DNA from: Rubellimicrobium roseum
Lineage (GTDB): Bacteria > Pseudomonadota > Alphaproteobacteria > Rhodobacterales > Rhodobacteraceae
DNA: 64,000 bases
Assembly: GCF_006152145.1 (NCBI RefSeq)
Contig: NZ_VDFV01000011.1
Span: 1-64,000, forward strand
Reading direction: 5' to 3'
Positions 1 to 64,000 of the stretch are shown here, piece after piece. The translations under genes and the position numbers were made by a program. Numbering within the stretch: position 1 is the first letter of the stretch; each line of letters starts with the position of its first letter. The notes under the pieces are model-generated. The model was not told where the DNA came from and ran no database searches. It saw only the letters and a list, made by a program, of their open reading frames with translations.

Positions 1-45
1 TCACGCGCGTCGCCTGACCTCGAGGGGAAAGGGGCGAACTCGGCC

Positions 46-879
46 TCAACTCGAGTTGCGCAACAACGCCGAGGTGAAGTTGAACATTCTTGGCTTGACC
101 GCGCGCAGCCGGCCGGCCGCAACATGCGACGCCGCGAAGTGGCATGGCAGGAATCCGATGAACCGCCCAGAGAGGATCAGCATCAGTTGCGCTTCCATGT
201 GCACCACGGAGGCGCTCGCTCGTGGATGACCCACAAGGTAGAGGTCATCGAAGTGGCGATAACTTCGCACTGAGAAGCGGGCTTCGTCCACCTGGCGCTT
301 GGTGATTTCTGAGTCCAGCAGCCCGAAGAGAGGGTGACCTTCTCCGCAATAGAGGTGATGTGGCTCTCCGACGAAGTCTTGCTAGACGACGCCCGGCGCC
401 TTTCGGGATAGCGGGCCGATGACCACGTCGCGCTCGCCGTCGGCGACCTGACGCTCCAGCTCGGAACGGATGTCGAGGGACAGATCAACGAACACATCCG
501 TGTCCGGTGTCAGGAACTGGTTGATAGCCGCTTGAATGCCCAGCCGGTCGTCCGTCATCGTTCCGTCCGAGGTGCCTGACAGGCGCCAGCCCGAAAGGCC
601 TCCTCGGACTGCGGCGATGCGCCGATTGAAGTCCTCGAGGTCGCGAAACAGCTTCAGCGCCCCGTCATAAGTCGCTTGGCCGAGCTCGGTGAGGCGGAAC
701 TGCTGCTTGCCGCGAAAGCAGAGCTGGCCGCCCAAGCGCTTTTCCAGCTCGGCCTAGTGCGTGCTCAGCGTCGACTGGGACAGGTTGAGCGCCACTTGCG
801 CCTCAGCGAAACCGCCCGCGTCCGCCAACGCCATGAACACCCGCAGCAGACGGATATCGATGTTGTCTAGGCGGCGCAT
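46..879 (-). pseudogene. LysR-family transcriptional regulator, inactivated
   Basis: The reading frame from the ATG at 879 encodes a LysR-type helix-turn-helix (RRLDNIDIRLLRVF ... NLSQSTLSTH) and then an effector-binding domain. Two in-frame TAG codons interrupt it, at 756-754 (just after STH, where a leucine is usual) and at 384-382 (after RKAPGVV). Beyond each stop the same frame continues with sensible LysR sequence (EPHHLYCGEGHPLF, then DDLYLVGHPRASASVVHMEAQ). The frame ends at 46 after about 277 codons, short of the usual 300, and the expected C-terminal tail is missing. The gene is divergent from the transporter operon starting at 993, the usual place for its regulator. TAG ends a neighbouring gene (4403-4405), so read-through is unlikely. 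It is probably a true pseudogene, although two sequencing errors are possible. Confidence 0.8.
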
Positions 880-992
880 ACTCCCTCCATCGTCTGGAAG
901 CATCGACGGTAACCGATGCGCACATTCAAACATAGTGATTTACTTCGATGTGGGATCCCCGAAGCTGACGCGAAACCGCCAGGGAGTCCGAT

Positions 993-1985
993 ATGCGCAA
1001 GCCGATCACATTCGTCGCCTCAGCCTTCGCCCTTGTTGCCGGAGCGGGCGCAACTTCGGCCGCCGACCAGATCCGCATCCTCGCGCCGACTTGGCTCGGG
1101 TTCGCGCCCGTCCACATCGCGCAGGATCTTGGCTGCTTCGAGCAGAACGATCTCGAAGTCAGTATCAGCTTCGAGGACGACCTGACCAATGTCATGGCAG
1201 CGATGGCCCGGGGTGACATCGAAGTGCAGATGAGGTCGGTGGGGGAGTATCAGGGCCGGCCTCGCGACCCGAGCACGCCTGGCATTATCATCGGCACCAT
1301 CGACGAATCGGCCGGCGGCGACGGTGTGATCACAGATGAGACCATTCAGTCGGTGTCGGACCTTCAGGGCAAGACGATCGCGGCGGAGCCGAACATCCCT
1401 TCGCGCCTGCTGCTCCAGATGGAGTTGAAGGAGGCAGGCCTTTCCCTGGACGACCTGACAGTGGTGGACATCGCCACGGCTGACACGGCGGCCGTGTTCG
1501 CCGACGGGTCGATTGCGGCTATCGCCACTTACGAGCCTTTCATGTCGCAAGCCATCGAAGCCTCGGGCCGTCCGGGCGCAAGGGTGCTGGTTTCGTCTAA
1601 GGACTATCCTGGCCTCATCATCGACGCGATCATCGCCCGAAATGACGATCTCGCCGCGAATCCCGACAAGTACCGCCGCTTCCTGACCTGCATATACCAA
1701 GCTGTCGACTTCATCGACGCCAACCCGGACCAATTCGCCGAGATGGCCGCGCCCCACTTTGGCCTGACCCCCGAGGAGGTCACCGAGGTCGTCACCTCAA
1801 GCATCACCTACAACAACCTGGACGAGGCCAAGACCTACATGGGTACGTCAGGGGAACGGGGAACGATCCACGACATCTTCGACACTGTCCTGGACCTCAA
1901 CCTGGAGAATGGCGCAGCCGACAGCAAGCTGGTGGCGGAAGACCAGATCGATAACTCGGTCATCAACCAGGTCGAGGTTCAGTGA
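993..1985 (+). CDS. NitT/TauT-type ABC transporter substrate-binding protein (NMT1/THI5-like)
   Basis: A 330-aa secreted binding protein with an N-terminal signal peptide of about 23 residues ending in a TSA|AD-type site. The mature part has the pattern of taurine/sulfonate/nitrate and HMP-precursor binding proteins: APTWLGFAPVHIAQDLGCFEQ near the N terminus, then SVSDLQGKTIAAEPNIPS and a conserved YEPFMSQAIEAS segment. An AGGGAG ribosome site precedes the ATG. It is the first gene of a transporter-plus-enzyme operon, and the permease and ATPase follow directly. The ligand cannot be read from sequence. The family binds small amines, sulfonates and heterocycles, and the downstream creatininase and ureohydrolase suggest a nitrogenous compound, which is inference. 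Confidence 0.9.
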   Translation: MRKPITFVASAFALVAGAGATSAADQIRILAPTWLGFAPVHIAQDLGCFEQNDLEVSISFEDDLTNVMAAMARGDIEVQMRSVGEYQGRPRDPSTPGIIIGTIDESAGGDGVITDETIQSVSDLQGKTIAAEPNIPSRLLLQMELKEAGLSLDDLTVVDIATADTAAVFADGSIAAIATYEPFMSQAIEASGRPGARVLVSSKDYPGLIIDAIIARNDDLAANPDKYRRFLTCIYQAVDFIDANPDQFAEMAAPHFGLTPEEVTEVVTSSITYNNLDEAKTYMGTSGERGTIHDIFDTVLDLNLENGAADSKLVAEDQIDNSVINQVEVQ

Positions 1986-2011
1986 GCTTGTCGGCGACGC
2001 GAGGAGCGACG

Positions 2012-2872
2012 ATGAGCGGTGCGATGGACGAGCCGCTACCCGAACGTGGCAAGCGGCCTGCCCAGGGTCGGTCCAAGACCCTGCGGACAGCATTGGGCGG
2101 CCTGTTTGCGTTTCGGGGCCGATCCTCTCCCACCGTGGAGGTGGGTGTGAGCGTCCTAGCGGCCGCGATCGTTCTCGGACTGTGGGAGGCCGCCTCCCGT
2201 GCGGGATGGATTGCGCCGCAGTTTCTGCCTTCGCCCAGCGCCGTCCTAGGGGCGCTCTGGACCATGACAACCGAACAGAGCCTTGGCTACCATATCGCGG
2301 TCTCCACAGGGCGTGTCTGGGCCGCGTTCCTGCTCGCGGCGGCAATGGCGATTCCGATCGGGATCCTGATGAGCAGCTACCGGATCGTCGGAGCGGCGCT
2401 CGAGCCGATGATCGACTTCATCCGGTACCTGCCGGTTCCCGCGCTGGTGCCGCTGTCCATCATCTGGTTTGGTGTCGGGGAGACGACCAAGATCTTTCTC
2501 CTGTGGCTCGGCACCTTTTTCCAGCTCGTGCTGCTCGTGGCCGATGACATGCGTCGCGTGCCGCACGAATACGTGGAGGTCGCTCGGACGGTGGGTGCCA
2601 ACTCGCGGCAGCTCATGTGGGACGTGGCGCTGCGCTCGATGGGTCCGACGCTGCTCGACAACCTGCGCATCACGCTCGGATGGTGCTGGACCTACCTCAT
2701 CATTGCCGAGATCGTCGCGGCCAGCAGCGGCATCGGCTACGTCATCTGGCAGGCTCGTCGCTTCGTGAAGACGCCCGAGGTGATGGCCGGCGTGGTGGTG
2801 ATCGGCCTCATCGGCCTCGTCACGGACCAGCTCCTGCGGCTGCTGCACCGCCGTTTCTTCCGTTATTTGTGA
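2012..2872 (+). CDS. NitT/TauT-type ABC transporter permease
   Basis: A 286-aa inner-membrane permease of the SsuC/TauC type with about six hydrophobic segments. It carries the EAA-loop motif near [31 protein letters not shown], which contacts the ATPase. A GTG at 1982 overlapping the upstream stop is also open, but the ATG at 2012 is preceded by GAGGAG at good spacing and was chosen. The partner ATPase starts 7 bases downstream. Confidence 0.9.
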
Positions 2873-2879
2873 GGGTGCC

Positions 2880-3653
2880 GTGACAGCAGATTACCTGCGC
2901 TTCTACGGGGTCGCGAAGACGTTCGGCACGGTCCCGGTGGTGCGCCGCACCGACCTGTCCATCGCGCGCGACGCGCTCGTGGTGTTCCTCGGACCTTCCG
3001 GCTGCGGGAAGACAACCCTGATGCGGATGGTCGGGGGCCTCGATAGCCCGACCGAAGGGTGGATCGAGCTCGATGGCGGAAGGGTCGACCGACCCGACCG
3101 GCGACGGGGCATGGTCTTCCAGTCCTATTCGTCGTTCCCCTGGCTCACGGTGGCCCAGAACATCGCTTTCGGCATGCGCTACCGCGACGACCTCACGGCA
3201 GCCGAAAAGCAGGAACGCGTCCGCCACTACTTGGACCTGGTCGGCCTGACGGACTTCGCGGACAGCTATCCGAGCCGGATCTCGGGCGGGATGCGGCAGC
3301 GCGTGGCCATCGCCCGGACGCTGGCGGCCGGGTCCGAGGTGCTGCTCATGGACGAGCCCTTCGGCGCGCTGGACGCTCTGACGCGCGAGCGGCTCCAGGT
3401 CCAGCTTCGCTCGATCCAGAAGCGCGAAGCCAAGACGGTCGTCTTCGTCACCCACGACGTGGAGGAGGCGGTGTTTCTGGCGGACCGGATCATCCTGTTC
3501 TCCGCGCGCCCCGCCACCATCGTGGCCGACATCGACGTGACGGCCGAGCTAGGGGCCGAGCGGCCGCTCGACATTCGTGAGACGCGCCCCTTCTTCGACC
3601 TGCGGAATCACGTGCTGCACCTCATACGCCACGAGACCAGCGAGGCGGCATGA
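2880..3653 (+). CDS. NitT/TauT-type ABC transporter ATP-binding protein
   Basis: A 257-aa ABC ATPase. The Walker A motif GPSGCGKTT is at about residues 38-46, followed by the Q-loop [13 protein letters not shown], the signature [12 protein letters not shown], Walker [12 protein letters not shown] and the switch histidine in VTHDVEEA. The FGALD and THDVEEA forms are typical of the SsuB/TauB/NrtD group. The start is GTG at 2880. It powers import with the preceding binding protein and permease. Its last four bases overlap the start of the next gene, a dehydrogenase, so transport and metabolism are co-translated. Confidence 0.93.
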
Positions 3654-4405
3654 CAGCGGGACTCGAGGGAAGGGTCGCGGTCATCACCGGCGCGAGCCGC
3701 GGCATCGGCCTGGGCATCGCCCGTCAGTTCCAGGCGGCGGGCGCGCGGCTGCATCTTGTCGCCGATGACGCGGCCATCGTGGCGCGCGCGGAGGAGATGG
3801 GTTGCACCGGGGCCGTCGCGGATATCGCAGACGCGGCGCAGGTGCGCGATGCGCTGGCCGGGCTCGACCGGATCGACGTGCTCGTCAACAACGCGGGGCT
3901 GGAGTTGATGACCCCGGTCACGGATGCGAGCGAGGAGGTGCTGAACGCGGTCCAGCGCATCGTCTCGATCAATGTCGTAGGCACAGCGATGGTGACGCGG
4001 CGCGCGATTCCTTCGATGCGCGCGGGCGGAGCCATCGTGAACACGGCCTCGATCTGGGGGCGTGTCGCCGAGCCCGCCTTCGACGCGTACGTCGCCTCCA
4101 AGCACGCCATCATCGGCCTGACCAAGACCTGGGCGCGCGAGCTGGGCCCACTCGGCATCAGGGTGAATGCGATTTGCCCCGGCTGGGTCCGGACCGAGGC
4201 CTCCATGCGCTCGCTGCGCCGGATGGCGGGCCTAACGGGGCGGGCCGAGGACGACCTCCTGGCCGACATCGTCGCGGGACAGGCTCTGCCCGGGCTGATG
4301 GAGCCCGAGGATGTGGCTGGTGCCTACCTGTTCCTCGCTTCCGACTCGGCCCGGAACATCACGGGCCAGTCGCTCGGCGTCGATCGGGGAGAGGTGCCAT
4401 GGTAG
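3650..4405 (+). CDS. Short-chain dehydrogenase/reductase (first of a pair)
   Basis: A 251-aa classical SDR. The cofactor motif TGASRGIG is at residues 13-20, NNAG at 80-83, and the catalytic residues are Ser134, Tyr147 and Lys151 (YVASK). It should oxidise a hydroxyl or reduce a carbonyl with NAD(P)(H). The dinucleotide preference cannot be judged safely. The start overlaps the ATPase stop (ATGA), and the gene ends in TAG inside the start region of a second SDR. Two different SDRs in one operon suggest sequential redox steps or two isomeric substrates. Confidence 0.9.
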
Positions 4406-5106
4406 CAATGCTGGCTGGGCGGACCGCCCTGGTGACCGGGGCGGCCAGTGGCATTGGTCGTGCGAGCGCTGAGGCGCTGCGCGCCGAGGGAGCACAGGTC
4501 GTAGGATTGGACGTGCGGGCAGCGGAGGGGCCTATTCCCGTGCTGGCCTGCGATCTGTCCCGCGAGGAGCAGGTCGTGGCTGCGGTCGCCGAGGCTGCGC
4601 GTCGGCTGGGCGGGCTGGACATCATCGTGAACAGTGCGGGGATCCTCGAGGAGAAGCCGCTCACCGTCGTCACGGCGGAGCACGTCGACCGGATGTTCGC
4701 CGTGAACGTCAGGGGCGCGATCCTCGTCGCGCGCGAGGCGCTGCCCCACCTGCGCGAGGGCGGACGGATCATCAACGTGGCCTCGGAACTGGCGTATCTC
4801 GGACGTGCCGAGGCCTCGGTCTACGTCGCCACCAAGGCGGCGCTCATCGGCTTGACCCGATCCTGGGCCCGCGAACTCGCGCCACGCATCTTGGTCAACG
4901 CTGTCGCTCCCGGACCCACGGACACTCCCCTTCTCGGGTTCGAGCAGCTGAACGAGGCGCAGCGTCGGGCCGAGACGGCCCATCCGCTCGGACGGATCGG
5001 ACGGCCCGAGGAGGTCGCCGCCGCCGTCGTCTTCCTTGCCGGGCAAGGCGCGACCTTCTTCACCGGCCAGTGCCTGGGCGCCAACGGCGGCGCCGCGATG
5101 ATCTGA
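4399..5106 (+). CDS. Short-chain dehydrogenase/reductase (second of a pair)
   Basis: A 235-aa classical SDR with TGAASGIG at 13-20, an NSAG motif at 78-81 in place of NNAG, and catalytic Ser129, Tyr142 and Lys146 (YVATK). The start was taken as the ATG at 4399, which overlaps the preceding SDR by 7 bases and has GGGGAGAGG just upstream. A second ATG three codons later is possible. The two SDRs are clearly divergent, so this is not a recent duplication. The substrate is unknown. Its place before creatininase and ureohydrolase genes ties it to the same pathway. Confidence 0.9.
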   Translation: MVAMLAGRTALVTGAASGIGRASAEALRAEGAQVVGLDVRAAEGPIPVLACDLSREEQVVAAVAEAARRLGGLDIIVNSAGILEEKPLTVVTAEHVDRMFAVNVRGAILVAREALPHLREGGRIINVASELAYLGRAEASVYVATKAALIGLTRSWARELAPRILVNAVAPGPTDTPLLGFEQLNEAQRRAETAHPLGRIGRPEEVAAAVVFLAGQGATFFTGQCLGANGGAAMI

Positions 5107-5114
5107 GGAGAGAC

Positions 5115-5897
5115 ATGGACAGTGTTTTCTGGGCCGAGTTGCCCTGGCCCGACGTGGAACAGCGCGTGGCCGCCGGTGCCCCCGTCTTCCTGCCAGTTGG
5201 CGCGACGGAACAGCACGGACGGCACATGGCACTGAACGTGGACGCAGTGATACCCACCGCGATCTGCGAGCGGGTGGCCCGATCCGTAGGGGGATTGGTT
5301 GCGCCCACGCTGGCCTATGGCACCCGGTCCCAGCCACGCACGGGGGGCGGCCCCGGTTTTCCGGGCACACTCAACCTGACGGCCGGCACCTTCGCGATGA
5401 TCCTGCGCGACGTCATCTGCGACCTTCATCGCCAGAACGTCCGGCGCATCGTTATCGTGAACGGCCATTACGAGAATATCGGCCCTTCCATCGAAGGGAT
5501 CGAGCTCGCGCTCGACGCAATCGGCCGCCACAGGTCCGAGGACCTGATAATCCTGCGCTTCGACCACTGGGAGCTGGTCCGGCCAGAGACCCTCGACCGC
5601 ATCTTCCCGGACGGCTACCCGGGAATCGAGCTGGAGCATGCGAGCGTCCTGGAGACATCGCTGATGATGGCATTGCGGCCCGAGCTTGTGGACCTGTCCC
5701 GGGCGAGACACGACGGGCCGGCGCAGTTCAGGCCTTACGACCGATACCCGCGCCCACCTGTCGAGGTGCCGCCCTCCGGTGTCCTCTCGTTGACCGAGGG
5801 GTCATCGGCCGAGAAGGGCGGCTGGCTGCTGGCTGACGTGACGGTCCGGATGACCGAATACGTGAACGAAGAATTCGAGCGGGGCGACAAGAGATGA
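5115..5897 (+). CDS. Creatininase-family metal-dependent amidohydrolase
   Basis: A 260-aa member of the creatininase fold, which hydrolyses cyclic or linear amides with a two-metal centre. All five classic ligands are visible: Glu32 and His34 in ATEQHGRH, Asp43 in NVDAVIP, and His118 and Glu120 in NGHYEN. Their spacing equals that of true creatininase (E34, H36, D45, H120, E122) shifted by two. GAGGAGAG precedes the ATG at 5115. The family also includes formylamine hydrolases and the mycofactocin protease MftE. No mycofactocin genes are nearby, so MftE is unlikely. It overlaps the ureohydrolase start by four bases, which suggests consecutive reactions. Confidence 0.88.
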   Translation: MDSVFWAELPWPDVEQRVAAGAPVFLPVGATEQHGRHMALNVDAVIPTAICERVARSVGGLVAPTLAYGTRSQPRTGGGPGFPGTLNLTAGTFAMILRDVICDLHRQNVRRIVIVNGHYENIGPSIEGIELALDAIGRHRSEDLIILRFDHWELVRPETLDRIFPDGYPGIELEHASVLETSLMMALRPELVDLSRARHDGPAQFRPYDRYPRPPVEVPPSGVLSLTEGSSAEKGGWLLADVTVRMTEYVNEEFERGDKR

Positions 5898-6868
5898 ACG
5901 CTGCCTTCTATCAACCGGTCGACGCGGCCGTGGTGCCGCGCTTTGCGGGCCTGTCCACCTTCATGCGCCTGCCGGCCGTGGCCTCTCCGGTCGGGCTCGA
6001 CATCGCGTTGGCGGGGATTCCCTGGGACGGTGGCACCACGAACCGCGCCGGCGCCCGCCACGGCCCGCGAGAGATGCGCAACCAGTCGAGCCTGATGCGG
6101 CGGGTCCATCATGTCTCCAAGGTGGCCCCATTCAGCTTGGCCAACATCGCCGACATGGGCGATGTCTCGGTGAATCCAATCGACCTCCAGGATGGCCTGG
6201 CCCGGATCGAGGCGGGGATGGCCGAGATCGTGGCGGCAGGTGTCCTTCCCCTCTGCGCCGGGGGCGATCACCTGACCACCCTGCCGGTGCTGCGGGCCGT
6301 CGCGAGGGCCCGGCCCGTGGGGCTGATCCACTTCGACGCCCACTCCGATACCAACGACACCTACTTCGGCCAGAACCCCTATACTCATGGCACGCCGTTC
6401 CGCCGCGCGATCGAGGAGGGCCTGCTCGACCCCAGGCGCGTCATTCAGATCGGCATCCGTGGCTCCATCTACGACCCCGATGAGCATGGCTGGGCGCGCG
6501 AGCAGGGCATTCGCATCATCTACATGGAGGAGTTCGTCCGCCGAGGGTCCGCCGACGTCATGGCCGAGGCTCGAGACGTCGCCGGCGGTCAGCCCACCTA
6601 CGTCACGTTCGATATCGACAGCCTGGACCCTTCCGTGGCCCCAGGCACCGGCACCCCGGAGATCGGCGGCTTCACCACGCGCGAGGCGCAGGAGATGCTT
6701 CGGCTCCTTGATGGCGTGGACATCGTCGGTGCGGACGTCGTGGAGGTCTCGCCCCCCTTCGACGTGGGCGGGATGACGGCGCTCGCTGGAGCCACGATGA
6801 TGTTCGAGCTGCTGTGCGTCATGGCGGCGAACGTGGGACGCCGGAGAGCGACGGAAGGTGGCGCATGA
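5894..6868 (+). CDS. Ureohydrolase (agmatinase/arginase-fold, guanidino-compound hydrolase)
   Basis: A 324-aa ureohydrolase. The binuclear metal ligands are all present: His126 (GGDH), Asp148, His150 and Asp152 (HFDAHSDTND), and Asp240 and Asp242 (FDIDSLDPSVAPGTGTPE). Such enzymes split a guanidino group into urea plus an amine. The subfamily, among agmatinase, guanidinobutyrase, guanidinopropionase, guanidinoacetate and guanidine hydrolases, cannot be fixed from motifs. The N-terminal extension (about 35 residues before IALAGIPWDGG) resembles the guanidino-acid hydrolases. It is the last gene of the operon; 181 bases separate it from the next gene. Confidence 0.9.
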   Translation: MNAAFYQPVDAAVVPRFAGLSTFMRLPAVASPVGLDIALAGIPWDGGTTNRAGARHGPREMRNQSSLMRRVHHVSKVAPFSLANIADMGDVSVNPIDLQDGLARIEAGMAEIVAAGVLPLCAGGDHLTTLPVLRAVARARPVGLIHFDAHSDTNDTYFGQNPYTHGTPFRRAIEEGLLDPRRVIQIGIRGSIYDPDEHGWAREQGIRIIYMEEFVRRGSADVMAEARDVAGGQPTYVTFDIDSLDPSVAPGTGTPEIGGFTTREAQEMLRLLDGVDIVGADVVEVSPPFDVGGMTALAGATMMFELLCVMAANVGRRRATEGGA

Positions 6869-6980
6869 TCGGGCTCTCGCCAGTCGCGATTGGGCTGTTC
6901 AACCTGCCGGATCGTGCCGCTTTTGCGAGCGGGTTCCGGTCCGGCTGGTGGTTAACCCAACGGTATAACGCTGCCCCAGC

Positions 6981-7009
6981 TTGACACGATTGCGCGGCAT
7001 TTCTGAAGC
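6981..7009 (+). promoter_or_regulatory. Possible promoter upstream of the peptidase/peptide-transport operon
   Basis: A consensus -35 TTGACA (6981-6986) lies in the A/T-richer spacer between the ureohydrolase and the iminopeptidase. Seventeen bases downstream only a poor -10 (TGAAGC) is found, with an A-rich tract after it. It is offered only because it is the best match in the spacer. Confidence 0.3.
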
Positions 7010-7049
7010 TTAAGAAAACAAGAAGCACAACAGGGATCAAAGACAGACC

Positions 7050-7985
7050 ATGCCAATACGAGAGGGCTACGCACCTTTTGGCGACCACCGGACGTGGTAC
7101 CGCGTGACCGGCGATCTCGCCTCGGGCAAGCCGCCGCTGGTCGTCCTGCATGGCGGGCCGGGTTGCACCCACGACTACGTCCTGAGCTTCGCGGACCTCG
7201 CGGACACGGGCCGCGCCGTCATCCACTACGACCAGATCGGCAATGGCCGATCCACCCACATGCGGGGTGCTGGGCCCGAGGTCTGGACGGTGGACCTGTT
7301 CCTGGCCGAGCTCGACAACCTGCTGGCGCACCTCGGCATCCAGGACCGCTACGCCGTGCTGGGCCAGTCCTGGGGCGGAATGCTTGGCGCCGAGCACGCG
7401 GTGCTGCGGCCCGAGGGGCTCCAGTCCCTGGTGATCGCCGACTCCCCCGCCAGCATGATCACCTGGGTGGCCGAGGCCAACCGCCTGCGCGAGCAGCTGC
7501 CGCCAGAGGTGCAGGCCACGCTGCTGCAGCACGAGCGGGCGGGCACCACCGACGATCCGGAGTACACGAAGGCTGTCGAGGTCTTCAACGGGCGCCATGT
7601 CTGCCGGGTTGTGCCCAACCCGCCCGAGGTGCAGCGCACCTTCGACGCCATCGCCGAGGATCCGACCGTCTACCACACGATGAACGGCCCCTCGGAGTTC
7701 CACGTCATCGGCACCCTCAAGACCTGGACCATCGAGGACCGCCTCGACCGGATCAACGTGCCGACGCTCCTGATCTCGGGCCGCCATGACGAGGCGACCG
7801 AGGCCTGCGTGCAGCCTTACGCGGACCGCATCCCCGACGTGCGGTGGACGATCTTCGAGGAGTCGAGCCACCTCCCGCACGTGGAGGAAAAGGACGCCTG
7901 CCTGGCCACCGTCGCCGCTTTCCTGGACGAGGCGGACGGCGTCGGCCCAACGACCACCAAAGCAACAGAGGGGATCCACCAATGA
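7050..7985 (+). CDS. Proline iminopeptidase-like alpha/beta hydrolase (S33 family)
   Basis: A 311-aa alpha/beta hydrolase. The oxyanion motif [10 protein letters not shown] begins at residue 34, the nucleophile elbow GQSWGG places the catalytic serine at 107, an Asp follows in [14 protein letters not shown], and the His lies in [10 protein letters not shown] near the C terminus. This pattern fits the proline iminopeptidase / tricorn-interacting-factor F1 group, which removes N-terminal residues (often proline) from short peptides. There is no signal peptide, so it is cytoplasmic. Its stop overlaps the start of a peptide-binding protein gene (ATGA). Together they look like an import-then-hydrolyse unit for peptides or peptide-like amides. 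Amidase or esterase activity is an alternative. Confidence 0.87.
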
Positions 7986-9658
7986 CCACGCGCATCGGAC
8001 GCGCCGCGCTCATCGGCGCCGCGCTGCTCTCCACCACATCGATCGCGGCCTCCGCGCAGACGCGCGAGGAGCTGATGGAGCAGCACCGGGGCGGCACGCT
8101 CCGCCTCGTGGCCAGCGCGGCGGGCGGCACCATCGATCCCCAGATCAACTACACCGCGCAGTACTGGCAGGTGATGCAGCTGGTCTATGACGGGCTCCTG
8201 ACCTTCAAGAAGGCGGCGGGCGAGGAAGGGGGCGTCGTGGTGCCCGACCTCGCGACCGAGATCCCCGAGCCCACCAACGACGGCAAGACCTACGTCTTCC
8301 AGCTCCGCGACGGCATCAAGTTCTCGGACGGGACCGACGTGGGCGTGGACGACGTGGTCGCCTCCTTCCAGCGCATCTTCAAGATCTCGGGCCCGACCTC
8401 GGGGACGTTCTACAACGGGATCGTGGGCGCGGACGCCTGCCTCGCCTCCCCCGCCGACTGCACGCTCGAGGGCGGCGTCGTGGGCGACGAGGCGGCGCGG
8501 ACCGTGACGATCAACCTCGTGGCGCCCGACCCGGAGTTCCTCCTCAAGATCTCGGTCCCCCACGCTGTGATCCTGCCGGCCGAGACGCCGGCCACCGACG
8601 CGGGCGTGAACCCGATCCCCGGCACCGGCCCCTACTATTTCGAGAGCTACAATCCGAACGAAAGCCTCGTGATGGCGCGGAATCCGAACTTCCAGGAATG
8701 GAGCCAGGACGCCCAGCCCGACGGCTACGTCGACCGGATCGAGTACGGCTTTGGCCTGACCGACGAGGCGCAGGTGACGGCGGTGCAGAACGGCCAGGCG
8801 GACTGGATGTTCGACCAGCCCCCCGCCGACCGCCTGAACGAGATCGGGACCCAGTACGCCGAGCAGGTGCACGTGAACCCGCTCACGGCCTTCTGGTATG
8901 CGCCGATGAACACGAATCTCCCCCCCTTCGACGACGTGCGGGTGCGGCAGGCGGTGAACTACGCCATCGACCGCGCCGCGCTCGTGCAGGTCTTCGGCGG
9001 GCCGGTGCTCGCGCAGCCCGTCTGCCAGATCCTGCCGCCCGGCTTCCCGGGGCACGAGGACAGCTGCATCTACACGCAGAGCCCCGGCACGACCTGGACC
9101 GCGCCCGACATGGACAAGGCCCGCGCCCTCGTGGAGGAGTCCGGGACCGCCGGTCAGGACGTGACCATCGTGGTCGAGGACACCACCGTCTCGCGCGGGG
9201 TGGGGACCTACCTCCAATCGGTGCTGACGGACCTGGGCTACAACGCCAGCGTCAACGCCATCTCCTCGAACATCCAGTTCACCTACATTCAGAACACCAA
9301 CAACAACGTCCAGATCAGCGTCAGCCAATGGTACCAGGACTACCCGGCGGCCTCGAACTTCCTGAACGTGCTCCTGTCCTGCGCCTCGTTCCACCCGGGG
9401 TCGGACGCCTCGATCAACATCGCGGGCTACTGCAATGAGGAACTCGACGCCCGGATGCAGGCCGCGATGGAGCTGGCCGTGACGGACCCGGAGGCCGCCA
9501 ACGCGGAATGGGCCAAGATCGACCAGGCCTTCATGGAGGAGGCCCCGATGGCGCCGCTGTTCACGCCCAAGGCCATCGACTTCCTGTCCACGCGGGTCGG
9601 CAACTACGTGTTCTCGAACCAGTACAAGTGGGTGATGTCCGAGGCCTGGGTCCAGTGA
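7982..9658 (+). CDS. Peptide/opine ABC transporter substrate-binding protein (SBP family 5)
   Basis: A 558-aa periplasmic binding protein with a Sec signal peptide of about 26 residues (ending AASAQ). It has the DppA/OppA pattern: [18 protein letters not shown], then [44 protein letters not shown] and [16 protein letters not shown]. The ATG at 7982 overlaps the peptidase stop and is the natural start. Di- or oligopeptides are the most common family ligands, but nickel, opines and glycosides also occur. Two permeases and two ATPases follow. Confidence 0.92.
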
Positions 9659-9692
9659 CCGAGGACCTGCACGAGGTCGGTCGGCCGAGACG

Positions 9693-10739
9693 ATGAGCCT
9701 GCCCTCCGAACCCGTCCTGGCTCCGGCGGCCGAGCCCGCCGCAGCCGACCCCGCCCGCCCGGCGGAGGGGCGCGGCCCCTGGCGGACCGCCTGGCGCCGC
9801 CTGCGCCGCAACCGTTCGGCCATGATCTCGCTGGCCGTCCTTCTGGCCGTGGTGGCACTCACACTGCTCGCCCCGGCTTACGCAGGTTGGCTCGGCATCG
9901 ACCCCTTCCGGTCGAACCTCGCCGGAACCTGGATGATCGACGGCCAGAGCGTGCCGGTCATGGAGCCGTCCACCACCGGCCTCGGCCTCGGCGTGACGCC
10001 CATCGGACCCACCTGGGACCTGGGCGGATACTTCCTGGGCGCAGACAACCAGGGCCGGGACGTGGCGGCGCGGCTCCTCTACGGGGGTCGTAACTCCCTG
10101 GTGATCGCGGGGGCGGCCACGGTGCTGTGCCTCATGCTGGCCACCCTCTTAGGCCTTGTGGCGGGCTACATGGGCGGGGTCGTGGACATGATCCTGTCGC
10201 GCATCCTCGACGTGCTCTGGGCCTTCCCGGTCTACCTCCTCGCCATTTCGCTCTCGATCGTCCTCCTCACCAGCGCCTTCACCATCGGCCCCGTCACCAT
10301 CACGGCGGGCAGCCTTCTCCTCCCCATCGGGATCATCGGCGTGATCTACGTCCCCTATGTGGCCCGCCCCATCCGGGCGCAGGTCCTTACCCTGCGGCAG
10401 AGCGAGTTCGTCCTGGCCGCTATCGGCCTGGGCCTCCCCACGGGGCGCATCCTGCGGAAGGACGTCCTGCCGAACCTCCTGCCGACGCTGATCGTCTTCG
10501 TGCCGATCCTCCTCGCGCTCGCCATCACGACCGAGTCGGCACTGTCCTACCTCTCCATCGGCGTCCAGCCGCCCGACGCGAGCTGGGGGACGATCATCCA
10601 GGACGGCCAGACGCTTCTCTACTCGCGCCCCTGGGTGGCGCTGGCCCCAGGGCTCGCCATCGTCGTCACGGTACTCGCGCTCAACGTGCTGGGTGACGCC
10701 GTCCGGGACGCGCTCGACGCTCGGGGGCATGGCCGCTGA
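9693..10739 (+). CDS. Peptide ABC transporter permease (DppC-like)
   Basis: A 348-aa permease. The proline- and alanine-rich N terminus is followed by the WRRLRRNRSAMISLAVL segment typical of DppC/OppC, a periplasmic loop, and five further membrane segments. The EAA-like motif is around LAAIGLGLPTGRILRKDVLPNLLP. Here the DppC-type gene comes before the DppB-type gene, the reverse of the usual dppABCDF order. Its last base is shared with the start of the next gene. Confidence 0.92.
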   Translation: MSLPSEPVLAPAAEPAAADPARPAEGRGPWRTAWRRLRRNRSAMISLAVLLAVVALTLLAPAYAGWLGIDPFRSNLAGTWMIDGQSVPVMEPSTTGLGLGVTPIGPTWDLGGYFLGADNQGRDVAARLLYGGRNSLVIAGAATVLCLMLATLLGLVAGYMGGVVDMILSRILDVLWAFPVYLLAISLSIVLLTSAFTIGPVTITAGSLLLPIGIIGVIYVPYVARPIRAQVLTLRQSEFVLAAIGLGLPTGRILRKDVLPNLLPTLIVFVPILLALAITTESALSYLSIGVQPPDASWGTIIQDGQTLLYSRPWVALAPGLAIVVTVLALNVLGDAVRDALDARGHGR

Positions 10740-11707
10740 TGCTTGCCACCATCGTCGCGCGCCTCGGGCAGATGGTCTTCGTGATGTTCGGCATCAGCGT
10801 GCTGGTCTTCCTGATCTTCTTCGCCACGCCCGGATCGGACCCCGCCGCCCGCATTGCCGGCCGCAACGCCTCGCCCGAGACGGTGGCCCAGATTCGCGAG
10901 GACTTCGGTTTCGACCGCCCCCTGCCAGTCCAGTATGCGGTGATGATGAAGCGTCTCTTTGTGACGCAGGACCTCACCTCCTTCGTCAACCGCGGCCAGA
11001 AGGTCATCCCCGAGGTGCTGGACGCGATCCCGGCGACCCTGTCGCTGGTGTCCGGCGCGGCGGTGCTCTGGGTGCTGGGCTCGCTCACCGTGGGGGTCGC
11101 GGCGGCGGCGCTGCGGGACACGGCGGTGGACCGGGGGCTGATGATCCTGTCGCTCATCGGCATCTCGGCACCGGTCTTCTGGCTGGGCGAGGTGATGAAC
11201 CTCCTGAGCCAGAGCCGCTACCACGACACCTGGCTCTTCTCTTGGGTGCCGGGCCTGGGCTACGTGCCGCTCAGCGACAGCGTCTCGGGCTGGTTCAAGG
11301 CGCTGGTGATCCCCTGGATCACGCTCGCCGTCCTCTACATCGGCATCTACGGCCGGGTCCTGCGCGCCAACCTGATCGAGGCCTATTCCGAGGACTATAT
11401 CCGCACCGCCCGTGCCAAGGGGCTGAGCCCCACGCGCATCATGCTGCGCCACGCGCTGCGGACCTCTCTCCTGCCCTTTGTGACCATGTTTGGGCTGGAC
11501 TTCGGGGCGCTGGTCGGCGGCGCGGCGCTGCTCACCGAGGTGGTTTTCGGCATCAACGGCATCGGACGGCTGACCTTCCACGCGCTCCAGAACCTCGACC
11601 TGCCCGTGATCCTCGCCACAGTGATCTACGCCTCGTTCTTCGTCGTGGCCGCCAACGCGCTGGTGGACGTGCTCTATGCGGTGATTGACCCACGGGTGCG
11701 CGCATGA
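10739..11707 (+). CDS. Peptide ABC transporter permease (DppB-like)
   Basis: A 322-aa permease of the DppB/OppB type. It has a short N terminus running straight into the first membrane helix (RLGQMVFVMFGISVLVFLIFF), the family motif IREDFGFDRPLPVQY, and an ATPase-contacting loop TARAKGLSPTRIMLRHALRTSLLP. The TGATG junction with the upstream permease and an ATGA overlap with the downstream ATPase indicate coupled translation. Confidence 0.92.
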   Translation: MLATIVARLGQMVFVMFGISVLVFLIFFATPGSDPAARIAGRNASPETVAQIREDFGFDRPLPVQYAVMMKRLFVTQDLTSFVNRGQKVIPEVLDAIPATLSLVSGAAVLWVLGSLTVGVAAAALRDTAVDRGLMILSLIGISAPVFWLGEVMNLLSQSRYHDTWLFSWVPGLGYVPLSDSVSGWFKALVIPWITLAVLYIGIYGRVLRANLIEAYSEDYIRTARAKGLSPTRIMLRHALRTSLLPFVTMFGLDFGALVGGAALLTEVVFGINGIGRLTFHALQNLDLPVILATVIYASFFVVAANALVDVLYAVIDPRVRA

Positions 11708-12702
11708 GCCCGCTCCTCGACGTCCGCAACCTCCGCGTGGCCTTCGCGACCGATGGCGGGCCGGTCACGGCGGTGCACGACGTGTCCTTCACCGTCCAGC
11801 CCGGCGAGGTCCTCGCCATCGTGGGCGAGAGCGGGTCGGGCAAGTCGGTCTCGCTGCTCTCGGTGCTGGGCCTCGTGGACCGGCGGCGGACGGTGGTCGA
11901 GGGGCAGGCGACCTTCCGGGGCGAGCCGATCCTGAACCTTTCCGAACGCGTGCTGCGACGCATTCGAGGCCGCGAGATCGCGCTTATCTCGCAGGACCCG
12001 ATGACCGCGCTAACCCCCGTGCACCGGATCGGCGACCAGATCGCCGAGCAGATCCGGGCGCATGAGCGGGTGAGTCGCCAGGCCGCCCGGGACCGCGCCG
12101 TCAGCCTGCTGCGCGACGTGAACATCCCGATGCCGGAACGCGCCGTGGACCGCTACCCGCACGAGCTGTCGGGCGGGATGCGACAGCGGGCGGTGATCGC
12201 CATGGCGCTGTCCTGCAACCCCGCCCTCCTCGTGGCGGACGAGCCGACCACGGCGCTCGACACCACCGTGCAGGCGCAGGTGCTGGACATGCTGCGGCGG
12301 CTCAGCGCGCAGCACGACTCTTCGGTGGTGCTCATCACACATGACATGGGTGTGGTGGCCGAGATGGCGACGCGGGTGGCCGTCATGTATGCGGGCCGGA
12401 TCGTAGAGACAGGGACCGTGGCCGAGCTGTTCGACGACCCCTGGCACCCGTACACCTGGGGCCTCCTCGACTCGATCCCGCCGCTGACCGGCGCACGGCC
12501 TCGCAGGCTCCCCTCCATTGCCGGGATGCCGCCCCCGCCGGGCCGGACCGAGCCCGGATGTCCCTTTGCCCCACGCTGCCGCGCCGCCATGCCTGTCTGC
12601 TATCTTCCCCCGCCGGAGCAGGTCGCAGGCGGCCACCGGGCGCTCTGCGTTCTTGACGCGCCGGCCCGCGCTGCCCTGCGTCCGCCCAGGGTCGCCGCAT
12701 GA
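11704..12702 (+). CDS. Peptide ABC transporter ATP-binding protein (DppD-like)
   Basis: A 332-aa ATPase with Walker A GESGSGKS at 41-48, signature [17 protein letters not shown], Walker [13 protein letters not shown] and switch His in [11 protein letters not shown]. The C-terminal oligopeptide-transporter domain is present, with the family signature [16 protein letters not shown]. It pairs with the following DppF-like ATPase and overlaps it by four bases. Confidence 0.93.
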
Positions 12703-13709
12703 CCGCTACACCCCTGATCGAGGCGCGTGCGCTCACGCGCGAGTTCGTCCTGCGGCGAAGCTGGCTTCCCGGCAGTGGTCAGGTGCTGCGGGCCGTGGAC
12801 CGGGTCGACCTCGCCGTGCACAAGGGCGAGACGCTCGGCCTCGTTGGCGAGAGCGGGTCGGGCAAGTCCACCCTGGGCCGTTGCCTCACGCGGCTGATCG
12901 AGACGACGGACGGCTCGGTCGTGTTCGACGGGCAGGACGTGACCCGGCTCAGGGCGCGCGGCCTCCGGCCCTTCCGGCGGTCGGTCCAGATGATCTTCCA
13001 AGACCCGTCCTCCTCCCTGAACCCCCGCCGCCGGGTCGGCGACATCCTGTCGGAGCCGCTCGCCGTCCACGGCATCCGCCCAGCGCGCGAGGTTCCGGGA
13101 CGGCTGCGCGAACTCATGGACCTCGTGGGCCTGCCCGCTGCCGCGCTCGACCGCTTCCCGCACGAGTTCTCGGGCGGGCAGCGCCAGCGCATCGGCATCG
13201 CCCGGGCACTCGCTATGGAGCCGCGGCTTATTGTGGCGGACGAGCCGGTGTCAGCGCTCGATGTCTCGGTGCAGGCGCAGGTCGTCAACCTCTTCGCCGA
13301 CCTGCGCGAGAGGCTGTCGCTCACCTACCTATTCATCGCCCACGACCTGGGCGTGGTTAGGCAGGTCTCGACCCGCGTGGCCATCATGTACCTGGGCTCG
13401 GTCATGGAGACGGGTGAGACCGACACGGTCTTCGACTCGCCTGCGCATCCCTACACCGAGGCGCTGCTCTCCGCGATCCCGGTCCCCGTCGCCGATCCCG
13501 CCGCGCGTCGCCGCCGCATCCTCCTGAAGGGCGAGATCCCGAACGCCGCCAACCCGCCCAAGGGCTGCAAATTCGTGACCCGCTGCCCCTACGCGCAGGA
13601 CGTCTGCCGGGCTCAGCGTCCTGAATTGCGCCCCCTGACTGACGGGCGGCTTGTCGCCTGCCATTTCCCCAGGGCGGCGCTATTCGCTAGCGGGGCTGTA
13701 CTGGCCTGA
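12699..13709 (+). CDS. Peptide ABC transporter ATP-binding protein (DppF-like)
   Basis: A 336-aa ATPase with Walker [10 protein letters not shown] from about residue 50, signature [15 protein letters not shown], Walker [20 protein letters not shown] (the second-subunit form) and a C-terminal cysteine-containing motif [15 protein letters not shown]. It completes a binding protein/two-permease/two-ATPase importer and is the last gene of its operon. A hairpin follows about 100 bases downstream. Confidence 0.93.
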
Positions 13710-13813
13710 AACGTGTTTCGGTGAACCCATAGGAGTCAACTCTCGGTGAGATCAGGCCCCCGCAACCAAATCCCAGACAAACGGCGGCCCCACACGGGCT
13801 AGGGCAGTGACCT

Positions 13814-13840
13814 GCCCCCGTCGCAGCAATGCGCGGGGGC
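13814..13840 (+). terminator. GC-rich hairpin, possible terminator of the peptide-transport operon
   Basis: GCCCCCG pairs with CGGGGGC, with an inner CGCA/TGCG stem, a one-base bulge and a GCAA loop. A weakly T-rich stretch (TTCGTCGTTCC) follows, not a clean U-run. It is the only strong hairpin between the transporter and the transposase remnant. The rest of 13710-14020 shows no gene. Confidence 0.5.
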
Positions 13841-14020
13841 TTCGTCGTTCCTGGAGCGCTTATCGGGCCGACTGGGCATTGGTGCGTTCGTGGTCACGTC
13901 GTTTGGAAGCTGAGCCGAGACTCCAAACGCAGGAAAGCCCGCGCACATGGCGCAGGCTGCATCCGGGGACGTGGGCCTGGTGCGGGGTCGGCTGGTCCTG
14001 GGTGCCCCGGGCCTGCGAGG

Positions 14021-14419
14021 CTAGTTCCCCAATGGCGGCTGAGGGCCGTTCGGCTCATCATCGGGGCTGGCCAGATCTCGGCACCCCCCTTTTGCGGCAA
14101 CCGAGGCGTTGTCGAGCGAGGCCCGGCTCCAGTCCAGCTGCCCGGCGTCCGACAGGCGCTCAAGGAGCACGCGGTGCGGGCCTGCCCAAAGACCCACCTC
14201 TTGCCAGTTACGAAGCCGGCGCCAGCAGGTCATCCCCGAACAGCCCAACTCGCACGGCAGCATTTCCCAAGGGATGCCGGAGCGCAGAACAAAGACAATC
14301 CCATCCAAGGCCGCTCAGTCGCCGCAGCGGGGCCGGCCACCCTTGGGCTTCGGTGGCTCGGGTGGCAGAAGCGCCGCAAGGGCCGCCTAGAGATCGTCGG
14401 ACACAACGGGCTTGCTCAT
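14021..14419 (-). pseudogene. IS5-family transposase remnant (N-terminal part)
   Basis: From the ATG at 14419 the frame reads MSKPVVSDDL, a stop, then AALAALLPPEPPKPKGGRPRCGD, a stop, then ALDGIVFVLRSGIPWEMLP, WRRLRNWQEVGLW and DWSRASLDNASVAAK. This is the conserved N-terminal half of IS5-type (DUF4096) transposases. A TAG replaces the usual Trp and a TGA replaces an Arg. After SVAAK the sequence no longer resembles a transposase, and the catalytic DDE part is not recognisable. No terminal inverted repeats were found. It is dead and truncated, and marks past insertion between two operons. Confidence 0.82.
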
Positions 14420-14640
14420 AGCCCCTCAACGCTCAAAGTCCGGTCTTGTCAGGCGCTCTAAGGGGAGGAGGGGATGGGCGGGCCCTCAGCTACTGGATGC
14501 TGCGCTCCATGAAGCCGGGCTTAGATCGGGATCGGACCTGTTCCCCAGAAGCGGGCCAGTCCACCTCGACCGCCCTTTCCCAGGTAGCCCCTGCCGGCAC
14601 CTGCGCCGTCCCCGACCGCTTGGGTCGACGCAAATCGCGG

Positions 14641-15795
14641 TCACCGTAGATGGCCGAATGTCTGCCGAACCTCCTTGGCAAAACGTTCCGGCGCTTCAAG
14701 CGCTGCGAAATGCCCGCCGCGATCCGCTTCGCTAAAATGTACGAGATGCCGAAAGCGGCGATCGGCCCAGCGACGGGACAGACGGACCTGCTCGCCCGGG
14801 AACATGCTGATTCCTGTCGGCGTCGGAACGGGGGTGTGGGGCATGCCGCCGGCCTGCATCGCCCGGAACCCCTCCCAGTAGAGCCGCGCCGAGCTCGGGC
14901 CCGCATTCGGGAGCCAATAAAGCATGATGTCGTCGATCATGTCGTCCAGCGAGAAGACCCGCTCGGGATCGCCGCCGCTGTCGGACACATCCTGGAACAA
15001 CCCGTAGATCCAGGATGCGAGCCCCACCGGGGAGTCCGCCAGGCCGAACGCCACGGACTGCGGACGCGTACCTTGAAGCTTCATGTAGGCCGAGTAGTCC
15101 CGCTCGTACCGGGCCGCGTCGTCCAGCATCCGGCGCTCATCCGGCGTCGCTTGGGCAACTTCCTCCTCCGTCGGCTGGAACGGCACGAAGTTGAAATGCA
15201 GCCCAGCCAGACCCGCCGGTGCCATTTGGCCGAGCGTCAGCGCGACCATGGCGCCCCAATCGCCGCCCTGCACCCCCCAACTCTCATGGCCGAGCCGGTC
15301 CATGAGCGTGATCCAGGCGGAAGCGATCCGCCCGACGTTCCAACCCGGCTCGACCGGCTTGCCGGAGAAGCCGAAGCCCGGCATCGAGGGGATGACCAGA
15401 TGGAATGCGTCCCCTGCCTCGCCGCCGTGGGCTGTGGGATTGATCAGCGGGTCGATCACGTGGCGGAACTCCAGCACGGACCCCGGCCAACCATGCAACA
15501 TGAGAAGCGGCATCGCGTCCTCGTGCGGCGACCGGATGTGGAGGAAATGAATGTCGACGCCGTCGATCTCGGTCCGAAACTGGCCGAGCCCGTTCAGATA
15601 CGCCTCGCAGCGGCGCCAATCGTAGCGGTGCCGCCAGTGCTCGACGAGGGCGCGTATCTTGGCCAGGGGCGGGCCTTGCCGCCCGTCCTCGACCGGGCTC
15701 GGCGTAGGCCAGCGGATCATGTCGAGCCGTCGAGCCAGATCGTCGAGGTCGTCCTGGGGGATGTTTAGCAGGAAGGGCTTGATGGCGTCGCTCAT
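14641..15795 (-). CDS. Epoxide hydrolase (EHN-domain alpha/beta hydrolase)
   Basis: A 384-aa protein starting with the epoxide-hydrolase N-terminal domain (FLLNIPQDDLDDLARRLDMIRWP) followed by an alpha/beta hydrolase core. The oxyanion motif HGWPG is at 101-105, the nucleophile Asp169 sits in GGDWGA, and the C-terminal His is in GGHFAALEAPE. It should open epoxides to diols, although some relatives act on other xenobiotics. The ATG at 15795 has AAAGGA upstream. It is divergent from a TetR gene with a perfect palindrome between them, so it is probably the regulator's target. Confidence 0.9.
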   Translation of the reverse strand: MSDAIKPFLLNIPQDDLDDLARRLDMIRWPTPSPVEDGRQGPPLAKIRALVEHWRHRYDWRRCEAYLNGLGQFRTEIDGVDIHFLHIRSPHEDAMPLLMLHGWPGSVLEFRHVIDPLINPTAHGGEAGDAFHLVIPSMPGFGFSGKPVEPGWNVGRIASAWITLMDRLGHESWGVQGGDWGAMVALTLGQMAPAGLAGLHFNFVPFQPTEEEVAQATPDERRMLDDAARYERDYSAYMKLQGTRPQSVAFGLADSPVGLASWIYGLFQDVSDSGGDPERVFSLDDMIDDIMLYWLPNAGPSSARLYWEGFRAMQAGGMPHTPVPTPTGISMFPGEQVRLSRRWADRRFRHLVHFSEADRGGHFAALEAPERFAKEVRQTFGHLR

Positions 15796-15845
15796 GTCGC
15801 GTCCTTTGGAAGAGGGTGTCGCACCTGAACCAGGGGCGAAGGTGT

Positions 15846-15867
15846 AATAGAACGTATACGTTCTATT
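15846..15867. promoter_or_regulatory. Perfect 22-bp palindromic operator between epoxide hydrolase and TetR genes
   Basis: The half-site AATAGAACGTA is followed at once by its exact reverse complement, giving an uninterrupted 22-bp dyad centred at 15856/15857. It lies 25 bases before the GTG of the TetR gene and about 50 bases before the epoxide hydrolase start. It can therefore block both promoters, as expected of an autoregulated TetR repressor. Confidence 0.8.
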
Positions 15868-15891
15868 TTCAGATCGGGAGGGCTGAGGCAA

Positions 15892-16554
15892 GTGGGCAAG
15901 TCGGCCAAGGCGCGCGTCGGGCGTCCGGCGGCAAAGGACGCGGGCGAGGTCGATGCGCGCATCCTGTCGGCCGCGACGGACATGTTTCTGGTCCGCGGTT
16001 ACGACGGCACCACATGCGAGGCCGTCGCGGCCGCCGCCGGCGCCAGCAAGGCCACGCTCTACGCGCGCTACTCCGGGAAGCCTGACCTGTTCGCGGCGGT
16101 GATCCGCGCGAATGTCGAGGCGGCCCTTGTGCCTTCAACCGACATGCCGGACGATCTGCCCCTGCACGAGCGCCTGACCCGCGCTGGCCGCGCGGTCATC
16201 TCTCACGCGATGGCGCCGGTTCCTCTCGAGCTGATGCGGCTCTTCATCGCCGAGGCGCCGCGTCAACGCGACCTGATCCGCGAGGCGGATGCTCTGGGCC
16301 GCCGCGCCGGCATCCGCCGTATCGCCGAGGCCATCGCCGGACCGGACAGGGACGATCCGGCCGCCATCGCGCGGGCCGAGCCGGCCGCGTCGCGCTTCAT
16401 CGATCTCGCCTTCGTGCCCCACCAGATGCGCGCGCTCCTCGGAGACGAGGCCGCCGATCTGGAAATCGCGCTGCAAGACCGTATCGCGGTCGCGATCGAC
16501 GCGCTCGAGGCCGCCGGACTCATTCCGAAGCGTCCTGTCGGCGCTTCGAACTGA
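15892..16554 (+). CDS. TetR/AcrR-family transcriptional regulator
   Basis: A 220-aa protein with an N-terminal TetR helix-turn-helix (ILSAATDMFLVRGYDGTTCEAVAAAAGASKATLYARYSGKPDLFAAVI) and a variable C-terminal ligand domain like the AcrR C-terminal type (FIAEAPRQRDLIREADALG). The start is the GTG at 15892, with GGAGGG a little upstream; no ATG is available nearby. It probably represses itself and the divergent epoxide hydrolase and is relieved by a small hydrophobic ligand. Confidence 0.88.
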   Translation: MGKSAKARVGRPAAKDAGEVDARILSAATDMFLVRGYDGTTCEAVAAAAGASKATLYARYSGKPDLFAAVIRANVEAALVPSTDMPDDLPLHERLTRAGRAVISHAMAPVPLELMRLFIAEAPRQRDLIREADALGRRAGIRRIAEAIAGPDRDDPAAIARAEPAASRFIDLAFVPHQMRALLGDEAADLEIALQDRIAVAIDALEAAGLIPKRPVGASN

Positions 16555-16935
16555 CAGGGCAAGATATATCGGGGTAGGGCGGGTTACCGGCTCGTGGGAC
16601 GCTGCCGCTGAATGTGGACCGGGTAAAGGGTCCGGTTCATCTCGTGGTCGACAGGCTGTCCATACCGAAGCCGCGCGCTGGCCAGCCAATTTCGGCAGGC
16701 TCCCTCGCTTAAATCATTCGAGCTTTCGTCACGCTGAGTCACGAAGGTGCGGAGTATCCTGATGCAGGCTTGGGAGCGTTGCATGCCACGCCGGATGCGC
16801 TGAGGCGCTGGCCTCCATTGCGGCTGGCCCATGGGAGACGCGATCTTCAACGCGTGGAGTGAATGAAGCTAACAGCCTCCGACCAACCCTCAGGACCGCT
16901 AGTGCCTTCAGCCCACATGGCCCTGGACGTCCAAG
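16555..16935. other. Intergenic region without recognisable gene
   Basis: About 380 bases between the TetR gene and the 3' end of the histidine kinase. Short open frames exist on the minus strand, but none has a plausible ribosome site or familiar sequence. No strong terminator hairpin was seen. Confidence 0.6.
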
Positions 16936-19863
16936 TCAGCCCGGACGATCGAAACCCTGTCGGCGCGGGAACCTGACAATCTTCTTGTCGTCCAGGACTC
17001 CGGCCACCCGCGCAGCGAGGTCGGCCTGCCGAAAGGGCTTGGCCAGGCGCGGCAGACCATCCACGCTGGCGTCGAGCACGTCCTGGTAACCGCTGATCAG
17101 CAGGGCTGGAAGCTCGGGCAGAAGCTGGTGCGCCGCCCTGGCCAGCTCGACCCCCGTCATGCCCGGCATGAGATAGTCGGTGACCAGCAGATCGGGCGTC
17201 AGTCCAGACCGGAGCGTCTGGAGGGCGGCAGCTCCCCCGTTGGCCTCCACGACCTCGTAGCCCAGGTCGCGCAACATGTCCGCGGTCCCGATCCGCACCA
17301 GTTCCTCGTCATCGACAAGGAGGAGAAGACCCTCGCGCACAATGGGGATCGGCATCTCGGCGGGGGCCGGAGCGCTTGGAGCCGCTTCGGACGCCACCGG
17401 TAGCCAGACCTCGGCCCGTGTCCCCTGGCCCGATCTCGACGACAGGACCAGCCGGCCTCCCGACTGCCCGGCCAGGCCATGCACCATCGAAAGACCCAGC
17501 CCCGTCCCTTTGCCCATGCCCTTCGTGGAGAAGAATGGCTCGACCGCACGCGCCAGAATGATGGCGCTCATGCCGACCCCGGTGTCGACCACGGCGAGCC
17601 GGACATAGCGGCCGGGCGCCAGTCCAGTCGGATGACCCGACCCCACGGCTTCTTCCGCCGCGCTGATCGTGAGCCGGCCGCCACCGGGCATGGCGTCGCG
17701 CGCGTTCACCGCCAGGTTCAAGAGCGCGAGCTCCAGTTGGTTGGCGTCGACCATCGCGGGCGGAAGATCCGGGGCCACCTCGACCACCATGTCGATCTGC
17801 GGGCCGATGGAGCGGGCGATCAGGTCGTGCATGCCGTCCAGCAGCGTGCCCACATCCACGGGCTGGGCCATCAGGGTCTGGCGGCGCGCGAAGGTGAGAA
17901 GCCGCTGGACCAGCACCCGGGCCCGCTCGGCGGATTGCAGCCCGCCCGCCACCAGCCGCTGCGTGCGTTCGTCCTGATCGAGCTTGCGGTGCGCCCGCTC
18001 CAGCGAGCCCACGATGGGGGTCAGGAGGTTGTTGAAGTCGTGCGCGATGCCGCCGGTAAGCTGGCCGATGGTTTCGAGCTTCTGCACCTCGTGGAGCTGG
18101 GCGGCTGCCGCCTCGCGCTCGGCCACCGCACGGGCCACGCGGTCGGCCAGATCGAGGTTGATCCGCTCGAGCTCCGCTTCGGCGGCCTTGCGGGCGGTGA
18201 TGTCGACCGAGGCCCCGATCAGCCCGATCACCTGGCCCGTTCCGTCGCGCAGCGGCACCTTGGTCGAGAGCCAGACGGCCGGTGTGCCGTCCGCGAAGGT
18301 GACGGCCTCCTCGACCTGTTCCGCCATGGCGCTGTCCATGATCCGCCGGTCGTTGGCCATGACGAGCGCTGCTTGCGCCTTGTCCTCCAGGAACTCGGCG
18401 TCGGTCCGGCCCAGGAACTCCTCGGGCGGCTTGCCGATCAGCTCGGCCGTGCCCTTGTTGGCGACCAGCATGCGGCCTTGGCGGTCCTTGGCATAGACCA
18501 CCCCCGGCACGGCCTCGATGAAGGTCTTGAGCAACTGGGTCGCCCGGTCCCGCTCGGCAAGAAGGGCGCGATGCTCCTCCACGTCGAGGAGGACGCCCGG
18601 AAAGTGCAAGGGTGTGCCATCCGGTCCGTGGTCGACCCGCCCGTTGGCCTCGATCCAGTAGTAGCGCCCATCCTGGCGACGCACCCGGTACTGATGCGCG
18701 TAGGGACCGCCGCGCGAGATGGCTGAACCGATCGCCGCGATCAGACCCTCCCTGTCGTCCGGGTGGACGGTGGCGATGACCTGCTCCAGGCTGAGGCCCT
18801 CCCGGCCCAGCGCCAGATCGAGGCCGAAGTTCAGCGCGAACTGCTCGTCGACCGTGAAGCGGTCGGTGGGCAGGTCCCAGTGCCAGGTCCCGATGATGGC
18901 GCCTGCCGCCAAGGCCAGTTGCACGCGTTCGGCGCTCATACGCAGCGCCTGCTCGACCGCCCGGCGGTCTGTCACGTCCTGCTCGGCCACGACGCCCGCG
19001 ATCACCCGACCGCCCGCATCGCGCACCGGCGCCGCGTTGTTGAGAAAGAAGCGTCGCTCGCCCGTGCCGAAGCGCTGGCATTCGACCAGCTCCCCCTGAA
19101 CCGTCTCGCCCTCGACGAGCGCGCGGGCCATGGCCCAGTCCTGGGCCCGCAAGCGCCGGCCAGTCTCGGGATCGTAGCCGATCCACTCGCCGTACTGCTC
19201 CAGGCTGGTGACCTCGGGATCGGGGACGACGCCCCAGAGCTCCCGATGGGCGGCGTTGTCCCGAACGATCTTGCCCTTGGGGTCAGCAATGATCACCCCG
19301 ACTGGGAGAGCATCAAGGACGGCCGATAGGAGTGCCTCGCTCTGTCGCACTCGCTCATCGGCCGCACGGGCCTCAGTGATGTCCTCGCCCGAGGAGATCG
19401 TGCCCCGGATCCGACCTGCGGCGTCGCGGATGATCCTGTTGCGCCAGGCGATCAGCCGTTCCTGGCCATCGGGGCGCAGGATCAATCCCTCCACCCGATC
19501 GGGTGCGTCGGCCGATCCAGAGATGAACTCGGCAAAGATGGCCCGGACAGCCTCCCGTTCGCGGACGGGGATGGCGGTCTCGAACCAGTCGCGACCGATC
19601 AACTGGGCGGGACTGTCGTGACCCAGGATCTCCGCGCCGCGCGGGTTGACGGTCTCGATCCGACCCTCGCGGTCGAGCACCAGCAGCATAACGCCTGCCA
19701 CCTGCAGGTACATCTGGGCGCGGTCCAGATCCGGGACCAGGTGGGGGGCCGGGGCCAGCTTTTTGCGGCCGAAACTGGGCGCGGCTCCGCCCTTGGCTCG
19801 AAGAACGCCCCGCGCCAGCCATCCCGCCGCGAAGGCCAGGCCGATCTTGTTTGCTCCACTCAC
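16936..19863 (-). CDS. Hybrid sensor histidine kinase with four PAS domains and a receiver domain
   Basis: A 975-aa protein. Four PAS-type modules occupy about residues 50-175, 180-305, 310-440 and 445-565; the third has the PAS_3 form (WHWDLPTDRFTV ... VHPDDREGL). Next come a DHp helix pair with the phospho-acceptor His in IAHDFNN (near 605), a GHKL ATPase domain (NLAVNARDAMPGGG, DTGVGMS, KGTGLGLSMVHGL) and a C-terminal receiver (LLLVDDEE, acceptor Asp in VTDYLMPGMTG, Lys in LAKPF). There is no clear membrane segment beyond a weak N-terminal hydrophobic stretch, so it is probably cytoplasmic. No response regulator with an output domain lies beside it, so its target is elsewhere. The HDFNN box is typical of alphaproteobacterial hybrid kinases. 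Confidence 0.93.
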   Translation of the reverse strand: MSGANKIGLAFAAGWLARGVLRAKGGAAPSFGRKKLAPAPHLVPDLDRAQMYLQVAGVMLLVLDREGRIETVNPRGAEILGHDSPAQLIGRDWFETAIPVREREAVRAIFAEFISGSADAPDRVEGLILRPDGQERLIAWRNRIIRDAAGRIRGTISSGEDITEARAADERVRQSEALLSAVLDALPVGVIIADPKGKIVRDNAAHRELWGVVPDPEVTSLEQYGEWIGYDPETGRRLRAQDWAMARALVEGETVQGELVECQRFGTGERRFFLNNAAPVRDAGGRVIAGVVAEQDVTDRRAVEQALRMSAERVQLALAAGAIIGTWHWDLPTDRFTVDEQFALNFGLDLALGREGLSLEQVIATVHPDDREGLIAAIGSAISRGGPYAHQYRVRRQDGRYYWIEANGRVDHGPDGTPLHFPGVLLDVEEHRALLAERDRATQLLKTFIEAVPGVVYAKDRQGRMLVANKGTAELIGKPPEEFLGRTDAEFLEDKAQAALVMANDRRIMDSAMAEQVEEAVTFADGTPAVWLSTKVPLRDGTGQVIGLIGASVDITARKAAEAELERINLDLADRVARAVAEREAAAAQLHEVQKLETIGQLTGGIAHDFNNLLTPIVGSLERAHRKLDQDERTQRLVAGGLQSAERARVLVQRLLTFARRQTLMAQPVDVGTLLDGMHDLIARSIGPQIDMVVEVAPDLPPAMVDANQLELALLNLAVNARDAMPGGGRLTISAAEEAVGSGHPTGLAPGRYVRLAVVDTGVGMSAIILARAVEPFFSTKGMGKGTGLGLSMVHGLAGQSGGRLVLSSRSGQGTRAEVWLPVASEAAPSAPAPAEMPIPIVREGLLLLVDDEELVRIGTADMLRDLGYEVVEANGGAAALQTLRSGLTPDLLVTDYLMPGMTGVELARAAHQLLPELPALLISGYQDVLDASVDGLPRLAKPFRQADLAARVAGVLDDKKIVRFPRRQGFDRPG

Positions 19864-20227
19864 GATGCGATGCCGACCTTCGAGCGACTGGCTTGCTGCC
19901 TTGAATGGCAGCGTAGCATCGAAACGTGATGGAAACAGTTAGATCTCGCGCCAAAGTTGCATAAATCCGTCAGGCCTGAAGATGGCAACACATTGCTGGC
20001 CCGCTCTCGCCAGGGAGTGCCTGCTTGACCCGTTGCCAGACCTGCACAAGGTCAGCGGCACTGTTCGCCATGGTCCAGATCCTGTCCGCGCAACCACTCG
20101 AACCTTCGTCATGCGAGTGTAGCGGGCCTTCGATGCTTGCTGTCAGGTTCATCGGATGGAAGGTGAGCACAGGTCAGGGGGCGGTCGATGGGAGTCTGTC
20201 CCGGGCCACTGCCTGCATCCTGATTCG
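19864..20227. other. Intergenic region without recognisable gene
   Basis: About 360 bases between the histidine kinase start and the racemase end; it must hold the kinase promoter. A 66-codon minus-strand frame (19970-20170) resembles nothing known and has no good start signal. No terminator or repeat was recognised. Confidence 0.55.
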
Positions 20228-20893
20228 TCAGGCTGCTATGGCCACCCTCCAACGGGCCAAAGCCCCTGCGAGCACGCAGGCGGCCTCGATCCCGTCCACG
20301 AGCGGAACAGCGCTTCTCTCCTGAAGGCGGCTTCGAAGGGGGGCCATGCCCGCGCACCCGAGAATCACGGACTCCGCCCGGTCTTCCTCGACAGCGGCGC
20401 AGATTTCCTGATCAAGACGGGCCAGAACCTGAGGACCGGCCGCTTCCACCTCCAGCACCCCCAAGCCCGAGGCCCGCACCCGCGCGCACTGCCCGCCGAA
20501 ACCGTAGCTGTCCACGTTGGCCTCGATCACGGGGACCGAGACGGGCAGGGTCGTGACGATGGAGAAACGAGCGCCGGTCAGTGCTGCGAGGTGCATGGCG
20601 GCCTGCCCGATGCCGATGACGGGGCAATGAGCCGCGGCGCGCAGCTCTTCGAGCCCCGTGTCGTCGAAGCAGGCGATGACGACGACGTCCACGCCCTCGG
20701 TTCGGGCGCGAGCCAGAAGCGCGCGCACTCCGGTCACTGCCGCCGCGCCATCCTCGGCCCCTTGGATCGCGGGCGGGCCGTCGTGATTGGTCCAGCCCAG
20801 GATCTCGGCCTCGGGCAGGGTGCGGCGGGCGACCGCGACGGCGGCCTCGGTCATGGCGACCGTGGAGTTCGGGTTGATGAAGAGGAGGCGCAT
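20228..20893 (-). CDS. Asp/Glu/hydantoin racemase family protein
   Basis: A 221-aa racemase-fold protein beginning MRLLFINPNSTVAMTEA, the hallmark of hydantoin racemases. Both catalytic cysteines are visible, in VVIACFDDTGLEELR and VILGCAGMA. Such enzymes interconvert D- and L-5-substituted hydantoins; relatives include allantoin racemase and maleate isomerase. The start overlaps the stop of the upstream permease (TGATG), making it the last gene of an ABC-transporter operon. No hydantoinase or carbamoylase lies in the window, so the pathway is incomplete here. Confidence 0.88.
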   Translation of the reverse strand: MRLLFINPNSTVAMTEAAVAVARRTLPEAEILGWTNHDGPPAIQGAEDGAAAVTGVRALLARARTEGVDVVVIACFDDTGLEELRAAAHCPVIGIGQAAMHLAALTGARFSIVTTLPVSVPVIEANVDSYGFGGQCARVRASGLGVLEVEAAGPQVLARLDQEICAAVEEDRAESVILGCAGMAPLRSRLQERSAVPLVDGIEAACVLAGALARWRVAIAA

Positions 20894-21729
20894 CAGACGG
20901 CCCGGCCGGCGTCGGATCCGGCCCGCGCGCGGCGACGGCTGACCAGCGCGACGGTGAGGAGAAAGACGCCGATCACGACAAGGGAGAACACGGTGGTCAG
21001 CGTCCCCAGCGCGAAGATCACCGGCGTGGTGACGTTGGTGGTCATGCCGTAGATCTCCAGCGGCAGGGTGTTGTGGCTGCCCGAGGTGAGCAGCGTCCGC
21101 GCGAACTCGTCGTAGCTGAGCGTGAAGCCGAACAGGGCGACGCCCAGGAGCGAAGGCGCGATGATCGGCAGGACGACATGGCGGATCGTCTGCCACGCGG
21201 TGGCGCCCTGGTCGCGGGCGGCCTCCTCATAGGCCGGGTTGAAGCGATTGAAGACGGCGAACATGATGAGAAGGCCGAAGGGCAGGGTCCAGGTGAGCTG
21301 AGAGCCGAAGCCGGAAGTCGCCCAGTGCACGGGCAGCCCGGCCTGCGAGAAGATCAGGCCCACGCCCAGCGAGACAAGGATCGAAGGGATCACGAGGCTC
21401 GCGATGACGAGCTGGAAAAGGATCGCCGAGCCGCGGAAGCGCTTGCGGAAGGCGAGGCCGCCCATGACCGAGACGACGACGGTCGTGACCATGACCATGA
21501 GGCCCAAGGCGAGCGAGCGGCCGAAGCTGCCCCAGATGTCGCCCACCGCCTGCTCTTGGAACAGGTCGCGGAACCAGTGGAGCGAGACGCCCCGCATCGG
21601 AAAGGTGAGGCCGCCCTCGGGCCCCTGGAAGCTCAGGATCGCGATGGTGATCGTGGGGCCGTAGAGGAAGAGTAGGAACAGGCCGAAGATGGTGGCCAGC
21701 ACGTAGAAGGAGCGGGGGCGGGGGTCCAT
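20893..21729 (-). CDS. Spermidine/putrescine-type ABC transporter permease (PotC-like)
   Basis: A 278-aa permease with six predicted membrane segments, starting SFYVLATIFGLFLLFLYGPTITIAILSF. The ATPase-contacting loop YEEAARDQGATAWQTIRHVVLPIIAPSLL is a clear EAA motif. This is the PotC half of a PotBC pair. Starts and stops overlap on both sides (TGATG with the PotB-like gene, TGATG with the racemase). Confidence 0.92.
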   Translation of the reverse strand: MDPRPRSFYVLATIFGLFLLFLYGPTITIAILSFQGPEGGLTFPMRGVSLHWFRDLFQEQAVGDIWGSFGRSLALGLMVMVTTVVVSVMGGLAFRKRFRGSAILFQLVIASLVIPSILVSLGVGLIFSQAGLPVHWATSGFGSQLTWTLPFGLLIMFAVFNRFNPAYEEAARDQGATAWQTIRHVVLPIIAPSLLGVALFGFTLSYDEFARTLLTSGSHNTLPLEIYGMTTNVTTPVIFALGTLTTVFSLVVIGVFLLTVALVSRRRARAGSDAGRAV

Positions 21730-22658
21730 CAGAGCTCCTTCCGGATGTTCACGAGGCGCAGCAGGACCCCGATCACCATCAGCGTGACGACGAGGAGCAT
21801 CACGGATGTCGCCGAAGCCGAGGGATATTGCAGGAGGCCGATGTCGTTCTGGATCAGGCGGCCCACGTTCGCGGACTGCGATCCCGACATGAAGCGCACG
21901 GTGATGAAGTCGCCCATCACCAGAGTCACGACGAAGATGGTGCCGATCATGATGCCGGGCCGGGTCAGCGGCAGGACCACGTTCCAGAGCGTCTGGAAGC
22001 CGGACGCGCCCGCGTCGTTCGCCGCTTCCAGAAGGCTGCGGTCGATCCGCATCATGGTGTTGAAGATCGGGACCACCATGAACAGCGTGTAAAGGTGCAC
22101 GAAGGCCAGGATCACCGAGAAGTCCGAGAAGAGGAGCCAGTCCAGCGGCTGGTCGACCACCCCCCAGGACAGCAGCGCCGAGTTCGCGATCCCCTCGCGG
22201 CCCAGGAACGGGATCCACGAGATCATGCGGATGATGTTCGAGGTCCAGAACGGGATCGTGCACAGCAGGAACAGCGTCGTCTGCCAGGTCTGCGACCGGA
22301 CGTGGAAGGCCAGGAAGTAGGCCACCGTGAAGCCCAGGACCAAGGTGATGGCCCAGGTGACCGCGGCATATTTCACGGTGTTCAGCAGCACCCGCCAGGT
22401 CACGTCCGAGCCCAGCAGGAACTCGTAATTCTCGAAGGAGAAGGCAGGGACGATCGAGAACTCGGTTGCGGTCCAGAAGCTGACGACGACGATCATGAGG
22501 ATCGGCAGCACCAGGAACGCGAGCAGGACCAAGGTCAGCGGCAGGGCCAGGAGCCAGCCCGTGACGTGGTTCGAGGCCAGAGCGCGCTGTCGGGGCGCGC
22601 GCTCCGCAAGGGGCGGGGTCCCGAAGGACCCCGCGACGGTGATGGACTCAGGCGGCAA
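21729..22658 (-). CDS. Spermidine/putrescine-type ABC transporter permease (PotB-like)
   Basis: A permease of about 309 aa. A hydrophilic N terminus of about 30 residues precedes the first helix (GWLLALPLTLVLLAFLVLPILMIVVVSFW), and the EAA loop is LLEAANDAGASGFQTLWNVVLPLTRPG. The start is uncertain: no ATG or GTG lies between the binding-protein stop and the first membrane helix. The TTG at 22658, which overlaps the end of the binding-protein gene by 11 bases, is the best in-frame candidate, and a CTG nearer the helix is another. If TTG is used, a strong hairpin (22613-22634) lies inside its first codons and may lower its translation. Confidence 0.85.
   Translation of the reverse strand: MPPESITVAGSFGTPPLAERAPRQRALASNHVTGWLLALPLTLVLLAFLVLPILMIVVVSFWTATEFSIVPAFSFENYEFLLGSDVTWRVLLNTVKYAAVTWAITLVLGFTVAYFLAFHVRSQTWQTTLFLLCTIPFWTSNIIRMISWIPFLGREGIANSALLSWGVVDQPLDWLLFSDFSVILAFVHLYTLFMVVPIFNTMMRIDRSLLEAANDAGASGFQTLWNVVLPLTRPGIMIGTIFVVTLVMGDFITVRFMSGSQSANVGRLIQNDIGLLQYPSASATSVMLLVVTLMVIGVLLRLVNIRKEL
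22613..22634 (-). other. Intercistronic UUCG-tetraloop hairpin after the binding-protein gene
   Basis: In the minus-strand transcript GCGGGGTCC pairs perfectly with GGACCCCGC across a TTCG loop closed by C-G, the extra-stable cUUCGg form. No U-run follows. It sits 14 bases past the binding-protein stop. Hairpins at this place in transport operons often protect the binding-protein mRNA from 3' decay, so more binding protein than permease is made. That role is inferred from its place. Confidence 0.6.
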
Positions 22659-23913
22659 TGAACTCGTTCCACTTGCGGACCATGTACTGGTTCTCGTCCA
22701 TGACGGCGTTCCAGCAGGCCACCTGGCCCATGCGGTCATAGAAGGAGCCGCCGTCGCGCGCCTCGCCGGCCTGCGCCAGCACGTCGCCGAAGGGATTGGT
22801 GACGGGCTCGACGGCGGGCTTGCCCTCGAACCAGTAGCCCCACTCGTTCTCGCTCATGAAGGCCTTGGAGGTCTCGGGCACCGCCGAATAGTAGCCCTGG
22901 CGCATGAGGAAGCCGCCGACCCAGCCCGACAGGTACCAGTTGATGTAGTCGTAGGCCGCATCCAGCTCCATGCCCGACAGGCTCGACGACAGGCCGATGC
23001 CGCCGCCCCAGCTCCGGTAGCCTTCCTTGAGCGGCTGGTAAACGCAGGGGATGCCGCGCGACTTCACGGCGGTGATGGCCGGCGACCACATCGACTGGAT
23101 CACCACCTCGCCCGAGGCCATGAGGTTCACGGATTCGTCGAAGGTCTTCCAGAAGGACCGGAACTGGCCCGCCCGCTTGGCCTCGGTCATGATCGCCATG
23201 GTGCGGTCGATCTCGTCCGTGGTCATGTTCCCCTTGTCGCCGTACTGGATCTCGCCCATCGCCTCGCAGACCATGGCGGCGTCCATGATGCCGATGGAGG
23301 AGATGTCGAGGATCGAGGCCTTGCCCTTGAACTCGGGGTTCAGCAGCTCGGCCCAGGACTCGATGGGGCGGCCGATGAGGTCGGGGCGGATGCCCAGCGT
23401 GTCGGCGTTGTAGATGGTCGGGATCAGGGTCATCCAGCCCGACTCCTCGGCTACGAAGTCGGTGCCGCCGGGACCGGAGGTGAAGCCCACCGTGTGGGGC
23501 GCCGTCCCTTGCGCGATGGTGCTCTCGGGCGTGAGCTTCCCGTCCCGGAAGATGCCGACGATCTTGTCGTAGTTGGCGATCCGGGACGTATCCATCGCCT
23601 GGAGGTTGCCGGTCGGCCAGACCTTCTTGCAGATCCAGTACTCGATGTCGGCGATGTCGAAGCTGTCGGGCTGGGTCGCGGCGCGCTGGGTCACGGCGTC
23701 CGAGTCGAGCGCCGTCATCTCGAGCGTGAAGCCCAGGTCCTCCTTCACCTTCTGCGCCACCTCGTTGAGGTTCGATACGCCGGTGCCGAACTGGCGCAGG
23801 GTGATGTCCTTGATCTCCTGCGCCCAGATCATCGGGGCGGGCAGCGCGCTCGCGGCAAGGGCGGCAGCCCCGGTCTTCAGGAGGCTACGCCGGCTGTATC
23901 GCATCTTCGTCAT
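22648..23913 (-). CDS. Spermidine/putrescine-type ABC transporter substrate-binding protein
   Basis: A 421-aa periplasmic binding protein with a twin-arginine (Tat) signal, YSRRSLLKTGAAALAASALPAPMIWAQ, so it is probably exported folded. The mature part is PotD/extracellular-solute-binding family 1-like (DITLRQFGTGVSN, GMELDAAYDYINWYLSGWVGG near the C terminus). Ligands of such proteins range from polyamines to amino-acid derivatives. The neighbouring racemase hints at a chiral nitrogen compound. Confidence 0.9.
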   Translation of the reverse strand: MTKMRYSRRSLLKTGAAALAASALPAPMIWAQEIKDITLRQFGTGVSNLNEVAQKVKEDLGFTLEMTALDSDAVTQRAATQPDSFDIADIEYWICKKVWPTGNLQAMDTSRIANYDKIVGIFRDGKLTPESTIAQGTAPHTVGFTSGPGGTDFVAEESGWMTLIPTIYNADTLGIRPDLIGRPIESWAELLNPEFKGKASILDISSIGIMDAAMVCEAMGEIQYGDKGNMTTDEIDRTMAIMTEAKRAGQFRSFWKTFDESVNLMASGEVVIQSMWSPAITAVKSRGIPCVYQPLKEGYRSWGGGIGLSSSLSGMELDAAYDYINWYLSGWVGGFLMRQGYYSAVPETSKAFMSENEWGYWFEGKPAVEPVTNPFGDVLAQAGEARDGGSFYDRMGQVACWNAVMDENQYMVRKWNEFIAA

Positions 23914-23941
23914 GGTCGTCTGTCCCTGTTGGAGGATGGTG

Positions 23942-24916
<975 letters not shown>

Positions 24917-25048
24917 GGGACCTCCATCAGTTGGGGCCAACTGACAGGCGCACGGCCGGAGGGGACAGGAGAATCATACCTGAAACCCGGACGAGACACG
25001 ACGTGCTGAAAGAAGTGGCGGATCGCACCACTCCATGACGATTTCCGC

Positions 25049-25072
25049 GACAGGATTGTATACAATGTTGTC
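25049..25072. promoter_or_regulatory. 24-bp imperfect palindrome, probable GntR/FCD operator
   Basis: The core ATTGTATACAAT (25055-25066) is a perfect 12-bp dyad. It is flanked symmetrically by GACA on the left and TGTC on the right, with two unmatched bases each side. TTGTATACAA-like cores are typical operators of FCD-type GntR regulators. The site lies in the spacer between the PotA-like gene and the divergent GntR gene. Confidence 0.72.
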
Positions 25073-25140
25073 CCGGTACCGGATGCGGTGTTGCCGGCGT
25101 CCGAGTCGGGGCGTCAGGGTCGAATGGACCAGCAGCGGAC

Positions 25141-25839
25141 ATGAGCGGGATGGACGACGGGCCTTTCATGAAATCCGGTTCCGGGGACGAGGTCGCCGAG
25201 CAGCTCGCCCTGGCGATCCACGAGCACCGGCTCGCCCCCGGGACCAAGCTTAACGAGGACGAGGTGGGCGAGATCTATGGCGTGAGCCGGACGATCGTGC
25301 GCACCGCATTGCAGCGCCTGTCCCATGATCGCCTCATCACCCTGCGGCGGAACCGCGGGGCTTTCGTCGCCCAGCCCACCATCCGAGAGGCCCGCGAAGT
25401 CTTCGAAGCCCGCGCCCTGCTCGAGCCCCGCACGGCCCGCTCCGCGGCCGAGCGGACGACCCCGGCCGACGTCGCCCGCCTTCAGGCCCATATCGACGAG
25501 GAGCACCGGGCCGTCGCGGCCGGGAACGCGGGGCTCGCCTTGCGGCAGTCCGGCCTCTTCCATCTGGAGATCGCGCGCATCGCCGACCAGGACACGATCG
25601 CCGAGTTCATCGCGCAACTCGTCGCACGGTCCTCGCTCATCATCGCGCTCTACTGGCAGCGGCGGAACGCGCTCTGCGAGAGCCACGCGCACCATGCGCT
25701 TGTGCACGCTCTGGCCGAACGGGACGGCGATCGCGCCGACGAGCTGATGAAGGGGCACCTCCTCGATCTCGTCTCCTCGCTCGACCTGCGCCACCTGCCA
25801 TCGGCGCCCCGGTCCCTGCGCGAGGCGCTGGGCGCATGA
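25141..25839 (+). CDS. GntR-family transcriptional regulator (FCD type)
   Basis: A 232-aa protein with an N-terminal GntR winged helix (QLALAIHEHRLAPGTKLNEDEVGEIYGVSRTIVRTALQRLSHDRLITLRRNRGAFVAQPT) and an all-helical FCD ligand domain whose metal-binding histidines can be seen (FHLEIAR; ESHAHHALVHAL; GHLLDLV). The start could also be one of two later ATGs (25150, 25168). It probably controls the divergent transporter/racemase operon and itself from the palindrome at 25049-25072. It overlaps the next gene by four bases. Confidence 0.9.
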   Translation: MSGMDDGPFMKSGSGDEVAEQLALAIHEHRLAPGTKLNEDEVGEIYGVSRTIVRTALQRLSHDRLITLRRNRGAFVAQPTIREAREVFEARALLEPRTARSAAERTTPADVARLQAHIDEEHRAVAAGNAGLALRQSGLFHLEIARIADQDTIAEFIAQLVARSSLIIALYWQRRNALCESHAHHALVHALAERDGDRADELMKGHLLDLVSSLDLRHLPSAPRSLREALGA

Positions 25840-26663
25840 CGATGCCCGCGATCCGCCGGATGACGGCCGCCGACCTGGACCACGTGCTCGACTGGGCCGC
25901 GGTGGAGGGGTGGAACCCCGGCTTGGGGGATGCTGCGGCCTTTCACGCCGCCGACCCCGAGGGCTTCCTCCTCGCCGAGGTCGCGGGCGATCCGGTCGGC
26001 GCGATCTCGGTCGTGAACCACTCGGACGTCTTCGCCTTCCTGGGGCTTTATCTCTGTCGTCCGGAGTGGCGGGGCCAAGGGATCGGGATGGCGCTCTGGC
26101 GCGAAGGACTGACGCACGCCGGGGGCCGCACCATCGGGCTGGATGGCGTGGCGGCGCAGGAGGCGAATTACGCCCGTTCGGGCTTCGTGCGGACCGGGGC
26201 CACCATCCGTTTCGAAGGCCCCCGCGTGACCGGCGACAGCCCGACGCTCCGTCCCATGCGGCCCGAGGACCTGCCGGCTCTCCTGGCGCTTGACCGTCGG
26301 GCGACCGGGGTCGAACGCGCGCGGTTCCTCTCGGCGTGGACCCGCACGACGTCGGACCGCCGGACCATCGTGCTGGAGGAGGGCGGCGCGATCCAGGGCT
26401 TCGCAACCGCACGTCTCTGCCGCTTGGGCTGCAAGATCGGTCCCATCATCGCGCCGGATGCGGAGTGTGGCCTGGCACTGACCGCCTCTGAAGCAGAGAT
26501 CGGTACGCGAGTCATCGACGTGCCCGAGGCCAACCACGAGTTCATCTCGGCACTCGTCGCGCGAGGCTATCGTGAGACCTTCCGCACGGCACGGATGTAT
26601 CGCGGACCCGCGCCACAGGGAGATGGCCGTGAACAGGCCATCGCGACAATGGAGCTGGGTTGA
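25836..26663 (+). CDS. GNAT-family N-acetyltransferase with a second C-terminal GNAT-like domain
   Basis: A 275-aa protein. The N-terminal GNAT domain (about 1-130) has an acetyl-CoA pyrophosphate loop WRGQGIGMALW and a closing NYARSGFVRTG. The second half (about 140-265) resembles the YitH-type extension (LRPMRPEDLPALLALDRRATGVERARFLSAW). It is translationally coupled to the GntR gene, suggesting it acts on the compound sensed there, perhaps as a detoxifying or assimilating acetylation. The substrate is unknown. Confidence 0.85.
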   Translation: MTMPAIRRMTAADLDHVLDWAAVEGWNPGLGDAAAFHAADPEGFLLAEVAGDPVGAISVVNHSDVFAFLGLYLCRPEWRGQGIGMALWREGLTHAGGRTIGLDGVAAQEANYARSGFVRTGATIRFEGPRVTGDSPTLRPMRPEDLPALLALDRRATGVERARFLSAWTRTTSDRRTIVLEEGGAIQGFATARLCRLGCKIGPIIAPDAECGLALTASEAEIGTRVIDVPEANHEFISALVARGYRETFRTARMYRGPAPQGDGREQAIATMELG

Positions 26664-28255
26664 GCCGCCTCGAAGAGGAAGGAGCCTGACACCGATCTCT
26701 CTTACCTTCGCAGGGCGTCCGGACAGCACGGAGAAGGAGTCCGGACCTGCCCTCGCAACCGCCGACATCTGCTTGCGGCAAAGAACCAATGAGGATGGTC
26801 AGAGGCTTCTGTCCGAGAAGGACGGAAGCCCCCGTGCTTCGGCGGGCCCTCTCATCGTCACGAAGCATCCTCGCTCCCTCGCCAGGGATGTTGATCCGAG
26901 ACTGCTCGGCCGAGACGGCGCTATCCTGTGGCGCTCCCTCGACCTCCAACTGTCTCTGGCCTGCAATGCCGTCGAGGCTGGCCGCATCAGCCGACATGTC
27001 GGTTCGAGCCAACTCCAACCAGCGATGCGCCGACCAGGTCATGGCGACTTCCAGGCGTGCCAAGATCGCGCCCTGGCCGCCCGGTCCCCCGGTATGCCGG
27101 GTAACGCGGCATCAAGGACCTCCTTACAGGGTGAAAGGCGATCCTCACGTTCGGGCCGACGCCGTTCGGGCAATGCCAGACGAATGTGACGGGCGGCGCA
27201 ACTCTCCAAAGGCGAGCGGCGGATCACATTTGGCCAGCAAGCCATGGCGTCCCGAGCCGTTTTTCGCTGTGAAGCCCAGGAATGCTGCTTGGATGGCGAA
27301 CTCTGGCCAGGGTCTCCTGAGCGTGCCGGGATGGGACAGGCCCAAGATTTTCGCCGCTCGTGATTGCTCATGCCCGCAGGCGACTCTTGGTGATGTTCCA
27401 CCTTTTGGCCCCGAAGCTCGGCATCTTGCCGGGCTGGGTGACAACGTGCTCCCACCGACGTTCTTGCATGACCCTGGGCCAGAGTGGCTCGCTGGTGGTC
27501 TGGCGGGATCGCGAGAGGGCGTGACCTGCGATCAGGAGCGGTCGCCTGCGCCGGCCCGAAACTTTCTCGGATGCGGTCATCCAGGTCTGCCCGGCTTCAG
27601 GTCTCCATGGGGCCCGGCTCGGCGGCCCGAGTGGCTTGGTGACAGGCCAGATAAGGACGTCGGACCCGGAGGATGGGCCAGGGTGAATGCCGGTGCGCCG
27701 CCGTGATCCCGACCGGCGCCGGCGCAAGGCCAAGCTTGTTCTCGACGGGGCAAATGCCGACCTGCTGGCCATGGAAGTCACCTCTTGCGGCGAGGGTGGC
27801 AGCCCGGTCCGGACGCCCCGGCCGTCCCATTCATCGGCCCTGTCACGGCCGACGGGCCCTGCGGCACCGGACTGGCCAAACGGCCATCGCGCGGTGCGGT
27901 GTAATCTGAACGATCCCGTGAGACACTTGACTGGCCAGTTGCTACCCGTCCCGTTCTTCCGTGCGCCTGGGACGATGAACGTGACCAGGAGTGCGGCGGC
28001 TGTAGCCTACCGGTCATCGCCATTCTGGACGGACGCTCTCGCCTCCCGCCAAGGGAGCGGCGCTGCTATTCGCGGGGCCCGAGCAGCAAGCCAGTTTCGC
28101 AAGCCCGCTAGCCGGGCTTAGCCTATTTGGCGGGCGCAGGCCCTTGCCGTGCGGTCGGTTGCTCGTCTTTATGGGACAGGTCCGCGCATCCTGATCATGG
28201 CGGGGGCTGAGTGGGCGGGCCGCCCCCTGTGCCCGCTCCGGGGCGCCGGGCCCGC
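26664..28255. other. Gene-poor 1.6-kb region
   Basis: Long open frames exist on both strands, as expected at this GC content, but none has a convincing start, codon pattern or recognisable family. No inverted repeats or transposase motifs were identified. A hairpin AAGCCCG-CTAGC-CGGGCTT sits at 28101-28119. The stretch may be eroded DNA or may carry an unrecognised RNA. Confidence 0.5.
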
Positions 28256-29074
28256 TCAGGCAGGCCAGCGCATCGGGCCCTGGGGCACGGGGGCCTGTCC
28301 GGCATAGGCGCCCCGGACCGACTGGTCGAACTGCACCACCGCTCCGGTCATCAGGCCCGCGTCGTCGGAGGCCAGAAAGTTCACCGCCCGCGCCGCCTCC
28401 TCAGGGTCCACGAGCCGGTCGTAGGGCAGTCCGGCCGTGGCTTTGGCCTCCCAGTCCGGGTCGCCCGTCTCGGCCTCCTGCAGCGCGCGCTCGTGATCCG
28501 AGGCCATCCAGCCGATGTCGAGCTGGTTCACCCGGATGCGGTTCCCCATGACGGCGAAGGCGGTGTTGCGGGTCAGCGTGGCCAGCGCTCCCTTCGAGGC
28601 GCAGTAGGCGCTGATGAAGGGCTGCCCGGCATGGGCCGAGGTCGAGCCGATGTTGACGATCGCCCCCTCCACCCCGTCCCGGATCATGAGGCGGATCGCC
28701 TCCTGCATCAGGAAGAACGGTCCGCGCACGTTGGTGGCGAACATGCGGTCGAAGAGATCGGGTGAGGTGTCGAGGATCGTGCCGCGATCGGTCAGCGCCC
28801 CGGCGTTCACCAGCACGTCGAGCCGGCCGAAGAGCCGGTCGGTCTCGGCCACCGCACGGCGGCAGTCCTCGACCGAAGCCAGGTCGGCGCGCACGAAGCG
28901 CGCGGGCGCGCCGACCTCCGAGATGGAGCGGGCCACGGCCTCGCCCCGCTCGGCGTTGCGCCCGGTGACGACAAGGCCTGTCGCCCCGGCCGCCGCCAGC
29001 CGGTGCGCGATGGCCGCGCCCAGCCCCTGCGTCGCCCCTGCGACGAGGCAGACCTTGCCATCCATCCGGTTCAT
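28256..29074 (-). CDS. Short-chain dehydrogenase/reductase coupled to iolE
   Basis: A 272-aa SDR with GATQGLG near residue 13 (variant of TGxxxGxG), a VNAGALTD motif in place of NNAG, a serine in NIGSTSAH, and Tyr/Lys in AYCASK. The ATG at 29074 overlaps the iolE stop by four bases (ATGA), so the two are co-translated. This suggests a role in inositol or inosose metabolism. No substrate can be assigned from the sequence. Confidence 0.9.
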   Translation of the reverse strand: MNRMDGKVCLVAGATQGLGAAIAHRLAAAGATGLVVTGRNAERGEAVARSISEVGAPARFVRADLASVEDCRRAVAETDRLFGRLDVLVNAGALTDRGTILDTSPDLFDRMFATNVRGPFFLMQEAIRLMIRDGVEGAIVNIGSTSAHAGQPFISAYCASKGALATLTRNTAFAVMGNRIRVNQLDIGWMASDHERALQEAETGDPDWEAKATAGLPYDRLVDPEEAARAVNFLASDDAGLMTGAVVQFDQSVRGAYAGQAPVPQGPMRWPA

Positions 29075-29970
29075 GCGACGACCTCGTAGCCGGCCAGCGC
29101 CATGACCCGGTGCAGCTCCTTGTTGCCCTTGGTCGACCATTCGAGCGGCGGGGCCTTCTTCGGGTCCTGCTCGGCCTCGACCACGAACCAGCCTTCGTAG
29201 CCGTAGCCCGCCAGCCGCGTCACGATGGCCTTGAAGTCGAGGCTGCCGTCGCCCGGCACGGTGAAGGCGCCCTTCACCACGGCGTCGAGGAAGGACTCCT
29301 TCGAGCGGTCGAGCGCGTCGATGACGTCCATCCGCACGTCCTTGGTGTGGACATGCGTGATGCGCTTGTGGTGGTTGTCGATCACCCGCAGCACGTCGCC
29401 GCCCGCAAAGGCCATGTGGCCCGCGTCATAGAGAAGCGGAATGCCCTCGCCCGAGTTCGCCATGAACAGGTCGAGTTCCTGTTCCGTCTCCACGACCGCT
29501 GCCATGTGGTGATGGTAGGACAGCGGCATGCCCTGCTCGGCGCACCATTCGCCGAACTGGGTCATGCGGCGGGCATAGGCCTTCATCTCGTCGTCCGAGA
29601 GCCGGGGCTTGCTCGCCAGCGGCTTCGAGCGGTCGCCCTGGATGGAGCCCGCCACCTCGCCATAGACGATGCAGGGGGCCTTGGCCGCCTTGAACAGCTC
29701 CATCTGCGCCCGGATGCGGTCCTTGTTCTCCTCGATGTCACCATCGAGGATCGTGCCCGAGAACCAGCCGCCGCAGACCGAGATGCCGTGGCGGCTCAGG
29801 ATCGGACCCAGTTCGTCGATGTTCATCGGAAAGCGGCGGCCCGTCTCCATGCCGGTGTAGCCCGCCTGCGCGGCCTGCGACAGGCACTCCTCCAGCGACA
29901 CGTCGTCCGAGAGTTCCACGAGGTCGTCGTTCCACCAGCAGATGGGCGAGATTCCGAGCCGGGCCTTCAT
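29071..29970 (-). CDS. iolE: Myo-inosose-2 dehydratase
   Basis: A 299-aa TIM-barrel (xylose-isomerase-like) protein that dehydrates 2-keto-myo-inositol in the inositol catabolic pathway. Diagnostic parts are the N terminus KARLGISPICWWNDDL, the GYTGMETGRRFP segment, LSYHHHMAAVVETEQELD with metal-site residues, LYDAGHMAFAGGD, ITHVHTKDVR, and the C-terminal WFVVEAEQDPKKA. Length and motifs match IolE closely. The other iol genes (iolB, C, D, G) are not in this window. It is first in a two-gene operon with an SDR. Confidence 0.92.
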   Translation of the reverse strand: MKARLGISPICWWNDDLVELSDDVSLEECLSQAAQAGYTGMETGRRFPMNIDELGPILSRHGISVCGGWFSGTILDGDIEENKDRIRAQMELFKAAKAPCIVYGEVAGSIQGDRSKPLASKPRLSDDEMKAYARRMTQFGEWCAEQGMPLSYHHHMAAVVETEQELDLFMANSGEGIPLLYDAGHMAFAGGDVLRVIDNHHKRITHVHTKDVRMDVIDALDRSKESFLDAVVKGAFTVPGDGSLDFKAIVTRLAGYGYEGWFVVEAEQDPKKAPPLEWSTKGNKELHRVMALAGYEVVA

Positions 29971-30359
29971 TCCTGGTTAATCCTTTTCTGCGACAGTGGA
30001 AGGGCCGGCCGAATCGGGACTGCCAACCCCGTCACGGTCCCTTGGCGTGCCTCGCACGCGGATGCCAGAGGGACTTCGGAGGTCCAGGGCCGGGCCTGCA
30101 TGGATTCTCTCGAAACCCCTCAACCGCATGGGGCCGGTCTGATGGACTTTCCCGCAAGCTTGACCTGCCGTCCATGACCTTCCGCGGCGCCAGTGCCCCT
30201 GCGGGACGAGCCATCCCCTGGTCGTTCCCACACGCCGCGCTGACGTCGCAGAGCGCTTGCAAATAGCCTCGCACAGCCGGGCTAGGGGGGCGATGTGCGA
30301 CCGACAGGGACACCTTCCGGGCAGCGCCTGGGTGACGGCGTCAAGCTGCGGCGTGGCCC

Positions 30360-31240
30360 CAGTTCTGCCGCCCGTGATTGAGCGAGCCCGGGGCGAGGTG
30401 CCGTTGGCGGGCGTGGCAGGCAGGGCGGTGGTGGACGCGGTCGAACGGAACTTGGCGCAGTGGCGCGCGGTCGGTCCCTTGGCCCACGTCGAGGCGCCGC
30501 ACGCCGTGGCGACCGAGATGGTCTGCCGAAGCGCCGAGGCCGCGCGGCTGACCTGCTCCGAAACCGGCAAGCCCCTTGCAGAGCCCGAGCGGGGGTGGGG
30601 CCTCGCCGTGGACTGGTTCCGCCGGTACGCCGAGGAGGCGCTGCGCATCGCGGCCCGGATCGCTGACAACCACGCGCGAGCCCGTGGGGATCTGCGCGGC
30701 TTTCCCCGCCGGGAACCTCCCGGTCGCGCTGGTGCTGCGTAAGCTGATCCTCGCGCTCACGGCCATGCGCACGAACATCATGGGAATATCGTCACAGCCG
30801 GTGGGCGTCCTGACGATGATCGTGGCTGGCTGCCGGACCGGGAACCTGCCGGCCGGGATGGTCGGGTTCGCCACCGGTCCGGTCGCGGCCATCTACGCCC
30901 CGCTCATGACCGACAAGCAGGTTCGCAGGATGTTCCTGACCGGCTCCACGCTCGTGGCCCAGCAGATGATCCGCGACGCCCGGGCCACCGTGAAGAGGGT
31001 CCTGATGAAGCTAGGCGCCAACGTGCCGCGGGCCGTGATCATCGACGTGCGTCAGGCCTGCGTGACGCCCGACCGGTCCTTCGCCCACGCGCGGCTTCAT
31101 GGGGGCTTCATGGCACGCCAAAGCAAGCAAGGTGGGGAACGGGCTCGATCCCGCAATCCGGATGGGCCCACTCATCTCGCGCCGCAGGGTCGAGGAGATC
31201 GAAGGCGTCGCGGCAGACGCGCTCGTGCCCGCACACGGCC
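30360..31240 (+). pseudogene. Decayed aldehyde dehydrogenase (succinate-semialdehyde dehydrogenase-like)
   Basis: Fragments in three reading frames line up in order with a GabD-type enzyme. An N-terminal part has TCSETGKPLAEPERGWGLAV and WFRRYAEEALR (about 30540-30640). After a frameshift come REPVGICAAFPAGNLPVALVLRK and FLTGSTLVAQQMIRDARATVKRVLMKLGANVP (about 30670-31030). After another comes KVGNGLDPAIRMGPLISRRRVEEIEG (about 31130-31215). The stretch with the catalytic cysteine (usually GQTC) and the whole C terminus are missing. It lies between the iol genes and an oxidoreductase, so it was probably once part of that catabolic set. The boundaries are approximate. Confidence 0.75.
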
Positions 31241-31244
31241 GCTT

Positions 31245-31843
31245 TCGGCCGCCGCGCTCGCCCGGGTCGCGCGCCTGCGCCTCGGCAGGGGCTGCGGCGC
31301 GGCGGACCTCCCGGCGCTCAACGCGCGAGGGGTCGCGCTCGCCGTCGTGGACGACATGAACTCGGCTTTGGGGGCCGAGCACGCAATGACGTTGATCTTG
31401 GCCCACCTGGAATGCGCGCTCTCGGCCTCCGTACCGCCTGCCTAGCCCGTGGGACCTGTCTCCCGCGTCGCGGGCTTGCGCAAAGGCCTGGGCCGATGCC
31501 GTCTCGGTCCATGCGCCCGAGGGCGAGCGGCCCCGCCCCGGGGTCGAGGAACGCGGCGGGCTCATGCCTGGGGCCATGCTGGGCAACACGGCGCGGGACG
31601 GGCCGGTAAAGGTGCCGCGACAGAGGCGCCTTGCGGAAGGCGGTGCTCGACCTGTTCGCCACGGACCCACCACCTCTCGACCAGCCGCGTCTTGCCTTCC
31701 CGAACGTGATCGTGTCCCCCGGCATCGCCGGCCTCACCGCCGGGACGCGGGAACGCCTGGTGGTGAGGCCGGTGCAGAACGCGCTCGACTTCCTCGCGGG
31801 GCGGTTCGCCTCCGCGCTCATCGTGAACAGGGACCTCCTATGA
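31245..31843 (+). pseudogene. Decayed D-2-hydroxyacid dehydrogenase
   Basis: The order of remnants matches this family: LNARGVALAVVDDMNSALGAEHAMTLILAHL (N-terminal catalytic domain; about 31310-31410), then GNTARDGPVK (about 31583-31610, the NTARG motif) and, in another frame after a TAA at 31607, LRKAVLDLFATDPPPLDQP and PNVIVSPGIAGLTAGTRERLVV. The central NAD-binding domain is deleted and frames are broken. The stop (31841-31843) still overlaps the ATG of the next gene by ATGA, so the two were once translationally coupled. The catalytic His is replaced in VSPGIAGL (normally TPHIAGL). Confidence 0.75.
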
Positions 31844-32958
31844 CCAAACCCGTCCTCCGCGTGGGCCTGATCGGCTCGGGCTTCATGGGCAAGGCGCATG
31901 CCTTCGGCTACGGCTCGGCCGAGAAGGTGTTCGACCTGCCGTTCCGGGTGGAACTGCGCACGCTCGCGGACACCAGCATGGCGCTGGCCCAGCACGCGGC
32001 GTCTGCCCTGGGCTTCGCGCGGGCCACTGACGACTGGCGGGCGATGGTGGCCGATCCCGCGATCGACGTCGTGAACATCACCGCGCCCAACGCGCTCCAC
32101 AAGGAGATGGCGCTCGCGGCCATCGCGGCCGGCAAGCACGTCTATTGCGAGAAGCCGCTCGCCCCCCTGGCGCAGGATGCCCGCGAGATGGCCGAAGCCG
32201 CCGAGGCGGCGGGGCGAAAGACGCAGGTTGGCTTCAACTATCTCTGCAACCCCATGCTGGCCCTTGCCCGCGACATGATCGCCGCCGGCGAGCTGGGCGA
32301 GATCCGCAGCTACCGGGGCATCCACGCCGAGGATTATATGGCCGACCCGAACGGCGTCTGGGGCTTCCGCCACGACCCGGCCGGGGGCGGCGCCTTCGCC
32401 GACATCGGCTCCCACGCGCTGGCCACCGCCGAGTTCCTGCTGGGGCCGATCACCCGCCTCATGGGCGACACCGTGACCGTCATCGGCGAACGCCCCGATG
32501 GTCAGGGCGGACGCCGCGCGGTCGAGGTGGACGACATCGGGCGGACCTTCGTGCGCTTCGCGAACGGCGCCTCCGGTTCCATCGAGGCCTCCTGGGTCGC
32601 CATGGGCCGCAAGATGCAGCACGATTTCGAGGTCTACGGCACCAGGGGCGCGCTCCTTTTCTCGCAGGAGCGCTTCAACGAGCTGCACTTCTACTCGGCC
32701 GACGACCCCGCCGGCCGCCGCGGCTTCCGCCGGATCGAGGCCGCGCCCGACCACGCCCCCTACGGTCGCTTCTGCGTGGCGCCGGGCCACCAGCTGGGCT
32801 TCAACGACCTCAAAGCCATCGAGGTCGCAGGCTATCTCGACGCGCTGGCGGGCCGGGCGGAGGAGCCATTCAACTTCCGCAAGGGCTTGCGCATCCAGAG
32901 CCTCGTAGAGGCCGTCCATGACTCGTCCAAGGCGCAGGTCTGGGTGGACGTAGCCTGA
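31840..32958 (+). CDS. Gfo/Idh/MocA-family oxidoreductase
   Basis: A 372-aa NAD(P)-dependent sugar or polyol oxidoreductase. It has an N-terminal Rossmann motif VGLIGSGFMGKAHA, then NITAPNALHKEMALAAIAAGKHVYCEKPLA with the conserved EKP lysine, a QVGFNYLCNPM segment and a DIGSHALATAEFLLG motif in the substrate domain. The family includes inositol 2-dehydrogenases, consistent with iolE nearby and a sugar transporter downstream, but the sequence alone does not fix the substrate. Its start overlaps the stop of a decayed dehydrogenase, so its expression may have changed when that gene decayed. Confidence 0.9.
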   Translation: MTKPVLRVGLIGSGFMGKAHAFGYGSAEKVFDLPFRVELRTLADTSMALAQHAASALGFARATDDWRAMVADPAIDVVNITAPNALHKEMALAAIAAGKHVYCEKPLAPLAQDAREMAEAAEAAGRKTQVGFNYLCNPMLALARDMIAAGELGEIRSYRGIHAEDYMADPNGVWGFRHDPAGGGAFADIGSHALATAEFLLGPITRLMGDTVTVIGERPDGQGGRRAVEVDDIGRTFVRFANGASGSIEASWVAMGRKMQHDFEVYGTRGALLFSQERFNELHFYSADDPAGRRGFRRIEAAPDHAPYGRFCVAPGHQLGFNDLKAIEVAGYLDALAGRAEEPFNFRKGLRIQSLVEAVHDSSKAQVWVDVA

Positions 32959-33410
32959 GCTTCGCGATCGGCATCAGTGGCGCCCAGCTGGTCTGGGCGC
33001 GCGTCCATGCTGGCCTCCGGGGGTGAGCCGTTGCCGGTGACGATGAAAGCCGGAAGGGGCGGGATCTTCTTCTCCAAGGTCTTCGTCTACGCCCGCCGCG
33101 GCCGCCACATCCAGGCTGATCTCGTGGGCCGCAGAGCCTGGTCGCCGTGATTGCCCCGCGCTGACCGCCATCGACCGGATGGGACCGGGCGGCCATGCCT
33201 TCCCTTGCAACCGGATGCCCTGCTTCGCCCAGGCGAAAGCCGGCTCTGCAGAAGACTCCGGTGACCTAAGGGAAGTTTTGCTGCGGCGCGGCTGGCCTTT
33301 CTCGTTGACAGAATGCGCTTCCCGCAGTGACCGTTCACTCCAAGACGACAGTTCGCGAACGGGCTGGCACAAGGCCCGCGCTCCACAGGTCGCAAGGGGG
33401 GGAGGAGCTC
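32959..33410. other. Intergenic region before the sugar ABC transporter
   Basis: About 450 bases without a recognisable gene. A consensus -35 hexamer TTGACA (33305-33310) lies 100 bases before the ATPase start, but the -10 position 17 bases later (TGACCG) is poor. Short frames show nothing familiar. Confidence 0.5.
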
Positions 33411-34151
33411 ATGAGTCTTCTTGAGCTCGACGACATCACCAAGAGCTTCGGCGCAATCCATGCGCTCCAAGGCGTGAGCCTGTCCATCCGACCGGGCGAG
33501 GCCCTGGGGCTGATGGGGGACAACGGCGCAGGCAAATCCACGCTCATGCGCATCATCGCCGGCAACTTCCGCCCCACCTCGGGCGCGATCCGGATCGAAG
33601 GGCGCGAGGTCCACTTCCACAAGCCCATCGACGCGCGCAACAGCGGCATCGAAATCGTCTACCAGGACCTCGGCCTCTGCGACAACCTTTCGGCCGCCGC
33701 GAACGTCTTCCTGGGGCGGGAACTCAAGAAGTCTTTCGGGCCGATCCGGTATCTCGACTACAAGACCATGTACCAGCGCTCGGGCGAGATCTTCGCCGAG
33801 CTCAAGTCCGAGACGCGGCCCCGCGACCTTGTCAGGCAGATGTCGGGCGGGCAGCGGCAGGCAGTGGCCATCGCGCGGACGCGGCTCTCGGACCCCAAGC
33901 TCGTGCTGATGGACGAGCCCACCGCCGCCATCTCGGTCCGGCAGGTGGCCGAGGTGCTGACCCTCATCCGGCGCCTCAAGGACACGGGCCACGCGGTGAT
34001 CCTGGTGTCGCACCGGATGCCCGACGTCTTCGACGTCTGCGACCGGGTGGCGGTGCTGCGCCGAGGGACCAAGGTCGCCGACAAGCGCATCAGCGAGACC
34101 ACGCCCGAGGAGGTCACCGGGCTCATCACGGGGGCGATCGGAGCGGCATGA
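33411..34151 (+). CDS. Sugar ABC transporter ATP-binding protein (single-domain)
   Basis: A 246-aa ATPase with Walker A GDNGAGKST, Q-loop IVYQDLGLCDNLSAAANVFLGREL, signature MSGGQRQAVAIART, Walker B LVLMDEPTAAIS and switch His in VSHRMPDVFD. It belongs to the RbsA/XylG/FrcA carbohydrate group but has only one ATPase domain where many relatives have two fused. The MPDVFDVCDRV form matches FrcA-like single-domain subunits. GGAGGAG precedes the ATG. It overlaps the permease by four bases. Confidence 0.92.
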   Translation: MSLLELDDITKSFGAIHALQGVSLSIRPGEALGLMGDNGAGKSTLMRIIAGNFRPTSGAIRIEGREVHFHKPIDARNSGIEIVYQDLGLCDNLSAAANVFLGRELKKSFGPIRYLDYKTMYQRSGEIFAELKSETRPRDLVRQMSGGQRQAVAIARTRLSDPKLVLMDEPTAAISVRQVAEVLTLIRRLKDTGHAVILVSHRMPDVFDVCDRVAVLRRGTKVADKRISETTPEEVTGLITGAIGAA

Positions 34152-35200
34152 GCGACATGACCAACCAAGACGGCCGCGTGCGCCCCGGCCAAGGTCCCCT
34201 CGGCCACGCCGAGATCGACGAGTCGATCACGTCCCGCACCGAGACGAGCGGCTGGCAGGCCATCGTCCGCACCCAACCCTTCTGGGTGCTCATGGCGATC
34301 CTCGTCATTGGCCTCGTGATGACCTTCGTATCGGACGTGTTCCTGACGGAACGGAACCTGTTCAACACCACGCGCAACTTCGCCTTCTTCGGCATCATGG
34401 CGCTGGGGATGTCGGCCGTGATCTGCACGGCGGGCATCGACCTGTCGGTGGGCTCGCTCATGGGCCTCGCCGGAGTCGTGACAGGGCTCGTCATGCAGGC
34501 GGGCTACGGGATCGTTCCCGGCTTTCTGGCCTGCATGGGCGTCTGCGTCCTCGTGGGGCTCATCAACGGCGTGCTGATCGCCTATCTGCGCATGGCGCCG
34601 TTCGTGGTGACGCTCGGCATGCTCGCCATGGCGCGGTCGGTGTCCATGGTCATCTCGAACAACAAGATGATCTACGACTTCGGCCCCGACACCGAGCTTT
34701 ACCTCTGGCTGGGCGGCGAAAGCGTCTTGGGCATCCCCAATCCCGTCTGGGTGCTCATCATCCTCACGGCCGTGTTCGGGTGGGTCTGGCGCTACTCGAC
34801 CTGGGGGCGTTGGGTGATCGCCATCGGCGGCAACGCCAAAGCCGCGCGCCTGGCCGGCATCCCGGTCGAGCGCATCCTCGTCTCGGTCTACGTGCTCTCG
34901 GCGGTGACCGCCGGGCTGGCGGCCTTCCTGCTCGTGGGCTGGTTCGGCTCGGTGACGAACGCGCTGGGCACGGGCTACGAGCTCAACGTGATCGCCGCCA
35001 CCGTGATCGGCGGCGCGAACCTCATGGGCGGCGTGGTCTATGCGCTGGGCGCCCCCATCGGCGCGGCGCTCATGGAGCTCATCCGCAATTCGCTGCTGCT
35101 CGCGGGCATCGACGCCCTCTGGCAGCAGTTCTTCGTCGGCCTGTTCCTGATCATTGCGGTGCTTCTGGAACAGATCCGCAACCGTGGGAAGTCGGACTAA
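34148..35200 (+). CDS. Sugar ABC transporter permease (RbsC/XylH/FrcC-like)
   Basis: A 350-aa permease with a long hydrophilic N terminus (about 45 residues) and about ten hydrophobic segments. Family motifs include ALGMSAVICTAGIDLSVGSLMGLAG, GGNAKAARLAGIPVERI and NVIAATVIGGANLMGG. It imports a monosaccharide or polyol with the adjacent subunits. Confidence 0.93.
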   Translation: MSDMTNQDGRVRPGQGPLGHAEIDESITSRTETSGWQAIVRTQPFWVLMAILVIGLVMTFVSDVFLTERNLFNTTRNFAFFGIMALGMSAVICTAGIDLSVGSLMGLAGVVTGLVMQAGYGIVPGFLACMGVCVLVGLINGVLIAYLRMAPFVVTLGMLAMARSVSMVISNNKMIYDFGPDTELYLWLGGESVLGIPNPVWVLIILTAVFGWVWRYSTWGRWVIAIGGNAKAARLAGIPVERILVSVYVLSAVTAGLAAFLLVGWFGSVTNALGTGYELNVIAATVIGGANLMGGVVYALGAPIGAALMELIRNSLLLAGIDALWQQFFVGLFLIIAVLLEQIRNRGKSD

Positions 35201-35242
35201 CCGGCTCCCGCACCCCGTTCTGCATGTACCAGGGAGGACAAG

Positions 35243-36247
35243 ATGCAGAAACTACTCGCGGCCACCGCGCTGGTGGCCCTTCTTGCTCCGGCAGGCGCCA
35301 TCGCGCAGGAGAGCTACACCTTCGCGCTCGTGCCCAAGGCGATGAACAACCCGTTCTTCGACCTCGCCCGTGACGGCTGCATGGCGGCGGCCGAGGAACT
35401 GGGCAATGTCACCTGCAACTACATCGGCCCCGGCGAGCACACCGAGATGGAGCAGGTCCAGATCGTGCAGGACCTCATCAGCCAAGGGGTGGACGGCATC
35501 GCGGTCGCGCCTTCGAACGCCCCCGCCATGGGCCGCGCCCTGCGCGCCGCGGTCGACGCAGGCATCCCGGTGATGACCTGGGATTCCGACCTCCTGCCCG
35601 AGGACGCGGCGATCCGGTCGACCTACGTGGGCACCAAGAACTACGACATCGGCGTGGAGCTGGCCAATATCGCCAAGGCCCGCCACCCCGACGGCGGCAC
35701 CATCTGCCTCCAGACCGGCGGCGCGGCGGCGGCCAACCACAACGAGCGCCTGAAGGGTATCCGCGACACCTTGGCCGGCGAGGACACGGGGGCACCTCCG
35801 GGCACGCCGCTCGCGGGCCAGGGCGGCTGGACCGAGATCTCGGGCTGCCCCCTCATCACCGATGACGACGGCAACGTCGCCGTCCAGGGCATGACGGACA
35901 TACTGGCGGCGAACCCCGACCTCACAGCCTTCATTTCCACGGGCGCCTTCACCCAGTGGTTCGACAACGCCTACCGCCAAGCGGTCCAGCCCTATGCCGA
36001 GGAACTGACGAGCGGCGAGCTTTCGATCATCGTGGCCGACACCCTGCCCATGCAGATGGCGCAGCTGAAGGACGGTCTGTCCGTGGGCCAGGTCGGGCAA
36101 CGTCCCTACGAGATGGGCCATCAGGCCATGTCCATCCTACTGGACATCGCCGAGGGCAAGGAGGTCCAGGACCCGATCTATACCGGCCTCGACATCTGCA
36201 CCCAGGAGAATGTCGACACCTGCCTGGGCGGCAGCGCGACGAACTGA
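35243..36247 (+). CDS. Sugar ABC transporter substrate-binding protein (periplasmic-binding type 1)
   Basis: A 334-aa protein with a signal peptide of about 21 residues (ending AIAQ) and the RbsB/peripla_BP_4 fold: FALVPKAMNNPFFDLARDGCMAAAEEL, then VQDLISQGVDGIAVAPSNAPAMGRAL and IPVMTWDSDLL. AGGGAGGACAAG precedes the ATG. The order ATPase-permease-binding protein places it last. The C-terminal part carries a cysteine pair (DICTQENVDTCLGG). The neighbouring iolE and oxidoreductase suggest inositol or a related polyol, but this is inference. Confidence 0.92.
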   Translation: MQKLLAATALVALLAPAGAIAQESYTFALVPKAMNNPFFDLARDGCMAAAEELGNVTCNYIGPGEHTEMEQVQIVQDLISQGVDGIAVAPSNAPAMGRALRAAVDAGIPVMTWDSDLLPEDAAIRSTYVGTKNYDIGVELANIAKARHPDGGTICLQTGGAAAANHNERLKGIRDTLAGEDTGAPPGTPLAGQGGWTEISGCPLITDDDGNVAVQGMTDILAANPDLTAFISTGAFTQWFDNAYRQAVQPYAEELTSGELSIIVADTLPMQMAQLKDGLSVGQVGQRPYEMGHQAMSILLDIAEGKEVQDPIYTGLDICTQENVDTCLGGSATN

Positions 36248-36264
36248 CCCGCACCATATCGTGG

Positions 36265-36292
36265 CGACCCTCTCGGACAACCGCGGGGGTCG
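36265..36292 (+). terminator. Imperfect hairpin after the sugar transporter operon
   Basis: CGACCC pairs with GGGTCG and, after a small internal loop, CGG with CCG around an ACAA loop. It starts 17 bases past the binding-protein stop. There is no U-run, so intrinsic termination is uncertain. Confidence 0.35.
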
Positions 36293-36408
36293 ATCCTGGG
36301 GCATGCCTCCATAGCCGTCGCGGCCCGGCGCCCTCGATTCCTTCCACACTATAGTCCGACGATGATGCAGGCGGCAGCCTGCGGCCGACCCCGTCGCGAG
36401 TGCGGCAC

Positions 36409-36484
36409 TGGTGACCCCGGATGGATTCGAACCATCGACCTGCCGCTTAGGAGGCGGCCGCTCTATCCCCTGAGCTACGGGGCC
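36409..36484 (-). tRNA. tRNA-Arg (anticodon CCT)
   Basis: The minus strand folds into a full cloverleaf. The acceptor GGCCCCG pairs with CGGGGTC (one G-U), the D-arm is GCTCAGGGGATAGAGC, the anticodon stem GCCGC/GCGGC encloses the loop CTCCTAA (anticodon CCT, reading AGG), and the T-arm is GATGG-TTCGAAT-CCATC. The 3' CCA is encoded. Its 3' end points toward lower coordinates, that is, toward the accessory part of the window. Confidence 0.95.
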
Positions 36485-36596
36485 GTCCGCCCCCTCATGC
36501 CCGCGCGGGGGCCTCAGGTCAACGGCCGAGGCCGGGGTTGGACATCACGGCACGACGCGGCATAAAGATCCCGAGTTCCCTCAGGAGGCCCTCCGC

Positions 36597-37628
36597 GTGG
36601 CCAAGACCCCCAAGCGTCCCCTCACCCTGCGCGACGTGTCCGAAGCCTCGGGCGTGTCCGAGATGACCGTGAGCCGCGTCCTGCGCGGCCTGGGGGACGT
36701 GAGCGAGACCACGCGCGCCCGCGTGCGAGAGGCGGCGACGCGCCTGGGCTACGTCCCCAACCGCATCGCCGGGGCGCTCGCCTCCAACCGGGTGAACCTG
36801 GTGGCGGTGGTGATCCCAAGCCTTGCCAACATGGTCTTTCCCGAGGTGCTGGGCGGCATCTCGGAGGAGTTGGGCGACACCGGCCTCCAGCCGGTCGTGG
36901 GCGTGACCGACTACCTGCCCGAGAAGGAGGAGAAGGTCCTCTTCGAGATGCTCTCCTGGCGCCCCTCGGGCGTGATCGTCGCGGGGCTGGAGCATTCGGC
37001 CGCCTCCCGCGCCATGCTGGAGCGCGCGGGCGTTCCGGTCGTGGAGATCATGGACGTGGACGGCGAGGCCATCGACGCGGTGGTGGGGATCAGCCATGCG
37101 CGGGCGGGGCGGGAGATGGCCGAGGGCATCCTGGCCGCCGGCTACCGCCGCATCGGGGTGCTGGGGACCAAGATGCCGCTCGACTACCGGGCCCGCAAAC
37201 GCATGGAGGGGTTCCGGGCGCGGTTGGCCGAGGCGGGCGTGCCCATCGCCGACCAAGAGTTCTACGAAGGTGGCTCGGCGCTGCTCAAGGGTCGCGAGAT
37301 GACCGAGGCGATCCTGAAGAGGAACCCCGACCTCGACTTCCTTTACTACTCGAACGACATGATCGGCGCCGGGGGCCTCCTGTGGCTCCTGGAGCGGGGC
37401 GCCCGCATCCCCGAGGAGATCGGGCTCGCGGGCTTCAACCGGATCGAGCTTCTCGACGGATTGCCTCGGCGGCTTGCCACCATGGACGCCTGCCGCCGCG
37501 CGATCGGCTGCCGCGCCGCCGCCATCGTGGCGGCGCGGCATGCCGACTCTTCGCTGCCCGGTGGCGAGCGCATCGAACTCACGCCAACCTTGGAGCGGGG
37601 CGACACGCTGCGCGCGCCCCGCGGCTGA
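36597..37628 (+). CDS. LacI-family transcriptional regulator
   Basis: A 343-aa regulator with an N-terminal LacI helix-turn-helix (TLRDVSEASGVSEMTVSRVLRG), the hinge helix (NRIAGALASNRVNLVAVVIPSLANMVFPEVLGGI) and a periplasmic-binding-type sensor domain. The sequence resembles the gluconate-repressor (GntR of LacI type) branch. The start is GTG at 36597 with CAGGAGG upstream. It could control the sugar transporter or an unlinked operon. It converges with the next gene with only six bases between the stops. Confidence 0.9.
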   Translation: MAKTPKRPLTLRDVSEASGVSEMTVSRVLRGLGDVSETTRARVREAATRLGYVPNRIAGALASNRVNLVAVVIPSLANMVFPEVLGGISEELGDTGLQPVVGVTDYLPEKEEKVLFEMLSWRPSGVIVAGLEHSAASRAMLERAGVPVVEIMDVDGEAIDAVVGISHARAGREMAEGILAAGYRRIGVLGTKMPLDYRARKRMEGFRARLAEAGVPIADQEFYEGGSALLKGREMTEAILKRNPDLDFLYYSNDMIGAGGLLWLLERGARIPEEIGLAGFNRIELLDGLPRRLATMDACRRAIGCRAAAIVAARHADSSLPGGERIELTPTLERGDTLRAPRG

Positions 37629-37634
37629 CAGGGC

Positions 37635-38291
37635 TCAATCCTTGCTGTAGCGCTGCTCGCGCCAGGGGTCGCCATACATGTGGTAGCCGTTCCGCTCCCA
37701 GAAGCCGGCGCGGTCGGCCCCGATGAGCTCGATGCGCGACAGCCACTTGGCGCTCTTCCAGAAATAAAGGTGCGGCACCACGGCCCGCATCGGCGCGCCA
37801 TGCTCGCGCGTCAGCGGCTTTCCCTGCCAGTGGGTGGCCAGGATCGCGTCGGGGGATGCGAAGTCCGCGAGCGGCAGGTTGGTCGTATAGCCGTCATAGG
37901 ATTGCAGGAGCACGTGCGTCGCCACCTCGTCGGGATGCGCGAGGTCCAGGAGGTCGCGCACCCGCACGCCCTTCCAGTCGTTGTCGTAGCGCGACCATGT
38001 GGTGACGCAATGGATGTCCGAGCGCGCCTCGGCCTGCGGCAGGGCCTGGAACTGCGCCCAGTCCAGTGACAGCGGAGTCTCCACCAGTCCCACGACGTCG
38101 AGCCGCCACGTGGAGAGCGCGACGTTCGGATGCACGCCCAGATCCAGCACCGGCCAATCGCGCACCAGATGCTGGCCGGGGGGCAGGCGCTCGGCCTCGG
38201 GACGGGCGACACGGCCCGTCAGGAACTTGCCCGCCTCGGCCCAGGCGCGCTTGGTGCGGGTCAGCTTGGTCTCGTCGGGGGTGTCGTCCAT
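37635..38291 (-). CDS. Sulfite oxidase-like molybdopterin oxidoreductase
   Basis: A 218-aa protein made only of the oxidoreductase molybdopterin domain. The molybdenum-ligating cysteine is in DIHCVTTWSR, and cofactor-binding positions are visible in LTREHGAPMRAVVPHLYFWKSAKWL. There is no signal peptide or dimerisation domain, so it is a short cytoplasmic member, unlike the secreted MsrP. The substrate is unknown. It is nine bases downstream of nadE on the same strand and is probably co-transcribed. Confidence 0.88.
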   Translation of the reverse strand: MDDTPDETKLTRTKRAWAEAGKFLTGRVARPEAERLPPGQHLVRDWPVLDLGVHPNVALSTWRLDVVGLVETPLSLDWAQFQALPQAEARSDIHCVTTWSRYDNDWKGVRVRDLLDLAHPDEVATHVLLQSYDGYTTNLPLADFASPDAILATHWQGKPLTREHGAPMRAVVPHLYFWKSAKWLSRIELIGADRAGFWERNGYHMYGDPWREQRYSKD

Positions 38292-38300
38292 GGGACCCTC

Positions 38301-40367
38301 TCAGGCTTCGGGAACGGACCGGCGCAGTTCCTCAAGCCAGGGCGTCGCCACCGAATCGGAAGGCGCGCGCCAATCGCCGCGGGGCGACAGCGAGCCCCCC
38401 GCCGAAACCTTGGGCCCGTTGGGCAGCGCCGAGCGCTTGAACTGGCTCGTGGTGAAGAAGCGCCACAGGAAGGATTCCATCCAGCGACGGATGGTGGCGA
38501 GGTCGTACTGGCGCTTCGACGTCTCGGGAAAGCCCGCGGGCCAGAGCCCGGCCTGCGCGTCGCGCCAGGCGTGCCAGGCAAGGAAGGCGACCTTCGATGG
38601 CGGCAGCCCGTAGCGCATGATGTGGAACAGGAAAAAGTCGTGCAACTCGTAGGGCCCGATCCTGTCCTCGGTGCTCTGCATCCCCGCCTCGTCGTCCGCC
38701 GGGATCAGCTCGGGCGAGATGGTGGTCCCCAGGATGTCCTCCAGCACGGCGTCGGTCTCGGGGTCGAACTGGTTCGACCGCACGGCCCAGCGGATCAGGT
38801 ACTGGATCAGCGTCTTGGGAACGCCCGCGTTGACGGCGTAGTGACTCATCTGGTCACCCACGCCGTAGGTGCACCAGCCCAGCGCCAGTTCGGACAGGTC
38901 ACCGGTGCCGATGACGAAGCCGTTGTTGTGATTGGCCAAACGGAACAGGTAGTCCGTCCGCAGCCCCGCCTGCACATTCTCGAAGGTGATGTCGTAAACA
39001 GGCTTCCCCTCGGCATAGGGATGGCCCAAGTCCCCGAGCATCTGCCGCGCGGCAGGCCGGATATCGATCTCGTCCGCCGTGACGCCCAGCGCGCGCATGA
39101 GTCGCCAGGCGTTGGCCTTGGTCGTCTCGCCTGTGGCGAAGCCCGGCATCGTGTAGGCCAGGATCGTCGAGCGCGGGATCTCCAGCCGGTCGCAGACCTT
39201 GGCCGCCACGATCAGCGCATGAGTGGAATCGAGCCCGCCGGACACGCCGATGACCATGCTGGTGCCGTTGGTCGCCTCGAAGCGGCGGCGCAGGCCCTCG
39301 ACCTGGATGTTGAAGGCCTCATAGCAGTCGAGGTCCAGATGACTCGCGCGGTTGGGCACGTAGGGAAAGCGCCGGACGGGCCGGGCCAGCCCCACGTCGC
39401 GGAAATGCGGCCGGTGCTCAAACGCGACGCGGCGGAAGCTGGCCCCGCTACGGCGCGCATGCTCGGCCGCATCGGCGAAGGTGCCGGTGCGCAGCCGCTC
39501 GTTGACAATGCGCTGGGTGTCCACGTCCGCGAGGCAGAGCGCCGGATGGAGCGAGAAGCGCTCCGACTCGGCCAGGAGGTCGCCCAACTCGTAGATCGCG
39601 CCTTGGCCGTCCCAGGCGAGGTCGGTCGTGCTCTCGCCAGGCCCGGCAGCCGAATAGGCGTAGGCGGCCATGGCGCGCATGGACTGCGACCGACAGAGGA
39701 GATGCCGGTCGTCGGCCTTTCCGATGACGATGTTGGAGGCCGAAAGGTTGGCGAGGATTGTGGCCCCGGAGAGAGCCGCCTCGGAGGAGGGCGGGATCGT
39801 CGCCCAGTAATCCTCGCAGATCTCGACATGGAGGACGAAACCCGGCAGGTCGGTGGCCTCGAACAGGAGATCCGAGCCGAAGGGCGCCGCCCATCCTCCG
39901 AACCGGATCGTCTGGCCCTGGACGCCCCTGCCATGCGCAAACCATCGCTTCTCGTAGTATTCCCGGTAGTTGGGCAGGAAGGACTTCGGGATCACGCCCA
40001 GGATCGCGCCGCGCGAGATCACGATCGCGCAATTGTAAAGCCGTCCTTCGTGCCGCAGCGGTGCGCCGACTAGGAGGACGGGGGGCAGTTCCCTGCTTGC
40101 CTCGGCGATGGCGCCCAGGGCGGCCTCGACGGCGTCGAGCAGCGCCGTCTGCATGTGCAGATCGTCGATGGCATAGGAGGAGACGCAGAGCTCTGGAAAG
40201 ACCACGAGATCCGCGCCCGCCGCCTCGGCCCGCCGGGCCTCTGCTAGGATTGCGTCGCGGTTGAAGCCCACATCGGCGGGGCGCACGCGCGGGGTGCTGG
40301 CGGCGACCCGGACGAAGCCATGCCGATGCATGGCGTGGAAATGGTCGGGGCCTCTGCGGTCGCTCAC
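38301..40367 (-). CDS. nadE: Glutamine-dependent NAD+ synthetase
   Basis: A 688-aa two-domain enzyme that amidates nicotinic acid adenine dinucleotide to NAD+. The N-terminal nitrilase-like glutaminase domain has the Glu-Lys-Cys triad (Glu59 in FPELCVSS; Lys in PKSFLPNYREYYEKRWF; Cys in VEICEDYW). The C-terminal synthetase domain has the ATP-pyrophosphatase P-loop GVSGGLDST and DLSELALGWCTYGVGDQMSHY. It is the long form, as in mycobacteria. GTG at 40367 was chosen because AAGGAG lies nine bases before it; an upstream ATG at 40409 has no such site. Confidence 0.94.
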   Translation of the reverse strand: MSDRRGPDHFHAMHRHGFVRVAASTPRVRPADVGFNRDAILAEARRAEAAGADLVVFPELCVSSYAIDDLHMQTALLDAVEAALGAIAEASRELPPVLLVGAPLRHEGRLYNCAIVISRGAILGVIPKSFLPNYREYYEKRWFAHGRGVQGQTIRFGGWAAPFGSDLLFEATDLPGFVLHVEICEDYWATIPPSSEAALSGATILANLSASNIVIGKADDRHLLCRSQSMRAMAAYAYSAAGPGESTTDLAWDGQGAIYELGDLLAESERFSLHPALCLADVDTQRIVNERLRTGTFADAAEHARRSGASFRRVAFEHRPHFRDVGLARPVRRFPYVPNRASHLDLDCYEAFNIQVEGLRRRFEATNGTSMVIGVSGGLDSTHALIVAAKVCDRLEIPRSTILAYTMPGFATGETTKANAWRLMRALGVTADEIDIRPAARQMLGDLGHPYAEGKPVYDITFENVQAGLRTDYLFRLANHNNGFVIGTGDLSELALGWCTYGVGDQMSHYAVNAGVPKTLIQYLIRWAVRSNQFDPETDAVLEDILGTTISPELIPADDEAGMQSTEDRIGPYELHDFFLFHIMRYGLPPSKVAFLAWHAWRDAQAGLWPAGFPETSKRQYDLATIRRWMESFLWRFFTTSQFKRSALPNGPKVSAGGSLSPRGDWRAPSDSVATPWLEELRRSVPEA

Positions 40368-40644
40368 GCCAACATCTCCTTGCCGGTTCTCTCGGTGCGG
40401 GTGCCTCAAGCGGCCCCGCGACCGCTCCGAGCACCATAATCCGTCGCACGGCGGATGGTAGGCTTCGACCCCGGCCGAGCCTCTCCCGCATCGGACACCA
40501 TAACTTATGTGTAAGCCCTTCGTCGCAGGTGGGCCTTGGGCAGACTCTCGCCTGTTAACTAATATGGCATCAATATGTCTTTACCGTGCTGATTGGCGGG
40601 ATAATGTGACTTTGATCGCCGGATTATGACTGGAGTAAAGCACA

Positions 40645-41268
40645 ATGAAGGCACGAGCCCTTGCGGCCGCCGCGCTGCTTGCGCTGATGTCATCAGCTGC
40701 TTCGGCGGCCACCCTGTCGTTCGCCGACTTCGTCACGACCAACAAGGCCAATCCCTCTTCTCCGGCGGCTTCCGTCACGGTCGACGACGACACCGATGGA
40801 GTCCTGACCTTCTCCATCTCCTCCACTGGCGTGCCGGCCCTGCTCCGTGGGATCTTCTTCGATGTGGGCGACGTCGCTGTCGGTCTGGGAGACATTCTCA
40901 ATCCGTCTGTGAAGATCCGGAATTTCGTGAACGCTTCGGGCAACGTCGCCGGCGGCATCGATCTGGGTGGCAGCTTCACCAATGGCCTGACGGACCCGAG
41001 CTTCGACTTCGGCCTTCGCATCTCGGGAACCGACGTCGCGACCTCGCCCTTCACCTTCCAGGTCTCAAGCAGCCTTCTGGCCCTGAGCGACCTGGAACGG
41101 GTGGGCCTCCGCTTCGCCATCCCGGACCCGGCCAAGCCCCATGCCTCCAGGCTGATCGGTTACGCGGACCAGCAGCCCGCGCCTATTCCTCTCCCGGCCG
41201 GCGGCGCTCTCCTGATCACGGCGTTGGGCGGCCTGGCGCTGATGAACAGACGTTCCCGCAAGGCCTGA
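40645..41268 (+). CDS. Secreted protein with VPLPA-CTERM sorting signal
   Basis: A 207-aa protein with a cleaved signal peptide (ending SSAASAA) and a C-terminal sorting signal: the motif PIPLPAG, a hydrophobic helix (GALLITALGGLALM) and a basic tail NRRSRKA. This is the VPLPA-CTERM layout, thought to be processed by an exosortase (XrtD-type) in Rhodobacterales. The body between them is a beta-rich, PEP-CTERM-like domain without recognised enzyme motifs. No exosortase is in the window. The 277-base upstream spacer is AT-richer than its surroundings (TTAACTAATATGG, GGGATAATG) and probably holds its promoter. Confidence 0.85.
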   Translation: MKARALAAAALLALMSSAASAATLSFADFVTTNKANPSSPAASVTVDDDTDGVLTFSISSTGVPALLRGIFFDVGDVAVGLGDILNPSVKIRNFVNASGNVAGGIDLGGSFTNGLTDPSFDFGLRISGTDVATSPFTFQVSSSLLALSDLERVGLRFAIPDPAKPHASRLIGYADQQPAPIPLPAGGALLITALGGLALMNRRSRKA

Positions 41269-41299
41269 CGGCCAAGCCGACCGAACGTCCATCGATGTG

Positions 41300-41325
41300 C
41301 AAGGCGGGACTCATGTCCCGCCTTG
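41300..41325 (+). terminator. Intrinsic terminator-like hairpin after the VPLPA-CTERM gene
   Basis: CAAGGCGGGAC pairs perfectly with GTCCCGCCTTG around a TCAT loop, 31 bases after the stop, followed by a T-containing stretch (TGCGTTTCC). The same CAAGGC-type stem occurs in the terminators at 59411 and 59789. Confidence 0.7.
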
Positions 41326-41424
41326 TGCGTTTCCGGGTTTTCGTCGGCCCGCAATTAACCGGATCTTGAGGGTTTCGCGCTGTCCTGCCGCCGAAGCCCC
41401 GACCAAGCCGGATGAGGACCCGAC

Positions 41425-41778
41425 GTGAAAGCGCCGCGCAACGCCACCCTGGACCAGATGACCGAGTTCGCCATGGAGGAATTATTGTCCGGCGACGGGC
41501 CGCGCCGGCGAGCCATGGTGCGCCGTATGGCCGAGCGCTGGCCCGAGGAGCCTGCCTTGGCGCTCGCCTACGCCGTCACCTGCGCCACCGAAGCCATCGA
41601 GGACGCCTTCGGCGAGGCCGCGGCGCGAGATCCCGTAGTCCCGTTGGGCTACCGATTGTCGGCGTTGGTCTCAGCCGATGTCCATGCGGTGCAGTCGATG
41701 GGGCAGGTGCCTTCAGTGGCCGAGGATCTTCTGCACTTCTGGCGCCAGGTGGACCCGCTCTTCCTGCGGATCACCTGA
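41425..41778 (+). CDS. Conserved-looking hypothetical protein
   Basis: A 117-aa helical, acidic protein without signal peptide or membrane segment, starting at GTG (41425) after a GATGAGG site. The pattern (MTEFAMEELLSGDGPRRRAMVRRMAERWPEEPALALAYAVTCATEAIEDAF) is compatible with a small helical repeat or adaptor, but no family was recognised. Its stop is three bases from the stop of the convergent membrane protein gene. Confidence 0.7.
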   Translation: MKAPRNATLDQMTEFAMEELLSGDGPRRRAMVRRMAERWPEEPALALAYAVTCATEAIEDAFGEAAARDPVVPLGYRLSALVSADVHAVQSMGQVPSVAEDLLHFWRQVDPLFLRIT

Positions 41779-41781
41779 GAC

Positions 41782-42504
41782 TCAGACCATCCGGATCGCC
41801 GACTTGTCCACCGCGAGGGTGTAGCCCTTGCGCGCGATGTTGCGCACCAGGAGCTCGCTGACCATCTGGTTGCCCAAGGTATCACGCAGCCGCTTGATCC
41901 GCGTCGCGCCTGCTGCCTCGTCGCAGTTGGCCGGGTCGCGGCCCGAAATCACTGCCTCAATCTGCGCGCCCGACAGCACCTCGTCGTCCATGCGCGCTTC
42001 GGCCAGCACGGCCAGGGTCTCGGTGGCGGCCTCGGTCAGCTTGAACTCGAAATTGTTGAGGTAGACCGTATTCGTTTCGCGCGAGATAAGGAGCGAGTTC
42101 ACCTCGATCCCCTTGCGCTCAATCTGCCCCATGCGGCGGTTCAGCGCCACCAGCATCACGAGGAAGGCCACGGCGGCGATCATCATGGCGGTCGCGAAGA
42201 CCAGTAGCACGAAGATAATCGTGCGGTAAGAGTTCAGCACCTCGCTGAAGATCGTGCCCGATCGGGCCAGAACCTCGAGAAGCCGCAGCTCGCGCTGGGC
42301 GGTGAAGTCCGTCTCGACAAAGAGACGCTCGACGCGCGCATTAAAGGCGTTCGCGTCGGGGAGGTTCAGGAACAGCAGCACCGCCGCAGCCAGCAGGATC
42401 AGCACCACGGCGGCGATCCCTCCGATCACCGCCCGGCTGCCCCACTGACGCGCCTCGCCTGAAGTGACTTCAGTACTCGAGGTAATACTCGCCAGCGCTC
42501 TCAC
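41782..42504 (-). CDS. Membrane protein with a cytoplasmic winged-helix-like C-terminal domain
   Basis: A 240-aa protein. Two membrane helices (about 25-47 and 93-118) flank a periplasmic loop of about 45 residues, leaving a cytoplasmic C-terminal domain of about 110 residues. That domain (TNTVYLNNFEFKLTEAATETLAVLAEARMDDEVLSGAQIEAVISG ... TRIKRLRDTLGNQMVSELLVRNIARKGYTL) has the order and closing RNIARKGYTL of OmpR/PhoB-type winged helices. It may be a membrane-bound regulator with its DNA-binding part at the C terminus. The GTG start at 42504 has GAGGGAA upstream and lies inside the end of the upstream gene (35-base overlap). Function is inferred from domain layout only. Confidence 0.72.
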   Translation of the reverse strand: MRALASITSSTEVTSGEARQWGSRAVIGGIAAVVLILLAAAVLLFLNLPDANAFNARVERLFVETDFTAQRELRLLEVLARSGTIFSEVLNSYRTIIFVLLVFATAMMIAAVAFLVMLVALNRRMGQIERKGIEVNSLLISRETNTVYLNNFEFKLTEAATETLAVLAEARMDDEVLSGAQIEAVISGRDPANCDEAAGATRIKRLRDTLGNQMVSELLVRNIARKGYTLAVDKSAIRMV

Positions 42505-42760
42505 GTCGTTCCCTCGCTCCCGCCTCCCCGAAGGTAGCAATGACCTGCAGAAGTTGCCAGCCGCCGGCCGCGAGCCGTGGACGCAGTTCCTGCTCGGCCG
42601 CGGGCACGCTGCATTCGCCGCGGATCTCGGCCACGCCGTACTGCAATTCCAACGGCTGCTCGCGCGAGGCCTTGTAGTCGGCGTAGCACGGCTCCTGCGC
42701 ATGGGCCGCGCCGGCCAGCAGGCCGAGAACGAGCGGAAGAAGGGGAACGAAGGATCGCAT
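42470..42760 (-). CDS. Small secreted hypothetical protein
   Basis: A 96-aa protein with a signal peptide (RSFVPLLPLVLGLLAGAAHAQ) leaving a mature domain of about 75 residues with two cysteines (EPCYADYKA; GECSVPAAEQEL), which could form a disulfide. It ends GEYYLEY. No known function was recognised. It overlaps the downstream membrane-protein gene by 35 bases, so the two are probably co-expressed. Confidence 0.75.
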   Translation of the reverse strand: MRSFVPLLPLVLGLLAGAAHAQEPCYADYKASREQPLELQYGVAEIRGECSVPAAEQELRPRLAAGGWQLLQVIATFGEAGARERRESAGEYYLEY

Positions 42761-43150
42761 GAGGCCACGCTGCCGCAGGAGAACGCGCTATTCAATAACC
42801 CGCGCCTAAACCGGCGGTTTCCGGCGGCTGTCGCGCCACGGCTTACGGCCTGTCATTGAATGACCGGGAGTCCCGGGCGAGTTGGGGAAAGACCGGCCCG
42901 CAGTCCCTCGGCGAGCCGTCTCCGGGGCCCCGCAGTTCCCTTCGGGTCCTGTCCCGGCCCGGCGGGGCCCCGGAAGGTCGGACGAGTTTCAGTCTTCGGC
43001 CGAGGCATCCCCGTCCCGGGGACCGAAGGTCGAGCAGTGGCGCGGGCCCGTCGCCCCAGTGGTCCGCGCGCAAGGGGAGGGGTCCCAAAAGGCCCCTCCC
43101 CGAACCCTTCCATTCTCTCGCGCTTGCCCCCCGATGGCCCGCCCGGCCAG
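42761..43150. other. Divergent spacer before rnhB
   Basis: About 390 bases between divergent genes. It is very GC-rich, with short imperfect repeats of GGCCCC/GGGGCC. No gene or clear promoter was recognised. Confidence 0.5.
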
Positions 43151-43795
43151 ATGGGCGCCATGCGAATCATCCCCGACTTTTCCCGCGAGAAGGACCTCCA
43201 GGCCCGAGGCCACCGCCAGGTCGCGGGGGTGGACGAGGTCGGTCGCGGCCCGCTCGCCGGGCCCGTGGTGGCGGCCGCCGTGATTCTGGACCCCGACCGG
43301 ATCCCCCCGGGCCTCTTCGACAGCAAGAGCATGTCCCGCCGGGGCCGGGAGCGCGCGGCCGCGCTCATCCGCGAATCGGCGCGGGTCGGGATCGGGCAGG
43401 CCTCGGTCGAGGAGATCGAGACCGAGAACATCCTTCAGGCCACCTTCCTGGCGATGCGCCGCGCGGTCGAGGCTTTGGGATCTCCTGTCGACCATGCACT
43501 GGTGGATGGGCGACAGGTGCCTCCGAATCTCGGCTGCCCCGGCACCGGCCTGATCCGCGGAGACGCGAACAGCCTGTCCATCGCCGCGGCTTCGATCGTC
43601 GCCAAGGTGTGGCGCGACGGAATCATGGTCGCGCTGGCGCAACAGCATCCCGGCTACGGATGGGAAACCAATATGGGCTACGGATCGAAAAGCCACATGG
43701 CGGCCCTGCGCGCGCTGGGTCCGACTCCACACCATAGACGCACCTTCGCGCCGGTCCACAAGATCTTGTGGCAATACCAGACCACTTCTTCCTGA
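43151..43795 (+). CDS. rnhB: Ribonuclease HII
   Basis: A 214-aa enzyme that cuts the RNA strand of RNA-DNA hybrids and single ribonucleotides in DNA. The first acidic pair is AGVDEVGRGPLAGP (Asp28, Glu29), another Asp is in HALVDGRQVP, and the family motif IAAASIVAKVWRD is present. The C-terminal NMGYGSKSHMAAL and HRRTFAPV segments are typical. The start could be ATG 43151 or 43160; neither has a good ribosome site. It precedes ccrM by 88 bases, an arrangement I recall in related bacteria. Confidence 0.94.
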   Translation: MGAMRIIPDFSREKDLQARGHRQVAGVDEVGRGPLAGPVVAAAVILDPDRIPPGLFDSKSMSRRGRERAAALIRESARVGIGQASVEEIETENILQATFLAMRRAVEALGSPVDHALVDGRQVPPNLGCPGTGLIRGDANSLSIAAASIVAKVWRDGIMVALAQQHPGYGWETNMGYGSKSHMAALRALGPTPHHRRTFAPVHKILWQYQTTSS

Positions 43796-43883
43796 CCACA
43801 ATTTGGGTTTTGACAGTCCGCCGCGCTGTCCTCAACTTATCCCCAACCAGAGCGGGACAATCCGCCGGGTGATGAGGCAGTGA

Positions 43884-44993
<1,110 letters not shown>

Positions 44994-44999
44994 GAGATC

Positions 45000-45025
45000 G
45001 GCCCGCCCCTTCGCAGGGGCGGGCC
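45000..45025 (+). terminator. Hairpin directly after ccrM
   Basis: GGCCCGCCCC pairs perfectly with GGGGCGGGCC around a six-base loop (TTCGCA), starting six bases after the stop. There is no U-run. It may assist termination or stabilise the 3' end ahead of the stronger terminator at 45076. Confidence 0.5.
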
Positions 45026-45075
45026 TCTCACCCGCCGGAGCCGGCGAGCGCCCTCATGCGCCCGGCTCCCACCTC

Positions 45076-45118
45076 AGGCCCTGCCGACGGCTCGCTACCC
45101 GGCAGGGCCTTTTTTATT
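45076..45118 (+). terminator. Rho-independent terminator after ccrM
   Basis: AGGCCCTGCCG pairs with CGGCAGGGCCT (11 bp) around a 13-base loop, followed by TTTTTT and ATT. It is a textbook intrinsic terminator on the plus strand, before the convergent mutY gene. Confidence 0.88.
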
Positions 45119-45200
45119 CGCGAACCGGCGGCCCACTCGGCACGCAAGTCCACTGGCCGTCCATTCAGCAGGGAAACCCACAGCGGGCCGGCCAAGTTCC

Positions 45201-46271
45201 TCAGGTTTCGTGAACAATCGGTTCGCTGTCCGCGATCAGTGGCGAAGTCCGGGCCACCTCCAGCACCCGCCGCATCGCCGTGGGCAGCCGGTCGGGATGG
45301 AACGCCTCAACCGGCACGAATTGTCCCCTTTGCGGCTCCGTGCCCTGGGGCAGGCGGGCCACGAGCACCCGCAGCGTCAGACCGAAATGCGAGAAGCCGT
45401 GCCGCGCCTCGGCGTTGAGCGCGACCCAGTCGCCCGGCGCGGGGGGCGGGGCCTCCTCCTCGCCCCGGTCCCAGGCCGAGCCCGGCCAGCCCAGCATGCC
45501 GCCGAGCATCCGCTCGGACTTCCGCGTTTCCAGAAGCCAAGCGCCGTCCTCGCGCCGGCCCACATAGGCCATGCCGCGTCGCTGCGGCACGACCTTCTTC
45601 GCGGGCTTCACCGGACGCTCGGCCTGCACGCCCCGCGCCCGCGCGAGGCAGGGCTCGCGCCAGGGGCAGACGACGCAGGCCGGCGAGCGCGGCGTGCAGA
45701 TCGTGGCGCCCAGGTCCATGACCGCCTGCGCGTAGTCCCCGGCGCGTTCGGTGGGCGTGAGCAAATCGGCGCGGGCACGGATCTCGGACCGGGCGGCGGG
45801 CAGGGGGGTGGCAATGTCGAAGACGCGGGACATCACGCGCTCGACGTTGCCGTCCACCACCGCGGCGCGCTCGCGGAAGGCGATCGCCGCCACAGCCGCC
45901 GCCGTGTAGGGACCGATGCCAGGCAGGGCCCGCAACTCGGCTTCCGTCTGGGGAAAGCCGCCTCGCGCCGCCACCGCCCGCGCACAGGCCAGCAGGTTGC
46001 GCGCCCGCGCGTAGTAGCCCAGGCCTGCCCACTCGGCCATGACCTCGGCGTCCTCTGCCGCGGCCAGCGCCTCGACCGTGGGCCAGCGCGTCCGGAAGCG
46101 CTCCCAGTAGCCCTTCACCGCCGCCACCGTGGTCTGCTGGAGCATGACCTCCGACAGCCAGACGCCATAGGGGTCCGGTCGGATGTCCCAGCCCGGAGGC
46201 ACGCGCCAGGGTAGGGCCCGCGCGTGGCGGTCGTACCAGTCGAGAAGGTCGTCGGAGAGCGGTCTGTTCAT
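45201..46271 (-). CDS. mutY: Adenine DNA glycosylase
   Basis: A 356-aa base-excision repair enzyme that removes A paired with 8-oxoguanine. It has the catalytic Glu in SEVMLQQTTV, the helix-hairpin-helix LPGIGPYTAAAVAAIAF, the catalytic Asp in VVDGNVERV, the four-cysteine iron-sulfur motif ICTPRSPACVVCPWREPC, and the C-terminal NUDIX-like domain that recognises oxoG (RRGMAYVGRREDGAWLLETR). It is divergent from the DUF721 gene with 70 bases between starts. Confidence 0.95.
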   Translation of the reverse strand: MNRPLSDDLLDWYDRHARALPWRVPPGWDIRPDPYGVWLSEVMLQQTTVAAVKGYWERFRTRWPTVEALAAAEDAEVMAEWAGLGYYARARNLLACARAVAARGGFPQTEAELRALPGIGPYTAAAVAAIAFRERAAVVDGNVERVMSRVFDIATPLPAARSEIRARADLLTPTERAGDYAQAVMDLGATICTPRSPACVVCPWREPCLARARGVQAERPVKPAKKVVPQRRGMAYVGRREDGAWLLETRKSERMLGGMLGWPGSAWDRGEEEAPPPAPGDWVALNAEARHGFSHFGLTLRVLVARLPQGTEPQRGQFVPVEAFHPDRLPTAMRRVLEVARTSPLIADSEPIVHET

Positions 46272-46341
46272 TCCGTAAGGGGGGCTGTCACCGGGGGCCC
46301 GCCCGGCCTATCATTCCCACCGATTCAGGAAAGGCCCCTGC

Positions 46342-46827
46342 GTGGACCGTCACGGATATTTCAAGCCAGCCTCCGACCTGCTGCGCCAGAAAATTCGCGA
46401 GCTCGGCGAGGCGCGGGGCTTCGCGGCGACGCGGCTCTTGACGCACTGGCCCGAAATCGTGGGCGAATCGCTCGCGGCCATCGCCAAGCCCCTGGAGGTC
46501 CGCCATCCGCGCGGCAAGAAGGCGGCCGAGGAGGGGGCGACGCTGACCATTCTCGCGCTCGGCGCCGCCGCGCTCCGGCTCGAGATGGAGAAGGAGCGGC
46601 TGCGCGAGCGGGTCAACGCCTGCTACGGCTACAACGCCATCGCCAGGATCCGCATCAAGCAGGCGGGACCCGAAGCCTTCGCCAAGGCGCCTGCGCCGAT
46701 CCCGCCGCCGCCCGCACCCGTGCCTCCCGATGCGGTCGAGCCTCTTGCCAAGGACGTGAAGGACACGGAATTGAGGCTTGCGCTCGCGGCGCTCGCCGCC
46801 AATGTCCTCTCGAGGTCCCGGCTCTGA
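46342..46827 (+). CDS. DUF721 (DciA-like) family protein
   Basis: A 161-aa protein with the DUF721 pattern LTHWPEIVGESLAAIAKPLEVRHPRGKK ... TLTILALGAAALRLEMEKERLRERVNACYGYNAIARIRIKQ. The family is related to DciA, which helps load replicative helicase in many bacteria. The tail after about residue 115 is proline-rich and probably disordered. The start is GTG at 46342. It is 27 bases upstream of the DsbA-like gene, so it is probably co-transcribed. Confidence 0.88.
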   Translation: MDRHGYFKPASDLLRQKIRELGEARGFAATRLLTHWPEIVGESLAAIAKPLEVRHPRGKKAAEEGATLTILALGAAALRLEMEKERLRERVNACYGYNAIARIRIKQAGPEAFAKAPAPIPPPPAPVPPDAVEPLAKDVKDTELRLALAALAANVLSRSRL

Positions 46828-46854
46828 CGGGACACCCAACACCCGAGGCCGCCC

Positions 46855-47547
46855 ATGACGAAACCCGCCCTTTTTGCCGCCCTGACCGCCGTCGCCGCCC
46901 TGGGGGTCCTCGCCCCGGTTTGGGCGCAGGAGTCCGAGAGCGCCGGCCAGACCGCCGCGCCGGCCACCGAGCAGGCCGCCCCCGCCGACCCGGCGGTCGC
47001 CAGCGCGGAGATCACCATTCCCGACATGGTGCAGGGGGCCGAGGACGCGCCGGTGACGGTGATCGAATACGCGTCCTACACCTGCCCGCACTGCGCGGCC
47101 TTCCACGGTGACCAGTACCAGCGGCTCAAGGACGACTACATCGATGCCGGCAAGGTGAAGTACATCTTCCGCGAGGTCTATTTCGACCGCTTCGGCCTCT
47201 GGGCCTCGATGGTGGCCCGCTGCGGCGGCGAGATGCGCTTCTTCGGCCTGACCGAGGTGCTCTACGAGCAGCAGCGCGACTGGGTGGGCGAGGGCGACCC
47301 GGCCGCCATCGGCGACAACCTCCGCCGCATCGGCCGCGCCGCCGGGATGGATGACGCCACGCTCGACGCCTGCCTCCAGGACGAGGCGCAGGCCGAGGCG
47401 CTGGTCGCCTGGTTCCAGGAGAATGCCCAGGCCGACGGCATCGAATCCACGCCCACGCTCATCATCAACGGCGAGAAGCATTCGAACATGGCCTATGACG
47501 AACTGAAGGCCATCATCGACGCGGAACTGGCCGAAGCCGGGCAGTGA
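46855..47547 (+). CDS. DsbA-family thiol-disulfide oxidoreductase
   Basis: A 230-aa periplasmic protein with a signal peptide of about 24 residues (ending VWAQE), a low-complexity Ala/Pro linker (about 25-50), and a thioredoxin-fold DsbA-like domain with active site CPHC (Cys77, Cys80) in EYASYTCPHCAAFH. The cis-proline is in STPTLIINGE. It probably introduces or reshuffles disulfides in secreted proteins. Its stop overlaps the next start (GTGA). Confidence 0.92.
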   Translation: MTKPALFAALTAVAALGVLAPVWAQESESAGQTAAPATEQAAPADPAVASAEITIPDMVQGAEDAPVTVIEYASYTCPHCAAFHGDQYQRLKDDYIDAGKVKYIFREVYFDRFGLWASMVARCGGEMRFFGLTEVLYEQQRDWVGEGDPAAIGDNLRRIGRAAGMDDATLDACLQDEAQAEALVAWFQENAQADGIESTPTLIINGEKHSNMAYDELKAIIDAELAEAGQ

Positions 47548-48689
47548 CGGCCGCCCGTTCCCCGCTCGAGGGGCTTCGGGTCCTCGAGCTTGCCCGCATC
47601 CTGGCCGGTCCCTGGGCCGGCCAGCTTCTGTCCGACCTCGGTGCGACCGTGGTGAAGGTCGAAAGCCCCGAAGGCGACGACACCCGCCGCTGGGGCCCGC
47701 CCTTCCTGGAGCGGGACGGCGAGTCCGCCGCCGCCTACTTCCACGCCTGCAACCGGGGCAAGCGTTCGGTGGTGGCCAACTTCTCGACCGAGGACGGGCG
47801 CGCCATCGTCCGCCGCCTCGCCGCCGAAGCCGACGTGGTGATCGAGAACTTCAAGCTCGGAGGCCTCGACCGCTACGGGCTAGGCTACGAGACCCTCTCG
47901 GCCCTCAACCCCCGGCTCGTCTGGTGCTCCATCACCGGCTTCGGGCAGGACGGGCCCTACGCGCACCGCGCGGGCTACGACTACATCGTGCAGGGGATGT
48001 CGGGGCTCATGTCCATCACGGGCGAGCCCGACCGCGAGCCGCAGAAGGTTGGCGTTGCCGTCACCGACATCTTCACCGGCGTCTACGCGAGCACCGCCAT
48101 CCTCGCCGCCATTCATCAGCGCGAGCGGACGGGGCGAGGCCAGCGCATCGACATGGCGCTCCTCGACGTGGCGACCGCGATCACAGCCAATCAGGCGATG
48201 AACTATCTCGCCTCGGGCGCAGCACCCCGGCGCATGGGCAACGCCCACCCCAACATCGTGCCCTATCAGGTCTTCGCCTGCGCCGACGGCCATGCCATCG
48301 TCGCGGTGGGCAACGACGCCCAATTCCAGCGCTTCTGCGCCCTCCTCGGGCTCGATGGGCTGGGGGCCGATCCCCTCTACGCGACCAACCCCGCCCGCCT
48401 CGCGCGTCGCGACGAACTGGTCGCGCAACTTGCCGGGGCCGTCCGGCGCATGACCCGGGACGACCTGCTCGCCGCCTGCGAGTCGCAGGGCGTCCCGGCG
48501 GGTCCGATCAACGACATGGCCGATGTCTTCGCCGACCCGCAGGTGGTGGCGCGGCGGCTGCGGATCGACCCGGGCGGCGTGCCGGGGGTGCGCACGCCCA
48601 TCGTCTTCTCCGACTCGACCCTATTGCTCGACCATCCGTCGCCGCGACTGGGCGAGCATCAGGACCGGATCGACGCCCCTTGGGACTGA
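47544..48689 (+). CDS. CaiB/BaiF-family (class III) CoA transferase
   Basis: A 381-aa CoA transferase. The N-terminal motif [39 protein letters not shown] is typical, the nucleophilic Asp is in [12 protein letters not shown], and the C-terminal [12 protein letters not shown] and [11 protein letters not shown] segments match the family. It moves CoA between carboxylic acids, with formyl-, succinyl- or carnitine-type relatives; the substrate is unknown. The start is GTG, overlapping the DsbA-like gene. Its last 31 bases overlap the convergent lpxK gene. Confidence 0.92.
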
Positions 48690-49675
48690 CCGAGGCCGAG
48701 CCGGTCGAGAGCGGCCTCGACAGGTCCCCAATCCTCCAGATGCAGCCGCACCGGCAGCACCAGCACCCGCGACCGCATCTCGGGAGGCAGGCGGGCGGCA
48801 TCCTTCTCGGTGGTGACGAGTTGCGCGCCCAGCCGAGCGGCCTCGGCCTCCAGCCGCTGGAGGATCGCGCGGGAGAGCGGTTGGTGGTCGTCGAAGGCGC
48901 GGGTCGCCACGATCTCGGCCCCCAGTCCCCGGAGCGTGGCAAAGAACTTCTCGGGCTGCCCGATGCCGGCGAAGGCCAGCGTGCGGAGCCCCGCCCAAGG
49001 CATTCCCGTAGGCAGCGGCCGCAGCTCGCCCCGCAGATGCGGGAGGCTGACCAACGCCGCCCCCCAGCGCGCGGCGAAGCGGTCCTGCGCCGCTGCGTCG
49101 CCGAGCGAGATCACAGCGTCGGCCCGCGCGAGGCCTGCCGCCACCCGTTCGCGCAGCGGACCGGCCGGGATCGGGCGCCCGTTGCCCCAGCCCCGCGCCG
49201 CGTCCACCACGATCAATGACAGGTCCTTGGTCACTGACGGGTTCTGGAACCCGTCGTCGAGCACCACCACGCGGGCCCCGTCCGCCTCGGCCGCACGGAC
49301 GCCCGCCGCACGGTCCTTGGCGACCCAGACCGGCACGAAGGCCGACAGGAGCAGCGGCTCGTCCCCGACCTCGGCAGCCGTGTGCGCGGGCCCGACCCGG
49401 ACCGGCCCGGCGAGCCGTCCCCCATGTCCTCGCGAGACGACCTGCACCGCCACGCTCCGGGCCGAAAGCCGCTCGGCCAAGGCCATCGTCACCGGCGTCT
49501 TGCCGCTTCCACCTGCGTCGAGGTTCCCAACGCAGATTACCGGCACCCGGGCTTGGTAAGGGGCGCCGCGCGCCAGGCGCTGGGCCGTCGCACCCGCGTA
49601 GAGCGCGCCCAGGGGCGCGAGCAGCCGGGCCGGCCAGCCCCCGTCCGCGTCGTACCACCAGGCGGGCGGCGCCAT
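48659..49675 (-). CDS. lpxK: Tetraacyldisaccharide 4'-kinase (lipid A biosynthesis)
   Basis: A 338-aa membrane-associated kinase that phosphorylates the lipid A disaccharide. It starts [31 protein letters not shown] and has a P-loop in [20 protein letters not shown], plus [22 protein letters not shown] and [15 protein letters not shown]. The start shares TGATG with the waaA stop. The 3' end overlaps the convergent CoA transferase by 31 bases. Confidence 0.94.
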
Positions 49676-50913
49676 CAGGCCCCCGCCTGGAGCGCCAACG
49701 CCGGTGGCTCGGCCAGCGGCTCGGGACGGGATGATTCGGCGAGCCGCGTCCGGATCAGGTCGGCCACCCGGTTCGCCACCTCGGCGCCCTGCGTGGCCAC
49801 GTCCCAGCCGGCATGGGCCATGGCGGCGACCTTGTCGGCGGCCAGCAGCGCCTCCACCGCACGGCCGAGCTCGGCGCCGTTGCGGACCAGTCGCGCCGCG
49901 CCTGCCGTGTCCAGCCGCGTCCAGGCCTCGGCGTGCGGCGCCGTCGCGGGCCCGTGCAGGAGCGCCGAGCCCAGCGCAGCCGCCTCGAACGGCGGGCGCC
50001 CGCCTGACCCCCCGGGCAGGGTCCCGCCCCAGAAAGCCAGTGGCGCGAGCCGCAGCCACATCCCCATCTCCGACGTGCCGTCGGCCAGATAGACCTGCGT
50101 GCCGTCCTCGGGCTCGGCGCCCTCGGCGCGCTGGGCCACGCGCAGCCCGGCCTCGGTCAGGGCACGGGCCATGGCGGGCTCGTCCTCGGCGTGGCGGGGC
50201 GCGAGGATCAGGAGAAGCCGGTGCGCCCCCCGGCTCGCCACGCGCTGCGCCGCCACCACGGCCGGCAGTTCGGACATGGGCAGGTCCGCCGCGAGCCAGA
50301 CGGGGCGCGCGGCGACCGTCTGCGCGAGGTCGCGCCGCTCCCGCTCGTTGCAGGGCAGCACGGGGGCGGGGGCATCCAGCGGCCCCGCGATCTCCAGCCG
50401 CTCCTCGGGCAGGCCGGCGCGGATCAGCCGCTCGGCCGCCGCATCGCCCGCGACCAAGGCGCGCTCGAACAGGGGCACCACCGCGCGCGCGAGTCCAGGC
50501 CAGCCCGACCCCCGCGCCAGGAGCTGCGGCTCGGGCGCGCCGTCCACCAGGAGCCGGGGCATCCGCGCCCGCGCGACCAGCGCCGGCCGCAGTCCCCCGC
50601 CCGCCCAGAGCAGCAGGTCCGGTCGCCAGTGGCCGAGAAAGGCTTCCACCGTCGCACGCCCCTCGGTCGGAGCGTGACGCAGGATCACGCGGCCGGCCAC
50701 GGGGGGCAGCTCGGCCCGCCGGGGCAGGGTGAGGAGCGTGGCGATCTCAGGGCCAAGCCCTTCGGCTAGCGCGAGCAGGGGAGCCATCCGGTTAGGGCCA
50801 TCGGCATGGATCCAGACGAGCGGGCCCTCGGGCCGGGGCGGTTCGGGCTCGGGCCCGCGCCCGCCCAATCCCGCCATCGCCAGATAGGCGCCCAGCGCCA
50901 GGGATCGGGGCAT
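49675..50913 (-). CDS. waaA: 3-deoxy-D-manno-octulosonic acid transferase (KDO transferase)
   Basis: A 412-aa glycosyltransferase that adds KDO to lipid A. It has the glycosyltransferase-30 pattern, [23 protein letters not shown] at the N terminus and [45 protein letters not shown] in the sugar-nucleotide domain. It is slightly divergent from the enterobacterial form (no clear N-terminal membrane anchor beyond [14 protein letters not shown]), as expected for Rhodobacterales. The ATG at 50913 was chosen because the upstream frame runs into the DUF4170 gene. Confidence 0.9.
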
Positions 50914-50923
50914 GGCAGGCGCG

Positions 50924-51169
50924 TTAGCTCCCCAGTTCTTCGGTGGCCGAGGCGGCGGCTTCCTCGTCCCGCAGGCGATGGATATGGGCGATGTAGTAGC
51001 GCATGTGGGCGTTATCCACCGTCCGCTGGGCTTCGGCCTTCCAGGCCTGGTAGGCCGAGGCATAATCGGGGAACATGCCGACGATGTGGAGCTTGTCCAC
51101 CTCGCGGAACACGTTCTTCGTAGGATCGACGAGCTCGCCGCCGAAGACGAGATGCAGGCGCTGGGTCAT
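50924..51169 (-). CDS. DUF4170 family small protein
   Basis: An 81-aa soluble protein, MTQRLHLVFGGELVDPTKNVF followed by REVDKLHIVGMFPDYASAYQAWKAEAQRTVDNAHMRYYIAHIHRL. This matches the short DUF4170 proteins that accompany the lipid A genes in alphaproteobacteria. Function is unknown. It is ten bases upstream of waaA on the same strand, so a role linked to lipopolysaccharide synthesis is plausible. Confidence 0.87.
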   Translation of the reverse strand: MTQRLHLVFGGELVDPTKNVFREVDKLHIVGMFPDYASAYQAWKAEAQRTVDNAHMRYYIAHIHRLRDEEAAASATEELGS

Positions 51170-51234
51170 GGAACGGTCCTGTTGAGGGCGCAGGCACCCT
51201 AAGCGAATCCGCCTGAAGTTCAAGTTAACGGCGA

Positions 51235-52578
51235 TCAGTCCCCCGCGAGGGTCATGCTCTCCACCAAGAGCGACGGCACCACGCGGGTGAGCCAGGGCCG
51301 TGCGTCGTTGGCCGGCACGATGCGTCGCAGCATGTCCTTCAGGTTCCCGGCGATGGTGCACTCGTTGACCGGAAACGCGATCTCGCCGTTCTCGATCCAG
51401 AAGCCCGAGGCCCCACGCGAATAATCCCCCGTGTTGGGGTTGATGGTCGAGCCGATGAGCGAGGTCACGAGGAGCCCCGTCCCCATCTGCCGCAGCAGGT
51501 CCTCGCGCGTCTGCTCCCCCTGCGTGAGCGCGATGTTGGTGACGGAGGGCGAGGGCGTGCCGCCGGGGCTGCGCGCCGCGTGCCCCGTGCTCTCCAGTCC
51601 CAGCCGCCGGGCCGAGCCCAGGTCGAGCACCCAGGTCGCGAGCCGCCCGTCCTCGACGAGCGCGCGGGGCCGCGTGGGCAGCCCCTCGGCGTCCCAGAGC
51701 CGCGAGGCCGGGCTGCGGGGCCGGTGTGGGTCCTCGGTCAGCGACAGGCCGTCGGGCAGGACGGGCTGGCCCATCGCGTCGCGCAGGAACGAGGAGCCCC
51801 GCGCGATAGCGGCACCGTTGATGGCCGACAGGAGATGCCCGACCAGCGACGAGGAGATGCGTTCGTCGAACAGGACGGGGAAGGTTCCGGTGCGGGGCTT
51901 CCGGGAGCCCTCGCGGGCGGCGGCGCGCTCTCCAGCGGTGCGGCCGATCTCCTCGGGGCTGCGCAGGTCGGCGAAGAACACGCGCGAGTCCCAGTCGTAG
52001 TCGCGCTCCATCCCCGTCCCGGTGCCGCTGATCGCGCCGCAGGAAATCCCGTGATCGCTGCGCCGGTAGCCCGAGGCGAAGCCGTTGGTTCCGGCGAGGA
52101 AGACCTCGCGTCGCGTCCAGCCGGTCGAGGCCGAGACGGTCTGGGTCACCCCCCGAACGGACAGCGCGGCCGCCTCGGCCTCGCGGGCGCGGGATTCCAG
52201 CGCGGCGGGCTCGGGGTCCTCCGCGGGATCCTCGATCTCCAGCCGCGCGGCGTCGAGATCGCGGGCGATCTGCGCCGGATCGGCCAGCCCCACCGAGGGG
52301 TCCTCGGGCGCCTCGCGGGCCATGGCGACCGCCCGCTCGGCCATGGCGGCCAGTGTGGCGTCACGCCGGTCCGAGGAGGAGACGACCGCCTGCCTTTGCC
52401 CGAAGAGGACCCGCAGGCCGAGGTCGATCCCCTCGGACCGCTGCGCCTCCTCCAGGCGTCCCTGCCTCACCTCGATGGAGAGTTGCGTGCCCTGCACCAC
52501 CAGGGCGTCGGCCGCCTCGGCGCCCGCCTGTCGCGCGGCGTCCAGAAGGCGGGCGGTGAGGTCCTGAAGCGATGCCAT
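51235..52578 (-). CDS. pmbA: TldE/PmbA-family protease subunit
   Basis: A 447-aa member of the TldD/PmbA (U62) family, which with TldD unfolds and degrades modified peptides. Signs are GAEAADALVVQGTQLSIEVRQGRLEEAQRSEGIDLGLRVLFGQRQA at the N terminus and GDYSRGASGFWIENGEIAFPVNECTIAGNLKDML at the C terminus. The HExxxH metal site of TldD is absent, as expected for the TldE/PmbA partner. It is 65 bases upstream of DUF4170 on the same strand. Confidence 0.92.
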   Translation of the reverse strand: MASLQDLTARLLDAARQAGAEAADALVVQGTQLSIEVRQGRLEEAQRSEGIDLGLRVLFGQRQAVVSSSDRRDATLAAMAERAVAMAREAPEDPSVGLADPAQIARDLDAARLEIEDPAEDPEPAALESRAREAEAAALSVRGVTQTVSASTGWTRREVFLAGTNGFASGYRRSDHGISCGAISGTGTGMERDYDWDSRVFFADLRSPEEIGRTAGERAAAREGSRKPRTGTFPVLFDERISSSLVGHLLSAINGAAIARGSSFLRDAMGQPVLPDGLSLTEDPHRPRSPASRLWDAEGLPTRPRALVEDGRLATWVLDLGSARRLGLESTGHAARSPGGTPSPSVTNIALTQGEQTREDLLRQMGTGLLVTSLIGSTINPNTGDYSRGASGFWIENGEIAFPVNECTIAGNLKDMLRRIVPANDARPWLTRVVPSLLVESMTLAGD

Positions 52579-52663
52579 GGCGGGTTCCCTTGCTGTCCCC
52601 GCCCGAGTTAGGCCGGGAGGCCAAGCGGAGCAAGCGCCGCCGGGACGACTCGCCCCCGACAAC

Positions 52664-52697
52664 AGAAAAGGGGAAGGCTCTCGCCCTCCCCCTTGGT
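52664..52697 (-). terminator. Probable intrinsic terminator of the DUF2125 gene
   Basis: On the minus strand AAGGGG pairs with CCCCTT, with an inner AGGGC/GCCTT stem and a GAGA loop, followed by TTTTC. It starts about 17 bases after the DUF2125 stop. Confidence 0.65.
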
Positions 52698-52713
52698 CTT
52701 GGCCGGGCGCGTG

Positions 52714-54240
52714 TTACTGGAGGCGCTGGCCGTTGGCGAGGAGCTGGCCGTCCTCCGTCACTTCGATGCGCGAGGTGAGCTGGTCCTCGCCCGTGGCGGT
52801 CGTGAACATCCCCAGCATCATGCGCGGGCCCATCGCCTGGTCCTCGGGCAGGAGCCCCATGGCCACGAGCGTGTCGAGAAGGCCGTTCACGCCATCAAGC
52901 TGGAGATCCAGCGCGCCGGTCGGACGCGGCATTCCCGGGAAGGTGGTCGTGTCCGTGTTGTCGAAAGTGAAGGCGCCGCTGCCCGTCACCTCGGCCCCGC
53001 CGAAGGCCACACGCAGATTGTTGAGATTGGCCGAGTTGATCTCGGCCGGAGACGGGGCGTTGGCCATCCCCTCCGCCTGCGCCGGGTCCATGAGGTCGAA
53101 CAGCATCGTCGCCGTGCCCGTCAGGTCCAAGACGAACGAGGCCGGATCGCGCGGCAGCATCGCCTGCGGATCGAACATCGCCCAGATCTCCTCGCCAAGC
53201 GCGAGGTCGGTGAGGTTCAGCCCCAGCGCCCAGGGCGCGGGCGCGCCTGTCTTCGACAACGGCATCTCGAAGTCGAAGCCGTACTGCGCGAGCGTCGCCT
53301 GGATCGGCATCGGCAACGTGGCCGCCGTCACGTCGAGCCCCACGCCGGTCGCCTGCCCGCTGTAGGCGATGGCGTCCTTGTCCATGGCAAAGGACATCTG
53401 GCTGGCTTCGGTGGTGAAGGTGCCGTTCGACGGTCCGCTGGCGTCCGTCACCTCGAACAGGTAATTGCCCCCGCCCGTGGTGTAGCCGCCGTCGAGCGAC
53501 AGGCCGTTCATCAGCATCGCCTCGGGGTTGGCGGCGGGGTCGAGCGGCAGGGTCACGGTGGCCTCCGTGGCGACCTCGTTCACCTTGCCCGACATGGTGG
53601 CCTGCGTGCCGTCGGTCGGGTCGGTCACGTCCAGGAGCAGGTCCATCGAGGCTGCGGCCAGGTCGTAGACGACCTCGCGGGCGGCGCCGATGGTCGAGGT
53701 GTAGGTGCCCGACACGTCGTTGAAGGCGATCGTCGCGTCGCCGGCGACTTCCGCGCCGTCCTCCTTGATGCTGTCCACCTCCAGCGCGTAGCGCGCGGCC
53801 GACAGGTCGTAGGTCAGCGCGCCCGGCGAGCCCGAGACGGTCATCTCCAGCCCATTGTGCCGCAGGGCCATGTCGATCTCCGAGGCCTGCGAACCCGTCG
53901 CCGCGTCGGCGGGGCTCGTGATGCGGATCGGATAGTCCTCGGACATGGTGACGGTCACGGTGCCGTCGTCGTTCTCGGTGAAAACGAGCTGGGCGAGGTT
54001 GCCCGTGGCCGTCGAGCCGTCCTCGCTGGTGACGTCGAAGCCCAAGTCGGTGACTGTCAGGACGTTGCCGGCCTGCTCCTCCGAGCCGATGGTGATGCCG
54101 CTCTCGCCATAGACGGCCATCTGGGCCTTCCAGTCGTCCCAGACCTGCTGGGCGGTCACGGCCGCCATCGCGGGGCCGGCACCCAGCGCGAGGAGAAGGG
54201 CGGTGGCCGAAACGGCCGGAACGGGTCGGAATGCGGTCAT
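52714..54240 (-). CDS. DUF2125 domain periplasmic protein
   Basis: A 508-aa protein with a signal peptide of about 27 residues (ending AMAAV). The mature part is beta-rich and acidic, with many short DG/NG turns, and contains the DUF2125 pattern (GNLAQLVFTENDDGTVTVTMSEDYPIRI; ATLPMPIQATLAQYGFDFEMPLSKT). This family is conserved in Rhodobacterales and has no known function. A lipid-binding or outer-membrane maintenance role has not been shown. The gene stands alone, with a terminator behind it and about 175 bases before the next gene. Confidence 0.85.
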   Translation of the reverse strand: MTAFRPVPAVSATALLLALGAGPAMAAVTAQQVWDDWKAQMAVYGESGITIGSEEQAGNVLTVTDLGFDVTSEDGSTATGNLAQLVFTENDDGTVTVTMSEDYPIRITSPADAATGSQASEIDMALRHNGLEMTVSGSPGALTYDLSAARYALEVDSIKEDGAEVAGDATIAFNDVSGTYTSTIGAAREVVYDLAAASMDLLLDVTDPTDGTQATMSGKVNEVATEATVTLPLDPAANPEAMLMNGLSLDGGYTTGGGNYLFEVTDASGPSNGTFTTEASQMSFAMDKDAIAYSGQATGVGLDVTAATLPMPIQATLAQYGFDFEMPLSKTGAPAPWALGLNLTDLALGEEIWAMFDPQAMLPRDPASFVLDLTGTATMLFDLMDPAQAEGMANAPSPAEINSANLNNLRVAFGGAEVTGSGAFTFDNTDTTTFPGMPRPTGALDLQLDGVNGLLDTLVAMGLLPEDQAMGPRMMLGMFTTATGEDQLTSRIEVTEDGQLLANGQRLQ

Positions 54241-54416
54241 CGAAAGAACTCCCTGATCAAGTCATGCCCCTTCCCTGACGCGTCCCACGGACTCGGGTCA
54301 AGGTGGGGTTTTCGGCACCCGGGCGGGACCTTAGGCCCGGTCGCAACGGTCGGGAAGGGGAAAGCGGCGCCCCCGCGCTCGCGACCGGAAAACTCCCCGA
54401 GAGGCCGGCGCGAGCG

Positions 54417-54761
54417 TCAGCGCCCCCGCCGCCCCGGCACGCGGGACAGGAAGTGCGGCGGTCGCCGGGCCACCCAGTCCACGAACCGCGCGAGTCGAGG
54501 ATGCGCCCGCAGCGCCTCGGGCGTGGCGTAGTCGCGCGCGAGCTCCGCCTCGGTCAGCGTCGCGTGGATCTCCTTATGGCAGATGTGGTGCAGCCGCACC
54601 GTGGGCCCGCCCTTGCCGCCCTTCAGCTTCGGCACGAGGTGATGCAGGCTCTGGGGCGCGTCGGCCGGGATCGGCCGGCCGCAGAGCGCGCAGGAGGGCT
54701 CCTCGGCCGGAACTTCGGACCTGACCTGTTCGCGAAGGCGGATGCGGTGGGAGCGAGCCAT
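54417..54761 (-). CDS. HNH endonuclease-domain protein
   Basis: A 114-aa protein with a zinc-type CALCGRPI cysteine pair followed by the HNH core LHHLVPKLKGGKGGPTVRLHHICHKEIHA. The C-terminal tail (RFVDWVARRPPHFLSRVPGR) matches small stand-alone HNH proteins common in alphaproteobacteria. It is not inside an intron or intein and has no phage neighbours, so a housekeeping or unknown nuclease role is more likely than homing. Confidence 0.87.
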   Translation of the reverse strand: MARSHRIRLREQVRSEVPAEEPSCALCGRPIPADAPQSLHHLVPKLKGGKGGPTVRLHHICHKEIHATLTEAELARDYATPEALRAHPRLARFVDWVARRPPHFLSRVPGRRGR

Positions 54762-54908
54762 GGAAAGGATGTCGGCATCTTGGCCCCTCGGGACAAGGCG
54801 TCTGCGGGGCCGCTGGCGCGGGCGTGACGCCGCAGGGCGTCCTGTGGCCTTGCGCACGGGCTAGGCCGCTGGCACCTCCCGGCGATCCTTCCGCCCCGGA
54901 GCCCGCCC

Positions 54909-56102
54909 GTGCCTCACCCTGACGCTCCACCCCCGACGCTCGACCTGCCCGGCGCCCTCGTGATCGGCGCGGGGCCCGCGGGCCTCGCGGCGGCCGAGGT
55001 CCTGTCCGCCGCGGGCCACCCCGTCCTCGTGGCCGAGGCCATGCCCTCCGCGGCGCGCAAGCTCCTGATGGCGGGCAAGTCGGGTCTCAACATCACCAAG
55101 GACGAGGCGCCCAGTCCCTTCCTTGCCGCCTACGGCCCCGACCTTCCGCCTGCGCTCCGGGCCGCGCTGGGCGACTTCGGCCCGTCGGAGGTCATGGCCT
55201 GGATGCGCGAACTCGGGCAGGAGCCCTTCACGGGCTCCACGGGCCGGGTCTTTCCCGTGGCCTGGAAAGCCTCGCCGCTCCTGCGCGCCTGGCTCGCCCG
55301 GCTGGCGGAGCGGGGCGTGCACCTGCGCACCCGGTGGCGCTGGGAAGGGTTCCGGGGCGACGCCGCCCTCCTCAACACGCCCGAAGGCCCGCGCCTCCTG
55401 CGGGCCCGCGCCATCATCCTCGCCATGGGCGGGGCGAGCTGGCGGCGGCTCGGCTCGGACGGCGCCTGGGCCGCGCACCTGCCCGACGTGGCCCCGTTCG
55501 CGCCCTCGAACATGGGCCTCCTGGTGAACTGGTCCCCCCACATGGCCCGACACTTCGGCGAGCCGGTCAAGAGCGCCGCCTGGAGCGCCGGAGCCCTCGT
55601 CTCCCGGGGCGAGGTCGTGGTCTCGGCTCGGGGGCTGGAGGGTGGGGGCCTCTACCCCCTCTCGCGTCCCTTGCGCGAGGGCGCGGCGCTTCGGCTCGAC
55701 CTCGTCCCCGACCTGACCGAGGCCGCGCTCCGCGACCGTCTCGGCCGACGCGGCCGGGACAGCCTGCCCAACCACCTGCGCAAGCGGCTCGGGTTGGAGG
55801 GCGTCCGCGCCGCGCTCCTGCAGGAATGGGGTCGTCCATTGCCCCTCGATCTCGCGCCCCTCCTCAAGGCCCTGCCCGTGCGCCACGCGGGGCCACGCCC
55901 GCTCGATGAGGCGATCTCCACCGCCGGGGGGTTGCGCTTCCGCTCCCTGACCGACGACCTGATGCTGAGGGACTGCCCCGGCATCTTCGCCGCTGGCGAG
56001 ATGCTGGACTGGGAGGCGCCGACGGGCGGCTATCTCCTCACGGCGTGCCTCGCCACGGGGAGGCGCGCGGGGCAGGGGGCGGCGGCCTGGCTCGGGCGCT
56101 GA
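54909..56102 (+). CDS. BaiN/HI0933-like FAD-dependent oxidoreductase
   Basis: A 397-aa flavoprotein with the FAD motif ALVIGAGPAGLAAAEVL (about 16-32), the family motif ARKLLMAGKSGLNITKDE, and a C-terminal GEMLDWEAPTGGYLLTACLATGRRAG. This is the TIGR03862-type group related to BaiN and HI0933. The reaction is unknown in most members; BaiN reduces bile-acid double bonds. The start is GTG at 54909. Confidence 0.9.
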   Translation: MPHPDAPPPTLDLPGALVIGAGPAGLAAAEVLSAAGHPVLVAEAMPSAARKLLMAGKSGLNITKDEAPSPFLAAYGPDLPPALRAALGDFGPSEVMAWMRELGQEPFTGSTGRVFPVAWKASPLLRAWLARLAERGVHLRTRWRWEGFRGDAALLNTPEGPRLLRARAIILAMGGASWRRLGSDGAWAAHLPDVAPFAPSNMGLLVNWSPHMARHFGEPVKSAAWSAGALVSRGEVVVSARGLEGGGLYPLSRPLREGAALRLDLVPDLTEAALRDRLGRRGRDSLPNHLRKRLGLEGVRAALLQEWGRPLPLDLAPLLKALPVRHAGPRPLDEAISTAGGLRFRSLTDDLMLRDCPGIFAAGEMLDWEAPTGGYLLTACLATGRRAGQGAAAWLGR

Positions 56103-56212
56103 TGCGCCGCCGAATCACGTCGGGACAGAAGCCGCCCTGGCAGAGGGCTCCCGGCTTTCCATCGCCCCCCCGTTCGGATTAGGTGGGCGCGACCGCGACG
56201 AGGAGACCCGCC

Positions 56213-58342
56213 ATGGCCCGATCCACCCGCCTGGGTGCCGCCAGCGCACTTGCGCTGATGCTGGGCTCGCCCACGCTCGCGCAGGACCGCGCCGTGACCT
56301 ACACGCTGTTCGGCACGCCGGGGCTCCTGGAGATGCCTTCGGCCATCAGCGCCGAGGATGGCGAGATCGCGGGCACGGTGGGCCATTTCGGCGGACAGAC
56401 CCGCACCACCTTCACCTTCCAGGTCACGCCGCGCCTGTCGGGCTCGTTCCGCTATTCGGGCATTCCCGAATACACCCCCGATCCCGACGAGAACTTCTGG
56501 GACCGCAGCTTCGACCTGCGCTTCCGCTTCAACGACGAGGGGCGCTACCTGCCCATGGTCGCGGTGGGCCTTCAGGATTTCCTGGGCACCGGCGTCTACT
56601 CGGGTGAATACGTGGTGGCCACCAAGACCCTGGGCGACGCCTTCCGCGTCACCGCGGGCCTGGGCTGGGGGAGGCTGGGCACCCACAACGGCTTCACCAA
56701 TCCCCTGGGCGTCCTCGACGACCGCTTCGAGACCCGCCCCGACACCTTCGAGGGCGGCGACAAGGGGGGCACCCCGGGCATCGACGCCTTCTTCCGTGGC
56801 GACGCCGCGGTCTTCGGCGGCATCGAATGGGCCCCCAACGAGCGCTGGGTCCTCAAGGCCGAGTATTCCTCGGACGACGCCTATGTCGACGATAACGGCG
56901 ACGAGCTGTTCGAGGTCGCCTCGCCCCTGAACTTCGGCGCGACCTGGCGCCCGCTGCCCGGGATCCAGCTCGGCCTGGCCTATCTTTACGGCACCCAGCT
57001 CGCCTTCACCGTCACGGCGACCGTGAACCCCAACGACCGGCCTTTCGGTGCCGGCCTCGATCCCGCGCCCCAGCCCGTGGCCGTGCGGGCCGAGGCGGTG
57101 CGCGCCTCCCAAAGCTGGGACCGCGCCGAGCTGTCCGAATCGGCCCTGCGCGACCGCCTGCGCGCCGCGCTCCGGGCCGAGGGCGTGGAACTCCTGGGGG
57201 TGCAGCTTGCCGATCGCAGCGCGCGGATCCGCTACGCCAACACCCGCTACCGCGCCGAGGCGCAGGCCATGGGCCGCGTCCTGCGTATCCTGACCCAGGA
57301 GCTGCCCCCCTCCATCGAGACGCTCACCCTCGAGCCCGAGCAGCAGGGCGTCCCGCTCGCCGCGGCGACCTTCGCCCGCTCCGACGTCGAGGCGCTGGAG
57401 AACGAGGTGGGCGGCACTGCCGCGGCGCTCGGCCGCCTGCGGCTCGAAGGCGCCGGCCCGGCCGCCGGGCTCGTGCCGGTGGCCCCGGCCAGCCCGGACT
57501 TCACCTGGAGCCTGCGGCCCTATGTGGGCCTGTCGCTCTTCGACGCCAGCGACCCCTTCCGCCTGAGCTTCGGCGCCCAGCTCTCGGCCTCTTACCGGCT
57601 CCGGCCCGGCCTCGTGCTCTCGGGGGCCGTGCGCCAGAGGATCGTGCGCACCAGCGAGCCCGACACCACCGAACGGGAGCCCGTGGGCGGGGTGCCCGTG
57701 GTGCGACGCAACGCCTCGCTCTACGGCGCCGACGGCGGCCCGGTGCTCTCGAACCTGACGCTGGCCTGGTACGGGCACCCGAGCCGCGACCTCTACAGCC
57801 GCGTCACCGTGGGCTACCTGGAGACGATGTACGGCGGCGTCTCCTCCGAATTCCTGTGGAAGCCCGTCGAGTCGCGACTGGGCGTCGGCGTCGAGGTCAA
57901 CTATGCGGTGCAGCGCGACTTCGACCAGGACTTCGGCTTCCGCGACTACGACGTGGTCACCGGACACCTGTCCACCTACTACGATTTCGGCAACGGCTTC
58001 CACGGCCAGATCGATGCGGGGCGGTTCCTCGCGGGCGACTGGGGGGCAAGCTTCTCGCTCGACCGCGAGTTCGAGAACGGCTGGAGCGTGGGCGGCTACT
58101 TCACGCTGACCGACATCCCCTTCGAGGATTTCGGCGAGGGGTCCTTCGACAAGGGCATCCGCCTGACGATCCCGATCGACTTCGTCCTGGGGACGCCGAC
58201 CCGGCGCGAGGTGGACACCGAGATCCGCTCGCTCAACCGGGACGGGGGCGCCCGGCTGGGCGTCGAAGGGCGGCTCTACGAAATCGTGCGCGACGGTCAC
58301 TACACGGAGCTCGAGGATTCATGGGGACGGTTCTGGAGATGA
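56213..58342 (+). CDS. YjbH/GfcD-family exopolysaccharide outer-membrane protein
   Basis: A 709-aa secreted protein with a signal peptide (ending SPTLAQD). Most of it is alternating polar and aromatic beta-strand pattern, consistent with a large outer-membrane beta-barrel: TYTLFGTPGLLEMPSAISAEDGE at the N terminus and a C-terminal YjbH domain (SRVTVGYLETMYGGVSSEFLWKPVESRLGVGVEVNYAVQRDFDQDFGF). The family takes part in exopolysaccharide (group 4 capsule-like) export. AGGAGA precedes the ATG at 56213. It overlaps the YjbF-like lipoprotein gene. Confidence 0.9.
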   Translation: MARSTRLGAASALALMLGSPTLAQDRAVTYTLFGTPGLLEMPSAISAEDGEIAGTVGHFGGQTRTTFTFQVTPRLSGSFRYSGIPEYTPDPDENFWDRSFDLRFRFNDEGRYLPMVAVGLQDFLGTGVYSGEYVVATKTLGDAFRVTAGLGWGRLGTHNGFTNPLGVLDDRFETRPDTFEGGDKGGTPGIDAFFRGDAAVFGGIEWAPNERWVLKAEYSSDDAYVDDNGDELFEVASPLNFGATWRPLPGIQLGLAYLYGTQLAFTVTATVNPNDRPFGAGLDPAPQPVAVRAEAVRASQSWDRAELSESALRDRLRAALRAEGVELLGVQLADRSARIRYANTRYRAEAQAMGRVLRILTQELPPSIETLTLEPEQQGVPLAAATFARSDVEALENEVGGTAAALGRLRLEGAGPAAGLVPVAPASPDFTWSLRPYVGLSLFDASDPFRLSFGAQLSASYRLRPGLVLSGAVRQRIVRTSEPDTTEREPVGGVPVVRRNASLYGADGGPVLSNLTLAWYGHPSRDLYSRVTVGYLETMYGGVSSEFLWKPVESRLGVGVEVNYAVQRDFDQDFGFRDYDVVTGHLSTYYDFGNGFHGQIDAGRFLAGDWGASFSLDREFENGWSVGGYFTLTDIPFEDFGEGSFDKGIRLTIPIDFVLGTPTRREVDTEIRSLNRDGGARLGVEGRLYEIVRDGHYTELEDSWGRFWR

Positions 58343-59025
58343 GGCGGACGCTCGTCATCCTGGCCGCGGCGCTCGCCTTGGCGGGCTGCGGCGGCGAGAC
58401 GGCGCAGAGCCCGGCCGAGGTCCAAGCCCGAGCGGCGGGCGCCGTGGGGCAGGTGCAGCGCGTCTTCGGCGGCCTGGGCACGCGCACGTCGGTGAGCGCG
58501 CCCCGCGCCGTGCCCGGCGGCTTCACGCCCCAGGCCATCGCCGCCGAGCCCGGGGCCTATCGGCTCGTCCAGATCAACGCGCTGGGCTTGGCCGAGCCGG
58601 CGCGACTGCTTCAGGAGAACGGCGACGAGACCACGCTCGCCCTCCAGTCGGGGCCTACGGCGGCCTTCGACGGGGGCGTGCTCGTCGCCACGCGCGGCTT
58701 CGGCGACGACCTGCTCACGATGGAATCGGGCGACGTGCGCGCGGCTCTTCGCGCGGGTGGCGGGCAGGTCACGCGCCGGATGGAAGCGCTCGACGGCCAG
58801 GACCAGGTGCTGACCGACAGCTTCGCCTGCACCATCACCCCAGCAGGCCGCGAGACCGTCGATCTGGGCCTGCGACAGGCCGACCTGGCCCGATTCGATG
58901 AGAACTGCCGCGGCACGGCCATCATCTTCGACAACATCTACTGGCTCGACGACGCGGGCCAGATCGTGTCATCGCGGCAATATGTGTCGCCGACTGTTGC
59001 ATATTTGCGCAGCAGCCGACTTTGA
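58321..59025 (+). CDS. YjbF/GfcB-family lipoprotein
   Basis: A 234-aa lipoprotein. A short signal peptide ends in the lipobox LALAGCGG, with the lipidated Cys near residue 23. The C-terminal half ends IIFDNIYWLDDAGQIVSSRQYVSPTVAYLR, as in YjbF/GfcB proteins, which pair with YjbH. The start could be ATG 58321 (GAGG five bases upstream; overlaps YjbH by 22 bases) or ATG 58339 (ATGA overlap). Confidence 0.88.
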   Translation: MGTVLEMRRTLVILAAALALAGCGGETAQSPAEVQARAAGAVGQVQRVFGGLGTRTSVSAPRAVPGGFTPQAIAAEPGAYRLVQINALGLAEPARLLQENGDETTLALQSGPTAAFDGGVLVATRGFGDDLLTMESGDVRAALRAGGGQVTRRMEALDGQDQVLTDSFACTITPAGRETVDLGLRQADLARFDENCRGTAIIFDNIYWLDDAGQIVSSRQYVSPTVAYLRSSRL

Positions 59026-59123
59026 ATCATCGGACTCACGCCAGAGCGGCTGCCTTCCCTTGAGACACAAGCGCTATAACACTATCACCACTTCAACGTC
59101 TTGTTACCAACTGGAGTAGAGAC

Positions 59124-59363
59124 ATGCGCCTCACCACCGCCCTTCTCGCCGCCGCGGTCGCTGCGACCGTCGCCGGCCAAGCCGTCGCCGGCGGCTTCGC
59201 CCCCGTCGTGGCCGAGCCCGAGCCCGTCGTGGTCGTGGAGCCCGAAGCTCCCCGCTCGACCTTCGGCCTCCTGCTGCCGCTCGCGCTGCTCGGCGGCCTC
59301 GTGGCCATCGCCGTGGCCTCCGACGACGACGAAGGCGACTCGAGCCCCGTCTCGCCCGAGTGA
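59124..59363 (+). CDS. Small secreted/membrane protein, copy 1 of a tandem pair
   Basis: A 79-aa protein: signal-like N terminus (RLTTALLAAAVAATVAGQAVAGG), a Val/Pro/Glu linker, one hydrophobic segment (TFGLLLPLALLGGLVAIAVA) and an acidic tail SDDDEGDSSPVSPE. From AAVAATVAGQ to the last residue it is nearly identical to the protein at 59506, except in the linker. TGGAGTAGAG precedes the ATG. The upstream spacer contains TATAAC at about 59073-59078. Function is unknown; it may be a small membrane protein with an acidic end. Confidence 0.82.
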   Translation: MRLTTALLAAAVAATVAGQAVAGGFAPVVAEPEPVVVVEPEAPRSTFGLLLPLALLGGLVAIAVASDDDEGDSSPVSPE

Positions 59364-59410
59364 TCGGCGCGATCTGATCGGCTCTTTCGCCACACTGCGG
59401 CAAGAACCGG

Positions 59411-59439
59411 CAAGGCAGGCCCATGGGCCTGCCTTGTTT
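59411..59439 (+). terminator. Terminator of small-protein copy 1
   Basis: A perfect palindrome: CAAGGCAGGCCCA on the left and its complement on the right, forming a hairpin with a CATG-type centre, followed by TTTC. Its stem sequence recurs at 59789, so it belongs to the duplicated unit. Confidence 0.85.
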
Positions 59440-59505
59440 CGTTCAAAGGCCGGTGCCATGATCGCGACGACGGCCATGGCCGTACCTATCCACAGGAGCA
59501 CTAGC

Positions 59506-59757
59506 ATGAAGAACCTCAAGGTCCTCGCCCTTTCGGCGGCCGTGGCCGCGACCGTCGCCGGCCAAGCCGTCGCCGGCGGCTTCGCCCCCGTCGTGGCCGA
59601 GCCCACGCCCGTCGCCCCCGAAGTGATCGTGGAGCCCGAAGCTCCCCGCTCGACCTTCGGCCTCCTGCTGCCGCTCGCGCTGCTCGGCGGCCTCGTGGCC
59701 ATCGCCGTGGCCTCCGATGACGACGAAGGCGACTCGAGCCCCGTTTCGCCCGAGTGA
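59506..59757 (+). CDS. Small secreted/membrane protein, copy 2 of a tandem pair
   Basis: An 83-aa protein with a different first ten residues (KNLKVLALSA), then the same AAVAATVAGQAVAGGFAPVVAEP, a linker four residues longer (TPVAPEVIVEPEAP instead of EPVVVVEPEAP), and the same hydrophobic segment and acidic SDDDEGDSSPVSPE tail. CACAGGAGCA precedes the ATG. A terminator matching that of copy 1 follows. The duplication is either recent or kept alike by gene conversion. Confidence 0.82.
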   Translation: MKNLKVLALSAAVAATVAGQAVAGGFAPVVAEPTPVAPEVIVEPEAPRSTFGLLLPLALLGGLVAIAVASDDDEGDSSPVSPE

Positions 59758-59788
59758 TCCGACTCTTCGCCACATCGTGGCGGGAACT

Positions 59789-59818
59789 GACAAGGCAGGC
59801 CCCCGGGCCTGCCTTGTC
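59789..59818 (+). terminator. Terminator of small-protein copy 2
   Basis: GACAAGGCAGGCCC pairs with GGGCCTGCCTTGTC (14 bp) around a very short CC centre, then CGCATTTC. It lies between this gene and the convergent holA stop and could serve both strands. Confidence 0.8.
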
Positions 59819-59845
59819 GCATTTCGGGACGGTCGAATCGGCGGC

Positions 59846-60853
59846 TCAGCCTGCGAGCCGCATCAAGACCCGCTCGAGAATCGCCGCATCCGGCACCGGC
59901 CGGCCCGAGCGGAGCGTGAGGTCCAACTCCACCAGCGTCCGCAGCGCCTCCTCGACGCGCTCCCGCCGCCAGGTCTCGGCCCCTCGCTGAAGCATCTGCC
60001 GCCGCGCCCCGCCCGCCGGGGGCCGCAGCGACGCCAGTCCTGTCTGCACCCCGCCCGGATCGCTGGCGACCTGCAGGAGCGCCCGCACGTGCCGCAGCGC
60101 CTGGATCGTCACCGCCACCGGCCCCATCCCCTGCGCCGAAAGCCGCGCCAGCAGCGGCGCCACCCGATCCCGCCGCCCCTCGGTGATCGCCGCAAGGAGG
60201 TCGTCCATCTCCGCCTCCTCCGCCTGCGGCGCGAGTGCGCTCACCGTGGCATCGTCGAGCGGCCGGCCCTCGCCCAGCTCGTGCAGCGCCAGCCGCTCCA
60301 CCAGCCCCCGGAAGTCGCCGGGCGACAGGCTCTGGGCAAGACCCACCAGATGCGCGCGCGCGGCCGGGTCGGGCCGCAGCCCCGCCTCGCGCAGGAGGTC
60401 CAGCACCTCGCCTTCGGTCGGCGGATCGTCATAGAGCGTGATCGCCGCCGCGTCGCGCCGTCCTTCGAAGAGCTTGCGCAGAGCCCCCTTGGAGGGCAGG
60501 GCGCCGCCGGTGACCACCAGCCGCGCATCCTCCTTGGACCAGGCTTCCAGGGCCGCCCCCAACGCCGGGGCAAGGCCATCCGTGGCCTCTTCCACCAGGA
60601 CCGCACGCGGGCCCGGGAAGAATCCCACCGCCTTGAGCGCGTCGATCACCAGCGACGGGTCGCGCCGCAGGTCCGCCCCGGCGATCCGCTCCAGCCGCAT
60701 GTCGGCCTCGCCCTGCGGCCCGATCAGCGCTAGCACCAGCTCGGTCCGCGCCTGCGCCACCCGCGCCCCATCCTCGCCCGAGATCAGCACGCCTGCGACC
60801 GCCGGATCGGGCTTGCGCAGGAACGCCTTCCCATCGCGCGAGGACAGCTTCAC
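59846..60853 (-). CDS. holA: DNA polymerase III subunit delta
   Basis: A 335-aa clamp-loader subunit. It has the alphaproteobacterial HolA pattern: [36 protein letters not shown] at the N terminus, then LVVTGGALPSKGALRKLFEG and LAQSLSPGDFRGLVERLALHELG, with a C-terminal helical collar. The start is GTG at 60853, overlapping the lptE stop by four bases. It is last in leuS-lptE-holA. Confidence 0.92.
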   Translation of the reverse strand: MKLSSRDGKAFLRKPDPAVAGVLISGEDGARVAQARTELVLALIGPQGEADMRLERIAGADLRRDPSLVIDALKAVGFFPGPRAVLVEEATDGLAPALGAALEAWSKEDARLVVTGGALPSKGALRKLFEGRRDAAAITLYDDPPTEGEVLDLLREAGLRPDPAARAHLVGLAQSLSPGDFRGLVERLALHELGEGRPLDDATVSALAPQAEEAEMDDLLAAITEGRRDRVAPLLARLSAQGMGPVAVTIQALRHVRALLQVASDPGGVQTGLASLRPPAGGARRQMLQRGAETWRRERVEEALRTLVELDLTLRSGRPVPDAAILERVLMRLAG

Positions 60854-61347
60854 CGCAGCGTGCCTTCAGGCAGGAGAAGCAGCCGCATCACCACCTCGTC
60901 CGCCAGAAGGATCATGAGCCGCTCCCGCGCGTCCTCGGCCGCGGTGCGGCTAGCGACGATGGGCCCGGTGGCGGAATAGCCGGTGAAGGCCGTGGCCTCG
61001 CTCTCGGCCAGCACCGTTCCCGAGGCGTCCGTCAGCCGCCAAGGCGCCCGACCCTGCAGATTGTATCGCGTGATGGCGCCTTCGGGCGTCACGGCCGCCT
61101 GCACGACCTCGACCGCAGGGTCCATCGCCAGCGTCGCGACCGGTGCAGCCGCGCGTCCCAGCCGGTCCTCCAGTCGGGCGCGCAACTGAAAACCGTCGGA
61201 GGTCTCGGGCGTCTCGACCGCCACGAGCCCCCGCAACGCCGTCCCCGACCCGCCCGGCCCATAGGCCGGAGCGAAGCCGCAGGCCGCCAGCGCGAGCGGG
61301 GCCAGCAGCAGGGCGCGGCGCGTCCGGTCAGGCCACAACGTTGACAA
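60850..61347 (-). CDS. lptE: LPS-assembly lipoprotein
   Basis: A 165-aa outer-membrane lipoprotein that plugs LptD and helps insert LPS. The lipobox LALAACGF places the lipidated Cys near residue 23, followed by [39 protein letters not shown], as in alphaproteobacterial LptE. No ATG or GTG is in frame near the start, so the TTG at 61347, inside the last codons of leuS (20-base overlap), is the likely start. Coupling to leuS translation is expected. Confidence 0.88.
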
Positions 61348-63895
61348 TCCGGCCGGGGACCACGATCACCTTCTTGGGCGGGGCGCCCTCCAGGCTCTTG
61401 GCCACGGCCTCCAGCGCCAGCCGCTCGATCTCCTGCACGGCCAGGTCGCGGGGCACGCTGATCTCGCCCCGGCGCTTGCCGTTGACCTGGATCGGCAGGG
61501 TCATGCTGTCCTCGATCAGCATGGCGGGGTCGGCCTTGGGCCAGGGCGCCTGCGCGCAGAGCCCCACGCCGCCCAGCAGCGTCCAGAGCTCCTCGGCGAG
61601 GTGCGGCGTCATAGGCGCCATGAGCTGCACCAGCGTCCGCGCAGCGCGGACCTTGGCCTCGGCCCCCGCCTCGGACTTCGCCAGCGCGTTGGTAAAGCCG
61701 TAGAGCTTGGCGATGGCGGCATTGAAGCCGAAGCTTTCGATGCCCCCGCTCACCTCGGCGATCACCTTGTGCCGCGCGCGCTCCAGCGCCGCATCGGCCG
61801 CGGGATTCGCCGGAGCCTCCGACGCGGCCGCCTCGTGCGCCAGACGCCAGACGCGGCCCAGGTGCCGGAAGGCCGCCTCGGCCCCTGCGGCGGTCCATTC
61901 CACGTCCCGCTCGGGCGGCGAATCGGAGAGCACGAACCACCGCGCGGTGTCGGCCCCATAGGTCGCCACGATCCCCACGGGGTCCACGACGTTCTTCTTG
62001 GACTTCGACATCTTGGCCGAGGGGATGACCTCCACCGACTCGCCGGTCGCCTTGAGCGTGCCGCCCTCGACCTCCTCGGGGAAGTGGTAGACGGGGCGGC
62101 CGTTCGCGTCGCGGGTCTGGTAGATCTCGTGCGTGACCATGCCCTGCGTGAACAGCGCGTCGAAGGGCTCACACGCGGCGGCGGGCAGGTGCCCCGTCTT
62201 CACCATCGCGCGGGCGAAGAAGCGGGAATACAGCAGGTGCAGGATCGCGTGCTCGATGCCGCCGATGTACTGGTCGACGTTCATCCAGTAGGCCGCCTCG
62301 TCCAGGTCGGTCGGCGTGGCGGACTGGGGCGCCGTAAAGCGCGCATAGTACCAGGACGAATCGACGAAGGTGTCCATCGTGTCCGTCTCGCGCCGGGCCT
62401 CTCCGCCGCAGGACGGGCAGGGGACCTTGCCCCAGGACGGATGGCGGTCGAGCGGGTTGCCCGGCCGGTCGAAGGTCACGTCCTCGGGCAACCGCACGGG
62501 CAACTGGTCGCGCGGGACGGGGACCGCGCCGCAAGCCTCGCAATGGATGACCGGAATCGGGCAGCCCCAGTAGCGCTGCCGCGACAGCAGCCAATCGCGC
62601 AGCCGGTAGCGCGTGACGCCCTTGCCCCAGCCCAGTCCTTCCGCGAAGGCGATGGCCGCCTCGACGCCCGCATCGCCGCTCTGCACCTCCTCGCCCGCGA
62701 ACAGCTTCACATAGCGCACGGGCTCGGACTTCTGGGGCACGAAGGCCTCGGCGCCCTCCTCGGGCCGCACGTGCTCGCCCTCGACGGGCACAAAGGTCGA
62801 AACCACCGGCAGGCGGTACTTGCGGGCGAAATCGAGGTCGCGCCCGTCATGCGCCGGACAGCCGAAGATCGCCCCGGTGCCGTAGTCCATCAGGATGAAG
62901 TTGGCGATCCAGACCGGCAACTCCCATGAGGGGTCCAGCGGGTGCCGTACGCGCAAGCCGGTGTCGATGCCCGTCTTCTCGGCGGTCTCGATGGCCTCTT
63001 CGGTCGTGCCGCCCTTGCGCGCCTCCTCGCAATAGGCGGCGATCTCGGGGTTCCGCTCGGACAGCGCCTTGGCCAGCGGGTGGTCGGGGCTCACGGCGAC
63101 GAAGCTCGCGCCCAGCAGCGTGTCGGGCCGGGTCGTGTAGACGGGAATCGCGTCGAAGCCCGGCGCGGGAGTGGTGAGCGCGAAGGACAGCTCCAGCCCC
63201 CGGCTGCGCCCGATCCAGTTGGCCTGCATCAGCTTCACCTTGGACGGCCAGTCGTCCAGGCCCTCCAGCGCGTCCAGCAGGTCCCCGGCCATGTCCGAGA
63301 TCTTGAAGAACCACTGCGTCAGCTCGCGCCGCTCCACCTCCGCGCCCGAGCGCCAGCCCTTGCCGTCCACGACCTGCTCGTTGGCCAGCACCGTCATCTC
63401 GACCGGGTCCCAGTTCACGACGGCGGCCCGCCGCGTCACCAGCCCGGCGTCCAGCATGTCGAGGAACAGCGCCTGCTGCTGGCCGTAGTATTCGGGATCG
63501 CAGGTGGCGAACTCGCGGCTCCAGTCGATCGAGAAGCCCAAGGGCTTCATCTGCCCGCGCATGTCCGCGATGTTGGCGTAGGTCCAGTCCTTGGGATGGC
63601 CGCCAGAGGCCATGGCGGCGTTCTCGGCGGGCAAGCCGAAGGCGTCCCAGCCCATCGGGTGCAGCACCGCGTGCCCCGTCGCGCGCCGGTGCCGCGCCAC
63701 CACGTCGCCCATGGTGTAGTTGCGCACATGCCCCATGTGGATGCGCCCCGACGGATAGGGGAACATCTCCAGCACGTAATATTTCGGCTTCTCGGGGTCC
63801 GCCTTGGCGCGGAAGCACCCGGCCTCGTCCCAGGCCGCCTGCCAGCGGGCTTCGATGGCGGGGGCGGAGTAGGCGGGCATGTCGGGACGGGACAT
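61328..63895 (-). CDS. leuS: Leucyl-tRNA synthetase
   Basis: An 855-aa class I aminoacyl-tRNA synthetase. It has the HIGH-type motif [16 protein letters not shown], an editing domain ([45 protein letters not shown]), a zinc-type segment ([15 protein letters not shown]), the KMSKS motif AKMSKSKKN and the C-terminal anticodon domain. ATG 63895 was chosen because AAGGA lies seven bases upstream; an ATG at 63913 is also open. It is the first gene of leuS-lptE-holA. The last 105 bases of the window (63896-64000) hold its leader and no complete gene. Confidence 0.96.
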
Positions 63896-64000
63896 GGGCG
63901 ATCCTTCGGGCATCGGGAAACGCCTTCGCTCATGGCCGAGCGGGGCACCCTTGTCCAGCCCGCCGAACCATCCCGTCCCAAACGAAGAAGGGCGGCCCGA

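Follow-up and report, generated by a model that had tools for sequence, protein, structure and literature searches.

A seven-gene operon of Rubellimicrobium roseum as a candidate for catabolism of a cyclic guanidino amide

Layout of the operon

Here, we describe a tightly packed seven-gene operon at positions 993-6868 of a 64,000-nt window from Rubellimicrobium roseum (GCF_006152145.1, NZ_VDFV01000011.1, positions 1 to 64,000). The window is the whole stretch of DNA analysed, and all operon coordinates are in its numbering. All seven frames are open on the + strand; gene calls, Pfam profiles and gene junctions agree with an earlier note on this DNA that had delimited the operon in the same way. 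The features are:

70..879, - strand (read from 879 to 70): LysR-type regulator gene, divergent, upstream, with two in-frame stops
993..1985, + strand: substrate-binding protein (SBP), NitT/TauT-type; Pfam NMT1 1.3e-19; solved structures match weakly
1982..2872, + strand: ABC importer permease (perm); Pfam BPD_transp_1 2.9e-27
2880..3653, + strand: ABC importer ATPase (ATP); Pfam ABC_tran 2.8e-30
3650..4405, + strand: short-chain dehydrogenase SDR1; Pfam adh_short_C2 1.2e-51; clade of 47 CRN-linked SDRs
4399..5106, + strand: short-chain dehydrogenase SDR2; Pfam adh_short_C2 5.3e-58; clade of 50 CRN-linked SDRs
5115..5897, + strand: creatininase-family amidohydrolase (CRN); Pfam Creatininase 2.5e-53; TIGR04448 307.6 bits, cutoff 235
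5894..6868, + strand: ureohydrolase (URE), 3-guanidinopropionase (GpuA) type; Pfam Arginase 4e-94; 3nip 489.8 bits

The junctions on the importer side are -4 (SBP-perm), +7 (perm-ATP) and -4 bases (ATP-SDR1), and those on the enzyme side are -7 (SDR1-SDR2), +8 (SDR2-CRN) and -4 (CRN-URE, an ATGA overlap). The start of CRN is most likely the ATG at 5115 rather than the GTG at 5070. Because a gap of 181 bases separates the 3' end of URE from the next gene and the neighbourhood maps list no PIP match, the genes that start at 7050 (PIP, dipeptide importer) were rejected as members of the pathway. The LysR gene, absent from the earlier finding, was detected by tblastn with the LysR of locus L003 as query (70% over 270 amino acids, in one frame with two stops), and it is likely a pseudogene, or else an assembly error. 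Loci of Mesorhizobium and Ancylobacter (L001-L003, L005-L009) likewise have a divergent LysR gene of this kind next to the module.

An NMT1-type SBP, a BPD permease and an ATPase in a single operon make up an ABC importer of the NitT/TauT type. SDR1 and SDR2 both match the Pfam profile and carry the classical SDR motifs TGxxxGxG and YxxxK. We consider the chances about even that this operon serves the catabolism of a small cyclic guanidino amide other than creatinine.

Conservation of the gene set and its two endings

The module was found again in Mesorhizobium (with importer), in Ancylobacter (no adjacent importer) and in further relatives, which disposes of the objection that the grouping might be absent elsewhere. 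The gene order varies among these loci and the importer has partly diverged, i.e., SBP-perm-ATP-CRN-SDR1-SDR2-URE in L116-L118, SDR1-SDR2-CRN-URE downstream of a diverged NitT/TauT-type importer in L112-L114, and CRN-URE2-URE-SBP-perm-ATP-SDR1-SDR2 in L119. Since the gene set is both conserved and reshuffled, the grouping goes beyond chance.

Neighbours of CRN were counted in 116 longer loci (L001-L058, L112-L143, L222-L247; the short loci L059-L111 and L144-L221 lie outside the count), which gave 97 CRN places (matches >120 bits over at least half of the query) in 96 loci; the other 20 are L055-L057 and 17 loci collected for URE. Two SDR matches (>=110 bits each, lowest seen 147; <=7.5 kb; same strand) accompany CRN at 51 of the 97 places, hereafter SDR-linked. 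Please note that all counts are loci, near relatives included, rather than independent events, that the genome samples used to collect them overlap, and that one set of 58 loci was collected with peptide patterns taken from the window protein and is therefore skewed in its favour. In L010, L016, L028, L035, L038, L049 and L224 the contig ends near CRN, so absent neighbours there mean little.

A desaturase is present at 31 of the 51 SDR-linked places, none of which has URE, and 17 of the 20 desaturase-free loci have URE close to CRN and on its strand. The SDR-SDR-CRN core also occurs in Burkholderiales and in four genomes outside the class, there with a desaturase-like protein. The desaturase-type loci mostly carry an isochorismatase-fold hydrolase and lack URE throughout (0/36); in one of them, L012, a hydrolase scores 250 bits against the biuret amidohydrolase model (cutoff 370). 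In these neighbourhoods SDR1, SDR2 and CRN make up the conserved core, to which a component of an importer is usually added, and the module can end in either of two ways, one of them being URE. The earlier proposal of a five-part unit holds in that its parts are linked, but only SDR1-SDR2-CRN forms the core, URE being missing from 36/36 desaturase-type loci. The absence of URE near 34/51 SDR-linked CRNs counts against our preferred reading, as do L115, L050 and L224, which have neither URE nor desaturase (the L224 contig is 3.8 kb long).

The same 34 loci would suit a quite unlikely alternative, in which the two parts are mere neighbours, URE acting on 3-guanidinopropionate and SDR-SDR-CRN on a non-guanidino compound. 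URE relatives exist without CRN, and L133-L135 have lost every other part of the module by deletion but keep URE in place. This also weighs against the guanidino amide reading, since it shows that URE has a use independent of CRN. Mere neighbourhood is difficult to reconcile with the 17/20 desaturase-free loci, which include several gene orders and several URE lineages, and with the ATGA overlap in the window. In the URE tree the module label needs seven changes, at least six of them forced by well-supported branches, and ureohydrolases have entered or quit the module repeatedly. Conservation, reordering and this repeated gain or loss argue, as the earlier note had proposed, for a functional link between importer, SDRs, CRN and URE.

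The SDRs themselves belong to dedicated groups. In the SDR tree (L059-L111 left out; the window genome's own SDRs as the only outsiders), SDR1 falls in a clade of 47 (SH-aLRT 100) and SDR2 in a clade of 50 (82), and 0/36 of the genome's own SDRs fall inside either. Five of the 102 CRN-linked SDRs (L041, L046-L048, L051) lie outside both clades, against the preferred reading.

Creatininase-family enzyme and ureohydrolase

Creatininase, the enzyme of clinical creatinine tests, acts in a pathway with creatinase in which creatinine is converted to creatine and then to sarcosine and urea. The window CRN belongs to this family (PF02633: 2.5e-53, 181.4 bits, cutoff 31.3); its nearest solved relatives are creatininases, it is 45% identical to the Pseudomonas putida enzyme 1j2t, and alignment to 1j2t located all five metal ligands claimed earlier (E34, H36, D45, H120, E122, 1j2t numbering). 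Position 174, which lies in the substrate pocket, is however Ile in place of Trp. Trp174 is kept in 21/21 CRNs beside creatinase and lost in 50/51 CRNs beside two SDRs. There are exceptions that do not fit the preferred reading: Trp174 is retained in L119 and also in L041 (one SDR over threshold), L046, L047, L048 and L051 have Ile174 with one weak SDR neighbour only, and in L116-L118 Asn replaces the metal ligand His120, so CRN may be altered or inactive there.

The window CRN passes the NCBI creatininase equivalog TIGR04448 (307.6 vs cutoff 235), as do those of L012, L116 and L119 (353.5, 318.3 and 330.4), in a scan that covered SDR-linked CRNs only. In the CRN tree (L082-L111 and short duplicates left out; L005, L028 and L049 ungrouped; SDR labels assigned by hand from neighbourhood maps), 1j2t sits inside a 19-row clade without SDR-linked members. 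SDR-linked CRNs are not monophyletic in this tree, the label needing four changes, at least two of them forced, which again counts against our reading. No creatinase lies within 7.5 kb of the SDR-linked CRN in any of the 51 loci, and the window's genome contains no good match, the top two scoring 46.7 (interrupted by stops) and 34.7 bits. The earlier note was thus right to separate this route from the known creatinine route. It also differs in having two SDRs and a ureohydrolase of the arginase fold.

URE keeps the six ureohydrolase metal ligands noted before (HDHDDD) and is 67% identical to GpuA of Pseudomonas aeruginosa (3nip), its closest solved chain (489.8 bits, then 3nio with 323.6). Tyr157, a residue with a role in specificity, is kept as well; these are sequence features of a 3-guanidinopropionase or guanidino acid hydrolase. 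Its likeness to GpuA makes an acid like 3-guanidinopropionate a better candidate for the substrate of URE than guanidinoacetate or creatine. The GpuA-like genes of L124 and L125 (83 and 86% identical to GpuA) differ in context, i.e., they lie near a LysR gene and no CRN or SDR is labelled there.

One could also argue that the operon does break down creatinine, CRN producing creatine, URE replacing creatinase to release urea and sarcosine, and the SDRs being accessory. The equivalog score and the 45% identity to 1j2t speak for it; the loss of the Trp174 that all creatinase-linked CRNs keep, the separate position of 1j2t and the likeness of URE to GpuA speak against it, and two dedicated SDR clades would be left unexplained. 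Furthermore, creatine and guanidinoacetate were not split by the related human guanidino acid hydrolase, according to PMC9772407. We regard this route as distinctly improbable; because Trp174 is lost in SDR-linked CRNs and no creatinase is nearby, the operon probably does not degrade creatinine, despite the NCBI label on the scanned proteins.

IolN, the 3-dehydro-scyllo-inosose hydrolase of inositol breakdown, is also of the creatininase family and acts after dehydrogenation. Two SDRs ahead of a creatininase-family enzyme match this logic, and CRN matches the IolN model NF041098 weakly. A guanidino- or amino-cyclitol could then be degraded by SDRs that oxidise ring hydroxyls, a CRN that cleaves the cyclic diketone (C-C) and a URE that removes the guanidino side group. 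We find this unlikely: the CRN score of 78.9 bits is far under the cutoff of 245, its nearest solved relatives are creatininases, and URE is similar to an enzyme that acts on a short, linear guanidino acid.

Proposed route

In the guanidino amide reading, the compound would be imported by the NitT/TauT importer, and SDR1 and SDR2 would oxidise a hydroxyl that sits on the ring or beside it, with or without a re-reduction that would epimerise it. CRN would open the amide in the ring by hydrolysis, giving a free guanidino acid, and URE would cut this acid, probably one like 3-guanidinopropionate, to yield urea plus an amino acid. Consecutive action of CRN and URE, suggested before from their ATGA overlap, remains the simplest reading. 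The urea may pass to a urease encoded elsewhere in the genome, in which a urease alpha gene is present. What can be read directly from the sequences is which genes are present, that their catalytic ligands are intact, that they are packed as an operon and that they co-occur in conserved, reshuffled sets; the catalytic steps are our interpretation, and the interpretation carried over from the earlier note is supported in part.

Neither the importer nor the SDRs name the substrate. No importer protein reached an NCBIfam cutoff among the models listed (for the ATPase, 25 of 187 models), and both the SBP of the window and the alternative one in L116 give just weak matches, to nitrate, sulfonate and taurine binders; that specificity is not readable from such matches counts against the preferred reading. 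The nearest solved structures of SDR1 are 3-hydroxybutyrate dehydrogenase and quinuclidinone reductase, and those of SDR2 are generic. Deducing the substrate from the SDRs was rejected as a route, their solved relatives being generic, and SDR activities are beyond prediction from sequence, a further point against us.

In the desaturase-type clusters, the SDR-SDR-CRN core is followed mostly by an isochorismatase-fold hydrolase in the place of URE; a possible reason is that the product opened there bears a ureido group instead of a guanidino group. It is tempting, though doubtful, to see in SDR1-SDR2-creatininase an old, undescribed ring-opening module for hydroxylated cyclic amides with two interchangeable endings. 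Guanidino rings would go to the guanidino acid ureohydrolase, ureido rings to the isochorismatase-fold hydrolase, which comes with an oxygenase of its own and, in many cases, a lactonase-like protein, and the clinical-assay creatininase would be a specialised, Trp174-marked relative inside the group, a placing that is weakly supported in the CRN tree (85/32). The 250-bit biuret amidohydrolase match of L012 would also suit oxidised creatinine, e.g., creatol (5-hydroxycreatinine), which an SDR would convert to the 5-oxo form before CRN opens the ring and URE frees urea; desaturase-type clusters would then make the hydroxyl themselves or handle a hydantoin analogue. This is a long shot: one SDR would suffice, and the opened acid would be creatine-sized and shorter than the GpuA substrate.

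Among the full-text matches listed, from a coverage that excludes most subscription journals, no paper describes creatininase clustered with SDRs or a ureohydrolase. The guanidino amide reading points to a new nutrient and a new nitrogen-releasing pathway across several bacterial groups. It also suggests that a sizeable share of the database creatininases, under one equivalog label, act otherwise. The split at residue 174 offers a simple re-annotation rule and a direct test, and the natural deletion that spares URE at the Mesorhizobium-type site provides ready-made strain pairs for growth comparison.

Two neighbouring ureohydrolases occur in Ancylobacter L006-L009, L119 and L127, reminiscent of heteromeric ureohydrolases such as metformin hydrolase; unlike in that enzyme, both copies keep all metal ligands, and with the window URE and the second L006 ureohydrolase alike, metformin hydrolase subunits score below other ureohydrolases.

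Layout of the operon and the proposed route

Seven open genes occupy the + strand at 993-6868 with junctions of -4, +7, -4, -7, +8 and -4 bases, a spacing that makes co-transcription and translational coupling very probable. Domain searches agree with the content proposed in the earlier note, i.e., a NitT/TauT importer (binding protein, permease and ATPase), two short-chain dehydrogenases (SDR1 and SDR2), a creatininase-family enzyme (CRN), whose start is most likely 5115 rather than 5070, and an arginase-family ureohydrolase (URE). The module and its surroundings are as follows.

70-879, - strand: LysR-type regulator, divergent, upstream of the operon, with two in-frame stops in the window genome
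993-6868, + strand: importer, SDR1, SDR2, CRN and URE
7050-13709: proline-iminopeptidase-family hydrolase, then a dipeptide-type ABC importer; the first gene starts 181 bases downstream of URE

The stops in LysR point to recently lost regulation or to an assembly error; the structural genes are all open. Neighbourhood maps placed no relative of the gene after URE beside the module in other genomes, and a pattern scan found no promoter or terminator above chance.

The window CRN is 45% identical to Pseudomonas putida creatininase (1j2t, numbering used here), and the alignment shows all five metal ligands conserved in it, along with Tyr121, Trp154 and His178; position 174 is Ile, not the Trp which we take to close over the substrate, and the deposited creatininase chain 3a6e aligns Phe there. 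URE best matched 3-guanidinopropionase GpuA (3nip, 489.8 bits; guanidinobutyrase, 323.6 bits), with 67% identity, and retains all six ligands and Tyr157, which presumably has a role in specificity. The complete metal-ligand sets described previously for both enzymes were thus borne out. Both SDRs carry the usual motifs; the Asp that closes the second strand suggests that they use NAD.

Uptake and breakdown of a small cyclic guanidino amide is the best explanation of the operon: the importer would bring the compound in, the SDRs would oxidise or epimerise it, CRN would open the ring, and URE would release urea. The likeness between URE and GpuA speaks for a 3-guanidinopropionate-like acid as the substrate of URE; the ring would then perhaps be six-membered, which would suit a pocket reshaped at 174. 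The window's genome encodes urease and gave no good match to creatinase. No published description of the module was among the matches listed, in a search mostly outside subscription journals.

Residue 174 and the trees

Trp174 is present in 21/21 CRNs with a creatinase nearby, a label set by the gene at L120, a locus in another genome (851 bits against creatine amidinohydrolase 7yto). The 51 CRNs with two SDRs have Phe (25), Ile (16), Tyr (7), Met (1), Thr (1) and Trp (1, L119). With one SDR match over threshold (seven CRNs) the residue is Tyr (3), Phe (2), Thr (1) or Trp (1, L041), and the remaining 18 CRNs, with neither neighbour, have Trp (8), Ile (5), Leu (3), Phe (1) and Tyr (1). The split between creatinase-linked and SDR-linked CRNs is striking, with related loci not being independent, and residue 174 may merely follow clade. 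In the CRN tree the 1j2t creatininases form a 19-row clade (100/99) with no SDR-linked members, separate from the window's 15-row clade (100/99). The SDR-linked label changes four times, at least two of them forced, so the SDR-linked CRNs are not one clade.

CRN-linked SDRs fall into an SDR1 clade (47 rows, SH-aLRT 100) and an SDR2 clade (50 rows, SH-aLRT 82), leaving outside both 36 SDRs of the window genome, the one genome against which exclusivity was gauged, as well as five (L041, L046-L048, L051) of the 102 SDRs linked to CRN. The module label changes seven times in the URE tree (at least six forced), indicating that ureohydrolases were gained or lost repeatedly.

The module in other genomes

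A peptide-pattern search gave 58 loci, and the neighbourhood check raised in the earlier note came out in favour of the module. SDR1-SDR2-CRN-URE recurs in Mesorhizobium L001-L004, with importer and LysR in L001-L003 (L004 is a short contig). In larger stretches from other genomes the set is rearranged: L112-L114 have SDR1-SDR2-CRN-URE with a diverged importer (L115 likewise, without URE), the order is binding protein-permease-ATPase-CRN-SDR1-SDR2-URE in L116-L118, and L119 combines CRN with two ureohydrolases, the importer and both SDRs. Ancylobacter L006-L009 carry LysR, SDR1, SDR2, CRN, URE and a second ureohydrolase with no importer adjoining, and L041 (Sinanaerobacter, Bacillota) has URE-CRN, SDRs and a membrane protein reminiscent of amino-acid permeases. 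That the set stays together though reordered argues strongly for a shared function.

The second ureohydrolase adjoining URE (L006-L009, L119, L126, L127) is ~35% identical to it; in L126 the pair lies with ABC importer genes and LysR, with no CRN or SDR labelled. The CRN of L116-L118 has the metal ligand His120 replaced by Asn, with the rest of the module complete. L005 (Paramesorhizobium deserti, 8457-11631) holds LysR, a binding-protein piece, a CRN without start and URE, apparently an eroded copy.

At E<=1e-40, CRN matches occurred in 23/390 genomes (order sample), 11/385 (class) and 12/398 (phylum), samples which overlap and each include the window genome; window-type CRN (>=75%) was in 5/390 of the order sample, a patchy distribution.

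In L133-L135 (same class as the window's organism) the flanks and URE are as at the Mesorhizobium L001/L002 module site; there is no LysR, importer or SDR, little of CRN remains, and the match to L001 restarts within the final CRN codons, immediately before URE. A site common to these same-class genomes and to named Mesorhizobium loci points to an alphaproteobacterium as the source of the window. Their UREs group among module-bearing UREs. Given this CRN remnant, the flanks and the tree position, these genomes once had the module and lost it, retaining URE. This deletion fits URE as a last step usable for guanidino acids from elsewhere; it also fits a URE partly independent of the module, and we weighed it both for and against.

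Desaturase-type and other CRN clusters

Hydrogenophaga, other Burkholderiales and L233-L236 (same phylum, other class) combine SDRs and CRN with a fatty-acid-desaturase-like protein, and in the named loci these SDRs belong to the same two clades as the module SDRs. The desaturase-like protein is at 36 of 97 CRN places, 35 of them with EamA, 33 with an isochorismatase-fold hydrolase and 19 with an MBL protein; URE lies within 7.5 kb of CRN at 0/36. Domains were checked in L012, where the isochorismatase (250 bits; NCBIfam biuret amidohydrolase cutoff, 370) and MBL protein (137 bits; lactonase cutoff, 375) both fall below cutoff and are therefore assigned to neither model. Many of L010-L058, and L233-L236, have an NMT1-type binding protein, desaturase-like protein, SDR1, SDR2, EamA permease and CRN, usually with the isochorismatase-fold hydrolase and frequently with the lactonase-like MBL protein. 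The cluster of desaturase-like protein, SDR1-SDR2, EamA and CRN is not known to have been described.

TRZ/ATZ-type amidohydrolase matches lie near CRN in L119, L123, L225, L227, L232 and L237, with a PuuE-like deacetylase and ureohydrolase additionally in L119 and L123; these neighbourhoods are possibly another ring-breakdown route.
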